From: Maribacter luteus
Lineage (GTDB): Bacteria > Bacteroidota > Bacteroidia > Flavobacteriales > Flavobacteriaceae
Reading direction: 5' to 3'
DNA: 64,000 nt
Assembly (NCBI RefSeq): GCF_009674825.1
Contig: NZ_WKJH01000026.1
Coordinates: 1 to 64,000 of the forward strand
Within the stretch, counting starts at the first letter, position 1. The number at the start of each line of letters is the position of its first letter. A model generated the notes under the pieces. It had not been told where the DNA came from and did no database searches. It saw only the letters and a program-made list of their open reading frames with translations. Below are positions 1 to 64,000 of the stretch, piece by piece. The translations under genes and the position numbers were made by a program.

Positions 1-1
1 A

Positions 2-268
2 GCTGACTTAAACGGAATTTGGGAATATACACTCGAGAATTGGTCTGAAAATCAAGCTGACAGATATTACGACATGCTTCTGGATATTTGCCAAGACATT
101 GCTGACAATACAGAACTTGGAAAAAATTATGACGGAATTAAATCTGACCTTTTCGGGCTAAAAGCAAATCGACACGTAATATTTTATCGAAAATCAAAAT
201 TAAATCCAATCGAAATAACGAGAATTTTACACGAGCGTATGGATTTGAAAAACAGATTAACCGAATAA
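2..268 (+). CDS. RelE/ParE family toxin, 3' part (partial at left edge)
   Basis: The frame is open from base 2, so the gene begins left of the window; 88 residues are visible. The piece opens with ADLNGIWEYT and ends with a block containing HVIFYRK and ITRILHERMD, which is the usual C-terminal half of RelE/ParE toxins (the strand with the conserved R and the last helix). ParE-type toxins act on gyrase and RelE-type ones on ribosome-bound mRNA; the sequence alone does not say which, although the WEYT...NWS...A..YY layout is more ParE-like. The antitoxin would be expected just upstream, outside the window. A 26-bp repeat starts 9 bases after the stop. Confidence 0.8.
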   Translation, partial: ADLNGIWEYTLENWSENQADRYYDMLLDICQDIADNTELGKNYDGIKSDLFGLKANRHVIFYRKSKLNPIEITRILHERMDLKNRLTE

Positions 269-796
269 AAACTGCACCACAACACCGGTAACCGTTGCAC
301 AAGCCTATAATTATTGGAATAATGACTTCCACAACCGATTTTTAGGGCTGTCTTATTTTTTAGGTGACCAAATATCCCATTGTTTTTGCCGGGCTTAAAA
401 ACAACCTTTCGAGCTTGTAAGGTTCGGTTTTTACAGAAAGTGATAAAGCAAGTTGCCCTGCCCCGATTTTTGAGCGTTTTTCGATGAATTTCAGGTACTT
501 CTTCAGGTTGTATGCGATCGTCAATTAAAAATGGGCGAACAGTTTTTCCTGATAGTCCTTCTTGCCTTGCATACCTAAAGTTACGATCCATTTCCCGATC
601 GGCAATGATCCACAATGACTTTTTTCTTAACTTGTGCAACAGGCATAATACCTATAATCCATTGCGACGGATTTCCTAAACGGAAATCCTTAACTTTAGG
701 CAATGGCGTGGTACCAGACGGAAAAATCCAAACGGATTTTTCTGCAAAGAGATCATAGCCTAACCGTTGTGCTTCATTATGACAAACCGCTAATCA
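269..796. other. Gene-free stretch with mobile-element copy and nested palindromes
   Basis: No gene is seen here. It holds element copy A (278-649) followed by structured DNA. CCATTGC (658-664) pairs with GCAATGG (700-706) around an inner hairpin GGATTTCC-taaac-GGAAATCC (670-690). A second perfect hairpin follows, GAAAAATCC-aaac-GGATTTTTC (721-742). A TAACCGTTGTGC motif (762-773) echoes the core of the 26-bp border repeat. The 17-bp GGAAATCCTTAACTTTA block (682-698) recurs upstream of the second alginate lyase (17156-17172). Confidence 0.6.
278..649 (-). mobile_element. MITE-like deleted IS1182-type element, copy A
   Basis: This ~372 bp segment is collinear with 1550-1920. Both share the same 26-bp left block (278-303 = 1550-1575) and the same spacing to an internal GCAAGTTGCCCTGCCCC block (448 and 1720). 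Inside the left and right borders lie 10-bp inverted ends, GTTGCACAAG (294-303) and CTTGTGCAAC (631-640). On the minus strand it encodes a decayed peptide: TLGMQGKKDYQEKLF, then a stop, then YNLKKYLKF..KRSKIGAGQLAL. The first part resembles the start of Bacteroidota IS1182-type transposases and the second their C-terminus. The core of the transposase is missing, so I read it as a non-autonomous deletion derivative. The IS family is recalled from memory, not searched. Confidence 0.6.
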
Positions 797-1543
797 ATGA
801 TAAAATTCTTTAGAAAAATTAGACAAAACTTGCTTTTAGAAGGCAACATTGGAAAATACCTTAAATATGCAATTGGTGAAATTATACTTGTTGTTCTAGG
901 GATTTTAATTGCCCTACAACTTAACAACCTCAATGATGAACGGAAAACCGAAAATTTAAGGCAAGTTTATTATAAACAATTATTACAAGATTTTGAGAAT
1001 GACAAAGCATATATAGAGAAGACATCTTTAGCCATAGATTCAAATATGGTAAAAATTAGAGCCTTTAAAGAAATCTATAATCAACCAAACTTACCAATAA
1101 TTGAAATAGTTTCTGAAACTGGAAAGTTAGATTGGCAACTTTATAATGTTCAATTCAAAACTAATACGGTAAATACGTTACAGAATACTGGTGACATCAA
1201 ATTAATACCACCAACCATTAGGGAACAAGTAATCCGTTTAGATAAATATAAAGAAGCGACAGAAGAGGCTTCTGAATACAATAATGGTGAAGCTGGTAAA
1301 GCGGGTGCAACGGCAGCTAATAGATATGGGAGTCCAGAATTTGCCTATAAAAACATACAAAATCAACCCAAACTGCGGGAACGGGTATTTGAAGAAAAAA
1401 ACTTAATAGAGCTTCTTATTAACTTCGAAAGGTGCCAACATATGAAGGCTAAATCGGAACAAGGAAGCCTTATAAGTTTTAAGAAAATTCTATCTGATAT
1501 GGAAGAAATTGAAATTCTTATTAATAAGGAATTGAAAATATAA
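797..1543 (+). CDS. DUF6090 family membrane protein
   Basis: The 248-residue protein matches the pattern of the flavobacterial DUF6090 family. It has a basic N-terminus (MIKFFRKIRQ), then GKYLKYAIGEI running into one transmembrane helix at about residues 26-44 (ILVVLGILIALQLNN), then a charged, largely helical soluble part. The function of the family is unknown. It sits alone, with a long gap in front and the 26-bp border repeat starting 6 bases after its stop. That isolation fits an accessory, frequently exchanged gene. The ATG at 797 is the natural start because the family begins with this motif. Confidence 0.85.
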   Translation: MIKFFRKIRQNLLLEGNIGKYLKYAIGEIILVVLGILIALQLNNLNDERKTENLRQVYYKQLLQDFENDKAYIEKTSLAIDSNMVKIRAFKEIYNQPNLPIIEIVSETGKLDWQLYNVQFKTNTVNTLQNTGDIKLIPPTIREQVIRLDKYKEATEEASEYNNGEAGKAGATAANRYGSPEFAYKNIQNQPKLRERVFEEKNLIELLINFERCQHMKAKSEQGSLISFKKILSDMEEIEILINKELKI

Positions 1544-1549
1544 CGAAAG

Positions 1550-1920
1550 CACAACACCGGTAACCGTTGCACAAGTAACCCAAGCAGTAAAAAATAAATC
1601 ATTACAAGCCTCTTTAAGGGGCTTTTTTCTAGTTTAATCCGTATTGAAAAGTCAATTTTAGATGTCTTAGTAAAGCTAAAAACAAGTCACGGATAACACT
1701 TCTCATAAAGACTTTAAAAGCAAGTTGCCCTGCCCCTTTTTTTATTCGTTTTTGTTCAAATTTCAGGTACTTCATCAGGTTATAGACGCTCGCCAACTGG
1801 AAACTCGCGAACAGTTTTTCCTGATTATCCTTTTTTCCCTGCATACCTAAAGTTACGATCCTTTCCCCATCGACAAAGATTCGCAATGACTTTTTTCTTA
1901 ACTTGTGAAACAGGCATAAT
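1550..1920 (-). mobile_element. MITE-like deleted IS1182-type element, copy B
   Basis: This is the second, diverged copy of the element at 278-649, in the same orientation and one base shorter (371 bp). Its inverted ends are GTTGCACAAG (1566-1575) and CTTGTGAAAC (1902-1911, one mismatch). The minus strand carries a longer open frame (about 1952-1629) in which TLGMQGKKDNQEKLFASFQL runs straight into YNLMKYLKFEQKR and GAGQLAFKVF. That joins what look like the first and last parts of an IS1182-type transposase with the catalytic middle missing. Because this copy keeps the frame through the junction, it is probably closer to the ancestral deletion form than copy A. Confidence 0.6.
1605..1628 (+). 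terminator. Possible rho-independent terminator
   Basis: AAGCCTC, a short loop and GGGGCTT are followed by TTTTT. The stem has one mismatch. It lies 62 bases past the DUF6090 stop, inside element copy B. Copy A has no equivalent at this place. Confidence 0.4.
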
Positions 1921-1971
1921 AAATAAACGCCATTAAAACGGGCATTATGCACAAATTAACCCAACTAGAAA

Positions 1972-3732
1972 ATGACAGCTAAAAAATTTTTATTTATACT
2001 CTTTTTTCTTTTAACCTATCAATTCGGTTTCTCGCAAGCAAATAATGTTGAGTCTTATTACATCCCTGCTGTCAATGGAACCAAATTGGCTATGGATGTG
2101 TACTTCCCAGAAGATTATAAAAATCAAAAACTCCCTGTACTGTTTGAGTTTACCCGTTATTGGAGGGGCAAAGAAGACCCGAAAACAGGTGAGCCAATTC
2201 CTTCACTCAAAAAACGAGATAAATATTTTCTTGACCATGATTACATCCTTGCAAAAGTTGATGTTAGGGGAACAGGTGCTTCCTACGGTGTTCGTACAGC
2301 AGAATATTCGCCTACGGAGGTGAAAGATGCTTGGTACATTGTTGATTGGGTCGTGAACCAACCGTGGTCTAATGGTAAAGTAGGAGCCTATGGCACTTCA
2401 TACTCCGGGACAACGGCAGAGCTTTTATGTGCTACCCAGCACCCGGCCATTGAAGCTGTAATACCTGGTTGGTCAGATTTTGACGTTTATGAAAGTCCTT
2501 CGCGGCCTTATGGAATGCTTGCAACAAGTTTTATAGCGGTATGGAGTCAATATGTTGATTGGCTAGACCAAAATTCAGTTGAGAATCTGGGGGCAAGTGT
2601 GAGGCGTGTCGGTAAAGATTTTCCGATGGATGCAATCAAAGAACATGAAAACAACACAATCGTATTGGAAGCTCTATCTAAAGCACCTTATAAAGATTCC
2701 AAATTTGGAGATTTCAAATCCGAAGAACTCGACCCCTTGCATTGGAAAAAGGAAATTTCGGAATCAAATGTACCCATGCTTGTTCTTACAAGTTGGTTGG
2801 ATGCCGGCACGGCAGAAGGTACTTTATTACGATTACAACATTTTGATAATCCGCAGAAAGTTGTCATGATGCCAACTTCTCATGGCGGACGTTCACATGC
2901 CAGCCCATTTGTTGTTTCTGACAGTATCGTTGAACCTATTCCTTCTGTTACTGAACAACTTAGACTACAACTTAACTTCTTTGACCAGTACATAAAGGGG
3001 ATTGACAAAGAAGTTGAAGATTGGCCAACCATTAAGTACTATAATTTTGGAGAAGAATCATTTAAACATTCTGATATTTGGCCACCCAAAGGGCAAGAAA
3101 GAATTAAGTATTATTTAGATACCAACGGAAAATTAATTACTTCATCATCAGATGAACCTCAGGGTATGGATGAATATCTAGTTGACTTTTCGGTAAGTAC
3201 CGGTACAAACAATCGATGGACAACCCAAATGGGAAAACCCGTTCTTAACCTCAATAATCGCAATGCTGCCGATTCTTTAATGCTAACGTATACAACCACA
3301 CCTCTTGCAGAACCGCTTCAAATCACGGGAACACCTGTAATTTCCCTCAATCTGTCGACTACACACAAAGAAGGGGGGATTTTTGTCTACTTAGAAGATG
3401 TTGACCCAGATGGAAAAAGTAGATATATCACAGAAGGCGGGCTTTTGCTAACACATCGAAAATTATCTACGAATGCTATGTATGATAAGATACCGTATCA
3501 TTCATTCAGAAAATCAGATGCATCACCAATGCCTATTGATAAGATTGAAGAAGTGAGCTTTAAATTACATCCTACATCCATTCTCATCAAGAAAGGACAT
3601 GCTATAAGAATTGCAATTTCTGGGGCAGATAAAGATACATTTGATAAGGTTCCGACCGAAGGAATACCAACTTTGAGTATTTACAGGAATAAAACAAACA
3701 TATCTTTTTTAGAATTACCAATAATAAAATAA
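1972..3732 (+). CDS. CocE/NonD family hydrolase (peptidase S15-like), secreted
   Basis: The 586-residue protein starts with a signal peptide (about residues 1-22, ending GFSQ). An alpha/beta-hydrolase core and a C-terminal beta-rich domain (about 345-585) follow, as in X-Pro dipeptidyl-peptidase, cocaine esterase and alpha-amino-acid ester hydrolases. The nucleophile elbow is GTSYSG with Ser143. Asp277 (SWLDAGT) and His304 (SHGGRSH) are the likely other triad members. The oxyanion/substrate region includes DVRGTGAS. Family members cleave esters, amides or X-Pro peptides; the substrate cannot be told here. The gene stands alone, with no partner within 400 bases either side. Confidence 0.85.
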   Translation: MTAKKFLFILFFLLTYQFGFSQANNVESYYIPAVNGTKLAMDVYFPEDYKNQKLPVLFEFTRYWRGKEDPKTGEPIPSLKKRDKYFLDHDYILAKVDVRGTGASYGVRTAEYSPTEVKDAWYIVDWVVNQPWSNGKVGAYGTSYSGTTAELLCATQHPAIEAVIPGWSDFDVYESPSRPYGMLATSFIAVWSQYVDWLDQNSVENLGASVRRVGKDFPMDAIKEHENNTIVLEALSKAPYKDSKFGDFKSEELDPLHWKKEISESNVPMLVLTSWLDAGTAEGTLLRLQHFDNPQKVVMMPTSHGGRSHASPFVVSDSIVEPIPSVTEQLRLQLNFFDQYIKGIDKEVEDWPTIKYYNFGEESFKHSDIWPPKGQERIKYYLDTNGKLITSSSDEPQGMDEYLVDFSVSTGTNNRWTTQMGKPVLNLNNRNAADSLMLTYTTTPLAEPLQITGTPVISLNLSTTHKEGGIFVYLEDVDPDGKSRYITEGGLLLTHRKLSTNAMYDKIPYHSFRKSDASPMPIDKIEEVSFKLHPTSILIKKGHAIRIAISGADKDTFDKVPTEGIPTLSIYRNKTNISFLELPIIK

Positions 3733-4167
3733 AACATGTGCATAATAAGTGCTAAACCGCGCAACTTTTCATAAACAAACACGATGATGTAGCATTATTC
3801 ATATCATTTTCACTGATTTTTAAAGGTATTCCTGTGTTCGCTGCGCTCGTGACGCCTGCGTAGACCAAAATCCCTTCATCACATTTTGCCCCCACTCCCT
3901 CCCGCACACTGCTCTCGCAAATGTCGCCCGGTCTTTCGGAAATGCTACATCATCGCAGCGCTATGACAGATCGCTATCGGGATAGGATGAGAGGTGATAG
4001 ACGAATAACATGGACTTCACATAGCGCTGCGTTGTGTGTAATTTCCAACCAGATGTAACATTTATCCTTTTGAAGAGTCTTCATGTAAAGGCATTGAACT
4101 AAATGAATTAAAAATTTGGAAGATTACTAATGCCAAACACTACCCACAAACCAAATTATGTTCAACT
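3733..4167. other. Gene-free stretch, locally GC-rich
   Basis: No open frame of note. The middle (about 3830-4040) is richer in G and C than the neighbourhood and contains self-similar pieces such as CGCTGCGCTCG, GCAGCGCTATG and GCGCTGCGTTG. GGACTTCACATAGC (4012-4025) is repeated exactly at 6147-6160. GTTGTGTGTA (4031-4040) has its inverse TACACACAAC at 5040-5049, so the next gene lies between an inverted pair. It may be debris of a mobile or cassette-like boundary. Confidence 0.5.
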
Positions 4168-4953
4168 ATGAAAAATTTGAATCCAAATGGAAAAAGGGAA
4201 ATCATTATATTCTCGGTAATTGTTATAGCCTTGAGTTCGGTAATATGTTTTATCTCTTATAAATTAGATGATCCAAATGTCTCAATATTAACTGTTTTCG
4301 CACCATCAATAGTTGCACTGATTTTTACTGCCATCACAAATGGGAAGAAAGGTCTCTATGAGTTGTTCATTAAACAGACGGTGAAGAAAACAGGTTTAAA
4401 ATGGCTTCTTATTTCAATGATTGGAATTCCGGTCCTTGTATCTTTGGCCATGCTCACTTCCTTGGGCTTCGATATTTCCAGATTCGATTTAAGAACTACT
4501 CAACTGCTGCCACAGATTGTTGTTATTGTATTAATTGCAGTAGGTGAGGAATATGGATGGAGAGGTTTTTTACTTCCCAGATTGATGGATAAATTTAATC
4601 TGTTATATTCAAGTATAATACTTGGTTTGATATGGGGAATCTGGCATTTTCCAGCATATCTGATTGGAACAGGGGTGCCATTGCAAATGGACTTTACAGT
4701 GTTTTTATTATGGGTAATTTTGGGAACACTTTTTATAAGTTGGATTTATTACTATACCAAAAGTGTGTTGACCTCGATACTGGCTCATATTAGTGCTAAT
4801 GCGGCCTTTAATTATCTACTAATTTTGCCAGAATTTACTGGAAGTATGAATACATTTTGGTTGTTTATTCTATACTTGTCGGTTCTGATGATGATGATAT
4901 TCTACACTAAAAGAAAAGATTTATTAAAAAGCGATAACAATAAATATTATTGA
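4168..4953 (+). CDS. CPBP family intramembrane glutamic endopeptidase
   Basis: The 261-residue, very hydrophobic protein has about seven or eight membrane segments. It carries the family's two main motifs. EEYGWRGFL holds the paired glutamates (Glu127, Glu128) and Arg132, and WHFPAYL holds His160. A third conserved region, SILAHISANA, supplies the second histidine and the asparagine. The family includes CAAX prenyl proteases (Rce1) and bacteriocin-processing or immunity proteins. With no bacteriocin genes nearby the substrate is unknown. It is flanked by an inverted GTTGTGTGTA pair (4031-4040, 5040-5049). Confidence 0.85.
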   Translation: MKNLNPNGKREIIIFSVIVIALSSVICFISYKLDDPNVSILTVFAPSIVALIFTAITNGKKGLYELFIKQTVKKTGLKWLLISMIGIPVLVSLAMLTSLGFDISRFDLRTTQLLPQIVVIVLIAVGEEYGWRGFLLPRLMDKFNLLYSSIILGLIWGIWHFPAYLIGTGVPLQMDFTVFLLWVILGTLFISWIYYYTKSVLTSILAHISANAAFNYLLILPEFTGSMNTFWLFILYLSVLMMMIFYTKRKDLLKSDNNKYY

Positions 4954-5309
4954 GTCGAGCGTATATTAAAAACCTTATGAAGAATGGTTAAAAAGCTCGA
5001 ATTAAAAATCTCCAAAAATAACGGTTAAAATTAAATAACTACACACAACAATGGCTCCCATGAAAAGCCCTAATCCAGTTCTCTAGAGTTAGCCACTGTT
5101 TTCTTTTTGCCTTAAACCACCTTCTTCCTTTTTAATATCATTTACAAGGGTTTTTCTTCCTGGCACTCATAACCGATTTGTACCTACGTAAAATCATCAG
5201 ATTACATTTATCTATAGATTAAAGAGTAATAAAAATGGTATATTTAAAAACAGCATAAAATCAATTTTAACCTATAAGCATATTTCAGGATAAGACATTA
5301 GAACTGAAA
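4954..5309. other. Gene-free stretch
   Basis: I see no gene or strong terminator. The only notable item is TACACACAAC at 5040-5049, inverse of 4031-4040. The last 120 bases are very AT-rich and probably contain the promoter of the next gene, but no exact TAnnTTTG box was found. Confidence 0.4.
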
Positions 5310-6143
5310 ATGAAAGAAATAGAGATACCATATAATTCAGGAACATTATCCGCAACTTTATTTGACAATACTAGCAACAAGACCATTTTAATTATTGCTT
5401 CAGCTACAGGTGTAAAACAAAAGTACTACTATGAATTTGCCAAATATGCCGAATGTAAGGATGTAACCGTAATCACATTTGATTATAACGGAATAGGTAG
5501 TTCTCTAAAAAAACCTATTGAAAAACTAAACATAAATGCTGCAGATTGGGGTAGTAATGATATAGAAAGTATAATACAATTCGCCATAAAAAACTACCCA
5601 AAATCAAAGAAAGTAATTCTTGGACATAGTATTGGAGGACAGCTAATTGGACTTGCCGAATCTTGTAACAAATTAGACAAAATTATTCTAGTAGCGGCAC
5701 AATCCGGTTATTGGAAACACTGGAAGGGATTTAGAAGGATGAAAATGTGGTTCAATTGGTATATTCTTTTTCCGCTTATTCTTGGGGTTTTCGGCTATTT
5801 GAAATCAAAGAGAATTAGCGGCATGGAAAACTTACCGAAAAATGTAGCTGAACAATGGCGAAATTGGGGTAAGAACAGAGACTATATTTTTAGTGATAAA
5901 TCTATCAAAAACACCTTCTACGAAACCATCAAGGTCGATATGACCGCATATAGTATAGATGACGACACCTTTGCCCCGAAAGAAGCAGTACAATGGATGA
6001 CAGAGAAATACAAGAATGCAAATAGAAAATCAATACATTTAAATCCTATTGACTTTCAAGCCAATAAAATCGGGCATTTTGGAATATTTAAAGAACGTTT
6101 TAAAAATACAATTTGGACTCAAATTTTGACTGAAATAAAGTAA
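5310..6143 (+). CDS. Alpha/beta hydrolase (COG4757-like)
   Basis: The 277-residue cytoplasmic protein has the alpha/beta-hydrolase elbow GHSIGG with Ser107. A lid region contains SGYWKHWKGF, LFPLILGVFGYL and AEQWRNWGKNRDY, which matches my recollection of the COG4757 group of predicted hydrolases. The aspartate is likely in AYSIDDDTFAP and the histidine in KIGHFGIF near the end. The substrate is unknown. The gene stands alone, and the repeat GGACTTCACATAGC begins 3 bases after its stop. Confidence 0.8.
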   Translation: MKEIEIPYNSGTLSATLFDNTSNKTILIIASATGVKQKYYYEFAKYAECKDVTVITFDYNGIGSSLKKPIEKLNINAADWGSNDIESIIQFAIKNYPKSKKVILGHSIGGQLIGLAESCNKLDKIILVAAQSGYWKHWKGFRRMKMWFNWYILFPLILGVFGYLKSKRISGMENLPKNVAEQWRNWGKNRDYIFSDKSIKNTFYETIKVDMTAYSIDDDTFAPKEAVQWMTEKYKNANRKSIHLNPIDFQANKIGHFGIFKERFKNTIWTQILTEIK

Positions 6144-6146
6144 TAC

Positions 6147-6160
6147 GGACTTCACATAGC
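6147..6160 (+). repeat. 14-bp border repeat (second copy of 4012-4025)
   Basis: GGACTTCACATAGC is an exact match to 4012-4025. In this copy it directly follows a stop codon and is followed by AATGGGTTGTTTT. In the other it is followed by GCTGCGTTGTGTG. Both copies are thus followed by a GTTGT core. Chance identity over 14 bases within 2 kb is unlikely, but the function is unknown. Confidence 0.5.
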
Positions 6161-6377
6161 AATGGGTTGTTTTCAATGTCCCAAAAAACGAAAAAAGCAA
6201 TAAATCAAGGATATAAAAAAGCATTCGTTTTAAAATTTTAAATACATTTGACATCGCTAATACAAAAGATATGTAGTTAAGATTTTCTTCCTTACCCGAT
6301 TTTCGAATTCTCGCCCCGAGTGAGGTTTGACCTTTCGAAAATCAAAAACAAGAATCTTAAACTATAATATATCATTT

Positions 6378-6932
6378 ATGAAAAATAGCATTGAGCGTTC
6401 ACCACGCACATTTTCTAAAATATTCCTATTTATCTCTTTTAACAGCTTTATCCTTAACATGAGCTGTGATTCTAAAGATGAAGATTGCACAAAAACTGCA
6501 GTTGTGAGAGATACTTACTTCTTGAACAACCAACAATACTACCTAGATAGAACCATTGAACTACCCTGTAGTTTTCCTGATCCGGAACCGTTAAATCAAA
6601 TTGACCCACCTGAGTTAGATGGTTTTACTTACGATATCTTATTTTATGAGTTTATACCCGACACCGGCAATAATACTTCTCGTTGGCGATTTGAAATTCA
6701 ATTGAACAACCCAAATGATTATAAAGTTACAGGGTTGCCTATATTGACCGTAAGGATAGGAGAGCTAACAACGAGTCAAAGTTATTCGGATAAAACAACC
6801 GTGCCTTGCTTTGAACTTGGGGCCAATTCCAGTTGTACACTATCCTATGACCAGGAAAGCTCTTTGGATTTAGGTTTAATCAATGATATTGAACTTATAA
6901 ACGTTCAATATTTTTTAACGAATCAGAATTAA
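6378..6932 (+). CDS. Hypothetical lipoprotein
   Basis: I do not recognise this 184-residue protein. I chose the ATG at 6378 rather than 6327 because MKNSIERSPRTFSKIF begins a basic-then-hydrophobic signal that ends in a lipobox-like ILNMSC, making Cys33 the likely lipidated residue. The mature part is beta-rich in appearance, with a few cysteines (DEDC, ELPCSF, VPCFE, SSCTL) that could pair. It closes the accessory strip of single genes; nothing similar is nearby. Confidence 0.65.
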   Translation: MKNSIERSPRTFSKIFLFISFNSFILNMSCDSKDEDCTKTAVVRDTYFLNNQQYYLDRTIELPCSFPDPEPLNQIDPPELDGFTYDILFYEFIPDTGNNTSRWRFEIQLNNPNDYKVTGLPILTVRIGELTTSQSYSDKTTVPCFELGANSSCTLSYDQESSLDLGLINDIELINVQYFLTNQN

Positions 6933-7289
6933 TCGGTTTATCTAAAGTATCAACGGTGTAGTAACAGCCTTTTTGTAGACATTGGCTACTAATTACAATT
7001 TGCTAGAATCGAAAGGATATTTGGGTTTGTTCACGCAAACGGACTTCAATCTGACACGCCCTTTAGAAAGGTTACTTAGATCAGTCAATTATGTGCAGAA
7101 ACGACAACCCTTTTTATACCGTTTATTTTTAAGAGTTAAATTATCTATGTAAATAACAATCCCATAATAATTTTAGCATTTAGTTATTATTTTAATAATA
7201 ATTACATTATATTTGGTTACCCAATTTGGGCACCCAATCTGGATAACCAATTAATCATAACTAAAATCGAAGCAAATATTATTTTTATT
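6933..7289. other. Intergenic region with promoter of the gluconate locus
   Basis: No gene was seen in the first 270 bases. The distal end (7208-7250) carries a promoter-like box and three operator-like repeats, listed separately. Confidence 0.6.
7208..7250 (+). promoter_or_regulatory. TAnnTTTG promoter box overlapped by three tandem 13-bp operator-like repeats
   Basis: TATATTTG (7208-7215) fits the Bacteroidota -7 element TAnnTTTG. Starting within it are three abutting 13-mers: TTTGGTTACCCAA (7212-7224), TTTGGGCACCCAA (7225-7237) and TCTGGATAACCAA (7238-7250). Their consensus is TTTGGnnAnCCAA, and each contains a small TTGG....CCAA dyad. GntR/FadR-type repressors bind short dyads of this general sort, and such a regulator is encoded at 10546. 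The placement over the start site suggests repression. The regulator assignment is inference. Confidence 0.65.
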
Positions 7290-9149
7290 ATGGGAGTATC
7301 TGGTGTTGGTAAAAGCACTATAGGCTCCTTATTGTCAAAAAAATTAGGTATTCCTTTTTTCGATGGGGATGATTACCATCCTGAGAGTAATATTTTAAAA
7401 ATGTCTAAAGGAGAACCTTTAAATGACAAGGACAGACTGGATTGGCTACGAACTTTGAACCGGCTCGCCGTAAATCAATTAAAAACCAACAGTTGTATAA
7501 TAGTTTGTTCCGCCTTAAAAGAAAAATATCGGGAAATATTAGCTTATTCTATTGAAAGTAAATCAAAATGGGTTTTTCTCAATGGTTCTTTTGAACATAT
7601 ACTCGAAAGAATAAAAAATCGAAAGGGTCATTTTATGCCTGCACATTTGCTAAAATCACAATTTGAAACTTTAGAAATCCCTAAAAATGCCATTGAAATA
7701 AATATCAATCAAACACCCAATAACATTGTGGAAATAATAAAAAACGAGATAATATCCAAATCACAATTTGGTCTCTTTGGATTAGGGGTTATGGGCAAAA
7801 GTCTATGCCGCAACTTAGCAAGTAAAAATTTTAGAATATCGATGTTCAATAGGCATGTTGAAAGTAAGGAAGTGGACGTTGCGGTAAATTTCAAGAACGA
7901 ATTCGAAGAATTATCTACAGCACTTGCCTTTGATGACATTGAATTTTTTGTAAATTCTTTACAGACACCACGAAAAATCATGTTGATGGTGAATGCTGGT
8001 AAAACAATAGACTTGGTTATCGAAGACATCTTGCCATTTTTGTCCGCAGAAGATATTTTAATAGACGGGGGTAATTCTAATTACAATAAAACCAAGGAAC
8101 GGTTTGATTATTTAAAATCTAAAAATATTCATTTTATAGGTACAGGAGTTTCCGGTGGTGAACAAGGAGCTTTAAAAGGCCCATCCATAATGCCGGGAGG
8201 TGATAAAGAGGTTTATGAAAAAGTGAAGCCATTTTTTGAGGCGATAGCGGCCAAAGGTGAAAACAATTTACCCTGTTGCTCCTACATTGGACCTGAAGGG
8301 AGCGGTCATTTTGTGAAAATGGTACATAACGGAATTGAATATGTAGAAATGCAATTATTGGCCGAAGTATATACATTACTAAAAGCATTGGGAAATAATC
8401 CCGATCAAATGGCAGATATTTTAGAGTCTTGGAAAGAAACGAACAGTTATTTATTGGAAATTACGATTGATATCCTTAGAAAAAAAGAAGGTGATGATTG
8501 GTTGATCCATAAAATAATGGATAAAGCTGGCAATAAAGGCACAGGAAACTGGACAACTATTACAACCGCCCAATTAGGGGTACCCAGTACCATGATCGCT
8601 TCTGCCCTATTTTCACGTTATACTTCTTTTTACAAAGATGAAAGGACAGCAGCAAGTATAAATTTTGAAGCAAAAGATAACTCTAAACCTAATATAACCA
8701 ATACCGATATTTTAAAAGCCTATCAATTTGCAAGAATAATGAATCATTATCAAGGTTTTAAATTAATCATAGAAGCATCCAATAGTTATAAATGGGAATT
8801 GAATTTAAGTGAATTGTCTAGAATTTGGACCAATGGTTGTATAATCAGATCTGACCTTATGGTAAATCTGGTCGAAGTTTTTAAATCAACCGACAATTTA
8901 TTGACCAGTGATATAATAATTCAACAGCTTAAGTCTTTAAAACCGAGTATTAAAAAAGTAGTTTCCCAAGGTGTTTTAAACGAGTTGCCAATCCCGAACT
9001 TAAGTGAATCGATTAACTTTTTAAATTGTTTTACAACAGCAAATTCATCAGCAAATTTAATACAAGCCCAACGTGATTATTTTGGAGCCCATACTTATCA
9101 AAGAATAGATGATAAATCTAATAAATTTTATCATACAAACTGGATATAA
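7290..9149 (+). CDS. Gluconokinase - 6-phosphogluconate dehydrogenase fusion
   Basis: This is one 619-residue chain with two enzymes. Residues 1-157 are a gluconate kinase: P-loop GVSGVGKS, FFDGDDYHPESN, GEPLNDKDR, CSALKEKYR and GHFMPAHLLKSQFETLE. Residues 159-619 are a decarboxylating 6-phosphogluconate dehydrogenase: nucleotide fold GLFGLGVMG, GVSGGEQGA, HFVKMVHN with Lys343, GCIIRSDLM and the C-terminal QRDYFGAHTYQR. Together they would take gluconate to ribulose 5-phosphate. The ATG at 7290 leaves out most of the first beta-strand of the kinase. The upstream frame reads IIFI directly before it, so a non-ATG start slightly upstream is possible. The transporter gene follows after 24 bases. 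Confidence 0.92.
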   Translation: MGVSGVGKSTIGSLLSKKLGIPFFDGDDYHPESNILKMSKGEPLNDKDRLDWLRTLNRLAVNQLKTNSCIIVCSALKEKYREILAYSIESKSKWVFLNGSFEHILERIKNRKGHFMPAHLLKSQFETLEIPKNAIEININQTPNNIVEIIKNEIISKSQFGLFGLGVMGKSLCRNLASKNFRISMFNRHVESKEVDVAVNFKNEFEELSTALAFDDIEFFVNSLQTPRKIMLMVNAGKTIDLVIEDILPFLSAEDILIDGGNSNYNKTKERFDYLKSKNIHFIGTGVSGGEQGALKGPSIMPGGDKEVYEKVKPFFEAIAAKGENNLPCCSYIGPEGSGHFVKMVHNGIEYVEMQLLAEVYTLLKALGNNPDQMADILESWKETNSYLLEITIDILRKKEGDDWLIHKIMDKAGNKGTGNWTTITTAQLGVPSTMIASALFSRYTSFYKDERTAASINFEAKDNSKPNITNTDILKAYQFARIMNHYQGFKLIIEASNSYKWELNLSELSRIWTNGCIIRSDLMVNLVEVFKSTDNLLTSDIIIQQLKSLKPSIKKVVSQGVLNELPIPNLSESINFLNCFTTANSSANLIQAQRDYFGAHTYQRIDDKSNKFYHTNWI

Positions 9150-9173
9150 CAGACTAACTTAAACTAAAACCCA

Positions 9174-10451
9174 ATGCCAATATCCCAAAATAAAACATCC
9201 ATATTAAAAAAAATCATTGCCATCATATTAGGCTTTGGTCCTGGAATCTTTGCTATAGGCTACACCATCGGCACAGGAAGTGTAACGTCTATGATCGTAG
9301 CCGGAAGTAAATTTGGAATGCAGTTATTATGGGTGCTTTTGGTAAGCTGTTTGTTTTCGGGAGTCTTAATGTTTGCTTATGGAAATTACGCTTTGCTCAC
9401 AGGAGAAACCGCACTTTACGGTTTTAAAAAACATTTAAAATTCGGAAAGACCTTAGCAATTTTGATAATTATTGGAATTACGTTCGGGCAATGGAACTCC
9501 TTAATGGGGATCTTAGGTATTTCCGCCAATATAATCTTCGAAATATTAGCCGTTAATTTCGAAGGCTTGGTACCCCTTAAATACGAAATAGTCTTAATTA
9601 CAGCCATAATAATCATAGTCGTTTTCTATTTACTTATGCTGGTTGGAAAATATACTTTTTTTGAGAAGATTTTGGTCATTTTCGTCACCATAATGGGCTT
9701 CTCGTTCATACTTTCCTTGTTCTTTGTCCAACCACTTCCAATAGATGTTGTTAAAGGATTGATACCTACAATACCCAAAGTTCCTGGAGGCAAAATGTTA
9801 GTGGCCGCTTTTGTAGGTACAACCATGGCAGCAGCTACTTTTTTATCCCGTCCACTCTTCGTTAAAGGAAAAGGATGGAATGCCAATAATTTGAAAGAAC
9901 AAAAGAAAGACTCCATAACCGCGGCGATTTTAATATTCATAATAAGCGGTACCATAATGGCAGTTGCATGTGGAGCACTATTTCATCAAGGTAAAGTAGT
10001 AACTGAAGTTTTGGATATGGCCAATACATTGGAACCTGTTGCAGGAAAATGGGCGGTTAGTATATTCTTTTTTGGCGCCTTGAGCGCCGGGTTATCATCT
10101 ATTTTCCCTTGCCTATTAATCGCACCTCTCTTAATCGCAGACTACCAATCCGGAAAGTTAGATACTTCGTCCAGACAATTTAGAATCATAACCGCCTTAG
10201 CATGTTTAGTTGCTTTGATCGGTCCGGCATTTGGGGCGAATCCCATAGAAATTCAAATTTTGTCTCAGGTATTCAATGTATTTGTTTTACCAATAGTGGT
10301 TCTCGGAATCATATTAATGCTAAGCAATAAAAAAGTTATGAAGGGTTATAAGACAAGTACAGGTGTTTATATAGGTTTGTATGCAGCATTGTTCTTTTCT
10401 TTGATTATTTCGTTCAATGGTATATTGGCACTTTTGGAATATTCCGTTTAG
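9174..10451 (+). CDS. NRAMP-like membrane transporter lacking the metal-site motifs
   Basis: The 425-residue protein has about eleven membrane segments and the NRAMP fold signature at the N-terminus (GFGPGIFAIGYTIGTGS). In true NRAMP metal transporters TM1 has DPGN and TM6 has MPH. Here the aligned TM1 stretch reads IGTG (residues 32-35) and TM6 reads MAA (218-220), so the metal-binding Asp, Asn and His are absent. The rest of TM6 and TM7 remains NRAMP-like. It is the second gene of a gluconate-type operon, 24 bases after the kinase/dehydrogenase. Sugar-acid or other non-metal transport is therefore a reasonable guess, not shown. Confidence 0.8.
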   Translation: MPISQNKTSILKKIIAIILGFGPGIFAIGYTIGTGSVTSMIVAGSKFGMQLLWVLLVSCLFSGVLMFAYGNYALLTGETALYGFKKHLKFGKTLAILIIIGITFGQWNSLMGILGISANIIFEILAVNFEGLVPLKYEIVLITAIIIIVVFYLLMLVGKYTFFEKILVIFVTIMGFSFILSLFFVQPLPIDVVKGLIPTIPKVPGGKMLVAAFVGTTMAAATFLSRPLFVKGKGWNANNLKEQKKDSITAAILIFIISGTIMAVACGALFHQGKVVTEVLDMANTLEPVAGKWAVSIFFFGALSAGLSSIFPCLLIAPLLIADYQSGKLDTSSRQFRIITALACLVALIGPAFGANPIEIQILSQVFNVFVLPIVVLGIILMLSNKKVMKGYKTSTGVYIGLYAALFFSLIISFNGILALLEYSV

Positions 10452-10545
10452 GATTTTATTCTAATGCCTTATTAAAATATCACCATATCCTGATTCAAAC
10501 CCTTATTAATTATTTAAGACCAACAATTTAAAACATTTAATTTCC

Positions 10546-11238
10546 GTGAAGATTAGTTTAGTAGATAAGAATGCGAATAGGTTGTTCCAAAATGATGTGA
10601 TCTGTAAAATTCGCGATTTGATCAATATTAGAAATTTAGAATATGGAGATAAATTGCCTTCTGAAAGAATCATGTCCGAAAAATTCAATATCAAAAGAAA
10701 TCATATTAGGGAAGCAATAAGGAAGTTGGAGTTTTACGGGGTTCTGAAATCTATGGCGCAAAGCGGTACTATTCTCGCTATTGGATTAACGGGGTTCAAT
10801 GGTATGGTAGATGAAATTATTTCCCTAGACCCCCCATCTTTTGATGAATTGGTAGAAACTAGGATTTCGTTGGAATTAAAAACGGTTTTTCTTGCTTCAG
10901 AGAGAAGGACCGATGCGGATTTAAAGAAGATAAAAGATTCCCTAAACGCCTATAAAGCCCGAATCATTGAAGGCCAAGATTATTTAGAGGAAGATTTATT
11001 GTTTCATTTAGCAATCGCTAAGGCCAGTAAGAACAAAACCCTTTTGACATTAATGCTTTTAATTACACCACCGATTCTTTCAACTTACGAAAGGGATAAA
11101 GTCTGTGAGGGCGATAAAATCGAATCTGAAATCAAAAAGCATGAAAATATTTACTCTGCTATTGCCAATAAGGATCCTCAACTTGCTGAGGAAATGATGA
11201 AAGATCACTTTTTCAAATTATCAAAATACATAGAATAG
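10546..11238 (+). CDS. GntR family regulator, FadR subfamily
   Basis: The 230-residue protein has an N-terminal winged helix (about 15-80) with the GntR signature GDKLPSERIMSEKF and HIREAIRKLEFYGVL. A helical FCD ligand domain (about 95-225) follows, with LFHLAIAKAS and a late HEN...I motif. It starts with GTG (10546); no ATG fits the motif spacing. FCD-type regulators usually sense small carboxylic acids, including gluconate and uronates. It lies between the gluconate genes and the PL7 lyase, 33 bases upstream of the lyase. It is the obvious candidate to bind the triple repeat at 7212-7250. Confidence 0.88.
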   Translation: MKISLVDKNANRLFQNDVICKIRDLINIRNLEYGDKLPSERIMSEKFNIKRNHIREAIRKLEFYGVLKSMAQSGTILAIGLTGFNGMVDEIISLDPPSFDELVETRISLELKTVFLASERRTDADLKKIKDSLNAYKARIIEGQDYLEEDLLFHLAIAKASKNKTLLTLMLLITPPILSTYERDKVCEGDKIESEIKKHENIYSAIANKDPQLAEEMMKDHFFKLSKYIE

Positions 11239-11271
11239 AAGTACTACTTAAAATTATAAAGCGAAAAAATC

Positions 11272-12369
11272 ATGGATAAAAAAATCATTAAAACAACATC
11301 AAAATTACTCCTATTAAGTTTGTTTCTAATACATATTGGTTGCAACACCACTCCTAAAAAATCGAGTAATAAAGAAAGTGACAAAACCGTGTACGCTAGC
11401 GACGTTATTCCTTTTTTCAATCATTGGAAATTGATTTTAGGTGACGGCTCCAATGTAGGTTATGCAATAAATTATGAGAACAAGGATTTCTTTTACACCG
11501 TTAATGAAGATAGTATAAATTGGGTAGTTTTCAAAGCACCAAATAGTGGTGAGACACACGGAACCTCGAACAACACTAGAACAGAATTGGCACAAGTTAA
11601 AAAATGGTACCCAAAAACCGCTAACGATAAATTGACCGCTACACTTAAAGTCATGAATGTATCGGCTACGGGTGACGCCCGTGTCGCAGCCTCTCACGCT
11701 GTAGTGGTTGGCCAAATCCATAGTGCAGATAAGCATGAAAACGAACCACTTAAAATATTCTACAAGAAATTTCCGGGCCATACCAAAGGATCCGTTTTTT
11801 GGCACTATGAAATCAACACAAAAGGTGATGATAATTCTAAAAGATGGGATTACTCCACTGCTGTTTGGGGCAATGACTTTTCAGTTGTTGGCACAGAAGC
11901 GAACACTTACCCTCCTGAGCCAAAAGACGGTATTGCCTTAGGTGAGGAATTTACCTATAATATCGAAGTTAAGGATGGTATCATGACCTTGGAATTTATG
12001 AGTGAAGGCCACGAAACAAAAACGTTCACAAAAAATTTGATCGAATCAGAATATATTACGACCGCGGATATTCCAGAGCAAACAAAAAAATTATTTGTGC
12101 CAATTGGTCAAGATGGGGTTGAACTTAAAGAAGCGTACACAGAAGAAGGTTTGTTTTTTAAACTAGGTGCATACAATCAAACAAATGGAAAATCGCCGGA
12201 AGTAAATAGGAATTGGTGTTCTGGTGCAGAAACACATGGGGGAGATATTCAAAAGCAATATGAAGACGGAAACTATGCTGAAGTATGGTTTAAAACAGGG
12301 GAAATTTCCATAAATAAAAATGCAGTTTCAAATGAAGGCTATTTTAATAAAAATGACCATGTCAATTAA
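11272..12369 (+). CDS. Alginate lyase, polysaccharide lyase family 7, lipoprotein
   Basis: The 365-residue protein has a lipoprotein signal (LLLSLFLIHIGC, lipid Cys near residue 24) and one PL7 beta-jelly-roll domain. The three family motifs are present: NNTRTELAQ (Arg103-Leu106), VGQIHS (Gln148-His150) and FKLGAYNQ with Tyr301. These correspond to the R(S/T)EL, QIH and YxKxGxYxQ segments that line the cleft. QIH variants are usually linked with activity on guluronate-containing blocks. It would act at the cell surface, cutting alginate by beta-elimination. A close relative lies at 17261-18328 and the SDR reductase follows. Confidence 0.92.
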   Translation: MDKKIIKTTSKLLLLSLFLIHIGCNTTPKKSSNKESDKTVYASDVIPFFNHWKLILGDGSNVGYAINYENKDFFYTVNEDSINWVVFKAPNSGETHGTSNNTRTELAQVKKWYPKTANDKLTATLKVMNVSATGDARVAASHAVVVGQIHSADKHENEPLKIFYKKFPGHTKGSVFWHYEINTKGDDNSKRWDYSTAVWGNDFSVVGTEANTYPPEPKDGIALGEEFTYNIEVKDGIMTLEFMSEGHETKTFTKNLIESEYITTADIPEQTKKLFVPIGQDGVELKEAYTEEGLFFKLGAYNQTNGKSPEVNRNWCSGAETHGGDIQKQYEDGNYAEVWFKTGEISINKNAVSNEGYFNKNDHVN

Positions 12370-12463
12370 TTTAAAATATCTTAAAACCCTAAGAATAAAT
12401 TTACATGAACCAAAATATGACGGATTGTAGGTTACAAGTGACCATTAAAAACGAATAAAAAAC

Positions 12464-13234
12464 ATGAAAAACATTAATAAATTAGTCGGTAAAAATGTCC
12501 TAATAACAGCTGGGGCCCAAGGAATAGGTGAATCCATAACAAAACATTTCATCGATAGTGGAGCCAATGTCGCCATTCACTATTTTTCCAGTGCCGAAAC
12601 TGCGAATCAATTAACCGAATACGCTATTAGTAAAGGACAAAAAGCGGTTGCCATAGGTGGTGACCTAACAAAAGAAACAGATGCGAATGCATTAATTGAA
12701 GATACCGTAGCGTCTTTAGGTGGATTGGACATATTGATAAATAACGCAGGCTCACTTGTTTCCCGTAAATTACTCAGTGAGATGGAGGCTGATTTCTGGC
12801 ACAAGGTAATGGACATTAACCTAACATCCATGATGTTCGTAACTCGGGCAGCATCTCCTTATTTAACTCAAAATGAAAATAGTAGCATTGTTAATTTGGC
12901 TTCACTCGCCGGGCGAAAAGGAGGCCATCCAGGTTCTTTAGCTTATTCTACCAGTAAGGGAGCCATCCTCACATTCACCAGGGCACTGTCCTCAGAATTG
13001 GGCCCCCAAGGTGTAAGGGTCAACGCTGTTGCTCCGGGACTTATTCTAGGCACCTCATTTCATAACACACATACAACAAAAGAATCTGCCGACGAAACAA
13101 CGGCCGGCATACCTATCAAAAGAGCTGGTAACGCTAATGATGTGGCACGGGCAGTAGTATATCTAGCCTCTGAATACGACGGTTTTATTACTGGTGCTAC
13201 GCTCGATATCAATGGTGGCGTCTACAATATGTAA
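12464..13234 (+). CDS. SDR family oxidoreductase, possible DEH reductase
   Basis: The 256-residue short-chain dehydrogenase has the cofactor motif TAGAQGIG in place of TGxxxGIG, NNAG near residue 91, a catalytic serine in NLASLAG, and Tyr161-Ser-Thr-Ser-Lys165. PG near residue 188 and the C-terminal LDINGGVYNM complete the classic SDR/FabG-like pattern. Alginate lyases finally yield 4-deoxy-L-erythro-5-hexoseulose uronate (DEH). In alginate users an SDR reduces DEH to 2-keto-3-deoxygluconate. Directly following a PL7 lyase (94-base gap), this gene is a good candidate for that step. Sequence alone cannot exclude another substrate. Confidence 0.82.
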   Translation: MKNINKLVGKNVLITAGAQGIGESITKHFIDSGANVAIHYFSSAETANQLTEYAISKGQKAVAIGGDLTKETDANALIEDTVASLGGLDILINNAGSLVSRKLLSEMEADFWHKVMDINLTSMMFVTRAASPYLTQNENSSIVNLASLAGRKGGHPGSLAYSTSKGAILTFTRALSSELGPQGVRVNAVAPGLILGTSFHNTHTTKESADETTAGIPIKRAGNANDVARAVVYLASEYDGFITGATLDINGGVYNM

Positions 13235-13340
13235 TCGCCATTCACGGGAATGTTGTCTTCATTGGGCTTAAGTATTTATAAGTTCTATAAAAAATTGGCA
13301 ACCCTCATTAATTATGGCATAACACTGGTTATTAAATAAT

Positions 13341-13390
13341 ACCCTCTAAAGAACCTTGATTAGTCCGGGTTAATTAGAGGGTGTTTTATT
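13341..13390 (+). terminator. Hairpin terminator after the alginate SDR gene
   Basis: ACCCTCTAA (13341-13349) pairs perfectly with TTAGAGGGT (13374-13382) across a 24-base loop. GTTTTATT follows. The T-run is weak, but the place between two transcription units fits termination. Confidence 0.55.
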
Positions 13391-13490
13391 AGCGATATGT
13401 TAGCTTAATTACCGTTGAGCATTATTTCAAATCCAAATACTACATCAGTACAAAAAATAAGAAATATGAAAAATAATTAAACAAAAGCCC

Positions 13491-13513
13491 AAAATGTGAC
13501 AAATGTCACTTTT
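13491..13513 (+). promoter_or_regulatory. CRP/FNR-like binding site
   Basis: GTGACA-AA-TGTCAC (13496-13509) is a perfect 6-bp dyad, extended by AAAA and TTTT at the outer ends. TGTGA-N6-TCAC matches the classic CRP-family consensus except for the last base. Its centre (13502.5) lies about 41-42 bases before the start site predicted from the TATATTTG box at 13532-13539, the usual distance for activation by direct contact. The binding protein is not in this window. Confidence 0.5.
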
Positions 13514-13526
13514 CAAGCACAAAACC

Positions 13527-13544
13527 TATCGTATATTTGCGATA
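13527..13544 (+). promoter_or_regulatory. ArsR-type operator copy 1 over a promoter box
   Basis: The dyad TATCG-TATATTTG-CGATA has 5-bp perfect arms. Its centre is exactly TATATTTG, a TAnnTTTG -7 element, so repressor binding would block the promoter. An almost identical site lies just after the arsR gene (13944-13961). With one preceding base pair (CC) and the trailing A, the shared block is about 21 bases. Confidence 0.6.
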
Positions 13545-13620
13545 AGAAATTTGAAATGGGCCGAAATACAAAACCGAAAAAAGTACATTTTGGCAAATTT
13601 TCATTACCAGATAAAAATAG

Positions 13621-13929
13621 GTGAAAAGAAGTTTAGAACATATTACCTACGGAAAAGATACAGAAGCTTTGGCGAAATTCGCCAAAGCCTTAGGGCATCC
13701 TACCCGAATAGCGATTTTAAAACATCTAGAAAATCAATCATGCTGTTTTACAGGGGATTTGGTCGATGTATTCCCATTGGCCCAATCAACTATTTCCCAG
13801 CACCTTAAAGAGTTGAAAAACGCTGGTCTTATCCAAGGTGAATTAAAACCGCCAAAAATTAAATATTGTATAAACCAAGAGAACTGGCAGACAGCCAAAA
13901 CTATGTTCAAAGATTTTTTTGAACGATAA
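13621..13929 (+). CDS. ArsR/SmtB family repressor
   Basis: The 102-residue winged-helix protein has AKALGHPTRIAILKHLENQ, then a Cys pair (SCCF, about residues 40-41), the recognition helix AQSTISQHLKELKNAGLI, and the wing PPKIKYCIN. The Cys pair sits near where ArsR proteins hold their metalloid site, and a third Cys is in the wing. The start is GTG at 13621, which gives the usual ArsR length. It begins an operon of six genes. Identical operator-like dyads lie before it and just after it, so it probably represses both itself and the genes downstream. Confidence 0.88.
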   Translation: MKRSLEHITYGKDTEALAKFAKALGHPTRIAILKHLENQSCCFTGDLVDVFPLAQSTISQHLKELKNAGLIQGELKPPKIKYCINQENWQTAKTMFKDFFER

Positions 13930-13943
13930 TTTTTTAATAATCC

Positions 13944-13961
13944 TATCGTCTATTTGCGATA
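13944..13961 (+). promoter_or_regulatory. ArsR-type operator copy 2
   Basis: TATCG-TCTATTTG-CGATA differs from copy 1 by one central base (A to C). It starts 14 bases after the arsR stop and lies 16 bases before the thioredoxin gene. The centre TCTATTTG is one base off the TAnnTTTG box, so a second, weaker promoter is possible. Confidence 0.55.
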
Positions 13962-13977
13962 AACTAAATTTTAAGTC

Positions 13978-14214
13978 ATGAGTAAAGTAATTAAAATCCT
14001 AGGTACAGGTTGCCCTAAATGTCAATCTTTGACCGGTGTAGTTAAAGAAGTGGTAAATGAAAACAACATTGACGCCACTATTGAAAAAGTTGAGGATATC
14101 ATGGATATCATGAAATACAATGTAATGTCGACCCCTGCTTTGGTGATTGATGATGTGGTCACCATCAAAGGACGTATACCCTCAAAAGATGAAGTACTGG
14201 CCCTATTGAACTAA
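13978..14214 (+). CDS. Small redox-active disulfide (thioredoxin-fold) protein
   Basis: The 78-residue protein has GTGCPKCQ (CxxC at residues 12-15) at the end of the first strand. MSTPALVIDD gives the cis-Pro loop and GRIPSKDEVLALL the last helix. This is the compact thioredoxin type of MTH895-like proteins, often encoded beside metal or arsenic-linked permeases. It is cytoplasmic, with no signal peptide. It lies between the ArsR gene and the permease, 45 bases from the permease. Confidence 0.88.
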   Translation: MSKVIKILGTGCPKCQSLTGVVKEVVNENNIDATIEKVEDIMDIMKYNVMSTPALVIDDVVTIKGRIPSKDEVLALLN

Positions 14215-14259
14215 AGGGTAAAACCATTGTAAATCTTATTATTCGTAAATCCATTTAAC

Positions 14260-15237
14260 ATGTTTGATTGGGTACAACATTTGGCAGATTGGTTTGTCTA
14301 TGATGTATTGAAGTTAGGCCAAGGGGAACATTTATCCGAGGCCTTGAACTTTTTCATTTATGACACCATCAAGATTTTGATCTTACTTTTCGTGGTTATA
14401 TTTTTTATGGGAATAGTAAATAGTTACTTTCCCATAGATAAGGTCAAAAATTATCTATCCAGAAATAAATTATACGGATCGGAATATCTTATGGCAAGTC
14501 TTTTCGGTACAGTTACACCTTTTTGTTCCTGTTCCTCGGTTCCCTTGTTCATTGGTTTCGTAAGTGGTGGAATTCCCCTTGGGGTTACTTTCGCTTTCTT
14601 GATTACCTCTCCCCTTGTTAATGAAGTGGCCGTTGGCTTATTTATTGGACTTTTCGGAGTTAAAATGACCCTGATCTATGTATTCAGTGGTGTTTTGCTC
14701 GGCACTATTTCCGGAATGGTCCTTCAAAAATTAAAATTGGAATCCTATTTAACTCCTTGGGTTAAAGACATTTTGGCCAATGCCCAAAAAGAACAAGATG
14801 CTTTTATAGCCGACAAATCATCCTTAAGGGCCAGATTACCCATAATTTGGGCCGAAGTACTTAAAATTCTTAAAGGAATCGTTCCTTATGTAATCGTGGG
14901 AATTGCTATTGGCGGATTGATGCACGGTTACATTCCAAAAGGTTTTTTTGAAAAGTACATGGCCAAAGATAACCTGTTCGCGGTGCCGATAGCCACAATA
15001 TTGGCCGTTCCCATGTACTCGAATGCATCCGGTATACTCCCGGTAATTCAAGTTCTGGTATCCAAAGGCATCCCTATAGGAACTGCAATTGCCTTTATGA
15101 TGGGCGTCGTAGGCCTATCGTTGCCAGAAGCCATGCTCTTGAAAAAAGTAATGACCTTAAAGCTTATAGGAATTTTCTTTGGAGTCGTAACCCTTTGTAT
15201 CATCATTTCAGGCTATATATTCAACATTATCTTATGA
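14260..15237 (+). CDS. Permease of the DUF318/UPF0718 (ArsP-like) family
   Basis: The 325-residue inner-membrane protein has about eight to ten helices. The first half carries TPFCSCSSVPLFIGF (cysteines near residues 88 and 90), the hallmark of this permease family. The second half carries AVPMYSNASGILPV. Some relatives (ArsP) export trivalent organoarsenicals through such a cysteine pair, and others have no known substrate. It is followed by a gene whose ATG overlaps its TGA stop (ATGA at 15234-15237), so translation is probably coupled. Confidence 0.87.
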   Translation: MFDWVQHLADWFVYDVLKLGQGEHLSEALNFFIYDTIKILILLFVVIFFMGIVNSYFPIDKVKNYLSRNKLYGSEYLMASLFGTVTPFCSCSSVPLFIGFVSGGIPLGVTFAFLITSPLVNEVAVGLFIGLFGVKMTLIYVFSGVLLGTISGMVLQKLKLESYLTPWVKDILANAQKEQDAFIADKSSLRARLPIIWAEVLKILKGIVPYVIVGIAIGGLMHGYIPKGFFEKYMAKDNLFAVPIATILAVPMYSNASGILPVIQVLVSKGIPIGTAIAFMMGVVGLSLPEAMLLKKVMTLKLIGIFFGVVTLCIIISGYIFNIIL

Positions 15238-15911
15238 AATCGATAAAGTACATTCTCTTATTATTCTTGACAGTTAGTTGCAATACAACAAAAGATACGC
15301 TCAATACCACCCATAACGCCAAGGCCATTAAGGTTTTGGATACCGATTTTTCCAAAGGAAGATTAACACTGGAACATAAAATAACCTTGGAAGACCTAGA
15401 AAAATTCCATGGTCATTTATGCGACGGACTCATTCAAGGTTTTTTAGGAATACAAGAGGGTTTAAAATTGCTTTATCCGTCCGGGATCATTGACCGAACA
15501 AACACCAGAATCATTAGTAACAGTTCACCTTGTTTAACAGATGTTGCCATATATATTACAGGTGGCAGATATCAGTACAATTCATTTTATGTTGATGATT
15601 CGATTCAGGATGCATTTTATATCCTTCAGAGAAAAGACAATAATAAAACCGTGAAAATTAAATTGAAAAAAGGTGTAAAACCATTGGAAATAGATGAATT
15701 GGGTGCAAAAGCGGTAAAAGGGGAGTTATCACCCTGTGATTTGGACAAACTCAAAAACCTTGAGGACAAATTTTCCGGGAAACTATTATCATCCAATCCA
15801 AAAATAATTTTTGAAATAACAGAAATATCCAATTTCGATTGGAAACCCCAATTAAGAAACGACGATACAAAAATAGATATCCTAAATAAAAACAAATCAA
15901 AATGTCAATAA
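15234..15911 (+). CDS. FmdE-like lipoprotein
   Basis: The ATG at 15234 overlaps the permease stop and begins a lipoprotein signal (MKSIKYILLLFLTVSC, lipid Cys16), giving 225 residues. The body has FHGHLCDGLIQGFLG and NSSPCLTDVAIYITGG, the His/Cys motifs of the FmdE family. That family was first named from formylmethanofuran dehydrogenase operons but is common without one, and probably binds a metal. As an exported, lipid-anchored version next to a permease and thioredoxins, it may hold or deliver the transported metal or metalloid. That role is inference. Confidence 0.8.
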   Translation: MKSIKYILLLFLTVSCNTTKDTLNTTHNAKAIKVLDTDFSKGRLTLEHKITLEDLEKFHGHLCDGLIQGFLGIQEGLKLLYPSGIIDRTNTRIISNSSPCLTDVAIYITGGRYQYNSFYVDDSIQDAFYILQRKDNNKTVKIKLKKGVKPLEIDELGAKAVKGELSPCDLDKLKNLEDKFSGKLLSSNPKIIFEITEISNFDWKPQLRNDDTKIDILNKNKSKCQ

Positions 15912-15928
15912 TTAAAAACTCCATCAAC

Positions 15929-16366
15929 ATGAAAACAATCAAATTCTTAACAGCAATGGCCATTATTCTGGCATTCACTTCTTGTAAAGGCCAAAATGAA
16001 AGCAAAACAACAGCTAGTGACCAAGCAATTTCAAAAATAGAGGTACTGGACTTTCATTCTACACATAGATGCATGACATGCAATGCGATCGAGGCCAATA
16101 CCAATTTTACTTTGAACACGTATTTCCCCAATGAATTAAAAGAAAGCAAGATAACGTTCCAGGTAATTAACGTAGATAAGGAAGAAAATGAGGCAATAGC
16201 CGAAAAATTCCAAGCCGCCGGCACATCATTATTCCTGAACGTAATTAAAAACGGAAAAGAAAAACAGATTGATATGACCGATTTTGCCTTTATGAAAGGA
16301 AATGACCAAGAGGCATTTTCCAAAGAGTTGAAAGCAAAAATAGAATCGGAACTTAAAACGCTTTAA
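15929..16366 (+). CDS. Thioredoxin-like lipoprotein with CMTC motif
   Basis: I start at the ATG 15929, since MKTIKFLTAMAIILAFTSC is a lipoprotein signal (lipid Cys19); an ATG 27 bases earlier only adds a polar tail. The 145-residue protein has a thioredoxin-like arrangement: IEVLDFHSTHRCMTCNAIE (CxxC near residues 51-54), then FQVINVDKEEN and GTSLFLNVIKNG. It would face the periplasm and probably passes electrons to or from the membrane protein encoded next, whose ATG directly follows its TAA stop. Confidence 0.78.
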   Translation: MKTIKFLTAMAIILAFTSCKGQNESKTTASDQAISKIEVLDFHSTHRCMTCNAIEANTNFTLNTYFPNELKESKITFQVINVDKEENEAIAEKFQAAGTSLFLNVIKNGKEKQIDMTDFAFMKGNDQEAFSKELKAKIESELKTL

Positions 16367-17074
16367 ATGGATTATTTACAATCCTTTTTAGAACAATACA
16401 ACATACCCGTTTTATCAGCATTTGTACTCGGACTAATGACAGCCATTAGTCCGTGTCCTTTGGCAACCAATATTACAGCAACCGCTTTTATCTCGAAAAA
16501 CATCTCAAGCAAACGAAAGGTGTTCCTTAGCGGAATCTTGTATTCGTTGGGTAGGGGGTTTAGCTACACCGTAATAGGTCTTATCCTATATTTTGGGGCC
16601 AGCAAATTCCATATTGCCAGATTTTTTAACCAAAATGGGGAAAAATACTTGGGGCCACTTTTAATAGTGATCGGATTGATCATGCTGAATATCATAAAAT
16701 TGAATTTCTTGGGTACTTCTAATTTTCAAGAGAAATTATCAGACAGGTTCAAGGATAAAGGGCTTTTAGGTTCTTTTCTAATCGGTGTGGTCTTTGTCTT
16801 GGCCTTTTGCCCCTACAGTGGTGCCCTATTTTTTGGCATGTTGATTCCCATGACGATTTCCTCTGCGGACGGACTTTTTTTACCCATTATATTTGCTTTC
16901 GGAACGGGGCTTCCCGTTATACTTTTTACATATTTAATGGCTTTTGCCTTGGCCAAGGTCGGTGTTTTCTTTAATACCATTACAAAAATCGAAAAGGTCA
17001 TGCGTACCGTTGCCGGAGTGGTTTTCATCATCACAGGTGTCTACTATGTTTTTATTTTCATTGGTGTTTTTTAA
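16367..17074 (+). CDS. CcdA-type membrane electron carrier / ArsG-like permease
   Basis: The 235-residue protein has six predicted membrane helices in two related halves, each with a key cysteine after a helix start: AISPCPLATN (residue 30) and FCPYSGALFF. This is the pattern of CcdA/DsbD transmembrane domains, which carry electrons from cytoplasmic thioredoxin to the periplasm. Closely similar proteins in arsenic-type clusters are named ArsG-family permeases. As the last gene of the operon with a cytoplasmic CPKC protein and an exported CMTC protein, a thiol relay across the membrane is plausible. Confidence 0.8.
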   Translation: MDYLQSFLEQYNIPVLSAFVLGLMTAISPCPLATNITATAFISKNISSKRKVFLSGILYSLGRGFSYTVIGLILYFGASKFHIARFFNQNGEKYLGPLLIVIGLIMLNIIKLNFLGTSNFQEKLSDRFKDKGLLGSFLIGVVFVLAFCPYSGALFFGMLIPMTISSADGLFLPIIFAFGTGLPVILFTYLMAFALAKVGVFFNTITKIEKVMRTVAGVVFIITGVYYVFIFIGVF

Positions 17075-17260
17075 AAAACCACACCCTAAGTAAGAACTTA
17101 TATAATCAACAAAGGATAGTTCATTTTAAATAGGCCATAGCATAGGGGAATGCAAGGAAATCCTTAACTTTAAGCCTTGACCAAATAGCCATCGATTCCA
17201 ATGGAAATTTATATGGGTCAAATCATTTAGTTAAAGGTAAAACAACCCAAAAAGAAATAA

Positions 17261-18328
17261 ATGAACACCAAATTTGTTAGAACGTTATTACGGCCCATAT
17301 CTATTATCTGTATCGCATTATTGTTCAACAGTTGTTTGGAGAAGATTAAAAGCTCTAAGATAAAAACTGAGGAAACCACTACTTACCCCAGTGATGTAAT
17401 ACCGTTTATGGACCAATGGAATATCCTCTGTGGTGATGGCACTAGTGCTAAGGAATTAAAAGAATTTGAACACAAAGATTTCTTTTATGTCACGAATGAT
17501 GGAAAAACCGATTGGGTCGTTTACAAATCCCCCAACTCTGGCATCACCTCGAAAACCTCCAATAATACACGAACGGAATTAGGCCAAAAGAAGCACTGGA
17601 AAACAGAAACCGGTGGTAAATTAACAGGAACCCTTAAGGTTATGCATGTTTCAACTTCTGGTGACGCAAGGGTCGCGGCTTCATATTCCGTAGTTGTGGG
17701 TCAAATTCACGGTAATGAAGGCCACGAAAATGAGCCTTTAAAGATTTTTTACAAAAAATTCCCTGGGCACAAAAAAGGTTCTGTTTACTGGAATTATGAG
17801 ATCAACACAAAAGGTGACAACTCCAAAAGATGGGATTATTCAACTGCGGTTTGGGGTTATGACATGTCAGTGGTCGGTTCTGAGCCAACAACATACCCTG
17901 AAGAACCAGAGGATGGAATAGAACTAGGGGAGGAATTCAATTATGAGGTTAATGTTTACAACGGTATTATGTATCTCACTTTTTCAAGCGAAGGCCATGA
18001 GACCAAGAAATTCACCAAAAGCCTCGTAAAATCGGAATTTGCGGAAAAATCGGATATTCCACAACAAATCTTAACCTTGTATGCCGCAATAGGTCGTGAT
18101 GGCATAGAGCGAGAGAATGCATATGCCGGGGAGTTACAAAATTTTAAACAGGGAGCTTATAACCAAACCAATGGAAAAGTCCCGGAAGAGAATATTGTTT
18201 GGAATACGGGATCTGAGACCTACAATGGTGATATTGCAAAACAATATGCCAATGGATGCTATACCGAAGTCTGGTTCAAAGAAGGCACGGTGGGTCCTGG
18301 GATGAATCCGACAGAAAATAATCCATAG
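17261..18328 (+). CDS. Alginate lyase, polysaccharide lyase family 7, lipoprotein (second copy)
   Basis: The 355-residue paralogue of the lyase at 11272 has long near-identical blocks, for example EPLKIFYKKFPGHKKGSV and SKRWDYSTAVWG. The signal is a lipoprotein type (ALLFNSC, lipid Cys25). Family motifs are TRTELGQ (Arg104-Leu107), VGQIHG (Gln148-His150) and FKQGAYNQ. The two copies differ most at the signal peptide, the acidic linker and the C-terminus. The copies lie 4.9 kb apart, separated by the SDR gene and the ArsR operon. A 17-bp block at 17156-17172 upstream also occurs at 682-698. Confidence 0.92.
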   Translation: MNTKFVRTLLRPISIICIALLFNSCLEKIKSSKIKTEETTTYPSDVIPFMDQWNILCGDGTSAKELKEFEHKDFFYVTNDGKTDWVVYKSPNSGITSKTSNNTRTELGQKKHWKTETGGKLTGTLKVMHVSTSGDARVAASYSVVVGQIHGNEGHENEPLKIFYKKFPGHKKGSVYWNYEINTKGDNSKRWDYSTAVWGYDMSVVGSEPTTYPEEPEDGIELGEEFNYEVNVYNGIMYLTFSSEGHETKKFTKSLVKSEFAEKSDIPQQILTLYAAIGRDGIERENAYAGELQNFKQGAYNQTNGKVPEENIVWNTGSETYNGDIAKQYANGCYTEVWFKEGTVGPGMNPTENNP

Positions 18329-18359
18329 TCATTTAACATTACTGAAAATCGTACATTCA

Positions 18360-18833
18360 ATGAAAAGTGCACAACAATTGGCCGATCGGTTGGAAGAAAC
18401 CATTCTTAATGGCACCTGGGTCGCGAATACCAATTATAAAGACCAATTGAATGATTTGGACTGGAAAACAGCGACGACCAAAATCGAATCACTGAATTCA
18501 ATTGCAATTCTGGCACAGCACATTCATTATTATACCAAAGGTATTTTAGAAGTTTTTAAAGGAGGTACACTTGATATAAGCGATAAATACAGTTTTGACT
18601 TCCCTCCTATTTCATCTCAAAATGAATGGAAAAACTTCCTGAACCGATTTTGGAATGATACCGAACAACTTATCAAACTGATAAAAGAACTACCGGAAGA
18701 TTCATTGAACCACGTTTTTGTAGATAAAAAATACGGTACATACCTTAGAAACATTAACGGAATGATAGAACACAGTTACTATCATCTTGGGCAAATCGTA
18801 CTTTTAAAGAAAATGCTCTTGAACAAGAGTTGA
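18360..18833 (+). CDS. DinB-like / DUF1572 family protein
   Basis: The 157-residue four-helix-bundle protein resembles the DinB/YfiT superfamily. Conserved histidines sit in LAQHIHYY and in MIEHSYYHLGQI, the positions that bind a metal in this group. Members include thiol transferases (bacillithiol, mycothiol) and many uncharacterised stress proteins. It follows the second lyase by 31 bases on the same strand and may share its transcript. No link with alginate use is known. Confidence 0.78.
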   Translation: MKSAQQLADRLEETILNGTWVANTNYKDQLNDLDWKTATTKIESLNSIAILAQHIHYYTKGILEVFKGGTLDISDKYSFDFPPISSQNEWKNFLNRFWNDTEQLIKLIKELPEDSLNHVFVDKKYGTYLRNINGMIEHSYYHLGQIVLLKKMLLNKS

Positions 18834-19010
18834 ATGTACCTAGTTCTTTGAAGGAAACCCCAACCCTTCTTACCCTATAAAAGACATACCGTATAATTAC
18901 CGCCTATTCACTAACTTTGGGTCTATAAAAAACCATTACCCATCCCCTTTTCTAAAAAATAGGACAAACAAAATAAAAAGGGTGTATCCCCTAATATCGT
19001 AATTAGAAAT

Positions 19011-19175
19011 ATGGAAAAGAAGAAAATAAATTATGCGAAAGTGAACATTGCTTTTGGAATTCTAGCTGTTTTAGGAGGAATTGCCTTAATGTTCTTAGGA
19101 CAATTTATTATGGGAATTTCAGGAGCTGTTATTGGCGCTGTAGCCGCAATAAGTGGATTAAAATTAATGAAGTAA
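19011..19175 (+). CDS. Small membrane protein, 54 residues
   Basis: This short frame reads MEKKKINYAKVNIAFGILAV at the start and ends in AAISGLKLMK. After a basic N-terminus there are two glycine-rich hydrophobic stretches (about residues 12-28 and 31-48), enough for one or two membrane helices. Coding signs are a charged start, consistent hydrophobic periodicity, and placement in line between two + strand genes (41 bases before the DUF3124 gene). I do not recognise a family; the function is unknown. Confidence 0.65.
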   Translation: MEKKKINYAKVNIAFGILAVLGGIALMFLGQFIMGISGAVIGAVAAISGLKLMK

Positions 19176-19216
19176 TCAAGGAATGACCGATCCAATGCCC
19201 CTAAATAAGCAATGAA

Positions 19217-19741
19217 ATGAAAAAAACGACAATACTCACCATCCTGTTTCTAACGATTCTTCTTACGTCTTGTATAGAGAAGAACCAGAATCTTAATTTC
19301 GCAGGGGAAGATAAATTCTCTGCCCTGGAATTAGAGAAGATACCTGAAAATTTAGTATTGAATGACACGACCTACGTACCTATCTATTCAGATATCTATA
19401 ATGAAACAAAAGACACGCGATTCAACTTAACGGCAACCTTAAGTTTAAGAAATACGAGTTTAAACCACAGCATCTACATTACTTCCATAGAATATTACAA
19501 TTCTTCCGGAAAGAAAATAAAAGAATACCTGAACAAACCTATTGTTCTAAAGGCCATGCAGTCGGTGGAATATGTTATAGAAGAGAACGACACTTCGGGG
19601 GGTACAGGTGCGAATTTTGTAATTACATGGAGTGCCAATAACAAAGATGTAGCCCCTATTTTCGAGGGCATCATGATCTCTACCAATGGGCAACAGGGAA
19701 TTTCATTTACTACCAAAGGAGTTTCAATAAGTCGCAAATAA
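19217..19741 (+). CDS. DUF3124 family lipoprotein
   Basis: The 174-residue protein has a lipoprotein signal (LFLTILLTSC, lipid Cys19). The DUF3124 core follows: YVPIYSDIYN, FNLTATLSLRNTS, IYITSIEYYNSSGK and SGGTGANFVITW. The fold is probably an immunoglobulin-like beta sandwich. Its function is unknown. The next gene starts 3 bases after its stop, so the two are surely co-transcribed. Confidence 0.82.
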   Translation: MKKTTILTILFLTILLTSCIEKNQNLNFAGEDKFSALELEKIPENLVLNDTTYVPIYSDIYNETKDTRFNLTATLSLRNTSLNHSIYITSIEYYNSSGKKIKEYLNKPIVLKAMQSVEYVIEENDTSGGTGANFVITWSANNKDVAPIFEGIMISTNGQQGISFTTKGVSISRK

Positions 19742-19744
19742 CAT

Positions 19745-20131
19745 ATGGATTATAAATATTTAATGTACCTTCATCTAGTAACCGTTGTGCCATGCTTTTT
19801 CATAGGTACAATGCTACTGCTAATTAAAAAAGGAACCTACATACATATAAATTTTGGCAGAATATATATGATACTAATGGTCATTACTGCTGTTATAACC
19901 CTTTTTATGCCTGCCGAAGTAGGCCCCAGGTTCTTAAATCACTTCGGATATATACATAGCTTTAGTTTTCTAACCATCTATACCGTACCTACCGCATACA
20001 GGGCCATAAAGAAAGGCAATGTAAAATCACATAAACGCAAAATGGTACTATTGTATTTTGGGGCAATCCTTATAGCCGGAGGCTTTACCTTTACGCCTGG
20101 CAGATATCTTCACCAACTATTTTTCGGATAA
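19745..20131 (+). CDS. DUF2306-like membrane protein
   Basis: The 128-residue protein has four membrane helices. Conserved charged and polar spots include YLHLVTVVPCF, INFGRIYM, SHKRKMVLLYFGA and TPGRYLHQL, which resemble the DUF2306 family of small four-helix membrane proteins. Histidines in two helices hint at cofactor or redox roles, but no function is established. It ends the + strand group and faces the transglutaminase operon tail to tail. Confidence 0.7.
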   Translation: MDYKYLMYLHLVTVVPCFFIGTMLLLIKKGTYIHINFGRIYMILMVITAVITLFMPAEVGPRFLNHFGYIHSFSFLTIYTVPTAYRAIKKGNVKSHKRKMVLLYFGAILIAGGFTFTPGRYLHQLFFG

Positions 20132-20189
20132 AGTGAAAGACAAAAAAAATGATTTTAAAAACGGACAACTCTTAATCCAAGTGTTGACT

Positions 20190-21080
20190 TTACCCTAATG
20201 CAGTAATATCTACAGCCACTTTTAGCTTACTTTTTCCACTACCGTAAACCACACCTTTTAAAGGGGGCACATCATAATAGTCCCTACCCCATCCTACTAC
20301 AAGATGTTGATCGGCAGGTATCATATTATTGGTGGGATCAAAATCAACCCAACCGAAGCCTGGGATAAAAATTGCGAACCAAGCATGGGAAGCATCTGCA
20401 CCAACTAATTTTTCCTTGCCCTTTGGCGGTACGGTTTCTATATAACCGCTAATATACCTTGCAGGCAAGCCTACAGAACGTATACAGGCAATGGCTATTT
20501 GGGCAAAATCCTGGCAAACCCCTTTCTTTTCTTTCATTACTTCAGTAATGGGTGTAGCTATACTGGTAAATCCGGATACAAACTTAAAATCGGTATAGAT
20601 GCGTTGCATGAGTTCAAAAGCCGCATCGAATACCGAACGATTTCCCTTGAAAGAAACCTCAGCATATTCCCTTATCCGTTCATCTGTTCGTTTTATGAAA
20701 ATAGATTCTAAAATATATTGTTTGGCGTCCAAAACCCCCATATCGTTACCTTGTAAGGCAAAAAGTGCTTCATTCATAGTGACTCCCCTACAGGTTTCTG
20801 ACGCAAAAGAATCCTGAAATTGAGCATAATCGCGAACTATTTTACTTTTTGTAGTCACCTTAAGCACCTTATGCTCTGTTTGAATGGAGAACCGTGTGAT
20901 ATAGTTTCCAAAAAAATCAATACGCTCCGATATTTCCGCTGGTTCAGGGGAAATAAGTATCTTATAATCCAACAATGATTGTCCTTTTGACTCCCTTGGC
21001 CTTAGGGTGGCTATGTTATGGCAATAATTTACTGGAGCATTATATTCGTACGTGGTGGTATGTGTAACGTTGAAAACCAT
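20190..21080 (-). CDS. Transglutaminase-like protein, short form
   Basis: The 296-residue protein has an N-terminal beta domain typical of bacterial transglutaminase-like proteins (FNVTHTTTYEYNAPV, then LRPRES). The catalytic core follows: Cys189 in GVCQDFAQ, His232 in ASHAWF and Asp248 in DFDPTNN. Proteins of this type are thought to cleave or form amide or peptide bonds. No signal peptide is seen, so it is probably cytoplasmic. It is the last gene of a three-gene operon and starts 1 base after the ATP-grasp/alpha-E gene. Confidence 0.88.
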   Translation of the reverse strand: MVFNVTHTTTYEYNAPVNYCHNIATLRPRESKGQSLLDYKILISPEPAEISERIDFFGNYITRFSIQTEHKVLKVTTKSKIVRDYAQFQDSFASETCRGVTMNEALFALQGNDMGVLDAKQYILESIFIKRTDERIREYAEVSFKGNRSVFDAAFELMQRIYTDFKFVSGFTSIATPITEVMKEKKGVCQDFAQIAIACIRSVGLPARYISGYIETVPPKGKEKLVGADASHAWFAIFIPGFGWVDFDPTNNMIPADQHLVVGWGRDYYDVPPLKGVVYGSGKSKLKVAVDITALG

Positions 21081-21081
21081 A

Positions 21082-23643
21082 TTAAATAGGAAATGATTGC
21101 ATGACCAATTGATTTTGTTTATCGGTATGGTTAAAATAAGTACTCGTTATGGTTTGCGATGTTTTATACAAAAGATCGGATAATTCTTCCAATAACGTAT
21201 CTAAGTCTTCCCTAAAGAAATCGGACTCGGATTTTGTTTTAGCCAGCTTTGAGGATTCTGCCAAACGTAACTTGGAGAAGGCTTCAAAAATATACTTTTG
21301 ATAGTTACTCAACGAGTGGTCTTCTTGGGAATGTGGTAAACGGGCAATATCTTTCTGGATCCTATTCAACATGAATGTCAAAGATCGAGGATACTCCAGA
21401 TCCAAAACCACTAGATCCAATACATTTTCCAATTGAATAAAAGAACGATAGCTGTACCTATAAATATTAAGGCTTTCATGACTGGTCAACAAATATTCCA
21501 ATAGATCATATTCTACCTGTTCTTCATATTTGATAGTAAGTAAGGAGCGACATTTGGAAATGGTCAGCATACTTTGCTCCAACTGTAGTCCGATAAAGTA
21601 AAGCAACAATCCCTGTTGAACCAAAATACTCTCCTCTATCAACCCCATAAATGCAATTAAACGGGTAATCAACTGGTTAAGCACTTTTAAAATCTTATTT
21701 ACGGAACGATCTTTATCATCCTGGAAATTTTGCCATAGTTTTTGGATGTTCTCGAACACCCGCCACATATCCGAAGACCAAAGATTACGAATAGCATAAT
21801 AAGAATTACCGAACATTTCAATAGTATGTGCCAAACTCCCGGGCCTATTTTTATCCAATATAACCGAAAGCATTTCTTCCATAGGATTCTCCATGGCCAA
21901 TTTACCTTCTGTCGTTTTCTCCGCAAAGCCAGGATACGTACCAGTTAAATGGGTTACGGCCTTGAACAATACTTGAAGCTTGACCGAATCCGGTTTTTCA
22001 TTCCTGTTCTGTACCAATGCTATTTGTCGCATGACCATGCGTATAAAACGTGATATGACCAATGTACGCCCAACATAGCGGCCTGCCCAATAAAGGTTTT
22101 CTGCCGTAAGACTAGGTAAATCGTTAAGACCAGATATTGCTATTGGACTCCTATTCTGCCACTGCCTATTTTTATCTTCCTTTATGGGATGGTCTTCCAA
22201 AATCCAAAAGTCCTTGCTTGTTCCACCTCTTTGGTTAGATACCCTAACGGTCTTACTATCCGGCGCCACACGAACGAGTCCGCCTGGCATTACACTATAA
22301 CCCTTATCGGAAGCTATACAAAATGCTCGGGTAACCAAATTTCTGGATTCTATTGTTCCTTGGACCAAATTCGGGGCTGTGGAAAAACTAATTTTTTCCT
22401 GGGCCACATAACTATAAGGACTCCGCTCTATCTCTTTCTTTAAATCATTCAATTCAGAGGAGGTCATGAATTCCGCAAAGTGGATACTCTCCCTATTGGT
22501 ACGGTCTATTTTCTTGATCACCAATTGGGATAAATTATCGAGAACATATTTCTTTTCCTGTTCCTGCCCGCACCACCATGAAGCAATTTGTGGCAAGATC
22601 AAACTCTCATTGAGAAAATACTTTGCTATGCCCGGCATAAAAGGAATTAAACCAGGATTTTCGATAACCCCACTACCTACCGGGTTTATTATTGAAACAT
22701 TCTTTCTTCTAACAACATCCAATAAACCGGCAACGCCCAAATGGGAATCTTCCCGAAGTTCAAGAGGATCCGTATAGGCATCATCGACCCTTCTCAAAAC
22801 TACATCTATTCGTTTTAGTCCTTGTAATGATTTCATCCATAGGAAACCATCCCTAACCACTAGATCGTTACCTTGCACCAAAGGATATCCTAAAAATGAA
22901 GACAAATAGGCATGCTCAAAATAGGTTTCATTACGTGAGCCAGGGGTTAAAATAACGATATGAGGGTTCTCTTTCTTTACTGGTGAAGCATTGATCAACA
23001 TCTTATTCAGATCTTTAAAGAAACCTGAAAGGCGCTTCACGTTCATTTTGCCATACATCTCTGGTAATATCCTACTTGTGGTAGACCTATTTTCAAGGGC
23101 ATACCCCATTCCTGAAGGTGCTTCTGCCCTATCGTTCACGATCCATAACCGACCATCGGTGCCACGTGCCAGTTCTGCGGCATACATAGACAAAAATTTA
23201 TCGGTCGGGTATTCAATTCCCGCACATTGCCTAAGAAACCCACGATGGCCATAAATGACTTCGTAGGGTACAATACCGTTTTTGATAAGGTTTCGTTCCC
23301 CATAAATATCCTTTAATACCAGATTCAACAATTCTGCCCGTTGTTTTAAACCGGTTTCAATGGTTGACCATTCGTTCTGATGCAATAAAAAAGGAACTAC
23401 GTTCAAATTCCATGGGCGATGCATTCCCTTGGGATCGTTATAGACATTGTAGGTAACCCCATTTTCAGAAAGTAACCAATCAATATCTTTTTGACGTGCC
23501 ATCAACCCGTTGACACCTAGTTTATCAAATTCGGTAAGTAATTTATTCCAATAAGGTTTTATACCGTTATCAGGGGTGAACATTTCATCGTTCTTATACT
23601 CTGTAATATAATTACTTAACCAGCTGGTACTTGTTATCGGCAT
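21082..23643 (-). CDS. Circularly permuted ATP-grasp - alpha-E domain protein
   Basis: The 853-residue protein is a natural fusion of two modules that are separate genes in many bacteria. Residues about 1-490 are the circularly permuted type 2 ATP-grasp domain (GMHRPWNLNVVP, KDIYGERNLIKNG, MGYALENRSTTSR, INPVGSGVIENP, APDSKTVRVSNQRGG). Residues about 510-840 are the helical alpha-E (DUF403) domain (ENLYWAGRYVGRT, YPRSLTFMLNRI). ATP-grasp enzymes of this kind are predicted to form amide bonds with an amino acid or peptide. It lies 12 bases after the large transglutaminase gene. Confidence 0.9.
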   Translation of the reverse strand: MPITSTSWLSNYITEYKNDEMFTPDNGIKPYWNKLLTEFDKLGVNGLMARQKDIDWLLSENGVTYNVYNDPKGMHRPWNLNVVPFLLHQNEWSTIETGLKQRAELLNLVLKDIYGERNLIKNGIVPYEVIYGHRGFLRQCAGIEYPTDKFLSMYAAELARGTDGRLWIVNDRAEAPSGMGYALENRSTTSRILPEMYGKMNVKRLSGFFKDLNKMLINASPVKKENPHIVILTPGSRNETYFEHAYLSSFLGYPLVQGNDLVVRDGFLWMKSLQGLKRIDVVLRRVDDAYTDPLELREDSHLGVAGLLDVVRRKNVSIINPVGSGVIENPGLIPFMPGIAKYFLNESLILPQIASWWCGQEQEKKYVLDNLSQLVIKKIDRTNRESIHFAEFMTSSELNDLKKEIERSPYSYVAQEKISFSTAPNLVQGTIESRNLVTRAFCIASDKGYSVMPGGLVRVAPDSKTVRVSNQRGGTSKDFWILEDHPIKEDKNRQWQNRSPIAISGLNDLPSLTAENLYWAGRYVGRTLVISRFIRMVMRQIALVQNRNEKPDSVKLQVLFKAVTHLTGTYPGFAEKTTEGKLAMENPMEEMLSVILDKNRPGSLAHTIEMFGNSYYAIRNLWSSDMWRVFENIQKLWQNFQDDKDRSVNKILKVLNQLITRLIAFMGLIEESILVQQGLLLYFIGLQLEQSMLTISKCRSLLTIKYEEQVEYDLLEYLLTSHESLNIYRYSYRSFIQLENVLDLVVLDLEYPRSLTFMLNRIQKDIARLPHSQEDHSLSNYQKYIFEAFSKLRLAESSKLAKTKSESDFFREDLDTLLEELSDLLYKTSQTITSTYFNHTDKQNQLVMQSFPI

Positions 23644-23655
23644 ATAGATTATGAG

Positions 23656-26600
23656 TTACTTCTTTCGTAAATCCAGTACATGTGGATACTCCGGGTTTTT
23701 AGGTACTTCTTTGAACACAAAAGTATTGGATGCATCCTTAGGTTCCACCATTCGACCTGTAAAATTTGTTGTAGGTCCCATTTCCATAGGTGTCACTTCC
23801 CCTTGTGAATGTCCAAAATCCCAAAAGCGATTGATCCTTCTAGACTCCGCCTCATAACTGTTTACAGGATAGGTATCATAGGAACGACCTCCAGGATGGG
23901 CTACAAAATAGGTACAACCACCAATGGATTTCTTATTCCACATATCCACAACATCGAATACCAGAGGAACATCTACCCCTATAGTAGGATGCAATGCAGA
24001 CCAAGGCTCCCATGCTTTATAGCGGATCCCTGCAACATACTCCCCTTTTACACCTGTTGGACTCAGTTCTATCTTAACCCCATTACAGGTTAAACTATAT
24101 CTTTCTGCGGTAAAGTTGTTGACTTTTATCTGCACCCTTTCCAAAGAAGAATCGACATAACGTGCGGTTCCCCTTCCTGACATTTCCTCGCCCAACACAT
24201 TCCATGGCTCAATGGCCATACGTAGTTCAATTTGCATGGAATTGATTTCTACCTGTCCATATAATGGGAACCTGAATTCAAAAAACGGATCGAACCAATC
24301 TAATTTAAACGGATAACCGGCATCGTTCAATTGCATGACAATATCTTTGATATCCTCTTTTACATAATGCTCCAATAGAAACTTATCGTGCAGCTCCGTA
24401 CCCCATCTCACCAAGTCGTGCTTATAGGGTTTCTTCCAAAACCAAGACACCAAAGTACGCACCAATAGCATCTGCATAAGACTCATCTGGGCATGTGGGG
24501 GCATGTCGAATGCACGCAATTCCAATATACCGAGCCGCCCAGAGGAAGAATCCGGGGAATATAATTTATCGATGCAGAATTCCGCCCTATGGGTATTCCC
24601 CGTAATATCGGTAAGTAAATGACGGAACAAACGATCGGTCAACCAAAAAGGCACTTCTCCATCATCTGGAATCTGGGAAAATGCGATTTCAAGTTCATAA
24701 AGATTCTCGAGTCTTGCCTCGTCTACACGTGGCGCCTGACTTGTTGGCCCAATAAAAGCACCCGAGAACAAATACGAAAGTCCGGGATGATGTTGCCAAA
24801 AAGTTAGAAGACTACGAAGTAGTTGTGGGTTACGAAGTAAAGGACTATCGGCTGGAGTAATACCTCCCAAAGTTACGTGATTGCCCCCTCCCGTTCCCGT
24901 ATGCTTACCATCAAGCATAAACTTTTCTGTTCCCAATCGTGATTTTTTCGCTTCCTCATACAATGTGAAAGTATTGGAGGTCAGTTCACTCCAATTCTTT
25001 GCCGGGTGAACATTTACTTCGATAACCCCGGGATCCGGAGTGATCTTAAGCACTTCCAATCGGTTGTCCCTTGATGGTTCGTACCCTTCGATAATTACGG
25101 GCACTTCCAATTCCTTTGCCGTTGCTTCAATACTTGCCACCAAATCGAGAAAGTCCTCTGCACTGTCCAAAGGCGGTAAGAAAAGGAACAACTTATCATC
25201 CCTTACCTCAGCACATAAAGCGGTTCGTACATAAGGCTGTTTTTCCAAAGTGGTTATGGGCGCTTTCGCCTCCAATCTTTTTTGCAGTTCTTCCCCATAG
25301 GCCTTTAAGTCAGGTTTGGGTTCGAACAACTCGGGTTCCGCTGTTGGTTCTGAGGGTACTTCAGGATCTTTAGGTAAGGATTCCAAAGGCAATCGCAATC
25401 CTACCGGCGAATTTCCTGGCGTTAAATAAAGGTAACCACCCCTAAATTCCCATTTATTGGTAATCCAATATCCATTACTTTTGGCCAAAGGTAAAATATG
25501 GCCTACGGTTTTGCCTAAACCTTGTTCCATTACTTCCCCCAGCTTTCGCCTTAAGGCCGTATCTTTCTTATTGTATTCTTTTGGATTGACATCTACGGGA
25601 AGTTTACCTTCTTCCCATAAGAAATAGAAGCCATCTTCAAAGGCCGGAATAATGGAATCATTCGGGCAAGCTAATTTATTTGTCAAGGTATGTAGAAAGG
25701 TACTTGTTATATCTTCGGGCAACGTATAGGTTTCCGTAAAAGAAGCTAACCATTTGGGGTCTTTCCAAATCGCTTCACCATCCTTTCTCCAGTGAATTCC
25801 GATTAGCCAGCGCGGTAAGGGTTCTCCCGGATACCATTTGCCTTGGGCATGGTGTAACATTCCCCCTTTACCGAAAGAATTCAGCAATCGTAAGGAAAGG
25901 GAACTTGCCAATTCCCTTTTATGTTCCCCATCAGCCTCGGTATTCCATTCTTCACCTTCCATATCATCGATGGAAACGAAAGTGGGCTCACCGCCCATTG
26001 TAAGTCTAACATCATTGGCTTGAAGCTCCTCTTCCACTGCGAACCCAAGATCATATATGGCCTTCCATTGATCTTCTGTATAAGGTTTGGTAACACGTGG
26101 TGATTCAAATATCCGGGTAACCGAATTATCGAATTCGAATTCGGTCTCACAAGGATCCGTAAGACCATAAACAGGGGCTGCACTTTCAAACGAAGGGGTG
26201 CAGGCCAAGGGAATATGCCCTTCCCCTGCCAAAAGTCCGGAAGTGGCATCCAAACCGATCCAACCTGCACCAGGAATATATACCTCGGCCCATGCGTGCA
26301 AATCGGTAAAATCCTCCTCTGGCCCTGAAGGTCCGTCCAAAGATTTTTCGTCCGATTTTAACTGTACCAAATATCCTGAAACAAAACGAGCTGCCAACCC
26401 TAAATGTCTTAGGGTCTGCACCAACAACCAGGCAAAATCCCTACAGGACCCCAACCTACGTTCCAATGTCTCCTCTGAGCTCTGCACCCCAGGTTCCATA
26501 CGTATAGTATAATCCAGATACTCATATATTTTATGGTTCAGGCCGGTAAGAAAATCGATGGTCCGTACTGGGGTTAGATCTAGCTTACTTATCCATTCTT

Positions 26601-26982
26601 TTAACAAAGGACCGTCTTCGGTGACTTCCAGATAAGGCATAAGTTCCTTTTTCAGGTCATTGGAATAAGCGAAGGGAAATTCCTCGACAGCTTCCTCAAC
26701 GAAAAAATCAAAAGGGTTTATGGTTTTTAAATCAGCGATGATCTCTACCTCTACCGATAGTTCCTCAGTTTTATCCGGAAAAACAATACGGGCCAAGTAA
26801 TTTCCGAAAGGGTCTTGTTGCCAATTGAAAAAATGGTTTTCCGGCTTAATTTTTATTGAGTAAGCACCTATTGGCGTTCTACAGTGGGGCGCTGGCCTAA
26901 GCCTAAAAATATGGGGAGAAAGATTTACCCTGCGATCATATTTGTAAACCGTTTTATGGGCGATAACTACTTTTAATGCCAT
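23656..26982 (-). CDS. Large transglutaminase - DUF2126 protein
   Basis: The 1108-residue protein has a transglutaminase-like part in front: beta domain (1-110), then Cys180 in GSCRDFAWLL, His229 in LHAWAEVY and Asp245 in GLDATSG. A DUF2126 region of about 800 residues follows (roughly 300-1108), with GGEPTFVSIDDMEG and EVNVHPAKNW as clear landmarks. In many proteobacteria and Bacteroidota this gene travels with the permuted ATP-grasp/alpha-E and the short transglutaminase, as here. It is first in the operon. The true product of the system is not known. Confidence 0.9.
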   Translation of the reverse strand: MALKVVIAHKTVYKYDRRVNLSPHIFRLRPAPHCRTPIGAYSIKIKPENHFFNWQQDPFGNYLARIVFPDKTEELSVEVEIIADLKTINPFDFFVEEAVEEFPFAYSNDLKKELMPYLEVTEDGPLLKEWISKLDLTPVRTIDFLTGLNHKIYEYLDYTIRMEPGVQSSEETLERRLGSCRDFAWLLVQTLRHLGLAARFVSGYLVQLKSDEKSLDGPSGPEEDFTDLHAWAEVYIPGAGWIGLDATSGLLAGEGHIPLACTPSFESAAPVYGLTDPCETEFEFDNSVTRIFESPRVTKPYTEDQWKAIYDLGFAVEEELQANDVRLTMGGEPTFVSIDDMEGEEWNTEADGEHKRELASSLSLRLLNSFGKGGMLHHAQGKWYPGEPLPRWLIGIHWRKDGEAIWKDPKWLASFTETYTLPEDITSTFLHTLTNKLACPNDSIIPAFEDGFYFLWEEGKLPVDVNPKEYNKKDTALRRKLGEVMEQGLGKTVGHILPLAKSNGYWITNKWEFRGGYLYLTPGNSPVGLRLPLESLPKDPEVPSEPTAEPELFEPKPDLKAYGEELQKRLEAKAPITTLEKQPYVRTALCAEVRDDKLFLFLPPLDSAEDFLDLVASIEATAKELEVPVIIEGYEPSRDNRLEVLKITPDPGVIEVNVHPAKNWSELTSNTFTLYEEAKKSRLGTEKFMLDGKHTGTGGGNHVTLGGITPADSPLLRNPQLLRSLLTFWQHHPGLSYLFSGAFIGPTSQAPRVDEARLENLYELEIAFSQIPDDGEVPFWLTDRLFRHLLTDITGNTHRAEFCIDKLYSPDSSSGRLGILELRAFDMPPHAQMSLMQMLLVRTLVSWFWKKPYKHDLVRWGTELHDKFLLEHYVKEDIKDIVMQLNDAGYPFKLDWFDPFFEFRFPLYGQVEINSMQIELRMAIEPWNVLGEEMSGRGTARYVDSSLERVQIKVNNFTAERYSLTCNGVKIELSPTGVKGEYVAGIRYKAWEPWSALHPTIGVDVPLVFDVVDMWNKKSIGGCTYFVAHPGGRSYDTYPVNSYEAESRRINRFWDFGHSQGEVTPMEMGPTTNFTGRMVEPKDASNTFVFKEVPKNPEYPHVLDLRKK

Positions 26983-27313
26983 TTGGAAGTTGAATTTTCA
27001 GTACATCCTAAGATAAGCCTAATATCAGCAACCTTTTCAACGGGACTTATTTTAACCTACACTTTTGTATATAAATAATTAATTCCTACTCCTTTTTATC
27101 AGATTGGCGATCTTAAAGGGTTTTTTCTGTTTTACAAAAATGGGTTTTATGGTCAATGCTCCCTACAACAAGCCAAGACCCAAAATGGCCATTAAAATGC
27201 ATGAGTTAACCCATTTGTTGAAAAATGCATTTATTACACAAACCCTACCCTATAAACCTAGGATGGGAACCCGAAAAGAAAACAACAAGCCTACACCCTC
27301 TTTTTAACGATTT
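26983..27313. other. Gene-poor stretch with possible remnant frame
   Basis: This is the upstream region of the transglutaminase operon; no exact TAnnTTTG box was found. On the minus strand, one frame within about 27069-27244 reads NAFFNKWVNSCILMAILGLGLL, then a TAG, then GALTIKPIFVKQKKPFKIAN. It looks like a small membrane protein broken by a stop, but it has no known family and may be chance. Confidence 0.3.
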
Positions 27314-28792
27314 TCACGAACCGAACCTTTGGTTCAATTCTTCCACTATTTTCTCAATTTTTATGTTTTTGGCCTTTTTCTCCAACGCAATTGCCGGTGC
27401 TTTTCTAACCTTACAATCCTTTATGGCACATCGTTCACAGGTGACCCCCACATTTTGTGTTTTGATCTTAGGGTCGTCCAAAAACTTAACTTTTCGCTCT
27501 AACTGTTTGTTCAAAAGCAAACCAATGGTTATGCTGCGATAATAATCTTGCTTAAAGGGATCTTTCGTGGCTGAAGAAAATACCAAATATTTCATTCCGT
27601 CGTCCTCGTAATTGGAAATCTGAATATCGAATTCGTGTTCATTTTTACTCTTACGAATATCTTTCAACATCTTTATGGACACCCACCTTCTACAATAATG
27701 CTCATTGGTTTCATTTGCATGTGGTGAATGCTGATGGGACAAATGCAATTCCTTTTTTAAATGGAATTGATCACTTTTAGCCTTATGTGTAAATCGCAAG
27801 AAAAAAAGATTTTGAATATTGAATTCCTTGGGTAAAATATTGGTGAGACGTTGATAAAATGATTCCGGAGAAGCATTAAAAGAGTTAATGGCTTGTAAGA
27901 ACAAGGCCGTATCAAAAGTGTTTTTTGCAAAAACACTACTCAATTGCTCAGTAAGCCTAGCTTTGGGTATTACCAAGGCACCTGCAAAATAAGAAGCATA
28001 AAAGTTGTTCAGTACTTGATCGAAGGTATCGAACTTAATCCACGGAAAAGTATACAGACGTTCCTTTATCCCTAAAAAATTATAAGCAAGTTCCTTGGCA
28101 TAAATAAAGGTTCGTTGGGCCTCATCGATTTCATTGGTAAGCAATAACGTTTTCGTTTTTGGTACCAAGACGGAACGTAAACTACCCAAGGCCTCATACT
28201 TCAACAATTCGTTTTCATTGATCTTATATCCAAATTCCTCTATCAAAATTTCTTCGAGTTCTTTGGAAGACAACCTGCTATCCAGATCAATCTGGTAAGC
28301 TTTGGAAAATTTAAGTACACTTTGTTCCAAATCGTCAAAATAATTGTTGTTTGCCTCTTGGAACGAACGAACCGATGCAAGGTAAAAACTCTCCCTACTG
28401 AAATTATAGTTTTGCGCGATCTCAATAATCGTACTTATAAAGGCATTCACCTTTACGGGGGCATTGGCCACAATATCTATCAGGTTACTTTCTTTGATCC
28501 CGAAAAGCTCTAAAGGAATCTCTTTCAAGATCTTGGACTTTAATAAATTCCCGATCGGAGCTAGGTTTTTATCCAACTTCAAGGACACCATTTGGTCATA
28601 TGGCACGTCCAATTTCTCGGAAAGAATAGCGATTTTGTCAGGTTTCGGATATTTTTTTCCATTTTCAATTTCGTTCAAATACGATTTTGAAAGACCCGAA
28701 AGTTTAGATAATCCGAACAAGGATAAATTCCTGTCAGTCCTTATCTGCTTTAGCTTTAGCCCAAATATCAATTTTATATAACCCTCTTCCAT
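27314..28792 (-). CDS. XRE-family regulator of the ScfR/RamB type
   Basis: Starting at the ATG 28792 (MEEGYIKL), the protein has 492 residues; an earlier in-frame ATG (28822) lies inside the putative operator and adds an unlikely hydrophobic tail. An N-terminal helix-turn-helix (about 9-62: LKQIRTDRNLSLFGLSKLSG) is followed by a long middle part with an IrrE-like stretch (AKELAYNFLG) and a C-terminal DUF2083-like region with CERCAIKDC, a likely metal or CoA-sensing site. RamB and ScfR relatives control acetate, propionate and glyoxylate genes. It diverges from malate synthase, which supports that role. Confidence 0.82.
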   Translation of the reverse strand: MEEGYIKLIFGLKLKQIRTDRNLSLFGLSKLSGLSKSYLNEIENGKKYPKPDKIAILSEKLDVPYDQMVSLKLDKNLAPIGNLLKSKILKEIPLELFGIKESNLIDIVANAPVKVNAFISTIIEIAQNYNFSRESFYLASVRSFQEANNNYFDDLEQSVLKFSKAYQIDLDSRLSSKELEEILIEEFGYKINENELLKYEALGSLRSVLVPKTKTLLLTNEIDEAQRTFIYAKELAYNFLGIKERLYTFPWIKFDTFDQVLNNFYASYFAGALVIPKARLTEQLSSVFAKNTFDTALFLQAINSFNASPESFYQRLTNILPKEFNIQNLFFLRFTHKAKSDQFHLKKELHLSHQHSPHANETNEHYCRRWVSIKMLKDIRKSKNEHEFDIQISNYEDDGMKYLVFSSATKDPFKQDYYRSITIGLLLNKQLERKVKFLDDPKIKTQNVGVTCERCAIKDCKVRKAPAIALEKKAKNIKIEKIVEELNQRFGS

Positions 28793-28810
28793 AATTACAA
28801 ATATAAAGCT

Positions 28811-28862
28811 TTTTGCGAACATGTATTTTTTTGCGAAAAAACATTTTTAGCGAACGTTCGCT
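28811..28862. promoter_or_regulatory. Operator cluster between the ScfR-like regulator and malate synthase
   Basis: Three GCGAA-centred sites lie in 52 bases. They are TTTTGCGAA (28811-28819), TTTTTTTGCGAA (28826-28837) and the perfect 14-bp palindrome AGCGAACGTTCGCT (28849-28862). They lie between the divergent start codons, about 50-100 bases before aceB. Repeats of the same core in such a place suggest binding by the divergently encoded regulator. Confidence 0.6.
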
Positions 28863-28913
28863 TGTTTTTTTTAAATCTTTGTTTTATCATTGTTGTCTAA
28901 ATTCATTAGCACC

Positions 28914-30512
28914 ATGGAAAACACACTATTAAAAAAATCGAATATTATCTTCTCAAAAGAGGTAGATAATCACTATCCCGAAATCCTCACCGAAGAGGCT
29001 TTGGCCTTCCTATTCGCATTACACCAGAAGTTCAATAACCGAAGGTTATCGCTTTTGGAAGAACGGCTAAATCAGCAGAAATTCTTCGATGCAGGCGGTT
29101 TTCCAAAATTCCCGAATGAAACAATGGAAGTTCGCAATGGCGAATGGAAAGCCGGCAACATTCCCCATGACCTACAGGACAGGCGTGTAGAAATTACAGG
29201 GCCGGTAGACAGGAAGATGATCATTAACGCATTGAATTCAGGTGCCAAAACCTTTATGGCCGACTTGGAAGACAGTACCGCCCCTACATGGGAAAACGCA
29301 ATTGAAGGGCAACAGAACCTGATTGATGCCAATAAAAAAACCATCTCTTTTGTTCATCCCGATAATGGCAAATCCTATTCTTTAAATCCAGAAACCGCTG
29401 TTCTATTGGTAAGACCCAGAGGACTGCACTTGAACGAAAGACATATCATCATAAAAGGTGAGGAACTATCTGGCAGTTTAATGGATTTTGGTCTTTACGT
29501 ATTCCATAACACAAAAACACTTATGGAACAGAACACAGCACCCTACTTCTATCTGCCTAAATTGGAACACTATACAGAAGCACGTTGGTGGAACGATGTA
29601 TTCACATTCGCCGAAGAATACCTTGATGTACCCAACGGTACGTTCAAAGCAACGGTTTTAATAGAAACGATAACCGCAAGTTTTCAGTTAGATGAAATCA
29701 TCTACGAACTAAAAGATCATATCGTGGGGTTGAACTGTGGCCGATGGGATTACATATTCTCATACATCAAAAAATTCAGGAACCACCCGAATTTCGTCGT
29801 CCCCAACCGTGATCAAGTAACGATGACCTCACCTTTTATGGATGCATATTCGAAATTGGTGATCCAACGATGTCATAAAAGGGGAATATTGGCCATAGGT
29901 GGTATGGCGGCCCAAATTCCGATCAAGAACAACCCATCCGCAAATGCAGAAGCTTTGGAAAAAGTAAGAAAGGACAAGAATCGCGAAGTTAAGAACGGTC
30001 ACGACGGCACTTGGGTAGCCCACCCGGCCTTAGTGGCAGTTGCAATGTCAGAATTTGATAAGTACATGCCCACACCAAACCAGTTGCATGTTACCAGGGA
30101 AGATATACAGATTACCGAAGCGGAATTGGTAGAAATACCTCAAGGTACCGTTACCGAAGCCGGCATCAGAAAAAACATCAATGTCGGTATTCTATACCTA
30201 GAAGCATGGCTACGCGGATATGGCGCCGTTGCCCTCTATAATTTAATGGAGGATGCCGCCACTGCGGAAATATCCAGGACCCAAGTGTGGCAATGGCTTA
30301 AGAACGAGGTTAAACTAGAGGATGGACGAAAATTCAACATTGCGCTTTATGCCGAACTTTTTGATAGTGAAATCGAAAAGATCATTACCGAATATGGGGA
30401 AGACAACCTGAAGAACACCAAATTCAAACTGGCATTCGAACTATTTGACCAATTGGTACTTTCCGAAGAGTTTGAAGAATTCTTAACGCTAACTGCGTAT
30501 CAATACATATAG
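28914..30512 (+). CDS. aceB: Malate synthase A
   Basis: The 532-residue enzyme of the glyoxylate shunt condenses glyoxylate and acetyl-CoA to malate. Landmarks are DRRVEITGPVDRKM, FMADLEDSTAPTW, LLVRPRGLHLNE, VLIETITASFQLDEI, GLNCGRWDYIFSYIK and the C-terminal GYGAVALYNLMEDAATAEI, all typical of malate synthase A. The ATG at 28914 is chosen over 28890 because family members begin with a short leader like MENTLLKK. It is followed by isocitrate lyase after about 210 bases, with a hairpin in between. Confidence 0.95.
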   Translation: MENTLLKKSNIIFSKEVDNHYPEILTEEALAFLFALHQKFNNRRLSLLEERLNQQKFFDAGGFPKFPNETMEVRNGEWKAGNIPHDLQDRRVEITGPVDRKMIINALNSGAKTFMADLEDSTAPTWENAIEGQQNLIDANKKTISFVHPDNGKSYSLNPETAVLLVRPRGLHLNERHIIIKGEELSGSLMDFGLYVFHNTKTLMEQNTAPYFYLPKLEHYTEARWWNDVFTFAEEYLDVPNGTFKATVLIETITASFQLDEIIYELKDHIVGLNCGRWDYIFSYIKKFRNHPNFVVPNRDQVTMTSPFMDAYSKLVIQRCHKRGILAIGGMAAQIPIKNNPSANAEALEKVRKDKNREVKNGHDGTWVAHPALVAVAMSEFDKYMPTPNQLHVTREDIQITEAELVEIPQGTVTEAGIRKNINVGILYLEAWLRGYGAVALYNLMEDAATAEISRTQVWQWLKNEVKLEDGRKFNIALYAELFDSEIEKIITEYGEDNLKNTKFKLAFELFDQLVLSEEFEEFLTLTAYQYI

Positions 30513-30522
30513 AAAAAAAACA

Positions 30523-30553
30523 ATCCTGCGATTGCGGACACAATCAACAGGAT
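30523..30553 (+). terminator. Hairpin between malate synthase and isocitrate lyase
   Basis: ATCCTG (30523-30528) pairs with CAGGAT (30548-30553), and inside it GATTG pairs with CAATC. There is no T-run after it, so it is more likely an RNA-processing or stability element that sets unequal amounts of the two enzymes than a full terminator. Confidence 0.4.
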
Positions 30554-30587
30554 CTAATTATTACTAATAATAACATATTACAAAACT

Positions 30588-30713
30588 ATGGAAAATCTGG
30601 AGAAAACACGAACACTCGTAACAAATTGGGCAATCAGCAACACGGTTGATTACAGCGCCCAAAAGACACCCTCAACATTAAGTTCTAACACATCCATTTA
30701 CATTAAACTTTAA
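30588..30713 (+). CDS. Possible 41-residue peptide between aceB and aceA
   Basis: This short frame starts MENLEKTRTLVTNWAISNTV and stops just 11 bases before the isocitrate lyase ATG. It has a normal amino-acid mix but no recognisable motif, signal or membrane segment. It might be a leader peptide coupled to lyase translation or simply an open untranslated leader. Support is weak: length is within chance and there is no homologue I recognise. Confidence 0.3.
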   Translation: MENLEKTRTLVTNWAISNTVDYSAQKTPSTLSSNTSIYIKL

Positions 30714-30724
30714 ACCTTTTGATT

Positions 30725-32335
30725 ATGATACAGTATAATAACGCCATAGACGTAATACGAAACTTAAAAGCGAAACACGGAAACACCTGGGCAAGTATAA
30801 GTCCGGAAAACGCAGCACGTATTGCAATACAGAATAGGTTTAAAACAGGACTGGACATTGCCGAATACACGGCAGGCATCATGCGTAAGGACATGGCAGA
30901 TTATGACGCGGATTCCTCCCAATACACCCAATCTTTAGGTTGCTGGCATGGTTTTGTTGCCCAACAAAAAATGATCGCCATTAAAAAACATCATGGCACA
31001 ACGAACAAAAAATACCTATACCTTTCCGGTTGGATGGTAGCCGCCTTGCGTTCCGAATTAGGCCCTTTGCCTGATCAATCCATGCACGAAAAAACCGCCG
31101 TTCCAAAGTTGATAGAAGAAATATACACCTTTTTAAAACAGGCAGACGCTGTAGAATTGAACGATCTTTTCCGTCGTTTGGATGCCGGTGAAGACGTGCA
31201 ATCGGAAATAGATAATTTTGAAACACACATAGTTCCCATCATCGCCGATATCGATGCAGGTTTTGGAAATGAAGAAGCAACCTATCTTTTAGCAAAAAAA
31301 ATGATCGAGGCCGGTGCTTGTGCACTTCAAATAGAAAATCAGGTTTCCGATGCCAAGCAATGCGGGCATCAAGACGGTAAGGTAACCGTACCCCACGAAG
31401 ATTTCATCGCAAAAATAAATGCGCTTAGATATGCTTTTTTGGAATTGGGGATCGAGGAAGGGATCATCGTAGCAAGAACCGATTCGGAAGGAGCCGGTTT
31501 AACCCAAAAACTACCGGTTTCCCAGGAAGAAGGTGATTTGGCTTCCCAATACATGGATTTTGTAGAGGCCGAAGAGGTTTCTATGGAAGATGTTAATGAG
31601 AACGATGTCCTTTTTAAACGGAACGGGAAATTGGTACGCCCATTACGCATGCCGAACGGATTGTACAAGTTCAAGGAAAATTCCAATATAGATCGCGTTG
31701 TGCTTGACTGCGTTACCAGCTTAAAAAACGGGGCCGACTTACTTTGGATCGAAACCCCGACACCAAACGTGAAACAAATTGCCCATATGGTGAACAGGGT
31801 TAAAGAGCAGGTGCCAAACGCGAAACTGGTGTATAACAATTCACCTTCTTTTAACTGGACGATCAATTTCCGCCAACAAGCTTATGATGCCATGAAAGAG
31901 GCAGGAGAGGATGTATCAGACTATACTCGTGAGAATTTAATGGACGCCAAATACGATGGTACGGCCTTATCACGAAAAGCAGACGAAATGATCCGGACCT
32001 TCCAGGAAGATGCCGCTGAACATGCCGGTGTATTCCACCATTTGATCACCTTGCCTACCTATCATACTACGGCATTGCACATGAACGATCTTGTAGAGGG
32101 CTATTTCGGTGATAAAGGTATGTTGGCCTATGTAGATGCCGTCCAACGTCAAGAAATCAGAAAAGGTGTTTCTTGTGTTAAACACCAACGTATGGCAGGT
32201 TCTGACTTGGGCGATGACCACAAGACCTTCTTTGCCGGTGAAAAAGCTTTGAAAGCAGGTGGCGAGAAGAACACAAGCAATCAGTTTGAACTGAATGAGA
32301 AAGAGGAAACGATAGAACTTATTCTTACGAAATAA
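30725..32335 (+). CDS. aceA: Isocitrate lyase
   Basis: The 536-residue enzyme cleaves isocitrate to succinate and glyoxylate, the first step of the glyoxylate shunt. Visible motifs are PIIADIDAGFG, CALQIENQVSDAK, the catalytic loop KQCGH with Cys213 (KKCGH in many relatives), GIIVARTDSE, ADLLWIETPTP and YNNSPSFNW. It is of the longer type (over 500 residues) seen in many Bacteroidota. The start is the ATG at 30725; an in-frame TTG 6 bases earlier is less likely. A good terminator follows at 32357-32395. Confidence 0.95.
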   Translation: MIQYNNAIDVIRNLKAKHGNTWASISPENAARIAIQNRFKTGLDIAEYTAGIMRKDMADYDADSSQYTQSLGCWHGFVAQQKMIAIKKHHGTTNKKYLYLSGWMVAALRSELGPLPDQSMHEKTAVPKLIEEIYTFLKQADAVELNDLFRRLDAGEDVQSEIDNFETHIVPIIADIDAGFGNEEATYLLAKKMIEAGACALQIENQVSDAKQCGHQDGKVTVPHEDFIAKINALRYAFLELGIEEGIIVARTDSEGAGLTQKLPVSQEEGDLASQYMDFVEAEEVSMEDVNENDVLFKRNGKLVRPLRMPNGLYKFKENSNIDRVVLDCVTSLKNGADLLWIETPTPNVKQIAHMVNRVKEQVPNAKLVYNNSPSFNWTINFRQQAYDAMKEAGEDVSDYTRENLMDAKYDGTALSRKADEMIRTFQEDAAEHAGVFHHLITLPTYHTTALHMNDLVEGYFGDKGMLAYVDAVQRQEIRKGVSCVKHQRMAGSDLGDDHKTFFAGEKALKAGGEKNTSNQFELNEKEETIELILTK

Positions 32336-32356
32336 TTTCCAATCCGATTCCTGGGT

Positions 32357-32395
32357 AAAGGCGATGTACGATTGTCGCCTTTGCCTTTTTTTTTT
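32357..32395 (+). terminator. Rho-independent terminator after isocitrate lyase
   Basis: AAAGGCGA (32357-32364) and TCGCCTTT (32375-32382) form a perfect 8-bp stem with a 10-base loop. GCC and a run of 11 T follow. It separates aceB-aceA from the next two genes. Confidence 0.85.
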
Positions 32396-32433
32396 AATAA
32401 TTCCATTGATTTCCCTCACAACATCCAACAGAT

Positions 32434-32913
32434 ATGTTCACAACAGCTGACCTTTATGACGAGTACAAAGCTCAATTAAATTGCGTAGAACCCATATTCC
32501 GCCCCTACGGAAAGAAAAAGGTTTTTTCAGGGAAAATATCGACCCTTAAATTGTTCGAAGACAATTCCTTGGTAAGAAAGAAACTCGAAACCGACGGTAA
32601 AGGAAAGGTTCTGGTCATTGATGGCGGTGGCTCCTTACGTTGTGCTTTGGTCGGTGACCAATTGGCCGCTCTAGCCATTAGGAACAACTGGAACGGCATT
32701 ATCATATACGGCTGTCTTCGCGACAGTCATCTGATCAATTCAATGGACATTGGTATTAGGGCAATCAATACTTGCCCGGTAAAAAGCATTAAACGAAATA
32801 TTGGCGAGGTCGACATTCCAATTACGTTCGGAGGTGTTACCTTTATACCAAGTGAATATATTTATGTAGACCATGATGGCATTCTTATTAGCGAACATAA
32901 TTTATTGAAATAG
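32434..32913 (+). CDS. RraA family protein (RNase E inhibitor / HMG-oxaloacetate lyase-like)
   Basis: The 159-residue protein aligns well with E. coli RraA in length and motifs: TADLYDEY, RPYGKKKVFSGKI, LVIDGGGSLRCALVGDQLA and IIIYGCLRD. The G...RD arrangement (Gly near 74, Arg-Asp near 95-96) is what binds metal and substrate in the related 4-hydroxy-4-methyl-2-oxoglutarate aldolases. Whether it controls RNase E or acts as a lyase cannot be decided. Its partner, one base downstream, is an aminotransferase of glyoxylate type, which favours a metabolic role. Confidence 0.82.
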   Translation: MFTTADLYDEYKAQLNCVEPIFRPYGKKKVFSGKISTLKLFEDNSLVRKKLETDGKGKVLVIDGGGSLRCALVGDQLAALAIRNNWNGIIIYGCLRDSHLINSMDIGIRAINTCPVKSIKRNIGEVDIPITFGGVTFIPSEYIYVDHDGILISEHNLLK

Positions 32914-32914
32914 C

Positions 32915-34087
32915 ATGAAAGGAAGAAAATTACTTATGATCCCTGGTCCAATTGAGTTTGAGCCGGAAGTCTTACGTGCAATGGGCATGGCAACAACCAG
33001 CCATATAGCCCCGAACTTTATAGAGGTTTTCGGAAACAGTCTTGAATTGATGAGGGAGGTTTGGCAATCGCCGACAGGGCAGCCCTTTATCGTTGCAGGA
33101 ACAGGAACATTGGCTATGGACATGGCAGCAGCCAACCTTATTGAACAAGGCGACCATGTACTAGTTATTTCCTCTGGATATTTTGGCAAACGTTTTAAGG
33201 ACATCCTAGATCGTTACGGAGCCAACACCACTATTTTAGAAGCACCTATTGGTGAAATCGTTTCGGTTGAAGCTATTGAAAACGAATTGAAAACCGGAAA
33301 ATATAAAGCGCTGACCATAACCCATGTAGATACCTCAACAGGCATTTTAATGCACCCCAAACCTATAGCACAGTTAGCAAAAAAATATGGGGTACTAACC
33401 ATTCTCGATGGCGTATGTTCCGTGGCAGGGGAAGAAATAAAACAAGACGAATGGGGAATCGATATGGTTTTAACGGGCTCACAGAAAGCGATCGGGGTAC
33501 CACCAGGTCTTGCTCTTTTAATGGCTTCGCAAAAAGCGATTGATGTTTTTAAAAACAGGCAGACACCTGTAGCTAGTTATTATTCAGATTGGGGCAATTG
33601 GCTGCCGATAATGAAGGCGTACGAAGAAAGAAAACCTTCTTACTTCGGAACACCTGCGGTCAACTTAATCGTAGCGCTGGAAACCAGTTTAAAGATCATT
33701 TGTAAAGAAGGTATGGACAATAGGGTCAAAAGGCATCAAAATTTAGCCAAGGCCTTTAGAGCCGCACTAGCTTCTTTAAATCTGGAGATCTTACCGAAAT
33801 CAAATCAGGTTGCGGCCAATACCTTAACTGCTGCTTACTACCCAAAAGGGATTGATGGTGCCGCCCTTCGTGCTAAAATTGCCGAAAAAAATGTAATCGT
33901 TGCAGGAGGATTGCTCGCAGAAATAAAGACCTCATACTTCCGAATCGGACATATGGGCTCCGTCTCACCAAACGACCTAGTGGCGGTATTAAGTGCTTTG
34001 GAATGCGCTTTATTGGAATTAGGGCAGCCAATAGAATCGGGTATAAGCCTGCAAAGTTTTCAAAATGAACTAATGCAGACTGATTGA
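32915..34087 (+). CDS. Alanine-glyoxylate type aminotransferase (class V)
   Basis: The 390-residue PLP enzyme has the class V aminotransferase pattern. MIPGPIEFEPEVLRAM is at the start, VAGTGTLAMDMAAANL binds the cofactor phosphate, and ILDGVCSVAGEE holds the aspartate. Lys191 in TGSQKAIGVPPGLAL forms the Schiff base. FRIGHMGSV near the end holds the carboxylate-binding Arg. The family covers alanine-glyoxylate, serine-glyoxylate and similar transaminases. It starts one base after the RraA-like gene and lies just after the glyoxylate shunt genes, suggesting that glyoxylate is turned into glycine. Confidence 0.88.
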   Translation: MKGRKLLMIPGPIEFEPEVLRAMGMATTSHIAPNFIEVFGNSLELMREVWQSPTGQPFIVAGTGTLAMDMAAANLIEQGDHVLVISSGYFGKRFKDILDRYGANTTILEAPIGEIVSVEAIENELKTGKYKALTITHVDTSTGILMHPKPIAQLAKKYGVLTILDGVCSVAGEEIKQDEWGIDMVLTGSQKAIGVPPGLALLMASQKAIDVFKNRQTPVASYYSDWGNWLPIMKAYEERKPSYFGTPAVNLIVALETSLKIICKEGMDNRVKRHQNLAKAFRAALASLNLEILPKSNQVAANTLTAAYYPKGIDGAALRAKIAEKNVIVAGGLLAEIKTSYFRIGHMGSVSPNDLVAVLSALECALLELGQPIESGISLQSFQNELMQTD

Positions 34088-34206
34088 TGCATTTTTTAAT
34101 TCAAAAAGAAGACGTGCCCAAAGAGCAGAAAGACCATTAATAATCGAAGGTTTAAAAACACATATATAGGCAACAATTCACTAGTATTTCACCTATTGTT
34201 TTTTTT

Positions 34207-34521
34207 CTAAGACTTTTGACTATCCGAGACACCCCACTGATCCAAACTTCTTAGGATATCTTCAAGGGTTTTCCCACGTTCACTTAATCCATATTCCACC
34301 TTTGGGGGAACAACAGGAAAGACTTTCCTATAAATAAGTCCGTCCTTTTCCAATTCCCGTAAGGTTTGGGTAAACATTTTATTCGAAATCCCCGGAACTT
34401 TCTTTTGTAATATTCCCGAACGCAGTGGTCCTTCCAATAAATGGAACAATACCAATGGTTTCCATTTGGTCCCAATTAAACCCATGGTATAATTGAGCGG
34501 ACAGCAATTATTTTTATCCAT
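34207..34521 (-). CDS. HxlR family regulator
   Basis: The 104-residue winged-helix protein has the HxlR signature CPLNYTMGLIGTKWKPLVLFHL. GPLRSGILQKKVPGISNKMFTQTLRELEKDGL and KVEYGLSERGKTL follow. A Cys pair near the N-terminus (NCCPL) may sense electrophiles or oxidants, as in YodB/HypR-type relatives. It is divergent from the VOC-family gene, with an inverted repeat in the shared promoter region, and probably controls that gene. Confidence 0.88.
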   Translation of the reverse strand: MDKNNCCPLNYTMGLIGTKWKPLVLFHLLEGPLRSGILQKKVPGISNKMFTQTLRELEKDGLIYRKVFPVVPPKVEYGLSERGKTLEDILRSLDQWGVSDSQKS

Positions 34522-34579
34522 TATAAAAACTTATAAATCTGATTTACAGCATTTTACTCCTTTAGGTAACTATAGGACT

Positions 34580-34636
34580 TTTAAGTAAGTTATTGCCCAA
34601 AGGATAAATATATGCTTATTTTGTAACTTATTTAAA
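34580..34636. promoter_or_regulatory. Inverted repeat in the hxlR-VOC promoter region
   Basis: TTTAAGTAAGTTA (34580-34592) and TAACTTATTTAAA (34624-34636) are inverted copies with one mismatch, 31 bases apart. They lie between divergent genes and so are a likely HxlR dimer-pair operator. Confidence 0.5.
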
Positions 34637-34645
34637 CAAATAGCT

Positions 34646-35158
34646 ATGACATCAGATAAAAATTATCCAAAATCATTCTCACACATCGGGATTACGGTCC
34701 CTGATATTGAAAAGGCCGTAAAATTCTATTCAAACGTGATGGGATGGTATGTAATCATGGAGCCATCCAAAGTGAAAAAAGAAAATGAAACCGCTATAGG
34801 ACAAATGTGTATCGACGTTTTTGGCGATGACTGGGAAGAATTCGAAATCGCGCATTTAGCCACTTCAGATGGTATTGGTATTGAATTGTTTTCCTTTCCC
34901 CACGGCGTAAAAGAAGCTCCCGAATTCAACCCTTTTAATACCGGACTATTTCATTTCTCGGTACAAGATCCCGATATAGAAGGATTGATAGATAAAATCG
35001 TGGCGTTTGGTGGTAAACAGCGTATGCCCATTAGGGCCTATTACCCTGAAGACAAACCTTACAGAATGTGTTATGTGGAAGATCCCTTCGGGATTGTTTT
35101 CGAAATCTATACCCATAGCTATGAACTAACATATTCTTCGGGCGCTTATTCGTCATAA
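34646..35158 (+). CDS. VOC (glyoxalase/dioxygenase) family protein
   Basis: The 170-residue protein has two beta-alpha-beta-beta-beta modules of the vicinal-oxygen-chelate fold. FSHIGITVPDIEKAVKFY is the first metal His, LFHFSVQDPDIEGL the second, and EDPFGIVFEIYTHS holds the metal Glu. Members act on methylglyoxal adducts, catechols or epoxides. The divergent HxlR regulator with a Cys pair hints at detoxification of reactive electrophiles. The exact reaction is not visible. Confidence 0.83.
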   Translation: MTSDKNYPKSFSHIGITVPDIEKAVKFYSNVMGWYVIMEPSKVKKENETAIGQMCIDVFGDDWEEFEIAHLATSDGIGIELFSFPHGVKEAPEFNPFNTGLFHFSVQDPDIEGLIDKIVAFGGKQRMPIRAYYPEDKPYRMCYVEDPFGIVFEIYTHSYELTYSSGAYSS

Positions 35159-35442
35159 AACGAATCGCTAAACGCACATTCTAACTACGGTGGACCAACA
35201 AAGGAAATTCCACAAATAAGGCAACTGATAAACGGGATCTTTTTAAAGATTCCGTTTTCCCCTATGCCAACAAGTATAGGTTTTGGCAGGTTCACCTCCT
35301 TTACCTTTACTACCCCCTTTTAATTATTATTCCCGATTTCCCATTTACTATTGTTCGAAATCACTATCTTTTCTTTCCCAAAATAACAGCTAACTGAACT
35401 TTTGGGAACTAGAATTAAATTACTATCGTAGGATCTTGATCA

Positions 35443-37260
35443 ATGGCCAAAAATTATCAAAACCACAACCCGACCTTAATAAGGATGGTTGGAAAATTAT
35501 TAAAACTTGCCCCTCAATTCCCCAGAATCATACAGAATGTAAAAAAAGCCAAGGGTATCAGCCCTAACAGTTATGCTTCCATTGGCAGGATCATAGAATC
35601 CAATGCCGCCAAACATGGGAATATAGTCGCCCTTAGGTTCGAGGACCAAAGTTATACCTATACCGAATTCAACGAAACCATAAACCAATATGCCAACTAC
35701 CTTTTAAAGAAAGGGGTTCAAAATGGTGAAACGGTCATCGTTTTCTTGGAAAACAGACCTGAACTGCTCTTTTTGATCGCGGCTTGCGCAAAAATCGGGG
35801 CTATTATATCCCTTATCAACCCCAATCAAAGGGAACAGACGTTAATACATGCCATAGAGTTGACAAAATCCAAACACCTGATCATCGGTGAGGAGCTCGT
35901 ACCTGAATTCGAAGACGTTAAGGAAATCATTAATAACCTGGCCGACCCTAGTTATTATTGGCTAAGTGATCAAGGTAAAGGATCCTGTCCCAAGAACTAC
36001 ATTGATCTTAAAATGGAACTGACAAAAGTTGATACGACCAACCCTAACACAACATCACAAATAAAGGCCAGTCAGATTTACGCCAATGTATTTACGTCAG
36101 GAACTACAGGGTTACCCAAAGCATCGAGACAAACGAACAGAAAGTGGATGGCGACATACTATTGGTTCGGCAAGGTGAACATGAACCTCAACACCGACGA
36201 TGTTATGTACGTTCCCCTACCCTTTTACCACACAAACTCAATTATCGTTGGCTGGCCTACGGCACTTGCGGCTTCTTGTACCATGGTTATGAGAAGGAAG
36301 TTCTCGGTCACACATTTTTGGGAAGACGTTGCCAAATACAATGTCTCGGCCTTTATTTACATTGGGGAATTGTGTCGTTATTTATTGAATGCCCCACCTT
36401 CTGACTTGGAGAAAAAACACAGAATCACAAAAATAATGGGCAACGGGTTACGGCCTGATATTTGGCACCAGTTTAAGGAACGTTTCCAAATTAAAAACAT
36501 CTACGAGTTTTATGGCGCTGCCGATGGTAATACCAGTTTTACCAATACCTTGAATTTTGATTGTACCATCGGATGGTGCCCTCAAAATTACAAGATCATA
36601 AAATATGATGTGGAAAATGACACCCCCTTGAAGAGCGACAACGGTTTTTGCATTCCGGTCAAAAAAGGGGAAACCGGATTATTGATTTCCGAAATCAGTG
36701 AAAAATCAGCTTTCGATGGCTATGTGAACAAGAAACGTAATGAGGACAAAATTCTTCGAAACGTACTGAAAACCGGGGACATGTGGTTCAACAGCGGTGA
36801 CCTTTTACAAGATATCGGTTTTCGACACGCCCGCTTTGTGGACAGGATCGGGGATACATTTCGTTGGAAAGGCGAAAACGTTGCCACTGCAGAAGTTGAG
36901 GGAATAATCGGTCAGGTCAAAGGAGTTGAAATGTGTGCCGTCTATGGCGTACAGATACCTAATAACGACGGTAGGGCAGGTATGGCAACTATTGTAAAAC
37001 ATAAGGTTGAAAATTTCGATATGACATCCTTGACCGGGAAATTACACAAAGAACTCCCTAAATATGCCATACCGATCTTCATTCGAATAAAGGGTGATAT
37101 CGATTTCACCCACACCCATAAAATCAAAAAATTCGATTTGAAAAAAGAAGGTTTCAATTGTAAAGACCCTGTATATGTAATGCTTCCGAAAAATAACGAA
37201 TATGTTCATTTGGATAAAAATCTATTAAAAGAAATCCAAGAAGGAAGCCATATTTTTTAA
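35443..37260 (+). CDS. Long-chain acyl-CoA synthetase (FATP/FadD6-like)
   Basis: The 605-residue AMP-forming ligase has the P-loop-like TSGTTGLPKAS and YGAADGNTSF, the motif with the acyl-adenylate contacts. WFNSGDLLQDIGFRHARFVDRIGDTFRWKGENVAT is the hinge and AMP-binding stretch, and a C-terminal KIKKFDLKKEGF holds the catalytic Lys region. The order and spacing follow the very-long-chain/FATP-type synthetases. It activates fatty acids to acyl-CoA for uptake or breakdown. The gene is monocistronic as far as visible. Confidence 0.87.
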   Translation: MAKNYQNHNPTLIRMVGKLLKLAPQFPRIIQNVKKAKGISPNSYASIGRIIESNAAKHGNIVALRFEDQSYTYTEFNETINQYANYLLKKGVQNGETVIVFLENRPELLFLIAACAKIGAIISLINPNQREQTLIHAIELTKSKHLIIGEELVPEFEDVKEIINNLADPSYYWLSDQGKGSCPKNYIDLKMELTKVDTTNPNTTSQIKASQIYANVFTSGTTGLPKASRQTNRKWMATYYWFGKVNMNLNTDDVMYVPLPFYHTNSIIVGWPTALAASCTMVMRRKFSVTHFWEDVAKYNVSAFIYIGELCRYLLNAPPSDLEKKHRITKIMGNGLRPDIWHQFKERFQIKNIYEFYGAADGNTSFTNTLNFDCTIGWCPQNYKIIKYDVENDTPLKSDNGFCIPVKKGETGLLISEISEKSAFDGYVNKKRNEDKILRNVLKTGDMWFNSGDLLQDIGFRHARFVDRIGDTFRWKGENVATAEVEGIIGQVKGVEMCAVYGVQIPNNDGRAGMATIVKHKVENFDMTSLTGKLHKELPKYAIPIFIRIKGDIDFTHTHKIKKFDLKKEGFNCKDPVYVMLPKNNEYVHLDKNLLKEIQEGSHIF

Positions 37261-37477
37261 TTTGAATTCATCTATTCAATTAACATTGGGTTAAATGGTT
37301 TAATTAATTTGAAAACCTTAAATTTAGGGTATGAACCCGTCGATTGATTCCTGATATAGAATTCGAATATTTTTACCTTTTAAGACCTTAAACAATAGGT
37401 CCTGACTTTATTTGAAAATGTATAAAACCTCAGCAACCTAATTTCAGGGATCCCTATTCCCTTCACCAACCTTACCT

Positions 37478-39196
37478 ATGGATAGACCAAAAGATTTTGA
37501 ACAGTTCGAAAACCTTGCCGAAGAACAATTACCGGTTCCTAAGAACAAATTACATGATTGGACCCATTTTGCGGGACTATATGCTGCGGAACATGTTGCC
37601 GCGACCGAATTTGTCATAGGTGCGACCTTTGTTGCCCTCGGTGCAAAAACGATGGATATTCTATTGGGGCTTTTGATCGGTAACATCTTAGCTGTTCTTA
37701 GCTGGACGTTCATTACCTCACCCATTGCGGTAGATACAAGATTAAGCCTTTACACATACCTTAACAAGATTGCGGGCGACTCAATGACAAAACTCTACAA
37801 TTGGGCGAACGTCATCATCTTTACGGTAATTTCCGCGGCCATGGTAACCGTTTCGGCCACAGCGGTACGTTTTGCTTTTGACATACCTGCCCAATTGAAT
37901 TGGTATCCGACCAATGTATGGTTTTTATTAATCGTCTTTGTTGTGGGTATGGTAGTAGTATCCATAGCCATATACGGATTTAATGCGGTATCTGAATTTT
38001 CGGGAATTTGCGCCCCATGGTTGTTCGTAATGTTCACCAGTGGCGCCCTAGTTCTTTTGCCTGCCCTATCCTTAGACGTATTGGGCAAGACTTTACCTAA
38101 TGGCTGGAGCGATTTTATAAGCATTGGCAATCAATCCATTTGGACAGGGATTAACAGTGAAGGCGAACCCGGCATTGGTTTGGTCGAGGTCATAGGTTTC
38201 GCATGGGCAGCCAATACCATTACCCATTTTGGACTAATAGACATGGCCTTATTACGTTTCGCCAAGAAGAAAATTTATGGATTGGCGACAAGTACCGGAA
38301 TGATGTTCGGCCATTATGTGGCATGGATCGCTGCGGGAATCATGGGCGCAGGTGCCGCCGTGATCTTGGGTAAAAGCATAGTGGAATTAGATCCAGGTGA
38401 TGTTGCCTACTACGCACTGGGGTGGTCAGGTTTCGTTATCGTCATCGTTGCCGGATGGACAACGGCTATAACAAACCTCTACAGGGCAGGGTTGGCGGCC
38501 CAAGCCATTTTCCATAATCATTCCCGAAAAACCACCACACTTACCGTAGGTCTGATTACGGTAATCGTAGCCTGTTTCCCTTTTGTGTTTTCACAAATAC
38601 TCCCCTTATTAACATATGCCGGACTTTTGGTAGTACCGGTCGGGGGCATCGTTTTTGCAGAGCACCAAATATTTCCAAGAATAGGATATACCCGTTACTG
38701 GTCTTCCTACCGCAAACTAACGTTCAGTACGCCGGCCATTGCTGCTTGGGCATTGGGCCTATTGTTCGGTTTTGGACTTAATGCCCTGAACGTTATGTCT
38801 TTCTTTTATCTTTTCATCCCCACTTGGATTTTCACCATTTTGATCTACACCTTTTTGGCTTCCCGTTATGGCGCAAAAGATAAATACCCTGAGGCTCAAA
38901 AAGAGGATGAAATTCGAAATGAAAATATTGAAAGGTTCCAAGAACAAAAAGCGGCACTGGAACCAAAAACAGTGAAAGACGATTCTAACTTCAGTAAACT
39001 CCTGAGGAGTATCGCCATCCTGGCATTGGCCATAACACTGATATTGGCCGGCATAACCATGTTCAATAGCATGGATGAAAATGCCTATTTCGCCAATCGT
39101 GAGAATTTTTATCAATACGGATTTATTTGTACCCTAATATATTTTGTAACGGCATATTGGGCACTCAGACGTAAAAAACAAAAAAACACCAATTAA
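37478..39196 (+). CDS. NCS1-like permease, possibly a mannitol transporter
   Basis: The 572-residue protein has about twelve membrane helices. It resembles the purine-cytosine permease (NCS1) family at the N-terminus: HDWTHFAGLYAAEHVAATEFVIGA and GLLIGNILAVLSW. An unusually long C-terminal cytoplasmic segment (about 470-520, rich in E, K and Q) is followed by two more helices. It ends 6 bases before a mannitol 2-dehydrogenase gene, so both are surely one transcript. This raises the idea that it brings in mannitol or another polyol rather than a nucleobase. The family fit is moderate and the substrate is inference. Confidence 0.72.
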   Translation: MDRPKDFEQFENLAEEQLPVPKNKLHDWTHFAGLYAAEHVAATEFVIGATFVALGAKTMDILLGLLIGNILAVLSWTFITSPIAVDTRLSLYTYLNKIAGDSMTKLYNWANVIIFTVISAAMVTVSATAVRFAFDIPAQLNWYPTNVWFLLIVFVVGMVVVSIAIYGFNAVSEFSGICAPWLFVMFTSGALVLLPALSLDVLGKTLPNGWSDFISIGNQSIWTGINSEGEPGIGLVEVIGFAWAANTITHFGLIDMALLRFAKKKIYGLATSTGMMFGHYVAWIAAGIMGAGAAVILGKSIVELDPGDVAYYALGWSGFVIVIVAGWTTAITNLYRAGLAAQAIFHNHSRKTTTLTVGLITVIVACFPFVFSQILPLLTYAGLLVVPVGGIVFAEHQIFPRIGYTRYWSSYRKLTFSTPAIAAWALGLLFGFGLNALNVMSFFYLFIPTWIFTILIYTFLASRYGAKDKYPEAQKEDEIRNENIERFQEQKAALEPKTVKDDSNFSKLLRSIAILALAITLILAGITMFNSMDENAYFANRENFYQYGFICTLIYFVTAYWALRRKKQKNTN

Positions 39197-39202
39197 TAGA
39201 AT

Positions 39203-40693
39203 ATGGAAAATATCCTCTACCTCAATAACGGTAATTTGGCAGAGATCCAAAAACGTATCCCCTGCCCCGACTTCGATAGAAATGAAATTGAAATAGGCAT
39301 AATACATATCGGTGTCGGTGGTTTTCATAGGGCCCACCAAGCATTATACACCCATAACCTTCTTGAAAAATTCAATAGCTCTGGAAAACAGTGGGGCATC
39401 TGCGGCATTGGTATACGTGAAGCTGACCGAAAAATACATGATGTACTTACAAAACAAAACGGACTCTACACCCTAATGGTAAAACATCCTGATGGTGAGG
39501 TAAAACCACAGGTTATAGGCTCGCTGGTCGATTTCTTATTAGGCGCAGACGACCCTAATCCAGTTATTGAACGTATGGCAAACCCTCATACCAAAATCGT
39601 TTCACTAACCATTACCGAAGGAGGGTATAACTTCAATCCCGCAACAGGGGAATTCAATTTTGAGAACCCTGACATTCAACACGAATTGAAGCATCCTGAG
39701 CGCCCAAAAACAGTTTACGGTTATTTAACCGCCGCTTTGAGAAAACGTCGTGAAGCAGGCATACCCGCTTTCACCATAATGTCCTGTGACAACATTCAGC
39801 ACAATGGAGATGTTGCACGGAACATGCTCCTAACTTTCGCGAAGAAACAGGATTCGGAATTGGCCGAATGGATTGAAAAAGAAGTTAGTTTCCCCAATAG
39901 TATGGTAGACCGCATAACACCGGTTACCACGCAATCGGATATTGATTATTTGGAAAAAACCTACGGCTTAAAAGATGAATGGCCCGTTACCTGCGAGCCT
40001 TTTCTTCAATGGGTTATAGAGGATAAATTTTCAAATGGTAGACCAGGGTATGAAAAGGTAGGTGCACAGTTCGTACCCGATGTAAAGCCTTATGAGAAAA
40101 TGAAACTACGGTTGCTCAACGCAGGTCATTCCGTTTTAGGTTTATTAGGTGCCATCCATGGCCATAAAACCATCAACTCTTGTATTGAGGATGAAGTATT
40201 CTCCAAGTACTTAAGAAAGTTCATGGATACCGAGGCCACCCCAACTTTGGATAAAGTACAAGGTATTGATCTTGACAAATATAAAGACAGTCTTCAAGAA
40301 CGCTTTGCAAACCCCAACATTAAGGATAGTGTCAGCCGCATTTGTTCCGAAACTTCTGCCAAACTACCGAAATTCCTGATTGAAACCTTAGATGAGAACT
40401 TAACGAACAATGGCAGTATTGAATTAACAACCTTGGTCATTGCCGCATGGTGTTACTACAGTGATAAAGGAAAAGATAAAAACGGGCAACCTATTGAAAT
40501 CATAGATGTTATGGCCAATGAACTACATGAAGCCGCAAAACGGACCATAACCGACCCATTGGCATTCATAAAGCAAGAGTCCCTATTCGGAGACCTTGCC
40601 AAGAACAAAAGGTTTGCGACTTCATATACTGAAAAGGTTCAGGAAATCTATAAAAACCCGGATGTAAAAAAAATCATGGAATCAATGCTTTGA
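39203..40693 (+). CDS. Mannitol 2-dehydrogenase family oxidoreductase
   Basis: The 496-residue long-chain dehydrogenase has HIGVGGFHRAHQA, the NAD(P)-binding motif, and ICGIGIREAD. TITEGGYNF, SCDNIQHNG and the family signature MVDRITP follow. The active-site stretch KMKLRLLNAGHS supplies the K-x4-N-x2-H catalytic residues. The enzyme oxidises D-mannitol to D-fructose; uronate oxidoreductases (fructuronate, tagaturonate) share the fold. Mannitol is a main storage compound of brown algae and the window also holds alginate lyases, which fits. A terminator follows (40746-40780). Confidence 0.88.
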   Translation: MENILYLNNGNLAEIQKRIPCPDFDRNEIEIGIIHIGVGGFHRAHQALYTHNLLEKFNSSGKQWGICGIGIREADRKIHDVLTKQNGLYTLMVKHPDGEVKPQVIGSLVDFLLGADDPNPVIERMANPHTKIVSLTITEGGYNFNPATGEFNFENPDIQHELKHPERPKTVYGYLTAALRKRREAGIPAFTIMSCDNIQHNGDVARNMLLTFAKKQDSELAEWIEKEVSFPNSMVDRITPVTTQSDIDYLEKTYGLKDEWPVTCEPFLQWVIEDKFSNGRPGYEKVGAQFVPDVKPYEKMKLRLLNAGHSVLGLLGAIHGHKTINSCIEDEVFSKYLRKFMDTEATPTLDKVQGIDLDKYKDSLQERFANPNIKDSVSRICSETSAKLPKFLIETLDENLTNNGSIELTTLVIAAWCYYSDKGKDKNGQPIEIIDVMANELHEAAKRTITDPLAFIKQESLFGDLAKNKRFATSYTEKVQEIYKNPDVKKIMESML

Positions 40694-40745
40694 AACCCTA
40701 TTGATTTAATCTGATTGATTTAACAAAATTACCTAAGATCCAATA

Positions 40746-40780
40746 AGCCATAGTCCAAATTTGCTATGGCTATTTTTTTT
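40746..40780 (+). terminator. Rho-independent terminator after mannitol dehydrogenase
   Basis: AGCCATAG (40746-40753) and CTATGGCT (40764-40771) form a perfect 8-bp stem. A run of eight T follows. Confidence 0.85.
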
Positions 40781-40884
40781 CAAATACTTATCCATCTTTT
40801 ACCATAAACAACTTATACTATTAAATCTTTATTAAAATTGAGCAGTATCAACAGTTGAAAAAAACAAGAAAACCAACAATACCA

Positions 40885-40892
40885 TACCTTTG
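40885..40892 (+). promoter_or_regulatory. Promoter -7 element of the antiporter gene
   Basis: TACCTTTG is an exact TAnnTTTG box 29 bases before the ATG at 40922. I did not find a well-spaced upstream TTG element. Confidence 0.45.
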
Positions 40893-40921
40893 TAGACTTT
40901 AGGAAAAACAGAAACTAGAGA

Positions 40922-42391
40922 ATGAATTTAACCATCGAAAACATCTTATTGGTCGGGTCCTTACTACTGCTGATCAGCATATTTGCCGGTAAGACATCTT
41001 ATAAGTTCGGTGTACCTACCCTTTTGTTATTTTTGGCCATAGGGATGTTAGCTGGATCTGACGGAATCGGCGGTATTCATTTTGACAATCCCAAAATAAC
41101 CCAGTTCATCGGTATTGTATCGCTCAACTTCATTCTTTTTTCAGGTGGCCTCGATACCAGCTGGCCAGCGATAAAACCCATCCTATGGGAAGGTATTGCC
41201 CTATCAACGGTAGGTGTTTTGTTGACTGCCCTTACCCTTGGTGTTTTCGTTTGGCAGTTTACAGGGTTGACCATTTATGAAAGTATGCTATTGGGATCCA
41301 TTGTTTCCTCAACGGATGCAGCTGCCGTATTCTCTATACTGCGTTCTAAGAACCTTGCCCTTAGGACCAATCTAAGACCAACATTGGAGTTGGAAAGCGG
41401 AAGTAACGACCCCATGGCCTATGTATTGACCATCGCATTTTTGTCTTTGGTCATCAACCAGGATCTTGGCATTACCTCGATCATCCCCCTATTTCTAAAA
41501 CAGATGGTCATAGGCGGACTTGCCGGTTTGGGATTTGGTCGTCTCAGTAAGTTCATCATCAATAAAATAAAACTCGATTTCGAAGGACTTTATCCCGTAT
41601 TGGTCATTACCCTTATGTTCATAACGTTCTCGGCAACAGATTTTGTCGGAGGTAATGGGTTCCTGGCCATTTATATGTGTGCCGTTTACCTTGGCAACCA
41701 AGACTTGATACATAAAAAAACCATTCTTAAAATGTATGATGGATTGGCTTGGCTAATGCAGATCGTTTTGTTCCTTACGTTGGGCCTATTGGTTTTCCCA
41801 TCACAAATACTGCCCATTATGGGAATAGGTCTTCTCATCTCGGTTTTCCTGATTGTAGTGGCTCGTCCTGTTGGGGTTTTCATTAGTCTATTACCTTTTA
41901 GGATGAAACTTAGAAGACGCTTCTATATTTCATGGGTAGGTTTACGTGGGGCAGCCCCAATCGTATTTGCGACCTATCCCCTATTGGCAGGTATAGATAA
42001 GGCAAATATGATATTCAATATCGTATTCTTCATATCCGTTACTTCGGTTTTGATCCAAGGCACTACGTTGTCCCTAGTGGCTAAATGGCTGAATGTGGCA
42101 ATGCCGGGTGAAACCAAAAAACCATCACCGACCGACTTATTACTTGCAGAAAACCCGAAAACGGAAATGAAAGAAATCTTCATACCTCCAGATAGTTTTG
42201 CAGTGAATAAGAAAATCGTTGAATTAGGTTTTCCCAGAAACGCCATAATCGCAATGATAAAAAGGGATGATAGTTATGTAACCCCGAACGGTGCCACTAT
42301 AATCGAGTCTCAGGATACACTGATCGTTCTTGCCGAGAGACCGGAAATCATGAACAATGTTTACAATGCCCTTAAAATGACATTGAATTGA
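40922..42391 (+). CDS. Potassium/proton antiporter (CPA1, NhaP2/CvrA type)
   Basis: The 489-residue protein has about twelve to thirteen membrane helices (1-400). They include SSTDAAAVFSILR and LESGSNDPMAYVL, which hold the acidic residues of CPA1 antiporters. A cytoplasmic TrkA-C type domain follows (about 410-489; DSFAVNKKIVELGFP ... IESQDTLIVLAERPE). This combination is typical of K+/H+ antiporters of the NhaP2 kind, which expel potassium and are gated by the C-terminal domain. It probably helps with osmotic and pH balance in seawater. Confidence 0.9.
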   Translation: MNLTIENILLVGSLLLLISIFAGKTSYKFGVPTLLLFLAIGMLAGSDGIGGIHFDNPKITQFIGIVSLNFILFSGGLDTSWPAIKPILWEGIALSTVGVLLTALTLGVFVWQFTGLTIYESMLLGSIVSSTDAAAVFSILRSKNLALRTNLRPTLELESGSNDPMAYVLTIAFLSLVINQDLGITSIIPLFLKQMVIGGLAGLGFGRLSKFIINKIKLDFEGLYPVLVITLMFITFSATDFVGGNGFLAIYMCAVYLGNQDLIHKKTILKMYDGLAWLMQIVLFLTLGLLVFPSQILPIMGIGLLISVFLIVVARPVGVFISLLPFRMKLRRRFYISWVGLRGAAPIVFATYPLLAGIDKANMIFNIVFFISVTSVLIQGTTLSLVAKWLNVAMPGETKKPSPTDLLLAENPKTEMKEIFIPPDSFAVNKKIVELGFPRNAIIAMIKRDDSYVTPNGATIIESQDTLIVLAERPEIMNNVYNALKMTLN

Positions 42392-42445
42392 AAAAATGTA
42401 TGATTGTTCTTTATCACGAAAAAACAATTCAATTAAATTTGCAGC

Positions 42446-42817
42446 ATGAAAAATAGTATCAGGATTTTCTGTGTAACCGTCTTAATGGCCATTTACTGTA
42501 TAGCAATACATGTTGTTAGGACAAACACCTTCATTCCTGATGTAACAAAAAGCACCACTACGGATTTAGGTAAGCAGCACACCTTTGTAACGAACAACTT
42601 ATACGGCCATTTTTCTGTCTTTGAAAGTTCCATAGAAAGTTTCAACTTTCTACCCGAACCTAATTGCGAAAATCCGATTGCGAAAATATGGTCTTCAACA
42701 AAGGGTAGTGAGCAATTATTAAACGCTGTTTACACCCAATATCGCAATTTTTTAAAAGGTGCCCCCATTCAGCTTAGGGCCACCGATATCATTTTCCCTT
42801 TCCATTATTTTTGGTGA
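42446..42817 (+). CDS. Hypothetical exported protein
   Basis: The 123-residue protein has an N-terminal hydrophobic segment (IFCVTVLMAIYCIAIHVV) that may be a signal peptide or anchor. The mature part has a single cysteine (EPNCENP) and a striking aromatic C-terminus, ATDIIFPFHYFW. I have the impression that the FHYFW ending recurs in flavobacterial hypotheticals, but I cannot name a family. It lies 54 bases after the antiporter gene. Confidence 0.6.
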   Translation: MKNSIRIFCVTVLMAIYCIAIHVVRTNTFIPDVTKSTTTDLGKQHTFVTNNLYGHFSVFESSIESFNFLPEPNCENPIAKIWSSTKGSEQLLNAVYTQYRNFLKGAPIQLRATDIIFPFHYFW

Positions 42818-42923
42818 TTCATTTATAAACTGTCAGACCTCTTCGAATGACAGGTTTTATTCCGTTAGGCCTTGCAATGCATTTGGCCCGATCAACTACT
42901 TATAAATTTAAAAAATAACTAAA

Positions 42924-43433
42924 ATGAACATGGATTTAGGAAGCGCCATAGTAGGTGCTATTATTATCACGATATGTATGCTACCTTTTATAATGATTGG
43001 AAGGAGCAGAAAGAAAAAGGAAAAACAATTTATTCAAGCACTTCAGAACAATGCGAACAAGCACAATTGCCAGATAAACCAACAAGAGGTATTCGGTACT
43101 TTCGCAATAGGCATGGACAAGGAACATAATGCATTGTTCTTCACTAGAAGTACAAAAGAAAAAGAGGAAGAACAATTTGTTGATCTTTCCAACATCAAAA
43201 AATGTGAGGTCATCAATACAGGTAGAACGTTCAGAAACAAAAATGGCGATAAGAACGGAACCAAAACAATAATCGATAAACTGGAACTGGGATTTATTCC
43301 AAAGGCAAAAGACCAACCGGAAATCAAATGGGAGTTTTTTAATGCGGACATCAGCTATCAAATAAATGGTGAGCTGCATGCAATGCAAAAATGGGCCACC
43401 AACATCAATATCCTATTGTCTCCCAAGAGCTGA
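42924..43433 (+). CDS. Hypothetical membrane-anchored protein
   Basis: The 169-residue protein has one N-terminal membrane helix (about 6-26: SAIVGAIIITICMLPFIMI). A basic stop-transfer (GRSRKKKEKQ) and a soluble cytoplasmic domain rich in lysine and glutamate follow. The domain alternates short strands (GTFAIGMDKEHNALFF, KKCEVINTGRT, DKLELGFIP), which could be a PH-like fold. I do not recognise a named family. A strong terminator follows at 43440-43472. Confidence 0.65.
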   Translation: MNMDLGSAIVGAIIITICMLPFIMIGRSRKKKEKQFIQALQNNANKHNCQINQQEVFGTFAIGMDKEHNALFFTRSTKEKEEEQFVDLSNIKKCEVINTGRTFRNKNGDKNGTKTIIDKLELGFIPKAKDQPEIKWEFFNADISYQINGELHAMQKWATNINILLSPKS

Positions 43434-43439
43434 TTCATT

Positions 43440-43472
43440 AATGCCCAATGTGATTTACATTGGGCATTTTTT
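43440..43472 (+). terminator. Strong rho-independent terminator
   Basis: ATGCCCAATGT (43441-43451) and ACATTGGGCAT (43457-43467) form a perfect 11-bp stem with a 5-base loop. TTTTT follows. It may also serve the complementary strand weakly, through the preceding A residues. Confidence 0.9.
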
Positions 43473-43583
43473 CATTTCTTTAATATACTTGGCAACATAT
43501 AGATAAGACCCCTATTTAAAATCTTATTACTTTTAATAATTGGAACTATCGGCTTAAAGTAAAAATTCACAAATAACAGCCCT

Positions 43584-43886
43584 ATGAACAGAAAAGATGC
43601 AACAAGGATCGTACAGGAAGACGGTATGGAAAATGGACGATTTGTCCTCTTCGAAAATGATATTTTTGCCGGTGAAATGATTTATACTTGGAAAGCCAAA
43701 ACAACATTCAGTATCGACCACACAACTGTTGACCCAAATTTCGGAGGAAAAGGCTTCGGTAAATTATTGGTCATTCAAGCTGTGGAATTTGCCAAGGAAA
43801 ACGGTTTAAAAATAGAACCACTTTGTTCATATGCAAAAAAAGTAATCGAAAAGAACCAAAATCTCCAAGAAGTGCTGATCAACTAA
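43584..43886 (+). CDS. Small GNAT-type N-acetyltransferase (YjdJ-like)
   Basis: The 100-residue single-domain protein has GEMIYTW, FSIDHTTVDPNFGGKGFGKLL (the acyl-CoA pyrophosphate loop GGKGFG) and AVEFAKENGLKIEPLCSYAKKVI. This is the short GNAT form known from YjdJ/GTLF3B-type proteins, about two thirds of a normal GNAT. The substrate is unknown. It lies tail to tail with moeA. Confidence 0.83.
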   Translation: MNRKDATRIVQEDGMENGRFVLFENDIFAGEMIYTWKAKTTFSIDHTTVDPNFGGKGFGKLLVIQAVEFAKENGLKIEPLCSYAKKVIEKNQNLQEVLIN

Positions 43887-43934
43887 ATCCTTACCCCACT
43901 TATTGAGATAACGGCCAAAAATATAAAACAGGTT

Positions 43935-45125
43935 CTACTTAGTCGCTATATAGTTCACAAGCTCCCCTACCCCATAAGCTTCTTCCCTTGGGGCCAAACA
44001 TATAAATCCGTCAGAGTGCACCAAACTGGTTAAATCGCCCGACCCATTCTCACGTACGGGATTCACCCAAAGACTTCCTTTCCTATTATCGGTTTTCACC
44101 TGTACAAAACGGGTCAATGGCGGTTTCGCTATCACTGGGCCGTTCAAAAAAACCTGCTCATTCCTTATCTCAAGACCTAATGAGCTATACAACCATGGGA
44201 GAAAGTACACATGATAATTGGCAAAAGTGGAAACAGGATTGCCCGGAAATGAAAAAACAACGGTTTTAAGATCTGGCTGCACACCGAACCAAAAAGGTTT
44301 TCCTGGCTTTTGGGCCACTCTATGAAACACTTTCCCCACCTTAAGATCTGCCATAACTTCAGGAATAAAATCGAACTTTCCTTTAGACACACCACCACTC
44401 AATAAAACCGTATCGTAGGTTTCCAAAATATGGGACAGTTCTTTTCGAATATCTGATTTATCATCTTTAAGATGTATTGGATTGGCGACGATCCCTTCTC
44501 TCTGTAAAGCAGCACAAAGTGAAAGTACGTTCGATTTTCGTATTTGATGGGGCAAGGGTATTTCCGAAACCTCTACCAACTCATTTCCTGTAGAAATCAC
44601 ACACACTTTTGGTAGCTTTTTCACCTTAAGCCCAGATTTACCCACAGAAGCCAAAACCCCTATTTCCGCAGGCCCGATACGCGTATTTTTATGTAATAGT
44701 ACAGTTCCGGATACAACATCGCTCCCTTTTGGGTGTACATCTTGGCCTGCAATTGCATCTTTCAATAAAGTGGCGTGCCCATTTTTGATTTCCAAATGTT
44801 CGTACATCACCACCGTATCGGCATTTTTAGGTACTACTGCACCGGTCATTATCTCAATACAATTATGGATGTCACTCAGTTTTTGCTGGGGCATTCCGGC
44901 ACTGGCAATTGCTTCGATCTTAAAAGAATTTATTCCTTCTTTTAAGGCTTTTGAATTAATGGCAATTCCGTCTTTGGTAGCACGGTCAAAAGGAGGAAAA
45001 TCCCTATCCGCCAAAATATCCTCTGCAAGAATCCTGCCTTCACTTTGCTCCAAAGCCACTATCCCAGCCCCCAAATCCAAAGTATGTTCCAACACCTTTG
45101 AATACGCATCATTAAAATTTATCAT
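43935..45125 (-). CDS. moeA: Molybdopterin molybdenumtransferase
   Basis: The 396-residue MoeA inserts molybdate into molybdopterin. The start at 45125 (MINFNDAYSKVL) fits the family. The open frame runs a further 61 codons upstream, but that part is hydrophobic and unlike MoeA. Motifs seen are DFPPFDRATKDGIAI, IEIMTGAVVPKNADTVV, GSDVVSGTVLL, VCVISTGNELVE, SGGVSKGKFDF and VFSFPGNPVST, covering the usual domains I-IV. It is divergent from trpB and about 5 kb from the other cofactor genes. Confidence 0.93.
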   Translation of the reverse strand: MINFNDAYSKVLEHTLDLGAGIVALEQSEGRILAEDILADRDFPPFDRATKDGIAINSKALKEGINSFKIEAIASAGMPQQKLSDIHNCIEIMTGAVVPKNADTVVMYEHLEIKNGHATLLKDAIAGQDVHPKGSDVVSGTVLLHKNTRIGPAEIGVLASVGKSGLKVKKLPKVCVISTGNELVEVSEIPLPHQIRKSNVLSLCAALQREGIVANPIHLKDDKSDIRKELSHILETYDTVLLSGGVSKGKFDFIPEVMADLKVGKVFHRVAQKPGKPFWFGVQPDLKTVVFSFPGNPVSTFANYHVYFLPWLYSSLGLEIRNEQVFLNGPVIAKPPLTRFVQVKTDNRKGSLWVNPVRENGSGDLTSLVHSDGFICLAPREEAYGVGELVNYIATK

Positions 45126-45319
45126 ACCAAAAACCATTAAAAATGAGCACTTAACCCCAAAGATAGAAATAAGTATAGCATCACTACCTAAAACATGGTC
45201 TACTATTAAAGAACATATCATAAAAAAAGGCCACTTATGCACATCGATTATAAAAAGCAAAATCCGTAATTTTAACTTACGATAAAATTTTAGTTTCAAT
45301 TGACCCAAGAAATCAGATT

Positions 45320-46522
45320 ATGACCGAGAATTATTTTAAGACTTACCCGAACAAAGAAGGATTTTTCAATGAATATGGCGGAGCATTTATACCCCCCATG
45401 CTAGAAGAGGAGATGAAAAAAATTACCGATGCGTATTATGCCATCAGTAAATCGCACAGTTTTATCTCGGAACTTAGAAGTATTAGAAAACACTATCAAG
45501 GTCGTCCTACCCCTGTTTATTACTGTAATCGCCTGTCTGACAAATATGGCGGAAGGATCTATTTGAAAAGGGAGGACCTAAACCATACAGGGGCCCATAA
45601 ATTGAACCATTGTATGGGAGAGGCACTTTTAGCCAAACACTTGGGCAAAAAGAAATTGATTGCCGAAACCGGAGCGGGGCAACATGGGGTTGCCTTAGCA
45701 ACTGCCGCCGCTTATTTTGGCCTGGAATGTGAAATTCATATGGGAGAAGTAGATATGGCAAAGGAACGGCCCAATGTAGTGCGTATGCGTATCCTTGGCG
45801 CTAAAGTAGTACCGGTTACCCACGGGCTGAAAACTTTGAAAGAAGCCGTTGACTCCGCCTTTGAAGCTTATATGAAAGACCCGATCAATACCATTTATTG
45901 CATTGGATCCGTAGTAGGCCCACACCCATTTCCTATGATGGTACGCGATTTTCAACGTGTCGTAGGTATTGAGGCAAAGGAACAGTTCTTTGACATGACG
46001 GGTGAATTACCTGATAATGTCGTGGCCTGCGTTGGTGGAGGTAGTAATGCCATGGGTATTTTTTCTGCCTTTTTGGATGACAGTGAATGCAGTCTCTATG
46101 GTGTTGAACCAGGAGGACGTTCCTTGGAACATGGAGAACATGCCGCTACCATGACCTTGGGGAAACCCGGTATTATCCACGGATTCAAATGCTACACTTT
46201 ACAGGATGAAAATGGGGAACCGAGTCCAGTGTATTCAGTGGCAAGTGGTTTGGATTACCCTGGTGTAGGCCCTGAACATAGTATGCTGAAAGATTTGAAG
46301 AAAGTAAACTACGATGTAGTTTCGGACAAGGAAACCATTGATGCTTTCTTTGAACTAAGTCGTTTGGAAGGCATTATCCCTGCCCTTGAAAGTGCACATG
46401 CTGTTGCCTATGCCTTTAAACTGGCACAGGAAAATCCACAAAAATCGATATTGGTGAATTTAAGCGGTAGAGGTGACAAAGACCTTGATTTTGTTGTCGA
46501 GAATTATGAGATGCCCGAATAA
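45320..46522 (+). CDS. trpB: Tryptophan synthase beta chain, stand-alone copy
   Basis: The 400-residue PLP enzyme joins indole and serine to tryptophan. It has [15 protein letters not shown] with the Schiff-base lysine, [11 protein letters not shown] with the catalytic glutamate, [10 protein letters not shown] for the phosphate, [16 protein letters not shown] and LSGRGDKD. No trpA or other trp gene is near. The neighbours are molybdenum cofactor genes, so this is an orphan, perhaps a second copy working without the alpha chain. The residues after the lysine (LNHCMG) differ slightly from the common INNVLG. Confidence 0.88.
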
Positions 46523-46539
46523 CAGAAGGGACTGATCAA

Positions 46540-47313
46540 TTAAAACAACCCTAATCCGTTTACCAATAACACCCGTAAACCAACAATTAACACAAGAATC
46601 GCAGTTATTCTTTTAATACCATTGGCGGACAATCTTTTAAGGCTTAGCCTTACTCCCAATTGTCCGCCAATCACTACCGTAACCCCAAGTGCCACGGTCT
46701 CGACCCATGGGAGTTGAATTGTACCTGCGACCAAGAGCCCTACCAAACCGGATATGGAATTCACCAAAATAAAAAAGCTCGCCAGGGCCGCAATTTTAAC
46801 CGATTTATTCCAATTGATATGATTTAGGATAGGGGCCAAAAAAATACCCCCACCGATTCCTACCAATCCCGACAATAACCCAATAGTACCCCCGATGATA
46901 TAACTTAAATATTTTGGATAAACCTTCGTGGGTTCGTTCCAGCGAATACCAGAAGTCTGATAGAGCAATGATACGGATGAAATAATCAAAGCGGCCCCTA
47001 GGATAATGAAGAACACTTCTTCCTTCAATCTAAAAGAAGCGCCAATAAATGCCATGGGAATACTGGTTATAACAAATGACAGAAAGTCCTTTAACCGTGT
47101 ATGCCCATGCTTTAGATAAAGAAAAGTACTTCCTGAAACCACGACTAAATTACAGACCAAAGCAATGGAACGAATGGCGAAAAAATTAACCAGTACAAGG
47201 GTCAATAAGGCTAAATAGCTAGAACCACCACCGAAACCAACGGAGGAATATAAGGTGGAGACCACAAAGAAACCCAGACATAGTAGGACCAAGCCTTCAA
47301 TACTTAACAGCAT
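46540..47313 (-). CDS. TauE/SafE family sulfite exporter-like permease
   Basis: The 257-residue protein has about eight helices in two repeats, each with a glycine-rich signature: YSSVGFGGGSSYLALL near residue 25 and SGLVGIGGGIFLAPIL near residue 148. TauE/SafE proteins move sulfite, sulfoacetate or other small organic anions. It is the last gene of the cofactor operon. Its start overlaps the end of the MoeB-like gene by 17 bases, so a link to sulfur handling (rhodanese, molybdopterin sulfur) is possible. Confidence 0.83.
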   Translation of the reverse strand: MLLSIEGLVLLCLGFFVVSTLYSSVGFGGGSSYLALLTLVLVNFFAIRSIALVCNLVVVSGSTFLYLKHGHTRLKDFLSFVITSIPMAFIGASFRLKEEVFFIILGAALIISSVSLLYQTSGIRWNEPTKVYPKYLSYIIGGTIGLLSGLVGIGGGIFLAPILNHINWNKSVKIAALASFFILVNSISGLVGLLVAGTIQLPWVETVALGVTVVIGGQLGVRLSLKRLSANGIKRITAILVLIVGLRVLLVNGLGLF

Positions 47314-48370
47314 ACTTTTTCAATTGCTCTATTCCTCCGTTCACGTTAATGACCTTGGACCCATTTTTATAGGATACAAGAATGGATTGCGCCTCCAGAC
47401 TCCGCGAACCACTATGGCACAAAACATAAACAGCCCGATCATAGTCTAATTTATGTTTCCAATCCTCGATTTTATCCAAAGGTAGGTTTACGGAATTTTT
47501 TAGATGGAATTCCTCGAACTCCCCTACCGTTCGCACATCTATGATCTGAATACTTTCGTCTGACAACAACTTTTCGAATTCGGTTGCCTCAATTGAATCA
47601 CTTTCGGGAGTGCATTCAAAACCATAGGTTTCTTGCAGTGCTTCAATAGCCAAGTTCGAGGGGATCTTATCAAATTTTATTTTTCTAAAGGATTGGTCCA
47701 GGCCATTGAACAATAGCAATTTACCGGACAACACCTCCCCTATTCCCGTTAGTACCTTAACAGCTTCCAATGCCTGAAGGTTTCCGACTATTCCCGGAAT
47801 AACACCAAGTACACCATGCTCATTACAATTGGGAACTTCTTTGGCTGTAGGCATTTTCGGAAAAAGACATCGATAGGTTGGGCCATTTTTATAATTGAAC
47901 ACGCTTACCTGCCCTTCAAAGCCATGTAATGCACCATAAACAAAAGGTTTTTTCAGGATAACACAAGCATCATTGATCAGATAACGGGTCGGGAAATTAT
48001 CCGTAGCATCGATTACCAGATCATACCCCTCGATTATCGACAGGGCATTTTCCAGGGTTAGAAACTCGTAATAGGGTATTAAATGGGTATCAGAATTTTG
48101 TGCTTTTAATCTTTCGATGGCAACGTCTAATTTGGCGTAACCCACTTCATCGGCTGAATATAAAACCTGCCGATGTAGATTGGAAAGTGAAACCTCATCT
48201 TCCTCAACAATGCCCAAGGTACCTACACCCATAGCATTCAAATACATTAGTACCGGAACACCCAAACCACCTGCACCTACTACCAATAATTTGGCACTTG
48301 CCAATCGGGTTTGGGCTTCTGGGCCAAAATCCTTCAGTTGCGTTTGTCTGGAATATCGTTCACCATTCAT
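47297..48370 (-). CDS. moeB: MoeB/ThiF-type adenylyltransferase with rhodanese domain
   Basis: The 357-residue protein activates the C-terminal glycine of MoaD. Residues about 1-245 are the E1-like domain: RYSRQTQL, VVGAGGLGVPVL (ATP site), NLHRQVLY, DATDNFPTRYL and the likely catalytic Cys in VPNCNEHGVLG. Residues about 265-357 are a rhodanese domain (IIDVRTVGEFEEFHL) with an active-site loop CHSGSRS. The rhodanese could supply the sulfur for MoaD thiocarboxylate. The zinc-binding CxxC pairs of E. coli MoeB are not evident. It overlaps the next gene by 17 bases. Confidence 0.9.
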   Translation of the reverse strand: MNGERYSRQTQLKDFGPEAQTRLASAKLLVVGAGGLGVPVLMYLNAMGVGTLGIVEEDEVSLSNLHRQVLYSADEVGYAKLDVAIERLKAQNSDTHLIPYYEFLTLENALSIIEGYDLVIDATDNFPTRYLINDACVILKKPFVYGALHGFEGQVSVFNYKNGPTYRCLFPKMPTAKEVPNCNEHGVLGVIPGIVGNLQALEAVKVLTGIGEVLSGKLLLFNGLDQSFRKIKFDKIPSNLAIEALQETYGFECTPESDSIEATEFEKLLSDESIQIIDVRTVGEFEEFHLKNSVNLPLDKIEDWKHKLDYDRAVYVLCHSGSRSLEAQSILVSYKNGSKVINVNGGIEQLKKYAVKY

Positions 48371-48372
48371 AC

Positions 48373-48966
48373 TTATTCCAATTTCGTCAAGGCTTCTTTA
48401 TAATCCGATTCCGAATTCGCGTTCATCAATACATTCTCATTTTCAGGGTGAACCAAATGGGTATCATTATTGATCAGGAATTTACGTGGACAAGACCCAT
48501 TCTTACCTTCCTGCATATATAAAACTGCATTTTTAAGTCCGTTCGGTTCCCAAATGGCACATAAAGGTTCTGGTAAAGGGTTTTCCTTTAAGGCATAGGC
48601 CGTAGCGAAGGAATCAGGTTTGCGGCGTTCCATGAGGTAACGCAGTGCTTTTTCATCGATCAGCGGAAGATCACATGCCAATACCAACCATGCCACTTCC
48701 GGAAATTCTTTGTGGGCAGTAAGGATTCCGTTAAAGGGACCTTTAAAAATATCCTCATCGACAATGGTCTTAAAATCTGCATGTATTTCCGTGGCCTGTT
48801 CCTTTCGAATACTCATAAAGGCCTTATCGCACACTTGCTCTAACAATCGATATAAATAATCGCGTTGGGGCATTCCATGATAGGCGATAAGACCTTTATC
48901 CTTACCCATACGTCTGCTCTGTCCTCCAGAGAGGACCAAACCATATAATTTAACGGTTGAAGTCAT
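48373..48966 (-). CDS. mobA: Molybdenum cofactor guanylyltransferase
   Basis: The 197-residue nucleotidyltransferase has the MobA N-terminal loop LVLSGGQSRRMGKDKG, then ACDLPLI and a later EPLCAIWEP. It links GMP to the molybdenum cofactor. The chain is of normal MobA size. Its first codons overlap the end of moaC by 17 bases, and moeB follows after 2 bases, so it is one tight operon. Confidence 0.9.
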   Translation of the reverse strand: MTSTVKLYGLVLSGGQSRRMGKDKGLIAYHGMPQRDYLYRLLEQVCDKAFMSIRKEQATEIHADFKTIVDEDIFKGPFNGILTAHKEFPEVAWLVLACDLPLIDEKALRYLMERRKPDSFATAYALKENPLPEPLCAIWEPNGLKNAVLYMQEGKNGSCPRKFLINNDTHLVHPENENVLMNANSESDYKEALTKLE

Positions 48967-49423
48967 GTTTACCTCCCGATTTATGTTCTAATTGAATATT
49001 CGAAATCTTGATATCGTGCGACAATGCTTTACACATATCGTAAATTGTCAGGGCACTAACCGATACACCGGTCAAAGCCTCCATTTCAACACCTGTCCTT
49101 TCTGTACATTTTACCATGCAGGTAACCAGTAAGGTATTTTCTTTGGGCAGTATATCGATATGCACTTTAGATAGATTTATTTGATGGCAGAGCGGAATAA
49201 GTTCCGAGGTTTTCTTTACCCCTTGTATTCCTGCAATTATGGCTGTTTGAAGAATACTGCCTTTCTTTCCCAAGAAATCTTGCGCTTTCAAGGTCTCGAA
49301 AACATCCTTTGGAAAATTTACCTGCCCTGTGGCTGTTGCCATTCGGGATGAAACATCTTTGTTAGACACATCAACCATCGAAGCGTTACCCCTATCATCT
49401 ATATGTGAAAGTTCTTTTTTCAT
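48950..49423 (-). CDS. moaC: Cyclic pyranopterin monophosphate synthase accessory protein
   Basis: The 157-residue protein has the MoaC signatures LSHIDDRGNASMVDVS, TAIIAGIQGVKKTSELIPLCHQ, VKCTERTGVEMEALTGVSVSALTIYDMCKA and the C-terminal LEHKSGGKHDF. With MoaA it makes cyclic pyranopterin from GTP. It directly follows moaA with no spacer and overlaps mobA by 17 bases. Confidence 0.95.
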   Translation of the reverse strand: MKKELSHIDDRGNASMVDVSNKDVSSRMATATGQVNFPKDVFETLKAQDFLGKKGSILQTAIIAGIQGVKKTSELIPLCHQINLSKVHIDILPKENTLLVTCMVKCTERTGVEMEALTGVSVSALTIYDMCKALSHDIKISNIQLEHKSGGKHDFNR

Positions 49424-50407
49424 TTATCCTCCGATTGTGGTCATTGAATTCGTATATGTTCCCTTTTGTAGTTTTTGGGCCTCAAAACCTGTTTTGGCCC
49501 TATTCCCTATTGCCTTCAATATTTGTTGCTTTACCTTTTCCTCAGATGATTCCCCTCGTAATATTTCCCTGATATTCATACTCGGCTGGGCATACAAGCA
49601 AGTAATCACATCTCCGGTTGCCGTAATTCGCAATCTGTTGCAACTACCGCAAAAAGTACGACTAAACGACGGTATAATCCCAAAAGTACCTTTAAACCCG
49701 GGGATCTTATAATTCATGGAGGTCGATGTTGCCTCAGACGGAATTTCTTCATAATCGGGATATGCCTCCTTGATATGCGACAGAATACGTTTATAATCCC
49801 ATGTATTGCCTTCAAAATGTCGAGACCCACCATTAAACGGCATTTCTTCCAAGTAACGAACACATACATTATAATTCTTGGCGAGTGCCAACATTGGAAG
49901 TATATCCTGGGTGTTTTGTCCTGTCAATGCGATAAAATTGATACGTACATTAAAACCCTCATTGATCATTCGTATGATGTTGTCATAAACGATGTTGTAT
50001 TCATCCCTTCGAGTGATCTTTTTAAAGGTTTCCCGGTTTATGGCATCCATACTCACATTGATGTTTTTAATACCCAGAGCCTTAAGTTCTGTTATATAAG
50101 GGCCAATCAATGTGGCATTCGTGGTAATGGATATATCTTTGAGACCTTTCATGTTCGATAGGTTCCGTATTAAAACCATCAGATCCTTGCGCACAAAAGG
50201 CTCTCCTCCTGTAATCCTTATTTTATCAATTCCTTGGGACACCAGAATACTGCTCAATCGTGACAACTCCTCAAGGGTGAACAGGGTATCTTTCTTCGAA
50301 AAATCTATCCCACTTTCGGGCATACAATAATTACAGCGAAGATTACATCGATCGGTAACCGCTAAACGTAAATAATTGATTTTCCTATTATGATTGTCTA
50401 TCAACAT
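49424..50407 (-). CDS. moaA: GTP 3',8-cyclase (radical SAM)
   Basis: The 327-residue enzyme has the radical-SAM cluster motif CNLRCNYC, GGEP in RITGGEPFVR, the second cluster in FCGSCNRLRIT with a later CLYAQ, and a C-terminal Gly-Gly tail (TTIGG) that reaches into the active site. All parts needed for activity are visible. It starts 4 bases after moaE and abuts moaC. Confidence 0.95.
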   Translation of the reverse strand: MLIDNHNRKINYLRLAVTDRCNLRCNYCMPESGIDFSKKDTLFTLEELSRLSSILVSQGIDKIRITGGEPFVRKDLMVLIRNLSNMKGLKDISITTNATLIGPYITELKALGIKNINVSMDAINRETFKKITRRDEYNIVYDNIIRMINEGFNVRINFIALTGQNTQDILPMLALAKNYNVCVRYLEEMPFNGGSRHFEGNTWDYKRILSHIKEAYPDYEEIPSEATSTSMNYKIPGFKGTFGIIPSFSRTFCGSCNRLRITATGDVITCLYAQPSMNIREILRGESSEEKVKQQILKAIGNRAKTGFEAQKLQKGTYTNSMTTIGG

Positions 50408-50411
50408 ATTC

Positions 50412-50831
50412 TTAAGGGTGGGCAGAAACCCAAACTGATTTATCCTTGAACATTTCCTTTTTCCAAATAGGAACGGTTTCCTTTAACGTATCTATCATAT
50501 ATCTACAAGCCTCAAAGCATGCCTCTCTATGTGCGCTTGAAACGCCAATGACCACAACCGGCTCTTTCACCTTCTTTAGGCCAACGGCATGGCGCATGAC
50601 CACCCTGTTCAATGGCCACTTTTCCGCTGCTTGATCAATGATCTTCGCCATTTCCTTAATCGCCATTGATTTGTAAGCTTCAAACTCTAACGAAATAACG
50701 GGTTCATTGTTGGTAAAATCCCGTACCGTACCCACGAAAACACAAATTCCCCCACTTTTGGAATCTGACAATTCAGTATATACCTTGGCGGTATCAATAT
50801 TTTCTACTATCTCTATAATTGGTTCGTTCAT
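50412..50831 (-). CDS. moaE: Molybdopterin synthase, large subunit
   Basis: The 139-residue protein has GGICVFVGTVRDFT, LEFEAYKSMAIKEM, VVMRHAVGLKKVKEPVV, SSAHREACFEACRYMID and the C-terminal PIWKKEMFKDKSVWV, the full MoaE motif set including the catalytic lysines. It forms the synthase with MoaD, whose gene overlaps it by one base. Confidence 0.95.
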   Translation of the reverse strand: MNEPIIEIVENIDTAKVYTELSDSKSGGICVFVGTVRDFTNNEPVISLEFEAYKSMAIKEMAKIIDQAAEKWPLNRVVMRHAVGLKKVKEPVVVIGVSSAHREACFEACRYMIDTLKETVPIWKKEMFKDKSVWVSAHP

Positions 50832-51073
50832 CAGCCTCCGCTTACAGGTGGAATTATTGCAATTTCATCATTTTCTTTTAAATCGACCTCCTGGGAAGCA
50901 TACTCCCCATTAACGGCAACAGCGAAAGAGGACAATTTTGTGAACTCCGGATAAGCAGCATTCAACGAACTTATCAGCTCACCGACCGACCGAGGTTTTT
51001 GGTTCAAATCAGAAACATTCAATGAGGATTTTCCCACAATATCCTTAGTAATTCCAAATAAGATTATTTCCAT
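50831..51073 (-). CDS. moaD: Molybdopterin synthase sulfur carrier subunit
   Basis: The 80-residue ubiquitin-fold protein ends in PPVSGG, the double glycine that is adenylated and thiocarboxylated by MoeB. Conserved stretches are FAVAVNGEYASQE and LKENDEIAIIPPVSGG. It is the first gene of the operon moaD-moaE-moaA-moaC-mobA-moeB-tauE. No exact TAnnTTTG box was found in front; the nearest is a 7-base TACTTTG just before the ATG. Confidence 0.94.
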   Translation of the reverse strand: MEIILFGITKDIVGKSSLNVSDLNQKPRSVGELISSLNAAYPEFTKLSSFAVAVNGEYASQEVDLKENDEIAIIPPVSGG

Positions 51074-51313
51074 ATCCCAAAGTACAGATTCTTTATCAAA
51101 AATCGTTCATGGCACCATTTACTTTTGTAAAGGATCATACCCTTTTATCAAAAGAAATATCACAATGGTACAACATACAAATTTCAATTTAATCTAAATT
51201 AATCAAAATATCATTGGTAATTTTCAGTGTAATTGCTTTTAACCTTTATTTATGTACATCACTTTAAACTAAAAACGTCCCTAAATTTAAGGCTTTCGAC
51301 TATTTTTGCATAC

Positions 51314-52126
51314 ATGGGTACACCGAAACAAATTAGCAGCTTACAAAATCCATTGATCAAACAGATTGTTCTTCTTCAGGAAAAATCCCGCGAAAGAAGA
51401 AAACAAGGATTATTCATTTTGGAGGGGCAGAGGGAATTATCATTGGCCATAAAAGCTGGGTATGATGTAAAGTCCTTGCTTTATGATCCCGAAATCATAT
51501 CGCATGAGGAAGTAGTGAATATTACAAAGGATTCTCAAAAGCCACCCGAATTCATAGAAGTATCGGAAGCTGTTTATCAAAAAATGACCTACCGTGGTTC
51601 TACCGAAGGTGTGGTGGCAATCGTTCGATCCAAAAAGCATGACTTAAAAGACCTTGCCCTTAAACATGGCAAAGTATTGATTCTTGTTGCTGAAGCCCCG
51701 GAAAAACCCGGAAATATCGGTGCATTATTACGAACTGCAGATGCCGCTAATCTAGATGCGGTACTGATCGCCAATCCAAAAGGGGACCTTTACAATCCCA
51801 ATATCATTCGATCCAGTGTAGGGTGCCTATTTACCAATTCTATTGGTGTTGGTACAACCGCTGAAATTTTGGAATTTTTGAAAGACAGGAAAATAAACAT
51901 CTATTGTGCTGCATTATCATCGGTCTCGGAAAACTATACGCAAACAGACTTTACCGAATCTTCGGCCATTGTTGTGGGTACGGAAGCAATAGGACTTTCA
52001 AAAGAATGGCTAAATGCATCAACAAAGAATATAATAATCCCTATGGAAGGCGAAATAGATTCCATGAACGTTTCCGTATCGGCTGCAATACTTATATTTG
52101 AGGCAAAACGGCAACGATCGGCATAG
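51314..52126 (+). CDS. SpoU/TrmH family RNA 2'-O-methyltransferase
   Basis: The 270-residue protein has an N-terminal substrate-binding domain (about 1-95; NPLIKQIVLLQEKSRERRKQG) and a SPOUT knot domain with three family motifs: EKPGNIGALLRTADA, VVGTEAIGLSKEW and IPMEGEIDSMNVSVSAAI. It methylates a ribose in rRNA or tRNA; the target is not determined. I use ATG 51314. A TATTTTTG (-7 type) box ends only 5 bases before it, which would give a very short leader, so the promoter may be misread. Confidence 0.88.
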   Translation: MGTPKQISSLQNPLIKQIVLLQEKSRERRKQGLFILEGQRELSLAIKAGYDVKSLLYDPEIISHEEVVNITKDSQKPPEFIEVSEAVYQKMTYRGSTEGVVAIVRSKKHDLKDLALKHGKVLILVAEAPEKPGNIGALLRTADAANLDAVLIANPKGDLYNPNIIRSSVGCLFTNSIGVGTTAEILEFLKDRKINIYCAALSSVSENYTQTDFTESSAIVVGTEAIGLSKEWLNASTKNIIIPMEGEIDSMNVSVSAAILIFEAKRQRSA

Positions 52127-52168
52127 GTGAAAGTTTGCCGCCACATTAGACCCAACCAAAAATTTAAT

Positions 52169-53401
52169 ATGACGCATACTACTTTGTTTTATTCTATCAT
52201 AGCCATTTTGGTCATCGAATTCATTATCGAAACTACATTGGACTATCTGAATTCAAAACGCTACAAGGATCCTATTCCCCAGGATTTGGAAGATGTTTAT
52301 GATGTCACGGAATACCAAAAATCACAGGATTACAAGAAGATCAATTATAAATTCGGACTTTTTACCTCCTCATTTTCCTTAATATTAACGTTGTGCTTTC
52401 TTTTATTCGGAGGTTTTGAATGGATAGACACCATCGCAAGGGCGGTTTCTGACAACAATATTATAATAGCCATGGTATTCTTTGGGTGTATCATGATCGG
52501 TAGTGATATCATCACAACACCATTTTCTTATTACAAGACCTTTGTCATAGAGGAAAAATTCGGTTTCAACAAAATGACCAAAACCACATTTTTGCTCGAT
52601 AAATTAAAGGGATATGCCATGATGGCCACAATCGGAGGAGGACTTTTGGCACTAATCATTTGGTTTTTTGAATGGGCAGGAACCGGTTTTTGGATATACG
52701 CGTGGGCCCTTGTTGCAGTTTTTACCCTGTTCATGAACTTGTTCTATAGTAGGTTGATCGTACCGCTATTCAACAAACAGAAACCATTGGAAGAAGGTAG
52801 TCTTAAAAATAAGATTGAAGGGTATGCCAAGAAAGTTGGTTTTGAAATCAAGAATATTTTTGTCATCGACGGCTCCAAACGATCAACAAAGGCAAATGCT
52901 TATTTTTCGGGTTTTGGAAAAGAAAAAAGAATAACGCTGTACGACACCTTGATCAACGATCTGGAAGAAGATGAAATCGTCGCCGTTCTTGCCCATGAAG
53001 TAGGACACTACAAACGCAATCATATCATTTTTAATCTCGTCATCTCTATTTTAATGACAGGGTTCACACTTTTTCTTTTATCATTGTTCATCAATAATCC
53101 TGAAGTTTCAAAAGCAATTGGCGTTACCCAGCCCAGTTTCCATGCGGCACTGATAGGTTTTGGCCTTTTATATAGCCCTATTTCGGAAGTAACGGGATTG
53201 ATCATGAACTACCTGTCCCGAAAATTCGAATACCAGGCCGATGATTTTGCCAAATACACCTTTGCCGCAAAACCCCTGATATCCTCGCTTAAAAAACTGT
53301 CGAAGAACAGTTTAAGTAACCTCACCCCCCATCCTGCCTACGTTTTTATGCATTATTCGCATCCGCCTTTAATCGCACGTGTAAAGAATTTAAAGGCATA
53401 A
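52169..53401 (+). CDS. M48 family metallopeptidase (Ste24/CAAX prenyl protease 1-like)
   Basis: The 410-residue membrane protease has zinc motif HEVGH in VLAHEVGHYKRNH and the third ligand in RKFEYQADDFA. An N-terminal block with DVYDVTEYQKSQDY and FVIEEKFGFNKMT is typical of Ste24-type proteases. About six or seven membrane helices surround the site. I start at the ATG 52169 rather than the in-frame GTG at 52127, because family members begin a few residues before the first helix. It probably takes part in membrane protein quality control. Confidence 0.9.
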   Translation: MTHTTLFYSIIAILVIEFIIETTLDYLNSKRYKDPIPQDLEDVYDVTEYQKSQDYKKINYKFGLFTSSFSLILTLCFLLFGGFEWIDTIARAVSDNNIIIAMVFFGCIMIGSDIITTPFSYYKTFVIEEKFGFNKMTKTTFLLDKLKGYAMMATIGGGLLALIIWFFEWAGTGFWIYAWALVAVFTLFMNLFYSRLIVPLFNKQKPLEEGSLKNKIEGYAKKVGFEIKNIFVIDGSKRSTKANAYFSGFGKEKRITLYDTLINDLEEDEIVAVLAHEVGHYKRNHIIFNLVISILMTGFTLFLLSLFINNPEVSKAIGVTQPSFHAALIGFGLLYSPISEVTGLIMNYLSRKFEYQADDFAKYTFAAKPLISSLKKLSKNSLSNLTPHPAYVFMHYSHPPLIARVKNLKA

Positions 53402-53444
53402 TTTTTGTTGTGGATTAAATGGGATTGTTTAACTTTATTTGGGT

Positions 53445-55649
53445 ATGACGCAAGCAGCTATAGAAAAAGAGAATAAGGAAATTGCCAAGCAATACAAAGA
53501 ATTGCTTAAAATAAGCTACCAGACCCTGTCTGATGATGATAAGGCTTTGATTCGGCATGCTTTTGAAATTGCCGTTGATGCCCACAAGGACCAAAGGAGA
53601 AAATCGGGAGAGGCCTATATTTTTCACCCTATTGCGGTTGCCAAGATCGTAGCGTCCGAAATTGGCCTGGATGCAGTATCCATTGCCTCTGCCTTATTAC
53701 ATGATGTTGTAGAAGACACGGATTATACCCTTGACGACATTGAACGTATGTTCGGGGAAACAGTGGCCCGAATCGTGGACGGACTCACAAAAATTTCGCA
53801 CCTAAAAAAGGACATGAACATTTCGCAGCAAGCGGAGAATTTCCGTAAGATGTTGTTGACCCTTCATGATGATGTGCGCGTTATCATAATAAAAATTGCG
53901 GACAGGTACCACAATATGCTTACCCTGGATGCAATGCCCGAACACAAGCAGGTAAAAATGGCATCGGAGACCCTATACATCTATGCCCCTTTGGCGCACC
54001 GTATTGGGTTGTACAATATAAAAACCGAACTGGAAGACCTCAGTTTAAAATACACCGAACCGGAAGTCTACAATGACATTTTGGACAAGATCGAGGAATC
54101 TACGGAGGAACAACAAAAATATATCGATGATTTTACCGGAATTATTAGGGATTCATTGGATAAAGAAGGTCTAAGTTATTACATAAAAGGCAGAATGAAA
54201 TCCATCTTTTCCATAAGGAAGAAGATGAAAGTCCAAAATGTTTCCTTTGACCAGATTTACGACAAATTCGCGATCCGTATCATATACCGATCCGATCGGG
54301 CCAATGAGAAATTCCTTGCATGGAAAATATATTCAATCGTTACGGATCACTTTACACCGAACCCCGTTCGCTTGCGCGATTGGATATCCTCCCCAAAATC
54401 CACAGGATATGAAGCCTTGCACATAACGGTAATGGGGCCTATGGGTAAATGGGTGGAAGTGCAGATCCGAAGTGAGCGAATGCATGAAATCGCGGAAAAG
54501 GGATATGCCGCCCATTTTAAATACAAACACGGGGACCAAAAAGAGCAAGGTATTGAAGTTTGGCTGAATAAACTGCAGGAAGCATTGGAAAACTCGAATA
54601 CCAGTGCGGTCGACTTTGTTGAGGAGTTTAAACTCAACCTGTATTCCAAGGAAATCTTTGTCTTTACACCCTTAGGGGAATTAAAATCGATGCCAAAAGG
54701 GGCCACCCCACTCGATTTTGCTTTCAACATCCATACCGAAGTGGGCATGCATACGCGCGGGGCAAAAGTAAACGGCAAACTAGTTCCCTTGAACACTACT
54801 TTGAAAAGTGGGGACCAAGTAGAAATTATTACTTCTGAACAAGCCAAGCCAAACCAAAACTGGCTCGATTATGCCGCCACGGCAAGGGCAAGGGCAAAAA
54901 TAAAATCATCGCTAAGGGAAGAAAAGAAAGTCGTTGCCAACGAGGGCAAGGAAATATTGCGCAGAAAGCTTAAATCGCAAAAAATATCCCTTAACGAGGA
55001 TACCATTAACAAAATGGTCGTTTACTTTAAGTTAAAGACCAGTTTGGATCTATTCTATCGCGTTGGTATTGGGGCCATCGACAACCAAAAAATAAAGGAC
55101 TTTGCCTCTTCATATAGCAATGCATTTATAAGTTTCTTTAAGAGTAAGATCAGAAGAACCCCAGTTCCCGAAAACATAGATAAGGATGAGATTACGGCAA
55201 AATATGATATGCTCGTTTTCGGCAAGGAAGAAGAAAAATTGGACTATACCCTTTCACAATGTTGCAACCCTATACCAGGAGACCCTGTTTTTGGGTTTAT
55301 CAGTGTGAGTGAAGGCATAAAAGTGCATAAGAAGAATTGTCCTAATGCCATTTCATTGCAATCCAACTATGCCTATAGGATCATAAGTGCCAAATGGATA
55401 GATTCTTCGCAACAGGAGTTCCGTTCAGAGATACAATTGACTGGAATCGATAATGTGGGATTGATCAGTGAGATTACCGAGATCATTTCCACCCATATGA
55501 ACGTAAACATGCGAAACCTGAATTTCAGTACAGAAGGGGGCACATTTACAGGAAGGATCACCGTTGTGGTAAAGAATAACAACATTCTTCAAAAATTGAT
55601 AGAAAACCTTAAGCTGGTCAATGGTATCGATAAAGTCACACGAGTATAG
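53445..55649 (+). CDS. Bifunctional (p)ppGpp synthetase/hydrolase, RelA/SpoT family
   Basis: The 734-residue protein has all domains in order. A hydrolase HD domain (about 35-185) has FHPIAVAKIV and LLHDVVEDT. A synthetase domain (about 230-370) has GRMKSIFSIRKKM, YDKFAIRIIY and STGYEALHITV. TGS (about 395-455: EIFVFTPLGELKSMPKGATPLDFAF), a zinc/helical region with SQCCNPIPGD, and a C-terminal ACT domain (about 660-734) follow. It makes and breaks the stringent-response alarmone. I take ATG 53445; a TTG two codons earlier also opens the frame. Confidence 0.94.
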   Translation: MTQAAIEKENKEIAKQYKELLKISYQTLSDDDKALIRHAFEIAVDAHKDQRRKSGEAYIFHPIAVAKIVASEIGLDAVSIASALLHDVVEDTDYTLDDIERMFGETVARIVDGLTKISHLKKDMNISQQAENFRKMLLTLHDDVRVIIIKIADRYHNMLTLDAMPEHKQVKMASETLYIYAPLAHRIGLYNIKTELEDLSLKYTEPEVYNDILDKIEESTEEQQKYIDDFTGIIRDSLDKEGLSYYIKGRMKSIFSIRKKMKVQNVSFDQIYDKFAIRIIYRSDRANEKFLAWKIYSIVTDHFTPNPVRLRDWISSPKSTGYEALHITVMGPMGKWVEVQIRSERMHEIAEKGYAAHFKYKHGDQKEQGIEVWLNKLQEALENSNTSAVDFVEEFKLNLYSKEIFVFTPLGELKSMPKGATPLDFAFNIHTEVGMHTRGAKVNGKLVPLNTTLKSGDQVEIITSEQAKPNQNWLDYAATARARAKIKSSLREEKKVVANEGKEILRRKLKSQKISLNEDTINKMVVYFKLKTSLDLFYRVGIGAIDNQKIKDFASSYSNAFISFFKSKIRRTPVPENIDKDEITAKYDMLVFGKEEEKLDYTLSQCCNPIPGDPVFGFISVSEGIKVHKKNCPNAISLQSNYAYRIISAKWIDSSQQEFRSEIQLTGIDNVGLISEITEIISTHMNVNMRNLNFSTEGGTFTGRITVVVKNNNILQKLIENLKLVNGIDKVTRV

Positions 55650-55671
55650 AACTTACATAAAAATTTAGCCG

Positions 55672-55679
55672 TACATTTG
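55672..55679 (+). promoter_or_regulatory. Promoter -7 element before the Fur-family gene
   Basis: TACATTTG is an exact TAnnTTTG box, 25 bases before the ATG. It sits inside a small dyad GTAC-ATTT-GTAC, which could allow autoregulation. Confidence 0.45.
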
Positions 55680-55704
55680 TACATTAATGCAGTGATATAT
55701 TGTT

Positions 55705-56160
55705 ATGCCTCCTAACAAAAACCAGGAAATAGTAAAAAACGTATTCACCACCTTTTTAGAAGAAAAAGGACATAGGAAAACACCCGAGCGCTACGCCATT
55801 CTACAAGAAATATACGATAGTGAAGAACATTTTGATATAGAATCACTCTACATCAATATGAAAAACAAAAACTATCGGGTAAGCCGGGCAACTTTATACA
55901 ATACCATAGAACTCTTGTTAGAGTGCAAACTGGTTCGTAAGCACCAGTTCGGCAAAAATCAGGCACAATACGAAAAATCATATTTTGATCGTCAACACGA
56001 TCATGTGATCTTAACCGACACAGGTGAAGTAATGGAGTTCTGCGATCCTCGGATCCAATCCATCAAAAAGACCATTGAAGAGGTTTTTGACATAAAGATC
56101 ACCAATCACTCATTATACTTTTACGGAACCAAAAACAAAGAAGGTAATACAAACAACTAA
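55705..56160 (+). CDS. Fur family metal-dependent regulator
   Basis: The 151-residue protein has a winged helix with [23 protein letters not shown] and [22 protein letters not shown] dimer/metal domain with [22 protein letters not shown] follows. The regulatory metal ligands (His, Glu, HxH) are present, but the CxxC structural-zinc pair of E. coli Fur is missing: the matching place reads LTDTG. It could be a Fur, Zur or PerR type. The purA gene follows 12 bases later, so the two are likely transcribed together. Confidence 0.88.
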
Positions 56161-56172
56161 CCAAACTAAATA

Positions 56173-57444
56173 ATGGCAGTAGATTTATTGTTGGGACTAC
56201 AGTGGGGAGACGAAGGAAAAGGTAAAATCGTTGATGTACTCACTAAAAATTATGATATTATAGCACGTTTTCAAGGAGGTCCGAATGCCGGACACACCTT
56301 GGAATTTGACGGAATAAAACATGTTCTACATACTATTCCCTCAGGCATATTCCATAAAAAAGCAATAAATGTTGTCGGCAACGGGGTGGTTATCGACCCG
56401 GTGATCTTTAAAAAAGAACTTGATGCCTTGGATGTTTTTAAGATTGATGTAAAATCAAAACTATTCATCAGCAGAAAGGCTCATTTGATTTTACCTACCC
56501 ACCGTTTATTGGATGCTGCTTCAGAGACTTCTAAAGGAAAGGCGAAAATCGGATCCACCCTAAAAGGGATCGGTCCTACTTATATGGACAAGACAGGTAG
56601 AAACGGAATGCGCGTAGGAGATTTGGAGCTATCGGATTGGAAAGAAAAATATCGTGCCTTGGCCGATAAACATGAAGCCATGATCGGTTTTTACAATGTT
56701 GACATCCAATATAACCTTGAAGAACTTGAGGCCGAATTCTTCAATGCCATAAAAACACTTAAAGCACTTACCTTTATAGATAGTGAGGAATATTTGTACC
56801 AAGCCCAAAAGGATGGTAAAAAAATACTCGCAGAAGGCGCACAAGGATCATTGTTGGATATTGATTTCGGTACCTATCCGTTCGTAACATCAAGCAACAC
56901 CACTGCGGCAGGGGCTTGTACGGGCTTAGGTGTCGCACCCAACCAGATTGGCGATGTAAAAGGAATTTTCAAGGCCTATACCACACGTGTAGGTAGCGGA
57001 CCTTTCCCAACTGAACTTTTCGACGAAGATGGTAAGACCATGGCCAGTGTGGGCAATGAATTCGGCGCCACGACCGGTAGACCCAGAAGATGTGGTTGGT
57101 TAGATTTGGTTGCATTGAAATATGCGGTCAGGGTAAACGGGGTCACTGAATTAATGATGATGAAAGGTGATGTCCTAAGTGGTTTCGAAAAACTTAAAGT
57201 CTGTACCGCTTACAATTACAAAGGGGAGATCATTTCACATTTGCCTTACAATATTGAAGCTGAAAACGTAACGCCTATTTATACCGAAATGAAAGGTTGG
57301 TCCCAAGACTTAACCAAAATGACAAAAGCCGAGGAACTTCCCAGCACTTTGAATGACTATATAGACTTCCTGGAGAAAGAATTGGAAGTGCCTATTAAAA
57401 TAGTATCCGTAGGACCGGACAGGACCCAGACGATACACAGGTAG
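56173..57444 (+). CDS. purA: Adenylosuccinate synthetase
   Basis: The 423-residue GTP-dependent enzyme of AMP synthesis joins IMP and aspartate. Motifs seen: LQWGDEGKGKIVD (P-loop type), FQGGPNAGHT, GSTLKGIGPTY, EGAQGSLLDIDFGTYPFVTSSNT and TTGRPRRCGWLDLVAL. Length and order are normal. A strong terminator follows at 57479-57520, closing the Fur-purA unit. Confidence 0.96.
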   Translation: MAVDLLLGLQWGDEGKGKIVDVLTKNYDIIARFQGGPNAGHTLEFDGIKHVLHTIPSGIFHKKAINVVGNGVVIDPVIFKKELDALDVFKIDVKSKLFISRKAHLILPTHRLLDAASETSKGKAKIGSTLKGIGPTYMDKTGRNGMRVGDLELSDWKEKYRALADKHEAMIGFYNVDIQYNLEELEAEFFNAIKTLKALTFIDSEEYLYQAQKDGKKILAEGAQGSLLDIDFGTYPFVTSSNTTAAGACTGLGVAPNQIGDVKGIFKAYTTRVGSGPFPTELFDEDGKTMASVGNEFGATTGRPRRCGWLDLVALKYAVRVNGVTELMMMKGDVLSGFEKLKVCTAYNYKGEIISHLPYNIEAENVTPIYTEMKGWSQDLTKMTKAEELPSTLNDYIDFLEKELEVPIKIVSVGPDRTQTIHR

Positions 57445-57478
57445 TTTCACAACTACTTTTATCTCACTTTAAAACACT

Positions 57479-57520
57479 AAAGTGCCTTACAAGATAAAAA
57501 CTTGTAAGGCACTTTTTTTT
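57479..57520 (+). terminator. Strong rho-independent terminator after purA
   Basis: AAAGTGCCTTACAAG (57479-57493) and CTTGTAAGGCACTTT (57501-57515) are perfectly complementary (15 bp) with a 7-base loop. More T residues follow. Confidence 0.92.
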
Positions 57521-57716
57521 GCTCTATGTCCCAGTATTTTCAAATACAGAAATCCCTTTTTACACTTTTAAACATCAAGGTGATTTCAGTTTTTAAATTG
57601 GGGCTTTTATCGTAAATTGTAGAAATATTCATCCTATATGAAATGAATTACCATTCTACTCCTTTTCATTCCATTCCAACCCTTCACCCCTGTCTTTCTT
57701 CAAGACGAAAACTAAA

Positions 57717-59753
57717 ATGAAAAACAAAATGAAAACAACCAACGATTTTAACACCAACACCTTAGGATCCATTAAAGCATTCTTTGTTTTTTCTGTCATG
57801 GTATTCATCGGTAATTGGGCTTTAGCCCAACAAGAAATTAAATTGAGTTCCCCTGATGAGAAATTGGAAGTAGGGATCAACCTAACTGATGAAATATCAT
57901 GGAAAGCCAGTTTCAAAGGATTTACAGTTATTGAAAACACCATAATTTCTATGGATATGGGAAATGGAAGGGTTTTAGGAAAAAACCCAGTACTGCGCAA
58001 AAAGAACATTGAATCCATAACCGAGAAAAGAACATTCGAAGTCCCGAATAAGGATGCGGAAATCACAAGTAAATTCAATCAATTAACACTGGATTTCAAG
58101 GGCAACTACCAATTGATATTCCGAACCTATAATGATGGGATCTCTTACCGATTCATTGATAGCAGTAAAAAATCGAAGCAGGTATTCAATGAAGAAATGG
58201 CGCTGACCTTTCCCGAGGGTACTTTATCCTATTTCCCTGAAGAAGAATCGTTTTATTCCCATAATGAGCGCAACTACTTAAAAAAAACATTGGACGAAAT
58301 AGAAAAAGGCGCTTTTTGCAGTCTTCCCGTACTCTTTGATACCAAAAACGCAAAAGTATTGTTTACCGAATCGGCATTGGTTGATTATCCGGGGATGTTT
58401 TTGGCAAAGTCATATAAAAATTCCATGGTTTCAACTTTTCCCAAATACGTTTTAAAAGCCGTGCCTAATCAAGAATCGTATCCCGACCGCAACCAGATTA
58501 TCGAAAAAGAAGCCGATTATATTGCCAAAATAGATGGCAAACGTTCCTTCCCATGGCGGGTTTTCATTATCAGTGATGATGACAGGACATTCGTTGAAAG
58601 TAATCTCGTAGCCAGTTTGGCCGACAAATCAAGAATTACCGATACCAATTGGATAAAACCCGGGCAGGTGGCATGGGACTGGTACAATGCAAATAATATC
58701 TATGGAGTCGATTTTGAAGCTGGACTCAATATGGAAACCTATAAGTATTATATAGATTTTGCATCGAAAAACGATATCGAATATGTCATATTGGACGAAG
58801 GATGGACCAAGTCTACCACCGAGATCATGGATGACAACGAATTTCTCGATGTCCCAGAACTGATACAATACGCCAAATCGAAAAATGTTGAGATCATTTT
58901 ATGGGTGTTATGGAAACCCCTTTATGAAAACCCGGATGAAATCTTAAAACTGTACAGTAGCTGGGGGGCAGTAGGGATTAAGGTCGATTTTATGCAAAGA
59001 AGCGACCAATATGTAGTTGATTCTTATGGTAAGATCGCGGAAATAGCCGCAAAATATAAACTAATGGTTGATTATCACGGCGCTTTTAAACCTGCAGGTA
59101 TAGAACGAATGTGGCCTAATATTGTAAATTATGAAGGGGTTAGAGGCAATGAGAACAATAAATGGACCAACGAAATTACCCCGGAACATAATGTGACCAT
59201 ACCATTTATCCGAATGGCAGCCGGACCAATGGATTATACCCCTGGCGCAATGATCAACATGAACAAAGTGGATTATGAAACGGGTGCTGCAAATTTTGCC
59301 CCTCTATTCACCAGACCCATGAGTTTTGGGACAAGGGCCCACCAGGTTGCCATGTACGTGGTTTATGAAGCCCCTCTTCAAATGTTATGTGAATCGCCAA
59401 CAATTTACTACAAAGAACAAGAAACGGTTGATTTCATCACATCAATACCTACGGTTTGGGACGAGACCCAAGTGCTGAAAGGTGCCGTTTCGGATTATAT
59501 AGTTGTAGCCCGCAGAAAAGGTGACACTTGGTATTTGGGCGCCATGACCGATTGGACTGCCAGGGATTTTGAAATAGACCTTTCTTTCTTAAGTGATGGA
59601 AGTTATGATTTAAAGGCATTTAAAGATGGGGTAAACGCTTCAAGAAATGCCCAAGATTATAAAATAACAAGGGAATCCGTAGACCAAAACACCAAGATTG
59701 AACTTCAATTATCCAGTGGAGGTGGGTACTCCGCCATAATTACCAAAAAGTAA
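57717..59753 (+). CDS. Glycoside hydrolase family 97
   Basis: The 678-residue protein has a signal peptide (about residues 1-40, ending WALAQQ). The GH97 layout follows: a beta-sandwich (about 41-290) with SPDEKLEVGINL, then a (beta/alpha)8 barrel with WAWDWYNANNIYGVDFE-like text (GQVAWDWYN), YVILDEGWTKS, GIKVDFMQRSDQ and VDYHGAFKPAGIERMWPN, then a C-terminal beta domain. Asp424 in KVDFM and Glu473 in NYEGVRG are candidate catalytic residues of the retaining (alpha-galactosidase-like) branch. SusB-like inverting enzymes differ here. It begins a four-gene set and the next ATG is 4 bases after its stop. Confidence 0.88.
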   Translation: MKNKMKTTNDFNTNTLGSIKAFFVFSVMVFIGNWALAQQEIKLSSPDEKLEVGINLTDEISWKASFKGFTVIENTIISMDMGNGRVLGKNPVLRKKNIESITEKRTFEVPNKDAEITSKFNQLTLDFKGNYQLIFRTYNDGISYRFIDSSKKSKQVFNEEMALTFPEGTLSYFPEEESFYSHNERNYLKKTLDEIEKGAFCSLPVLFDTKNAKVLFTESALVDYPGMFLAKSYKNSMVSTFPKYVLKAVPNQESYPDRNQIIEKEADYIAKIDGKRSFPWRVFIISDDDRTFVESNLVASLADKSRITDTNWIKPGQVAWDWYNANNIYGVDFEAGLNMETYKYYIDFASKNDIEYVILDEGWTKSTTEIMDDNEFLDVPELIQYAKSKNVEIILWVLWKPLYENPDEILKLYSSWGAVGIKVDFMQRSDQYVVDSYGKIAEIAAKYKLMVDYHGAFKPAGIERMWPNIVNYEGVRGNENNKWTNEITPEHNVTIPFIRMAAGPMDYTPGAMINMNKVDYETGAANFAPLFTRPMSFGTRAHQVAMYVVYEAPLQMLCESPTIYYKEQETVDFITSIPTVWDETQVLKGAVSDYIVVARRKGDTWYLGAMTDWTARDFEIDLSFLSDGSYDLKAFKDGVNASRNAQDYKITRESVDQNTKIELQLSSGGGYSAIITKK

Positions 59754-59757
59754 ATAC

Positions 59758-61155
59758 ATGAATAACATTGACAGAAGGAACTTTATACGCAAAACATCTT
59801 TGGCAGGGGCTGCCTTAGCAGTTTCACCTGCAATGGCACAAGTAGGCTTCGATAGTACCGAACGCCCTTTCGGATCAAAATACATGGGTGATTTCGCTGC
59901 ACCGAAATTAACGAAGATCAAAGCTGCTTTTATCGGGGTTGGGGCAAGAGGTCCTGAGCACATGAAGTTCTTTGCTTCCTTGCCCGGAACGGAGGTTGTT
60001 GCAATTTGTGACCTTTATCAAGATCTAACCCAAAAATGGACCCAAGAGGCCAAAGATATCGGTAATGGAATAAGGCATAAGAACATTGTGCAATACCATG
60101 GGGATGAAAATCAATGGAAGACAATGCTAAAGGAGGTTAAACCCGATGTGGTCTTTATAGCAACGAATTGGAAGAACCATGCCCCAATGGCCATTGAGGC
60201 CATGAAAAAAGGAGCACATGCCTTTGTCGAGGTTCCTATTGCCATTACGCTTGAAGATATGTGGGAAATCGTAAATACCTCGGAACAGACCCAAAAACAC
60301 TGTATGATGATGGAAAATGTCAACTACAGTCGAGATGAGTTAATGTTCCTTAATATGTGTAGGCAAGGTGTTATCGGAGAGTTTTTACACGCAGAGGCAT
60401 CCTATATTCACGAACTCCGTTTTCAAATGGAAGAACAAGAACGCGGTACGGGTTCTTGGAGAACACACCACTATGCCAATAGAAATGGTAATCTATACCC
60501 TACACATGGCCTTGGTCCTGTGGCTCAATACATGAACCTGGCCCGGAGCGAGGATACTTTTGACAGTCTCGTTTCCTTTTCCACCCAAGCCTTGGGAAGA
60601 AAATTATATGCAGAAAAAAATTATCCAACTGACCATAAATGGAACAAATTGGATTACAAAGGTGGGGATTTGAATACTTCCATCATTAAAACGCATTTAG
60701 GTAGAACCGTTATGGTACAGTGGGACGAAACAAGTCCCCGCCCCTACTCCAGATTAAATCTGATTCAGGGAACAAAAGGTGTTTTGGCCGGTTTCCCTAC
60801 TCGAATTGCCCTAGAAGGTGGTGTGGAAGGTATTACGGAAAACCATCACTCATGGGTTCAGGGAGAGCAATTGGCCGCTATTTATGAAAAGTATGATCAC
60901 CCATTATACAAAAGACTAAACCAAGCCACTAAAAATTCCGGACACGGAGGAATGGATGGCATGATGATGTATCGCATCGTGGAATGCCTACAAAAAGGAT
61001 TGCCTTTAGACCAAAACGTTTACGAGGGCTGTTTATGGAGCGCCGTTTCCCCATTAAGCGAGCTTTCAGTAGCCAGTAATGGTAGTCCACAACAATTTCC
61101 TGATTTCACCAGAGGTAATTGGAAAGACACGAAACCTCTTGCCATTATTACATAA
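59758..61155 (+). CDS. Gfo/Idh/MocA family protein, GH109-like (alpha-N-acetylgalactosaminidase type)
   Basis: The 465-residue protein has a twin-arginine signal (DRRNFIRKTSLAGAALAVS). The NAD-binding domain has AAFIGVGARGPEHMKFF and VAICDLY. The substrate part has NWKNHAPMAIEAMKKGAHAFVEVP, MMENVNYSRDELMFLNM and NLYPTHGLGPVAQYMNLAR. This last block, together with GHGGMDGMM, is characteristic of GH109 enzymes. These use NAD in an oxidation-elimination mechanism to remove alpha-N-acetylgalactosamine. It probably acts in the periplasm together with the GH97 enzyme. Confidence 0.87.
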   Translation: MNNIDRRNFIRKTSLAGAALAVSPAMAQVGFDSTERPFGSKYMGDFAAPKLTKIKAAFIGVGARGPEHMKFFASLPGTEVVAICDLYQDLTQKWTQEAKDIGNGIRHKNIVQYHGDENQWKTMLKEVKPDVVFIATNWKNHAPMAIEAMKKGAHAFVEVPIAITLEDMWEIVNTSEQTQKHCMMMENVNYSRDELMFLNMCRQGVIGEFLHAEASYIHELRFQMEEQERGTGSWRTHHYANRNGNLYPTHGLGPVAQYMNLARSEDTFDSLVSFSTQALGRKLYAEKNYPTDHKWNKLDYKGGDLNTSIIKTHLGRTVMVQWDETSPRPYSRLNLIQGTKGVLAGFPTRIALEGGVEGITENHHSWVQGEQLAAIYEKYDHPLYKRLNQATKNSGHGGMDGMMMYRIVECLQKGLPLDQNVYEGCLWSAVSPLSELSVASNGSPQQFPDFTRGNWKDTKPLAIIT

Positions 61156-61179
61156 TAAGAAGATATAAAAATCCTATAA

Positions 61180-61860
61180 ATGATCTACCGCCCTCGTAAA
61201 TTGAATCCCTTTGTATTGATTTTGCCACTGTTATTTAACTCCTGTGTTTCCTTAACAAAGTCAGATGAAATTGGATTTAGAACACTTTTTAATGGCAAAA
61301 ACCTTAACGGTTGGGTTGGCAATACCTCATCTTATCGGGCAGAAGACGGTATGATAGTCGTTGACCCCAATGGCGGAGGCAGCGGCGGAAACCTTTTTAC
61401 AAAGGAAGAGTTCAGTGATTTTATTCTGAGGTTCGAATTTCGATTAACACCAGGAGCGAACAATGGGTTGGGTATTCATGCCCCTCTGGAAGGTGATGCC
61501 GCTTATCTAGGGAAAGAAATACAAATATTGGATAATTCCGCTGAAAAATATGCCGACCTTCATCCATATCAATACCATGGTTCCGTATATGGGATCATCC
61601 CAGCCCAACGTGGCTTTTTAAATACAGTTGGCAAATGGAACCAACAAGAAGTATATGTTAATGGATCGACCATAAAAGTTATTTTAAACGGAACCACCAT
61701 TTTGGAAGGTGATTTTATCGATGCCAGTAAAAATGGTACTTTGGACAATAAAGATCACCCTGGACTAAAAAGGAATAAAGGCCATATCGGTTTTCTAGGC
61801 CATGGCGATGTAGTTCATTTTAAAAATATTAGAATAAAGGATTTATCAACCAATAAATAA
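61180..61860 (+). CDS. DUF1080 (3-keto-disaccharide hydrolase-like) lipoprotein
   Basis: The 226-residue protein has a lipoprotein signal (LILPLLFNSC, lipid Cys near 22). One DUF1080 jelly-roll domain follows: RTLFNGKNLNGWVG, DFILRFEFRLTPGANNGLGI, AEKYADLHPYQYHGSVYGI, KWNQQEVYVNGSTIKVILNG and GHIGFLGHGDVVHFKNI. Relatives bind or cleave sugars, some of them 3-keto-glycosides, and often sit beside Gfo/Idh/MocA proteins as here. The next gene starts 7 bases later. Confidence 0.87.
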   Translation: MIYRPRKLNPFVLILPLLFNSCVSLTKSDEIGFRTLFNGKNLNGWVGNTSSYRAEDGMIVVDPNGGGSGGNLFTKEEFSDFILRFEFRLTPGANNGLGIHAPLEGDAAYLGKEIQILDNSAEKYADLHPYQYHGSVYGIIPAQRGFLNTVGKWNQQEVYVNGSTIKVILNGTTILEGDFIDASKNGTLDNKDHPGLKRNKGHIGFLGHGDVVHFKNIRIKDLSTNK

Positions 61861-61867
61861 AGGATAT

Positions 61868-63316
61868 ATGTGCGCATACAATAAGGAACGTAGGGATTTT
61901 GTAAAGAAAAGTAGTTTAGGCTTACTCGGAATGGCCATTGCCCCATCATTGTTAGGTCAAATTGGACCAAAGAACCGATTAAGAACGGCACATATCGGTG
62001 TTGGCGGTATGGGAAATGAAGACCTTAAGGCCATAGCATCACATTCATTGGTCGATGTTACCGCCTTATGCGATGTGGATAGCAATAATTTGGCCGCAGC
62101 CAAAAAAATGCACCCTAACGCCAAAGTATTCTCAGACTACCGTGTTATGTTGAAAGAAATGTCCGATGAAATTGATGCGGTCATTGTTTCGACTCCCGAT
62201 CACACCCATGCACCTGCCTCTATGATGGCCATGGAAATGGGCAAACCCGTTTATTGCCAAAAGCCCCTTACCCACCATGTTTCAGAAGCAAGGGCCATGA
62301 AAAAAATGGCCGAGGATAAAAATCTTATCACCCAAATGGGCATCCAGGTACATTCATTCTATGATTATAAACTGGCCACCCTCTTGATACAATCCGGAAT
62401 CATCGGAAAAGTACACACAGTACGTGCATGGTCACCTAAAAATTGGGGCTATGACGGATCTCAACCTGAAGGTAGTGATGCCGTTCCTGATACACTGGAT
62501 TGGAATCTCTGGTTAGGAACCGCTAAAGAAAGACCTTATAAAAAAGATATATATCATCCTGGTAATTGGAGAAAATTAATGGATTTTGGTTGTGGCACCC
62601 TAGGTGATATGGGCGTTCATATTTTTGACACTCCGTACAACGCCCTCAAATTGGATGTTCCCAGAACCATACGAACCGAATGTAGGGAACCAAACGGATT
62701 TGGATTCCCCGAAAACAACAAAGTTACCTATGAGTTTCCGGGAACCGAACATACAGCGGAAACCTTGACATGGGTCTGGTATGATGGGCCTGGGGCACCT
62801 AAAATGCACGAGGATCTTATATTGCCCGGAGCTGTTGACAATTCAATGGTAAAAGACAATCAAGGAAACGAAAAATCGGTCAAGGATAAAATGTCTTTGG
62901 AAACCAAGGAGACAAAAGAAGGCAAACTACCTGAACAAGGTGCCATGTTCATAGGCGAAAAAGGTCGTTTATTGTTGCCCCATTTCATGGAATTGCCAAA
63001 GAAAATCGTTGACGGTAAGTATGTGGATATTTCCGCCGAAATCGCCGAAGTGGAAAAAGCGAACAATATGGGGAAACCTATTCGAAATTATTCTACCGAA
63101 GGCGCCAAACATTACCACCAATTTGTTGATGCCTGTTTAGGGAAGGCCGATTGTAGCGCCCCTTTCTCTTATGCATCACGACTAACTGAAACAATCTTAT
63201 TGGGGGTAATCGCAGGTCGCTTCCCCAACAAAACCTTACATTGGGACAACAATACCGCCCAATTTAAGGAAGAAGAAGCCAATGAATATCTAGAATCACC
63301 CTATCGGGATTTTTAA
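61868..63316 (+). CDS. Gfo/Idh/MocA family oxidoreductase, exported
   Basis: The 482-residue protein has a twin-arginine signal (ERRDFVKKSSLGLLGMAIAPS). The Rossmann domain has TAHIGVGGMGNEDLKAI and VTALCDVDS. VIVSTPDHTHAPASMMAMEMGKPVYCQKPLTHHV is the usual EKP-like motif, here QKP. A C-terminal alpha/beta domain completes it. It is a different subfamily from the GH109-like neighbour. It may oxidise a sugar ring to a 3-keto sugar, which a DUF1080 protein could then process. Confidence 0.87.
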   Translation: MCAYNKERRDFVKKSSLGLLGMAIAPSLLGQIGPKNRLRTAHIGVGGMGNEDLKAIASHSLVDVTALCDVDSNNLAAAKKMHPNAKVFSDYRVMLKEMSDEIDAVIVSTPDHTHAPASMMAMEMGKPVYCQKPLTHHVSEARAMKKMAEDKNLITQMGIQVHSFYDYKLATLLIQSGIIGKVHTVRAWSPKNWGYDGSQPEGSDAVPDTLDWNLWLGTAKERPYKKDIYHPGNWRKLMDFGCGTLGDMGVHIFDTPYNALKLDVPRTIRTECREPNGFGFPENNKVTYEFPGTEHTAETLTWVWYDGPGAPKMHEDLILPGAVDNSMVKDNQGNEKSVKDKMSLETKETKEGKLPEQGAMFIGEKGRLLLPHFMELPKKIVDGKYVDISAEIAEVEKANNMGKPIRNYSTEGAKHYHQFVDACLGKADCSAPFSYASRLTETILLGVIAGRFPNKTLHWDNNTAQFKEEEANEYLESPYRDF

Positions 63317-63334
63317 ATATCCGTAAGAAATAAA

Positions 63335-63417
63335 GAAAACCATCTGGCCGTGAATGTTCGGTATTTCAGGAATCATTTTGATTTTTGATTTGTTAAAAAC
63401 ACCTGGATGGTTTTTTC
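63335..63417 (+). terminator. Possible terminator after the glycan gene set
   Basis: AAAACCATC (63336-63344) pairs with GATGGTTTT (63406-63414). More T residues follow, but the loop is about 61 bases, so the hairpin is weak unless folded further. Confidence 0.35.
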
Positions 63418-63487
63418 TTCTTTAAGATTAAACCTTCCGGTTTCCTAATTCTATCCCAATCATTGATTACACTCTATTAAAAAATCA

Positions 63488-63495
63488 TATTTTTG
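63488..63495 (+). promoter_or_regulatory. Promoter -7 element before the OstA-like gene
   Basis: TATTTTTG fits TAnnTTTG and lies 16 bases before the TTG start at 63512. Confidence 0.4.
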
Positions 63496-63511
63496 GGCAA
63501 AATTATGTACG

Positions 63512-64000
63512 TTGTTAGGTAAAATTAAATACTTACTGCTTCTATTGGTTACATTCCCCCTATCCGCACAAGATGCACCGAGGGAAGACGTAAAACAGAT
63601 CAATATTGTTTATGGGGCAAATTTCACTAAGGATGAGGCACGTTATCCAGGGGCCTCGATTTTCAGTAAAGACAATAGACAGATACAATTTGAACATGAA
63701 GGCGCGGATCTGTTCTGTGATATCGCCATTTACTATCAGAAAGAAAATAAACTTAAGGCCATTGGGAACATTCGTTTACAACAAGGGGATTCCATTAACA
63801 TGACCAGTGGCAAGATCAATTATGATGGTAATGAAAATATGGCCAAAGCTTGGGAAGATGTTGTTTTGACCAGTAGTACCAACATGACGTTGAAAACGGA
63901 CACCCTTCGCTTCAACAGATTGGAACAACAAGCTTATTACAAGGATTTTGGGACGGTTGTAGACTCCGTTAATACATTGACCAGTGAAATAGGCCGTTAT
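63512..64000 (+). CDS. OstA/LptA-like protein (partial at right edge)
   Basis: The frame is open from 63512 to the window end (163 codons) and the gene continues outside. The first codon is TTG; the nearby ATG at 63505 is in another frame and stops at once. The start encodes a signal peptide (LLGKIKYLLLLLVTFPLSAQ). Repeats of strand-turn type typical of OstA/LptA/LptD N-domains follow: YGANFTKDEARYPGASIF, DLFCDIAIYY, IRLQQGDSINMTSGKINYDG and AWEDVVLTS. Such proteins bind lipopolysaccharide on its way to the outer membrane. Shorter frames overlapping it are shadows. Confidence 0.8.
   Translation, partial: MLGKIKYLLLLLVTFPLSAQDAPREDVKQINIVYGANFTKDEARYPGASIFSKDNRQIQFEHEGADLFCDIAIYYQKENKLKAIGNIRLQQGDSINMTSGKINYDGNENMAKAWEDVVLTSSTNMTLKTDTLRFNRLEQQAYYKDFGTVVDSVNTLTSEIGRY

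Follow-up and report, generated by a model that had tools for sequence, protein, structure and literature searches.

What does a transporter of the NRAMP family carry when its metal ligands have been replaced and its gene lies in a sugar-acid operon? This question is raised by a gene of Maribacter luteus (assembly GCF_009674825.1) in the stretch of DNA analysed here, positions 1 to 64,000 of contig NZ_WKJH01000026.1 (64,000 nucleotides; hereafter, the window). A preliminary description of this DNA had recognised an NRAMP signature, noted that the metal ligands were replaced, placed the gene in a sugar-acid operon and proposed gluconate or another carbohydrate acid as the substrate.

The NRAMP signature was borne out. 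The protein matched Pfam Nramp (PF01566) along almost the full length of the profile (215.2 bits, E 1.8e-63, cut-off 29.8), which places it in the NRAMP fold family. A phmmer search against solved structures (E up to 10) returned 10 matches, all named divalent metal cation transporters and headed by the Mg2+ transporter EleNRMT (7e-16), and an NCBIfam match labels the window protein, as NRAMP-family proteins generally are, a divalent-metal transporter. An AlphaFold model was weak (pLDDT 49.7, pTM 0.52, from a 33-sequence alignment in which the other 32 members are 81-88% identical to the window protein) and served as a fold check alone, all statements on the pocket being based on alignments. 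With this model, the first 17 Foldseek matches were NRAMP-family entries, EleNRMT being tied at the top, and amino-acid carriers of the APC superfamily ranked after them.

The position first described was also confirmed: the gene lies 24 bases 3' of a gluconate kinase/dehydrogenase gene and 94 bases 5' of an FCD-type GntR regulator (Table 1). The kinase and dehydrogenase are fused (GntK-Gnd), and the fusion matched the NCBIfam gnd equivalog at 520.1 bits (cut-off 426.7) and therm_gnt_kin at 168.5 (cut-off 113.75). The PL7 lyase gene, absent from the preliminary account, turned out to be key to reading the locus. Further downstream, positions 13621-17074 hold an ArsR-type regulator, a permease, small redox/lipoprotein genes and a DsbD-like protein, which by eye looks like an arsenic or metal efflux cluster.

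Table 1. Features of the transporter operon and its upstream region (window positions).
Feature	Position	Strand	Details	Basis
Triple operator-like array	7213..7250	.	TTGGTTACCCAA / TTGGGCACCCAA / CTGGATAACCAA, 13-bp steps; 39 bp upstream of the first operon gene	
Gluconokinase (GntK/IdnK type) fused to decarboxylating NADP+ 6-phosphogluconate dehydrogenase	7290..9149	+	619 aa	Pfam, NCBIfam
NRAMP-related transporter	9174..10451	+	ATG start, 425 aa	PF01566 profile, tree
TM1 motif G33-T34-G35-S36 replacing D-P-G-N	9270..9281	+	identical in 116/116 branch sequences	phmmer, MAFFT
TM6 A219-A220-A221 replacing M-P-H	9828..9836	+		phmmer, MAFFT
Arg226, aligned with DraNramp His237 (TM6b)	9849..9851	+		alignment
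GntR/FCD regulator	10546..11238	+	GTG start; 52% identity to the FCD regulator of the alginate PUL in the same genome	Pfam, NCBIfam
PL7-type alginate lyase (Alginate_lyase2)	11272..12369	+	lipoprotein signal by eye	Pfam PF08787, 171 bits
SDR oxidoreductase	12464..13234	+	in the family draw, confined to genomes with the transporter	Pfam, NCBIfam

Phmmer and MAFFT agreed in aligning residues 33-36 (GTGS) with DPGN and A219-A220-A221 with MPH, and neither canonical motif is present in the window protein. The replacement of the metal ligands therefore stood, although the register first given for it did not, as both 'IGTG' and 'MAA' begin one residue too soon. This loss is common to a whole branch of related proteins and not private to the window gene. 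All 116 distinct branch sequences carry GTGS, with Gly at the position of the TM1 aspartate (0/116 retain it) and Ser at that of the asparagine, and all have Arg at the position of DraNramp His237, where His is found in 29/29 DPGN proteins and 7/7 PxpT-type proteins, the latter having GPGT in TM1. At the DraNramp Asp131 position, Gln was found in 95/95 sequences of clade I, the part of the branch that holds the window protein, and Glu in 14/21 sequences of clade II. The TM10 Gln (window Gln365, DraNramp Gln378) is retained in 114/116. According to the accessible text of the studies concerned, the TM1 aspartate is invariant across SLC11 and transport is strongly impaired when it is mutated (PMC8806188), and D131, E134, H232 and H237 are the proton-path residues on TM3 and TM6 of DraNramp (PMC6398981). 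In the window protein these four have become Q106, S109, A221 and R226, so the DraNramp proton path is not conserved. Of the DraNramp mutants examined together, H237Q alone failed to sample the outward-open state (PMC6398981, accessible part), so Arg226 may, by analogy, be a gate and not a substrate contact.

To define the branch, 204 NRAMP-like ORF matches were reduced to 155 distinct sequences, of which 154 (330-700 aa) were aligned and assigned by best BLAST hit, giving 116 branch sequences (95 in clade I, 21 in clade II); the 29 canonical rows exclude one that was matched to an ORF of locus L194 other than the Nramp gene. The tree comprised 65 rows cut at 460 aa, namely clade I (the window protein, a random 12 at >=78% identity and 10 others), the 21 clade II sequences, 7 PxpT-type and 10 canonical proteins, one very divergent paralogue (L004) and 3 solved structures. 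Clade I (23 rows) was supported at 100/99 and clades I and II together (44 rows) at 97/96, and the canonical, EleNRMT/NRMT and PxpT rows all fell outside. The deep placements of this tree are unsure because long branches meet (L004, EleNRMT and others), and 'clade II' is a name of convenience, since support for its unity is low (37/56). Nramp-related proteins that are paraphyletic to canonical ones and devoid of DPGN/MPH have been described (PMC12873925, accessible part).

We next considered the gene context of clade I, using the best 80 of 257 confirmed stretches, mostly from Flavobacteriia with a few other Bacteroidota, with flanks of up to 8 kb on each side. We use PL6, PL17, KdgF and KdgK for what we take to be the identities of Pfam chondroitinase B-like, heparinase/alginate-lyase-like, cupin and PfkB-family proteins, respectively; the examples of mannose-6-phosphate isomerase, MFS and phosphofructokinase-like proteins scored below the NCBIfam cut-offs. 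Among the 80 loci, which are not independent because many come from related species, we found PL7 in 70, GntK-Gnd in 69, SDR in 61, PL6 in 57, SusC in 55, PL17 in 48, a KdgF-like cupin in 48 and an alginate-type MFS permease in 3. At least one alginate marker (PL7, PL6, PL17 or KdgF-like) was present in 73/80 and a marker or GntK-Gnd in 77/80, and the transporter lay directly 3' of GntK-Gnd in 68/80, at a median gap of 21 bp. Loci L054 and L152 very probably belong to one contig (195,066 bases), as do L024 and L151 (1,071,969 bases).

With GTGS in 116/116 sequences and sugar-acid markers in 77 of these 80 loci, the earlier notion of a metal-ligand-free branch in a sugar-acid context largely held, relatives outside such a context, which the preliminary description had named as speaking against it, being limited among the 80 to L024, L054 and L073. 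Two of these three, L054 and L073, in which the transporter lies away from lyase genes, still carry an operator pair of the alginate type (described below) about 170 bp directly upstream of the gene, with one mismatch per site. L024, in genome G070, has neither operator nor sugar neighbours and counts against the sugar-acid reading. Three further loci (L029, L039, L040) consist of a minimal trio of GntK-Gnd, transporter and SDR, free of alginate markers in the flanks examined and of an operator pair within 3.5 kb upstream.

The same association was seen across the family. In a draw of 149 genomes from 148 genera, clade I (threshold >=69% identity) occurred in 18 and a PL17-type lyase in 30. 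PL17 was present in 16/18 genomes with clade I vs 14/131 without (Fisher p 1.5e-11, related genomes treated as independent), and one of the two clade I genomes without PL17 (G104) has PL6, PL7 and KdgF-like genes in the same 19-kb gene run. Fourteen of the 30 PL17 genomes are without the transporter, which counts against the sugar-acid reading.

Of the SDR and GntK-Gnd, the SDR is the stronger partner of the transporter in this draw. Homologues of the window SDR (E <=1e-90) occurred in 13/149 genomes, namely in 13/18 with clade I and 0/131 without (p 5e-15, Fisher, related genomes treated as independent). In G002 and G129 the SDR gene lies on another contig than the transporter, and its operon there includes PL7 and has an operator pair. 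The G070 copy is about 150 kb from the transporter and has no operator pair. GntK-Gnd is the weaker partner because, while copies at >=66% identity were confined to 9 clade I genomes, copies at 57-60% occur in G143, G077 and G096 without clade I, and more distant ones in further genomes. The window SDR shares 37% identity with that of the MFS operon on contig C8 of the same genome, which we took as FlRed-type from its operon order (PMC4306948, accessible part). By eye, the window SDR has no acidic residue following beta strand 2, the feature by which FlRed is recognised as NADH-dependent, suggesting that it prefers NADPH; the substrate proposed for it below is likewise a judgement by eye.

More distant relatives lie beside other enzymes. 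Sister proteins (69-74% identity, 7 loci) end operons with a PfkB-family kinase, a phosphofructokinase-like gene and/or a KDPG aldolase, with GntK-Gnd absent; six of these seven loci also hold an MFS permease and an SDR, and the seventh begins at a contig end. A 60% relative adjoins PL6 and PL7, a 54% relative a 2-keto-3-deoxygalactonate kinase and an Eda-like aldolase, and a 50% relative (L225) a metallophosphatase-like gene at a contig end.

The array upstream of the operon ties it to the main alginate PUL of the genome. It consists of three 12-bp TTGGN4CCAA sites, the third with one mismatch. Genome-wide, pairs of such sites with at most one mismatch were found in this array and at two sites of the C8 alginate PUL (C8:123247-123284 before SusC, C8:128538-128562 before PL6) and nowhere else, with 0.04 pairs expected at the window's composition. 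Matches with two mismatches were dropped as chance, because at up to two mismatches a backwards control pattern had 6 matches vs 8 for the motif on one strand. In the relatives (best 80 of 257), pairs with at most one mismatch per site occurred in 76/80 loci, 207 pairs vs 0.0 expected from mononucleotide shuffles, and the nearest gene within 450 bp was SusC for 84, PL6 for 28, PL17 for 22 and GntK-Gnd for 18. In 64 of these 80 loci a pair preceded the transporter within an uninterrupted run on one strand, and none was seen upstream in the flanks examined for the other 16. Pairs were also found in 13/14 alginate loci of related genomes that lack the transporter and in 4/7 sister loci, the remaining 3/7 having none. 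There were none in 30 canonical loci (only about 4 kb each vs 15-20 kb for most others), in 21 clade II loci or in the 3 loci of 50-60% relatives, including the one beside PL6 and PL7 (L223). The pairs missing from sister loci, from the 50-60% relatives and from upstream of the transporter in 16/80 loci count against the sugar-acid reading. Since alginate loci of transporter-free genomes carry the motif and canonical and clade II loci do not, it belongs to alginate control in this family. Consequently, the window operon appears to be part of the alginate regulon, and the regulator of the putative operator is likely of the AusR type; in Zobellia, AusR is a GntR repressor acting on alginate genes (PMC8286568, PMC8073546, accessible parts). 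The term 'gluconate operon' is then too narrow, because the operon appears alginate-regulated and the sister loci are without GntK-Gnd; gluconate is a candidate substrate but is not singled out. The C8 PUL encodes PL6, PL17, KdgF-like, SusC/D, FCD regulator, MFS permease, SDR, PfkB-family kinase, PfkA-like and KDPG aldolase proteins. With an MFS permease in this PUL and no Nramp-like gene in the 38 kb covered there, the transporter is not a simple substitute for the permease.

Direct neighbours of clade II genes (33 proteins at 20 of the 21 genes) included GH2 (6), xylose-isomerase-like (4), amidohydrolase/NagA-like (4), mannose-6-phosphate isomerase cupin (3), glucosamine-6-phosphate isomerase family (2), SDR (2), GH88 (2), UxuA (1) and NAGidase (1) proteins, along with a histidine kinase and a HerA-like ATPase; clade II partners other than sugar genes also include an asparaginase (L232) and a histidine kinase (L237). 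No metal repressor was present in the 24 families listed for these 33 neighbours. Around canonical DPGN genes (39 neighbour proteins at 26 of 29 genes), at least 15 DtxR-type repressors were counted among the 25 families listed out of 29, and PxpT-type genes (10 neighbour proteins at 6 of 7 genes) had 6 PxpA. Neighbour families thus differ by pocket type: DtxR with DPGN, PxpA with PxpT-type and carbohydrate genes with the branch. PL17 was found in 4/9 genomes with clade II (p 0.08), and clade II is therefore not an alginate clade. In six genomes of one Bacteroidota family (L226-L231; G329, G235, G286, G282, G306, G211), a clade II gene lies in a conserved PUL-like locus, in one copy of which (L227) Pfam found GH2, GH20, a sodium-solute symporter and a sugar-isomerase-like protein.

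Besides the window gene, three Nramp-like genes of M. luteus itself pass the Pfam cut-off, and none of its Nramp-like genes found by this profile search encodes a DPGN-type protein. L001 has a GPGT motif and adjoins pxpA. L003 (C18:171774-175841) is a clade II paralogue with GTGS and the TM6b Arg and a 39-41% relative; it adjoins a mannose-6-phosphate isomerase-like gene, a pairing repeated in two other genomes (L159, L161). L004 (C15:201211-205257) is very divergent (33 bits, TM1 MAIGTSH, end branch length 7). A fifth match, L005, belongs to a 591-aa protein that by eye resembles a sodium-solute symporter. A ZIP-family permease gene outside the window (C26:117045-117704) offers a possible metal route without a DPGN-type MntH. 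A plasmid collection contained relatives at 25-36% identity only, in 16 records; the 36% relative (CP054241.1:807187-808418, on an 834-kb record named 'E. coli') has no listed gene, and this record is possibly a mis-assigned sequence of another bacterium.

We consider it probable that the transporter is an inner-membrane importer of an alginate-derived sugar acid, and not of a metal. Fold family, ligand loss, branch, operon, operator-like array and SDR co-occurrence are read from the sequence, and from them we infer substrate class, direction and mechanism. A precedent is PxpT, which is NRAMP-like and on which growth with 5-oxoproline depends (PMC13274462). Our model suggests that the lyases would yield uronate monomers, one of which, poorly handled by the usual MFS permease of the main alginate PUL, would be taken up by the transporter. 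The SDR would reduce the imported uronate and GntK-Gnd would convert the product to ribulose-5-phosphate, so that SDR, GntK and Gnd could together form a redox-balanced route from L-guluronate via D-gluconate to ribulose-5-phosphate. Within the probability given to the class, L-guluronate is the best single guess, and a tentative one. By its Fischer projection, L-guluronate reduced at C1 becomes D-gluconate, on which the fused kinase acts, and the NADPH probably consumed by the SDR would be restored by Gnd. The guess is weakened because lyase cleavage leaves unsaturated residues and saturated guluronate, as a minor product, should be scarce. The purpose of a second importer is left unexplained, since an MFS permease is already encoded in the alginate PUL, the type named as the inner-membrane importer of Bacteroidetes in the accessible text of PMC7874173 and PMC12472053.

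Two other substrates of the same class come next, each with a smaller share of its probability than L-guluronate. One is D-gluconate, imported by a plain permease that feeds GntK-Gnd, as the preliminary description proposed. The 68 relatives (best 80 of 257) directly 3' of GntK-Gnd and the marker-free trios of L029, L039 and L040 fit this, but the sister proteins lie with PfkB-family kinase, KDPG aldolase and/or phosphofructokinase-like genes and no GntK-Gnd, and gluconate uptake alone would leave the alginate-type operator and the co-occurring SDR unexplained. The other is the unsaturated monouronate/DEH or KDG, for which the transporter would be a second importer backing up the MFS permease. 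Apparent membership of the alginate regulon, the sister group within operons of MFS, SDR, kinase and PfkA/Eda, and the 54% relative beside a 2-keto-3-deoxygalactonate kinase and an Eda-like aldolase all point this way; however, DEH is presumably handled by the MFS/SDR/kinase/Eda operon of the same genome, and GntK-Gnd would be left without a role.

Outside this class, import of a divalent metal (Mn2+, Mg2+ or Ca2+) by a transporter co-produced with alginate enzymes that depend on metals or set calcium free seems unlikely on the sequence evidence. Mannose-6-phosphate isomerase, UxuA and NagA, found beside some clade II genes, are metalloenzymes; T216/A219 of TM6 fits the TxxA half of the NRMT signature, Gln365 is kept in 114/116 and the genome yielded no DPGN protein. 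In the accessible literature, overexpression of YcsG, which is DPGN-free by its kinship to PxpT, raised cellular Mn (PMC10448178), and the only text found, among the matches listed, to report an Nramp gene as part of an alginate system, a supplementary figure legend on Alteromonas alginolytic systems, labels it a metal-ion transporter (PMC6431674). Against this, the TM1 aspartate is missing from 116/116 branch sequences and the Met, His232 and TM3 acids are also lost, apart from the Glu at the Asp131 position in 14/21 of clade II. Metal repressors were found neither among the 33 clade II neighbours (24 families listed) nor in the scanned or matched gene clusters common to six or more of the 80 clade I loci (best 80 of 257), the operator-like array is common to the transporter operon and the alginate locus, and the ZIP permease provides an alternative metal route. 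Less probable again is import of an amino acid, 5-oxoproline or another non-carbohydrate solute, in the manner of PxpT. No relative with a known organic substrate is nearer than PxpT, and the weak structure model also matched, after the NRAMP entries, APC-superfamily amino-acid carriers, but the genome already has a separate PxpT-type gene beside pxpA, the tree parts the two groups and the operon contains no amino-acid gene. Least probable of all, and very improbable, is export of a toxic intermediate or surplus monomer: it is compatible with the sequence, and the alginate PUL carries its own importer, but the NRAMP relatives in the cited papers import their substrates and the enzymes of the operon are catabolic.

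Import of an alginate-derived sugar acid, if true, would add a third substrate class to NRAMP, after metals and, probably, 5-oxoproline, and the two pocket motifs would allow the origin of NRAMP metal selectivity to be tested. A carbohydrate-controlled branch would also correct many annotations as divalent-metal transporters. For marine carbon cycling, it would reveal an overlooked inner-membrane step and a possible second alginate branch via gluconate and the pentose-phosphate pathway. We hold as a wider and doubtful possibility that the NRAMP superfamily contains a broad Bacteroidota lineage of carbohydrate or sugar-acid permeases, marked by GTGS and the TM6b Arg, whose loci, judged from their neighbours, would serve the use of alginate, hexosamines, mannose and mannonate; together with PxpT, such a lineage would suggest that paraphyletic NRAMP-related proteins of older origin transported organic solutes and that metal transport is derived. 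Among the literature matches listed, from a coverage that leaves out most subscription papers, there was no paper on a carbohydrate-linked Nramp branch.

Loci of this kind share with flavobacterial alginate PULs under an AusR-type repressor the PL7/PL6/PL17-type lyases, KdgF-like cupin, SusC/D, FCD regulator and operator-like array. They differ in their transporter, the published importer being of the MFS type and an NRAMP-type one going unmentioned in the accessible parts of PMC7874173 and PMC12472053. With canonical MntH/NRAMP proteins (DraNramp, BfraNramp 10ky), the window protein shares the fold family and the TM10 Gln, whereas these have the DPGN/MPH metal site and, in the Bacteroidota genes examined, DtxR-type repressor neighbours. 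EleNRMT (7qia, Mg2+) is similar as the leading phmmer match, as a joint top Foldseek match of the weak model and in TxxA of TM6 (T216, A219 in the window protein, for TxxA/T in NRMTs), but it keeps the TM1 Asp in DxxG (PMC8806188, accessible part), where the window protein has GxxS, and falls outside the branch on a long tree branch. PxpT/YcsG likewise belongs to the Nramp family and is encoded in an organic-acid catabolic operon, and the PxpT-type rows analysed here have no TM1 Asp; in the accessible literature, pxpT is required for growth of Corynebacterium glutamicum on 5-oxoproline and is under a GntR repressor, metal transport not being excluded by its authors (PMC13274462), and Bacillus subtilis YcsG has been argued to import Mn2+ (PMC10448178). 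PxpT-type proteins differ in having GPGT in TM1, P-Y in TM6, His at the Arg226 position and a pxpA neighbour, and form a separate clade (100/99). The window gene has neither the pxpA neighbour nor GPGT, and its paralogue L001 has both.
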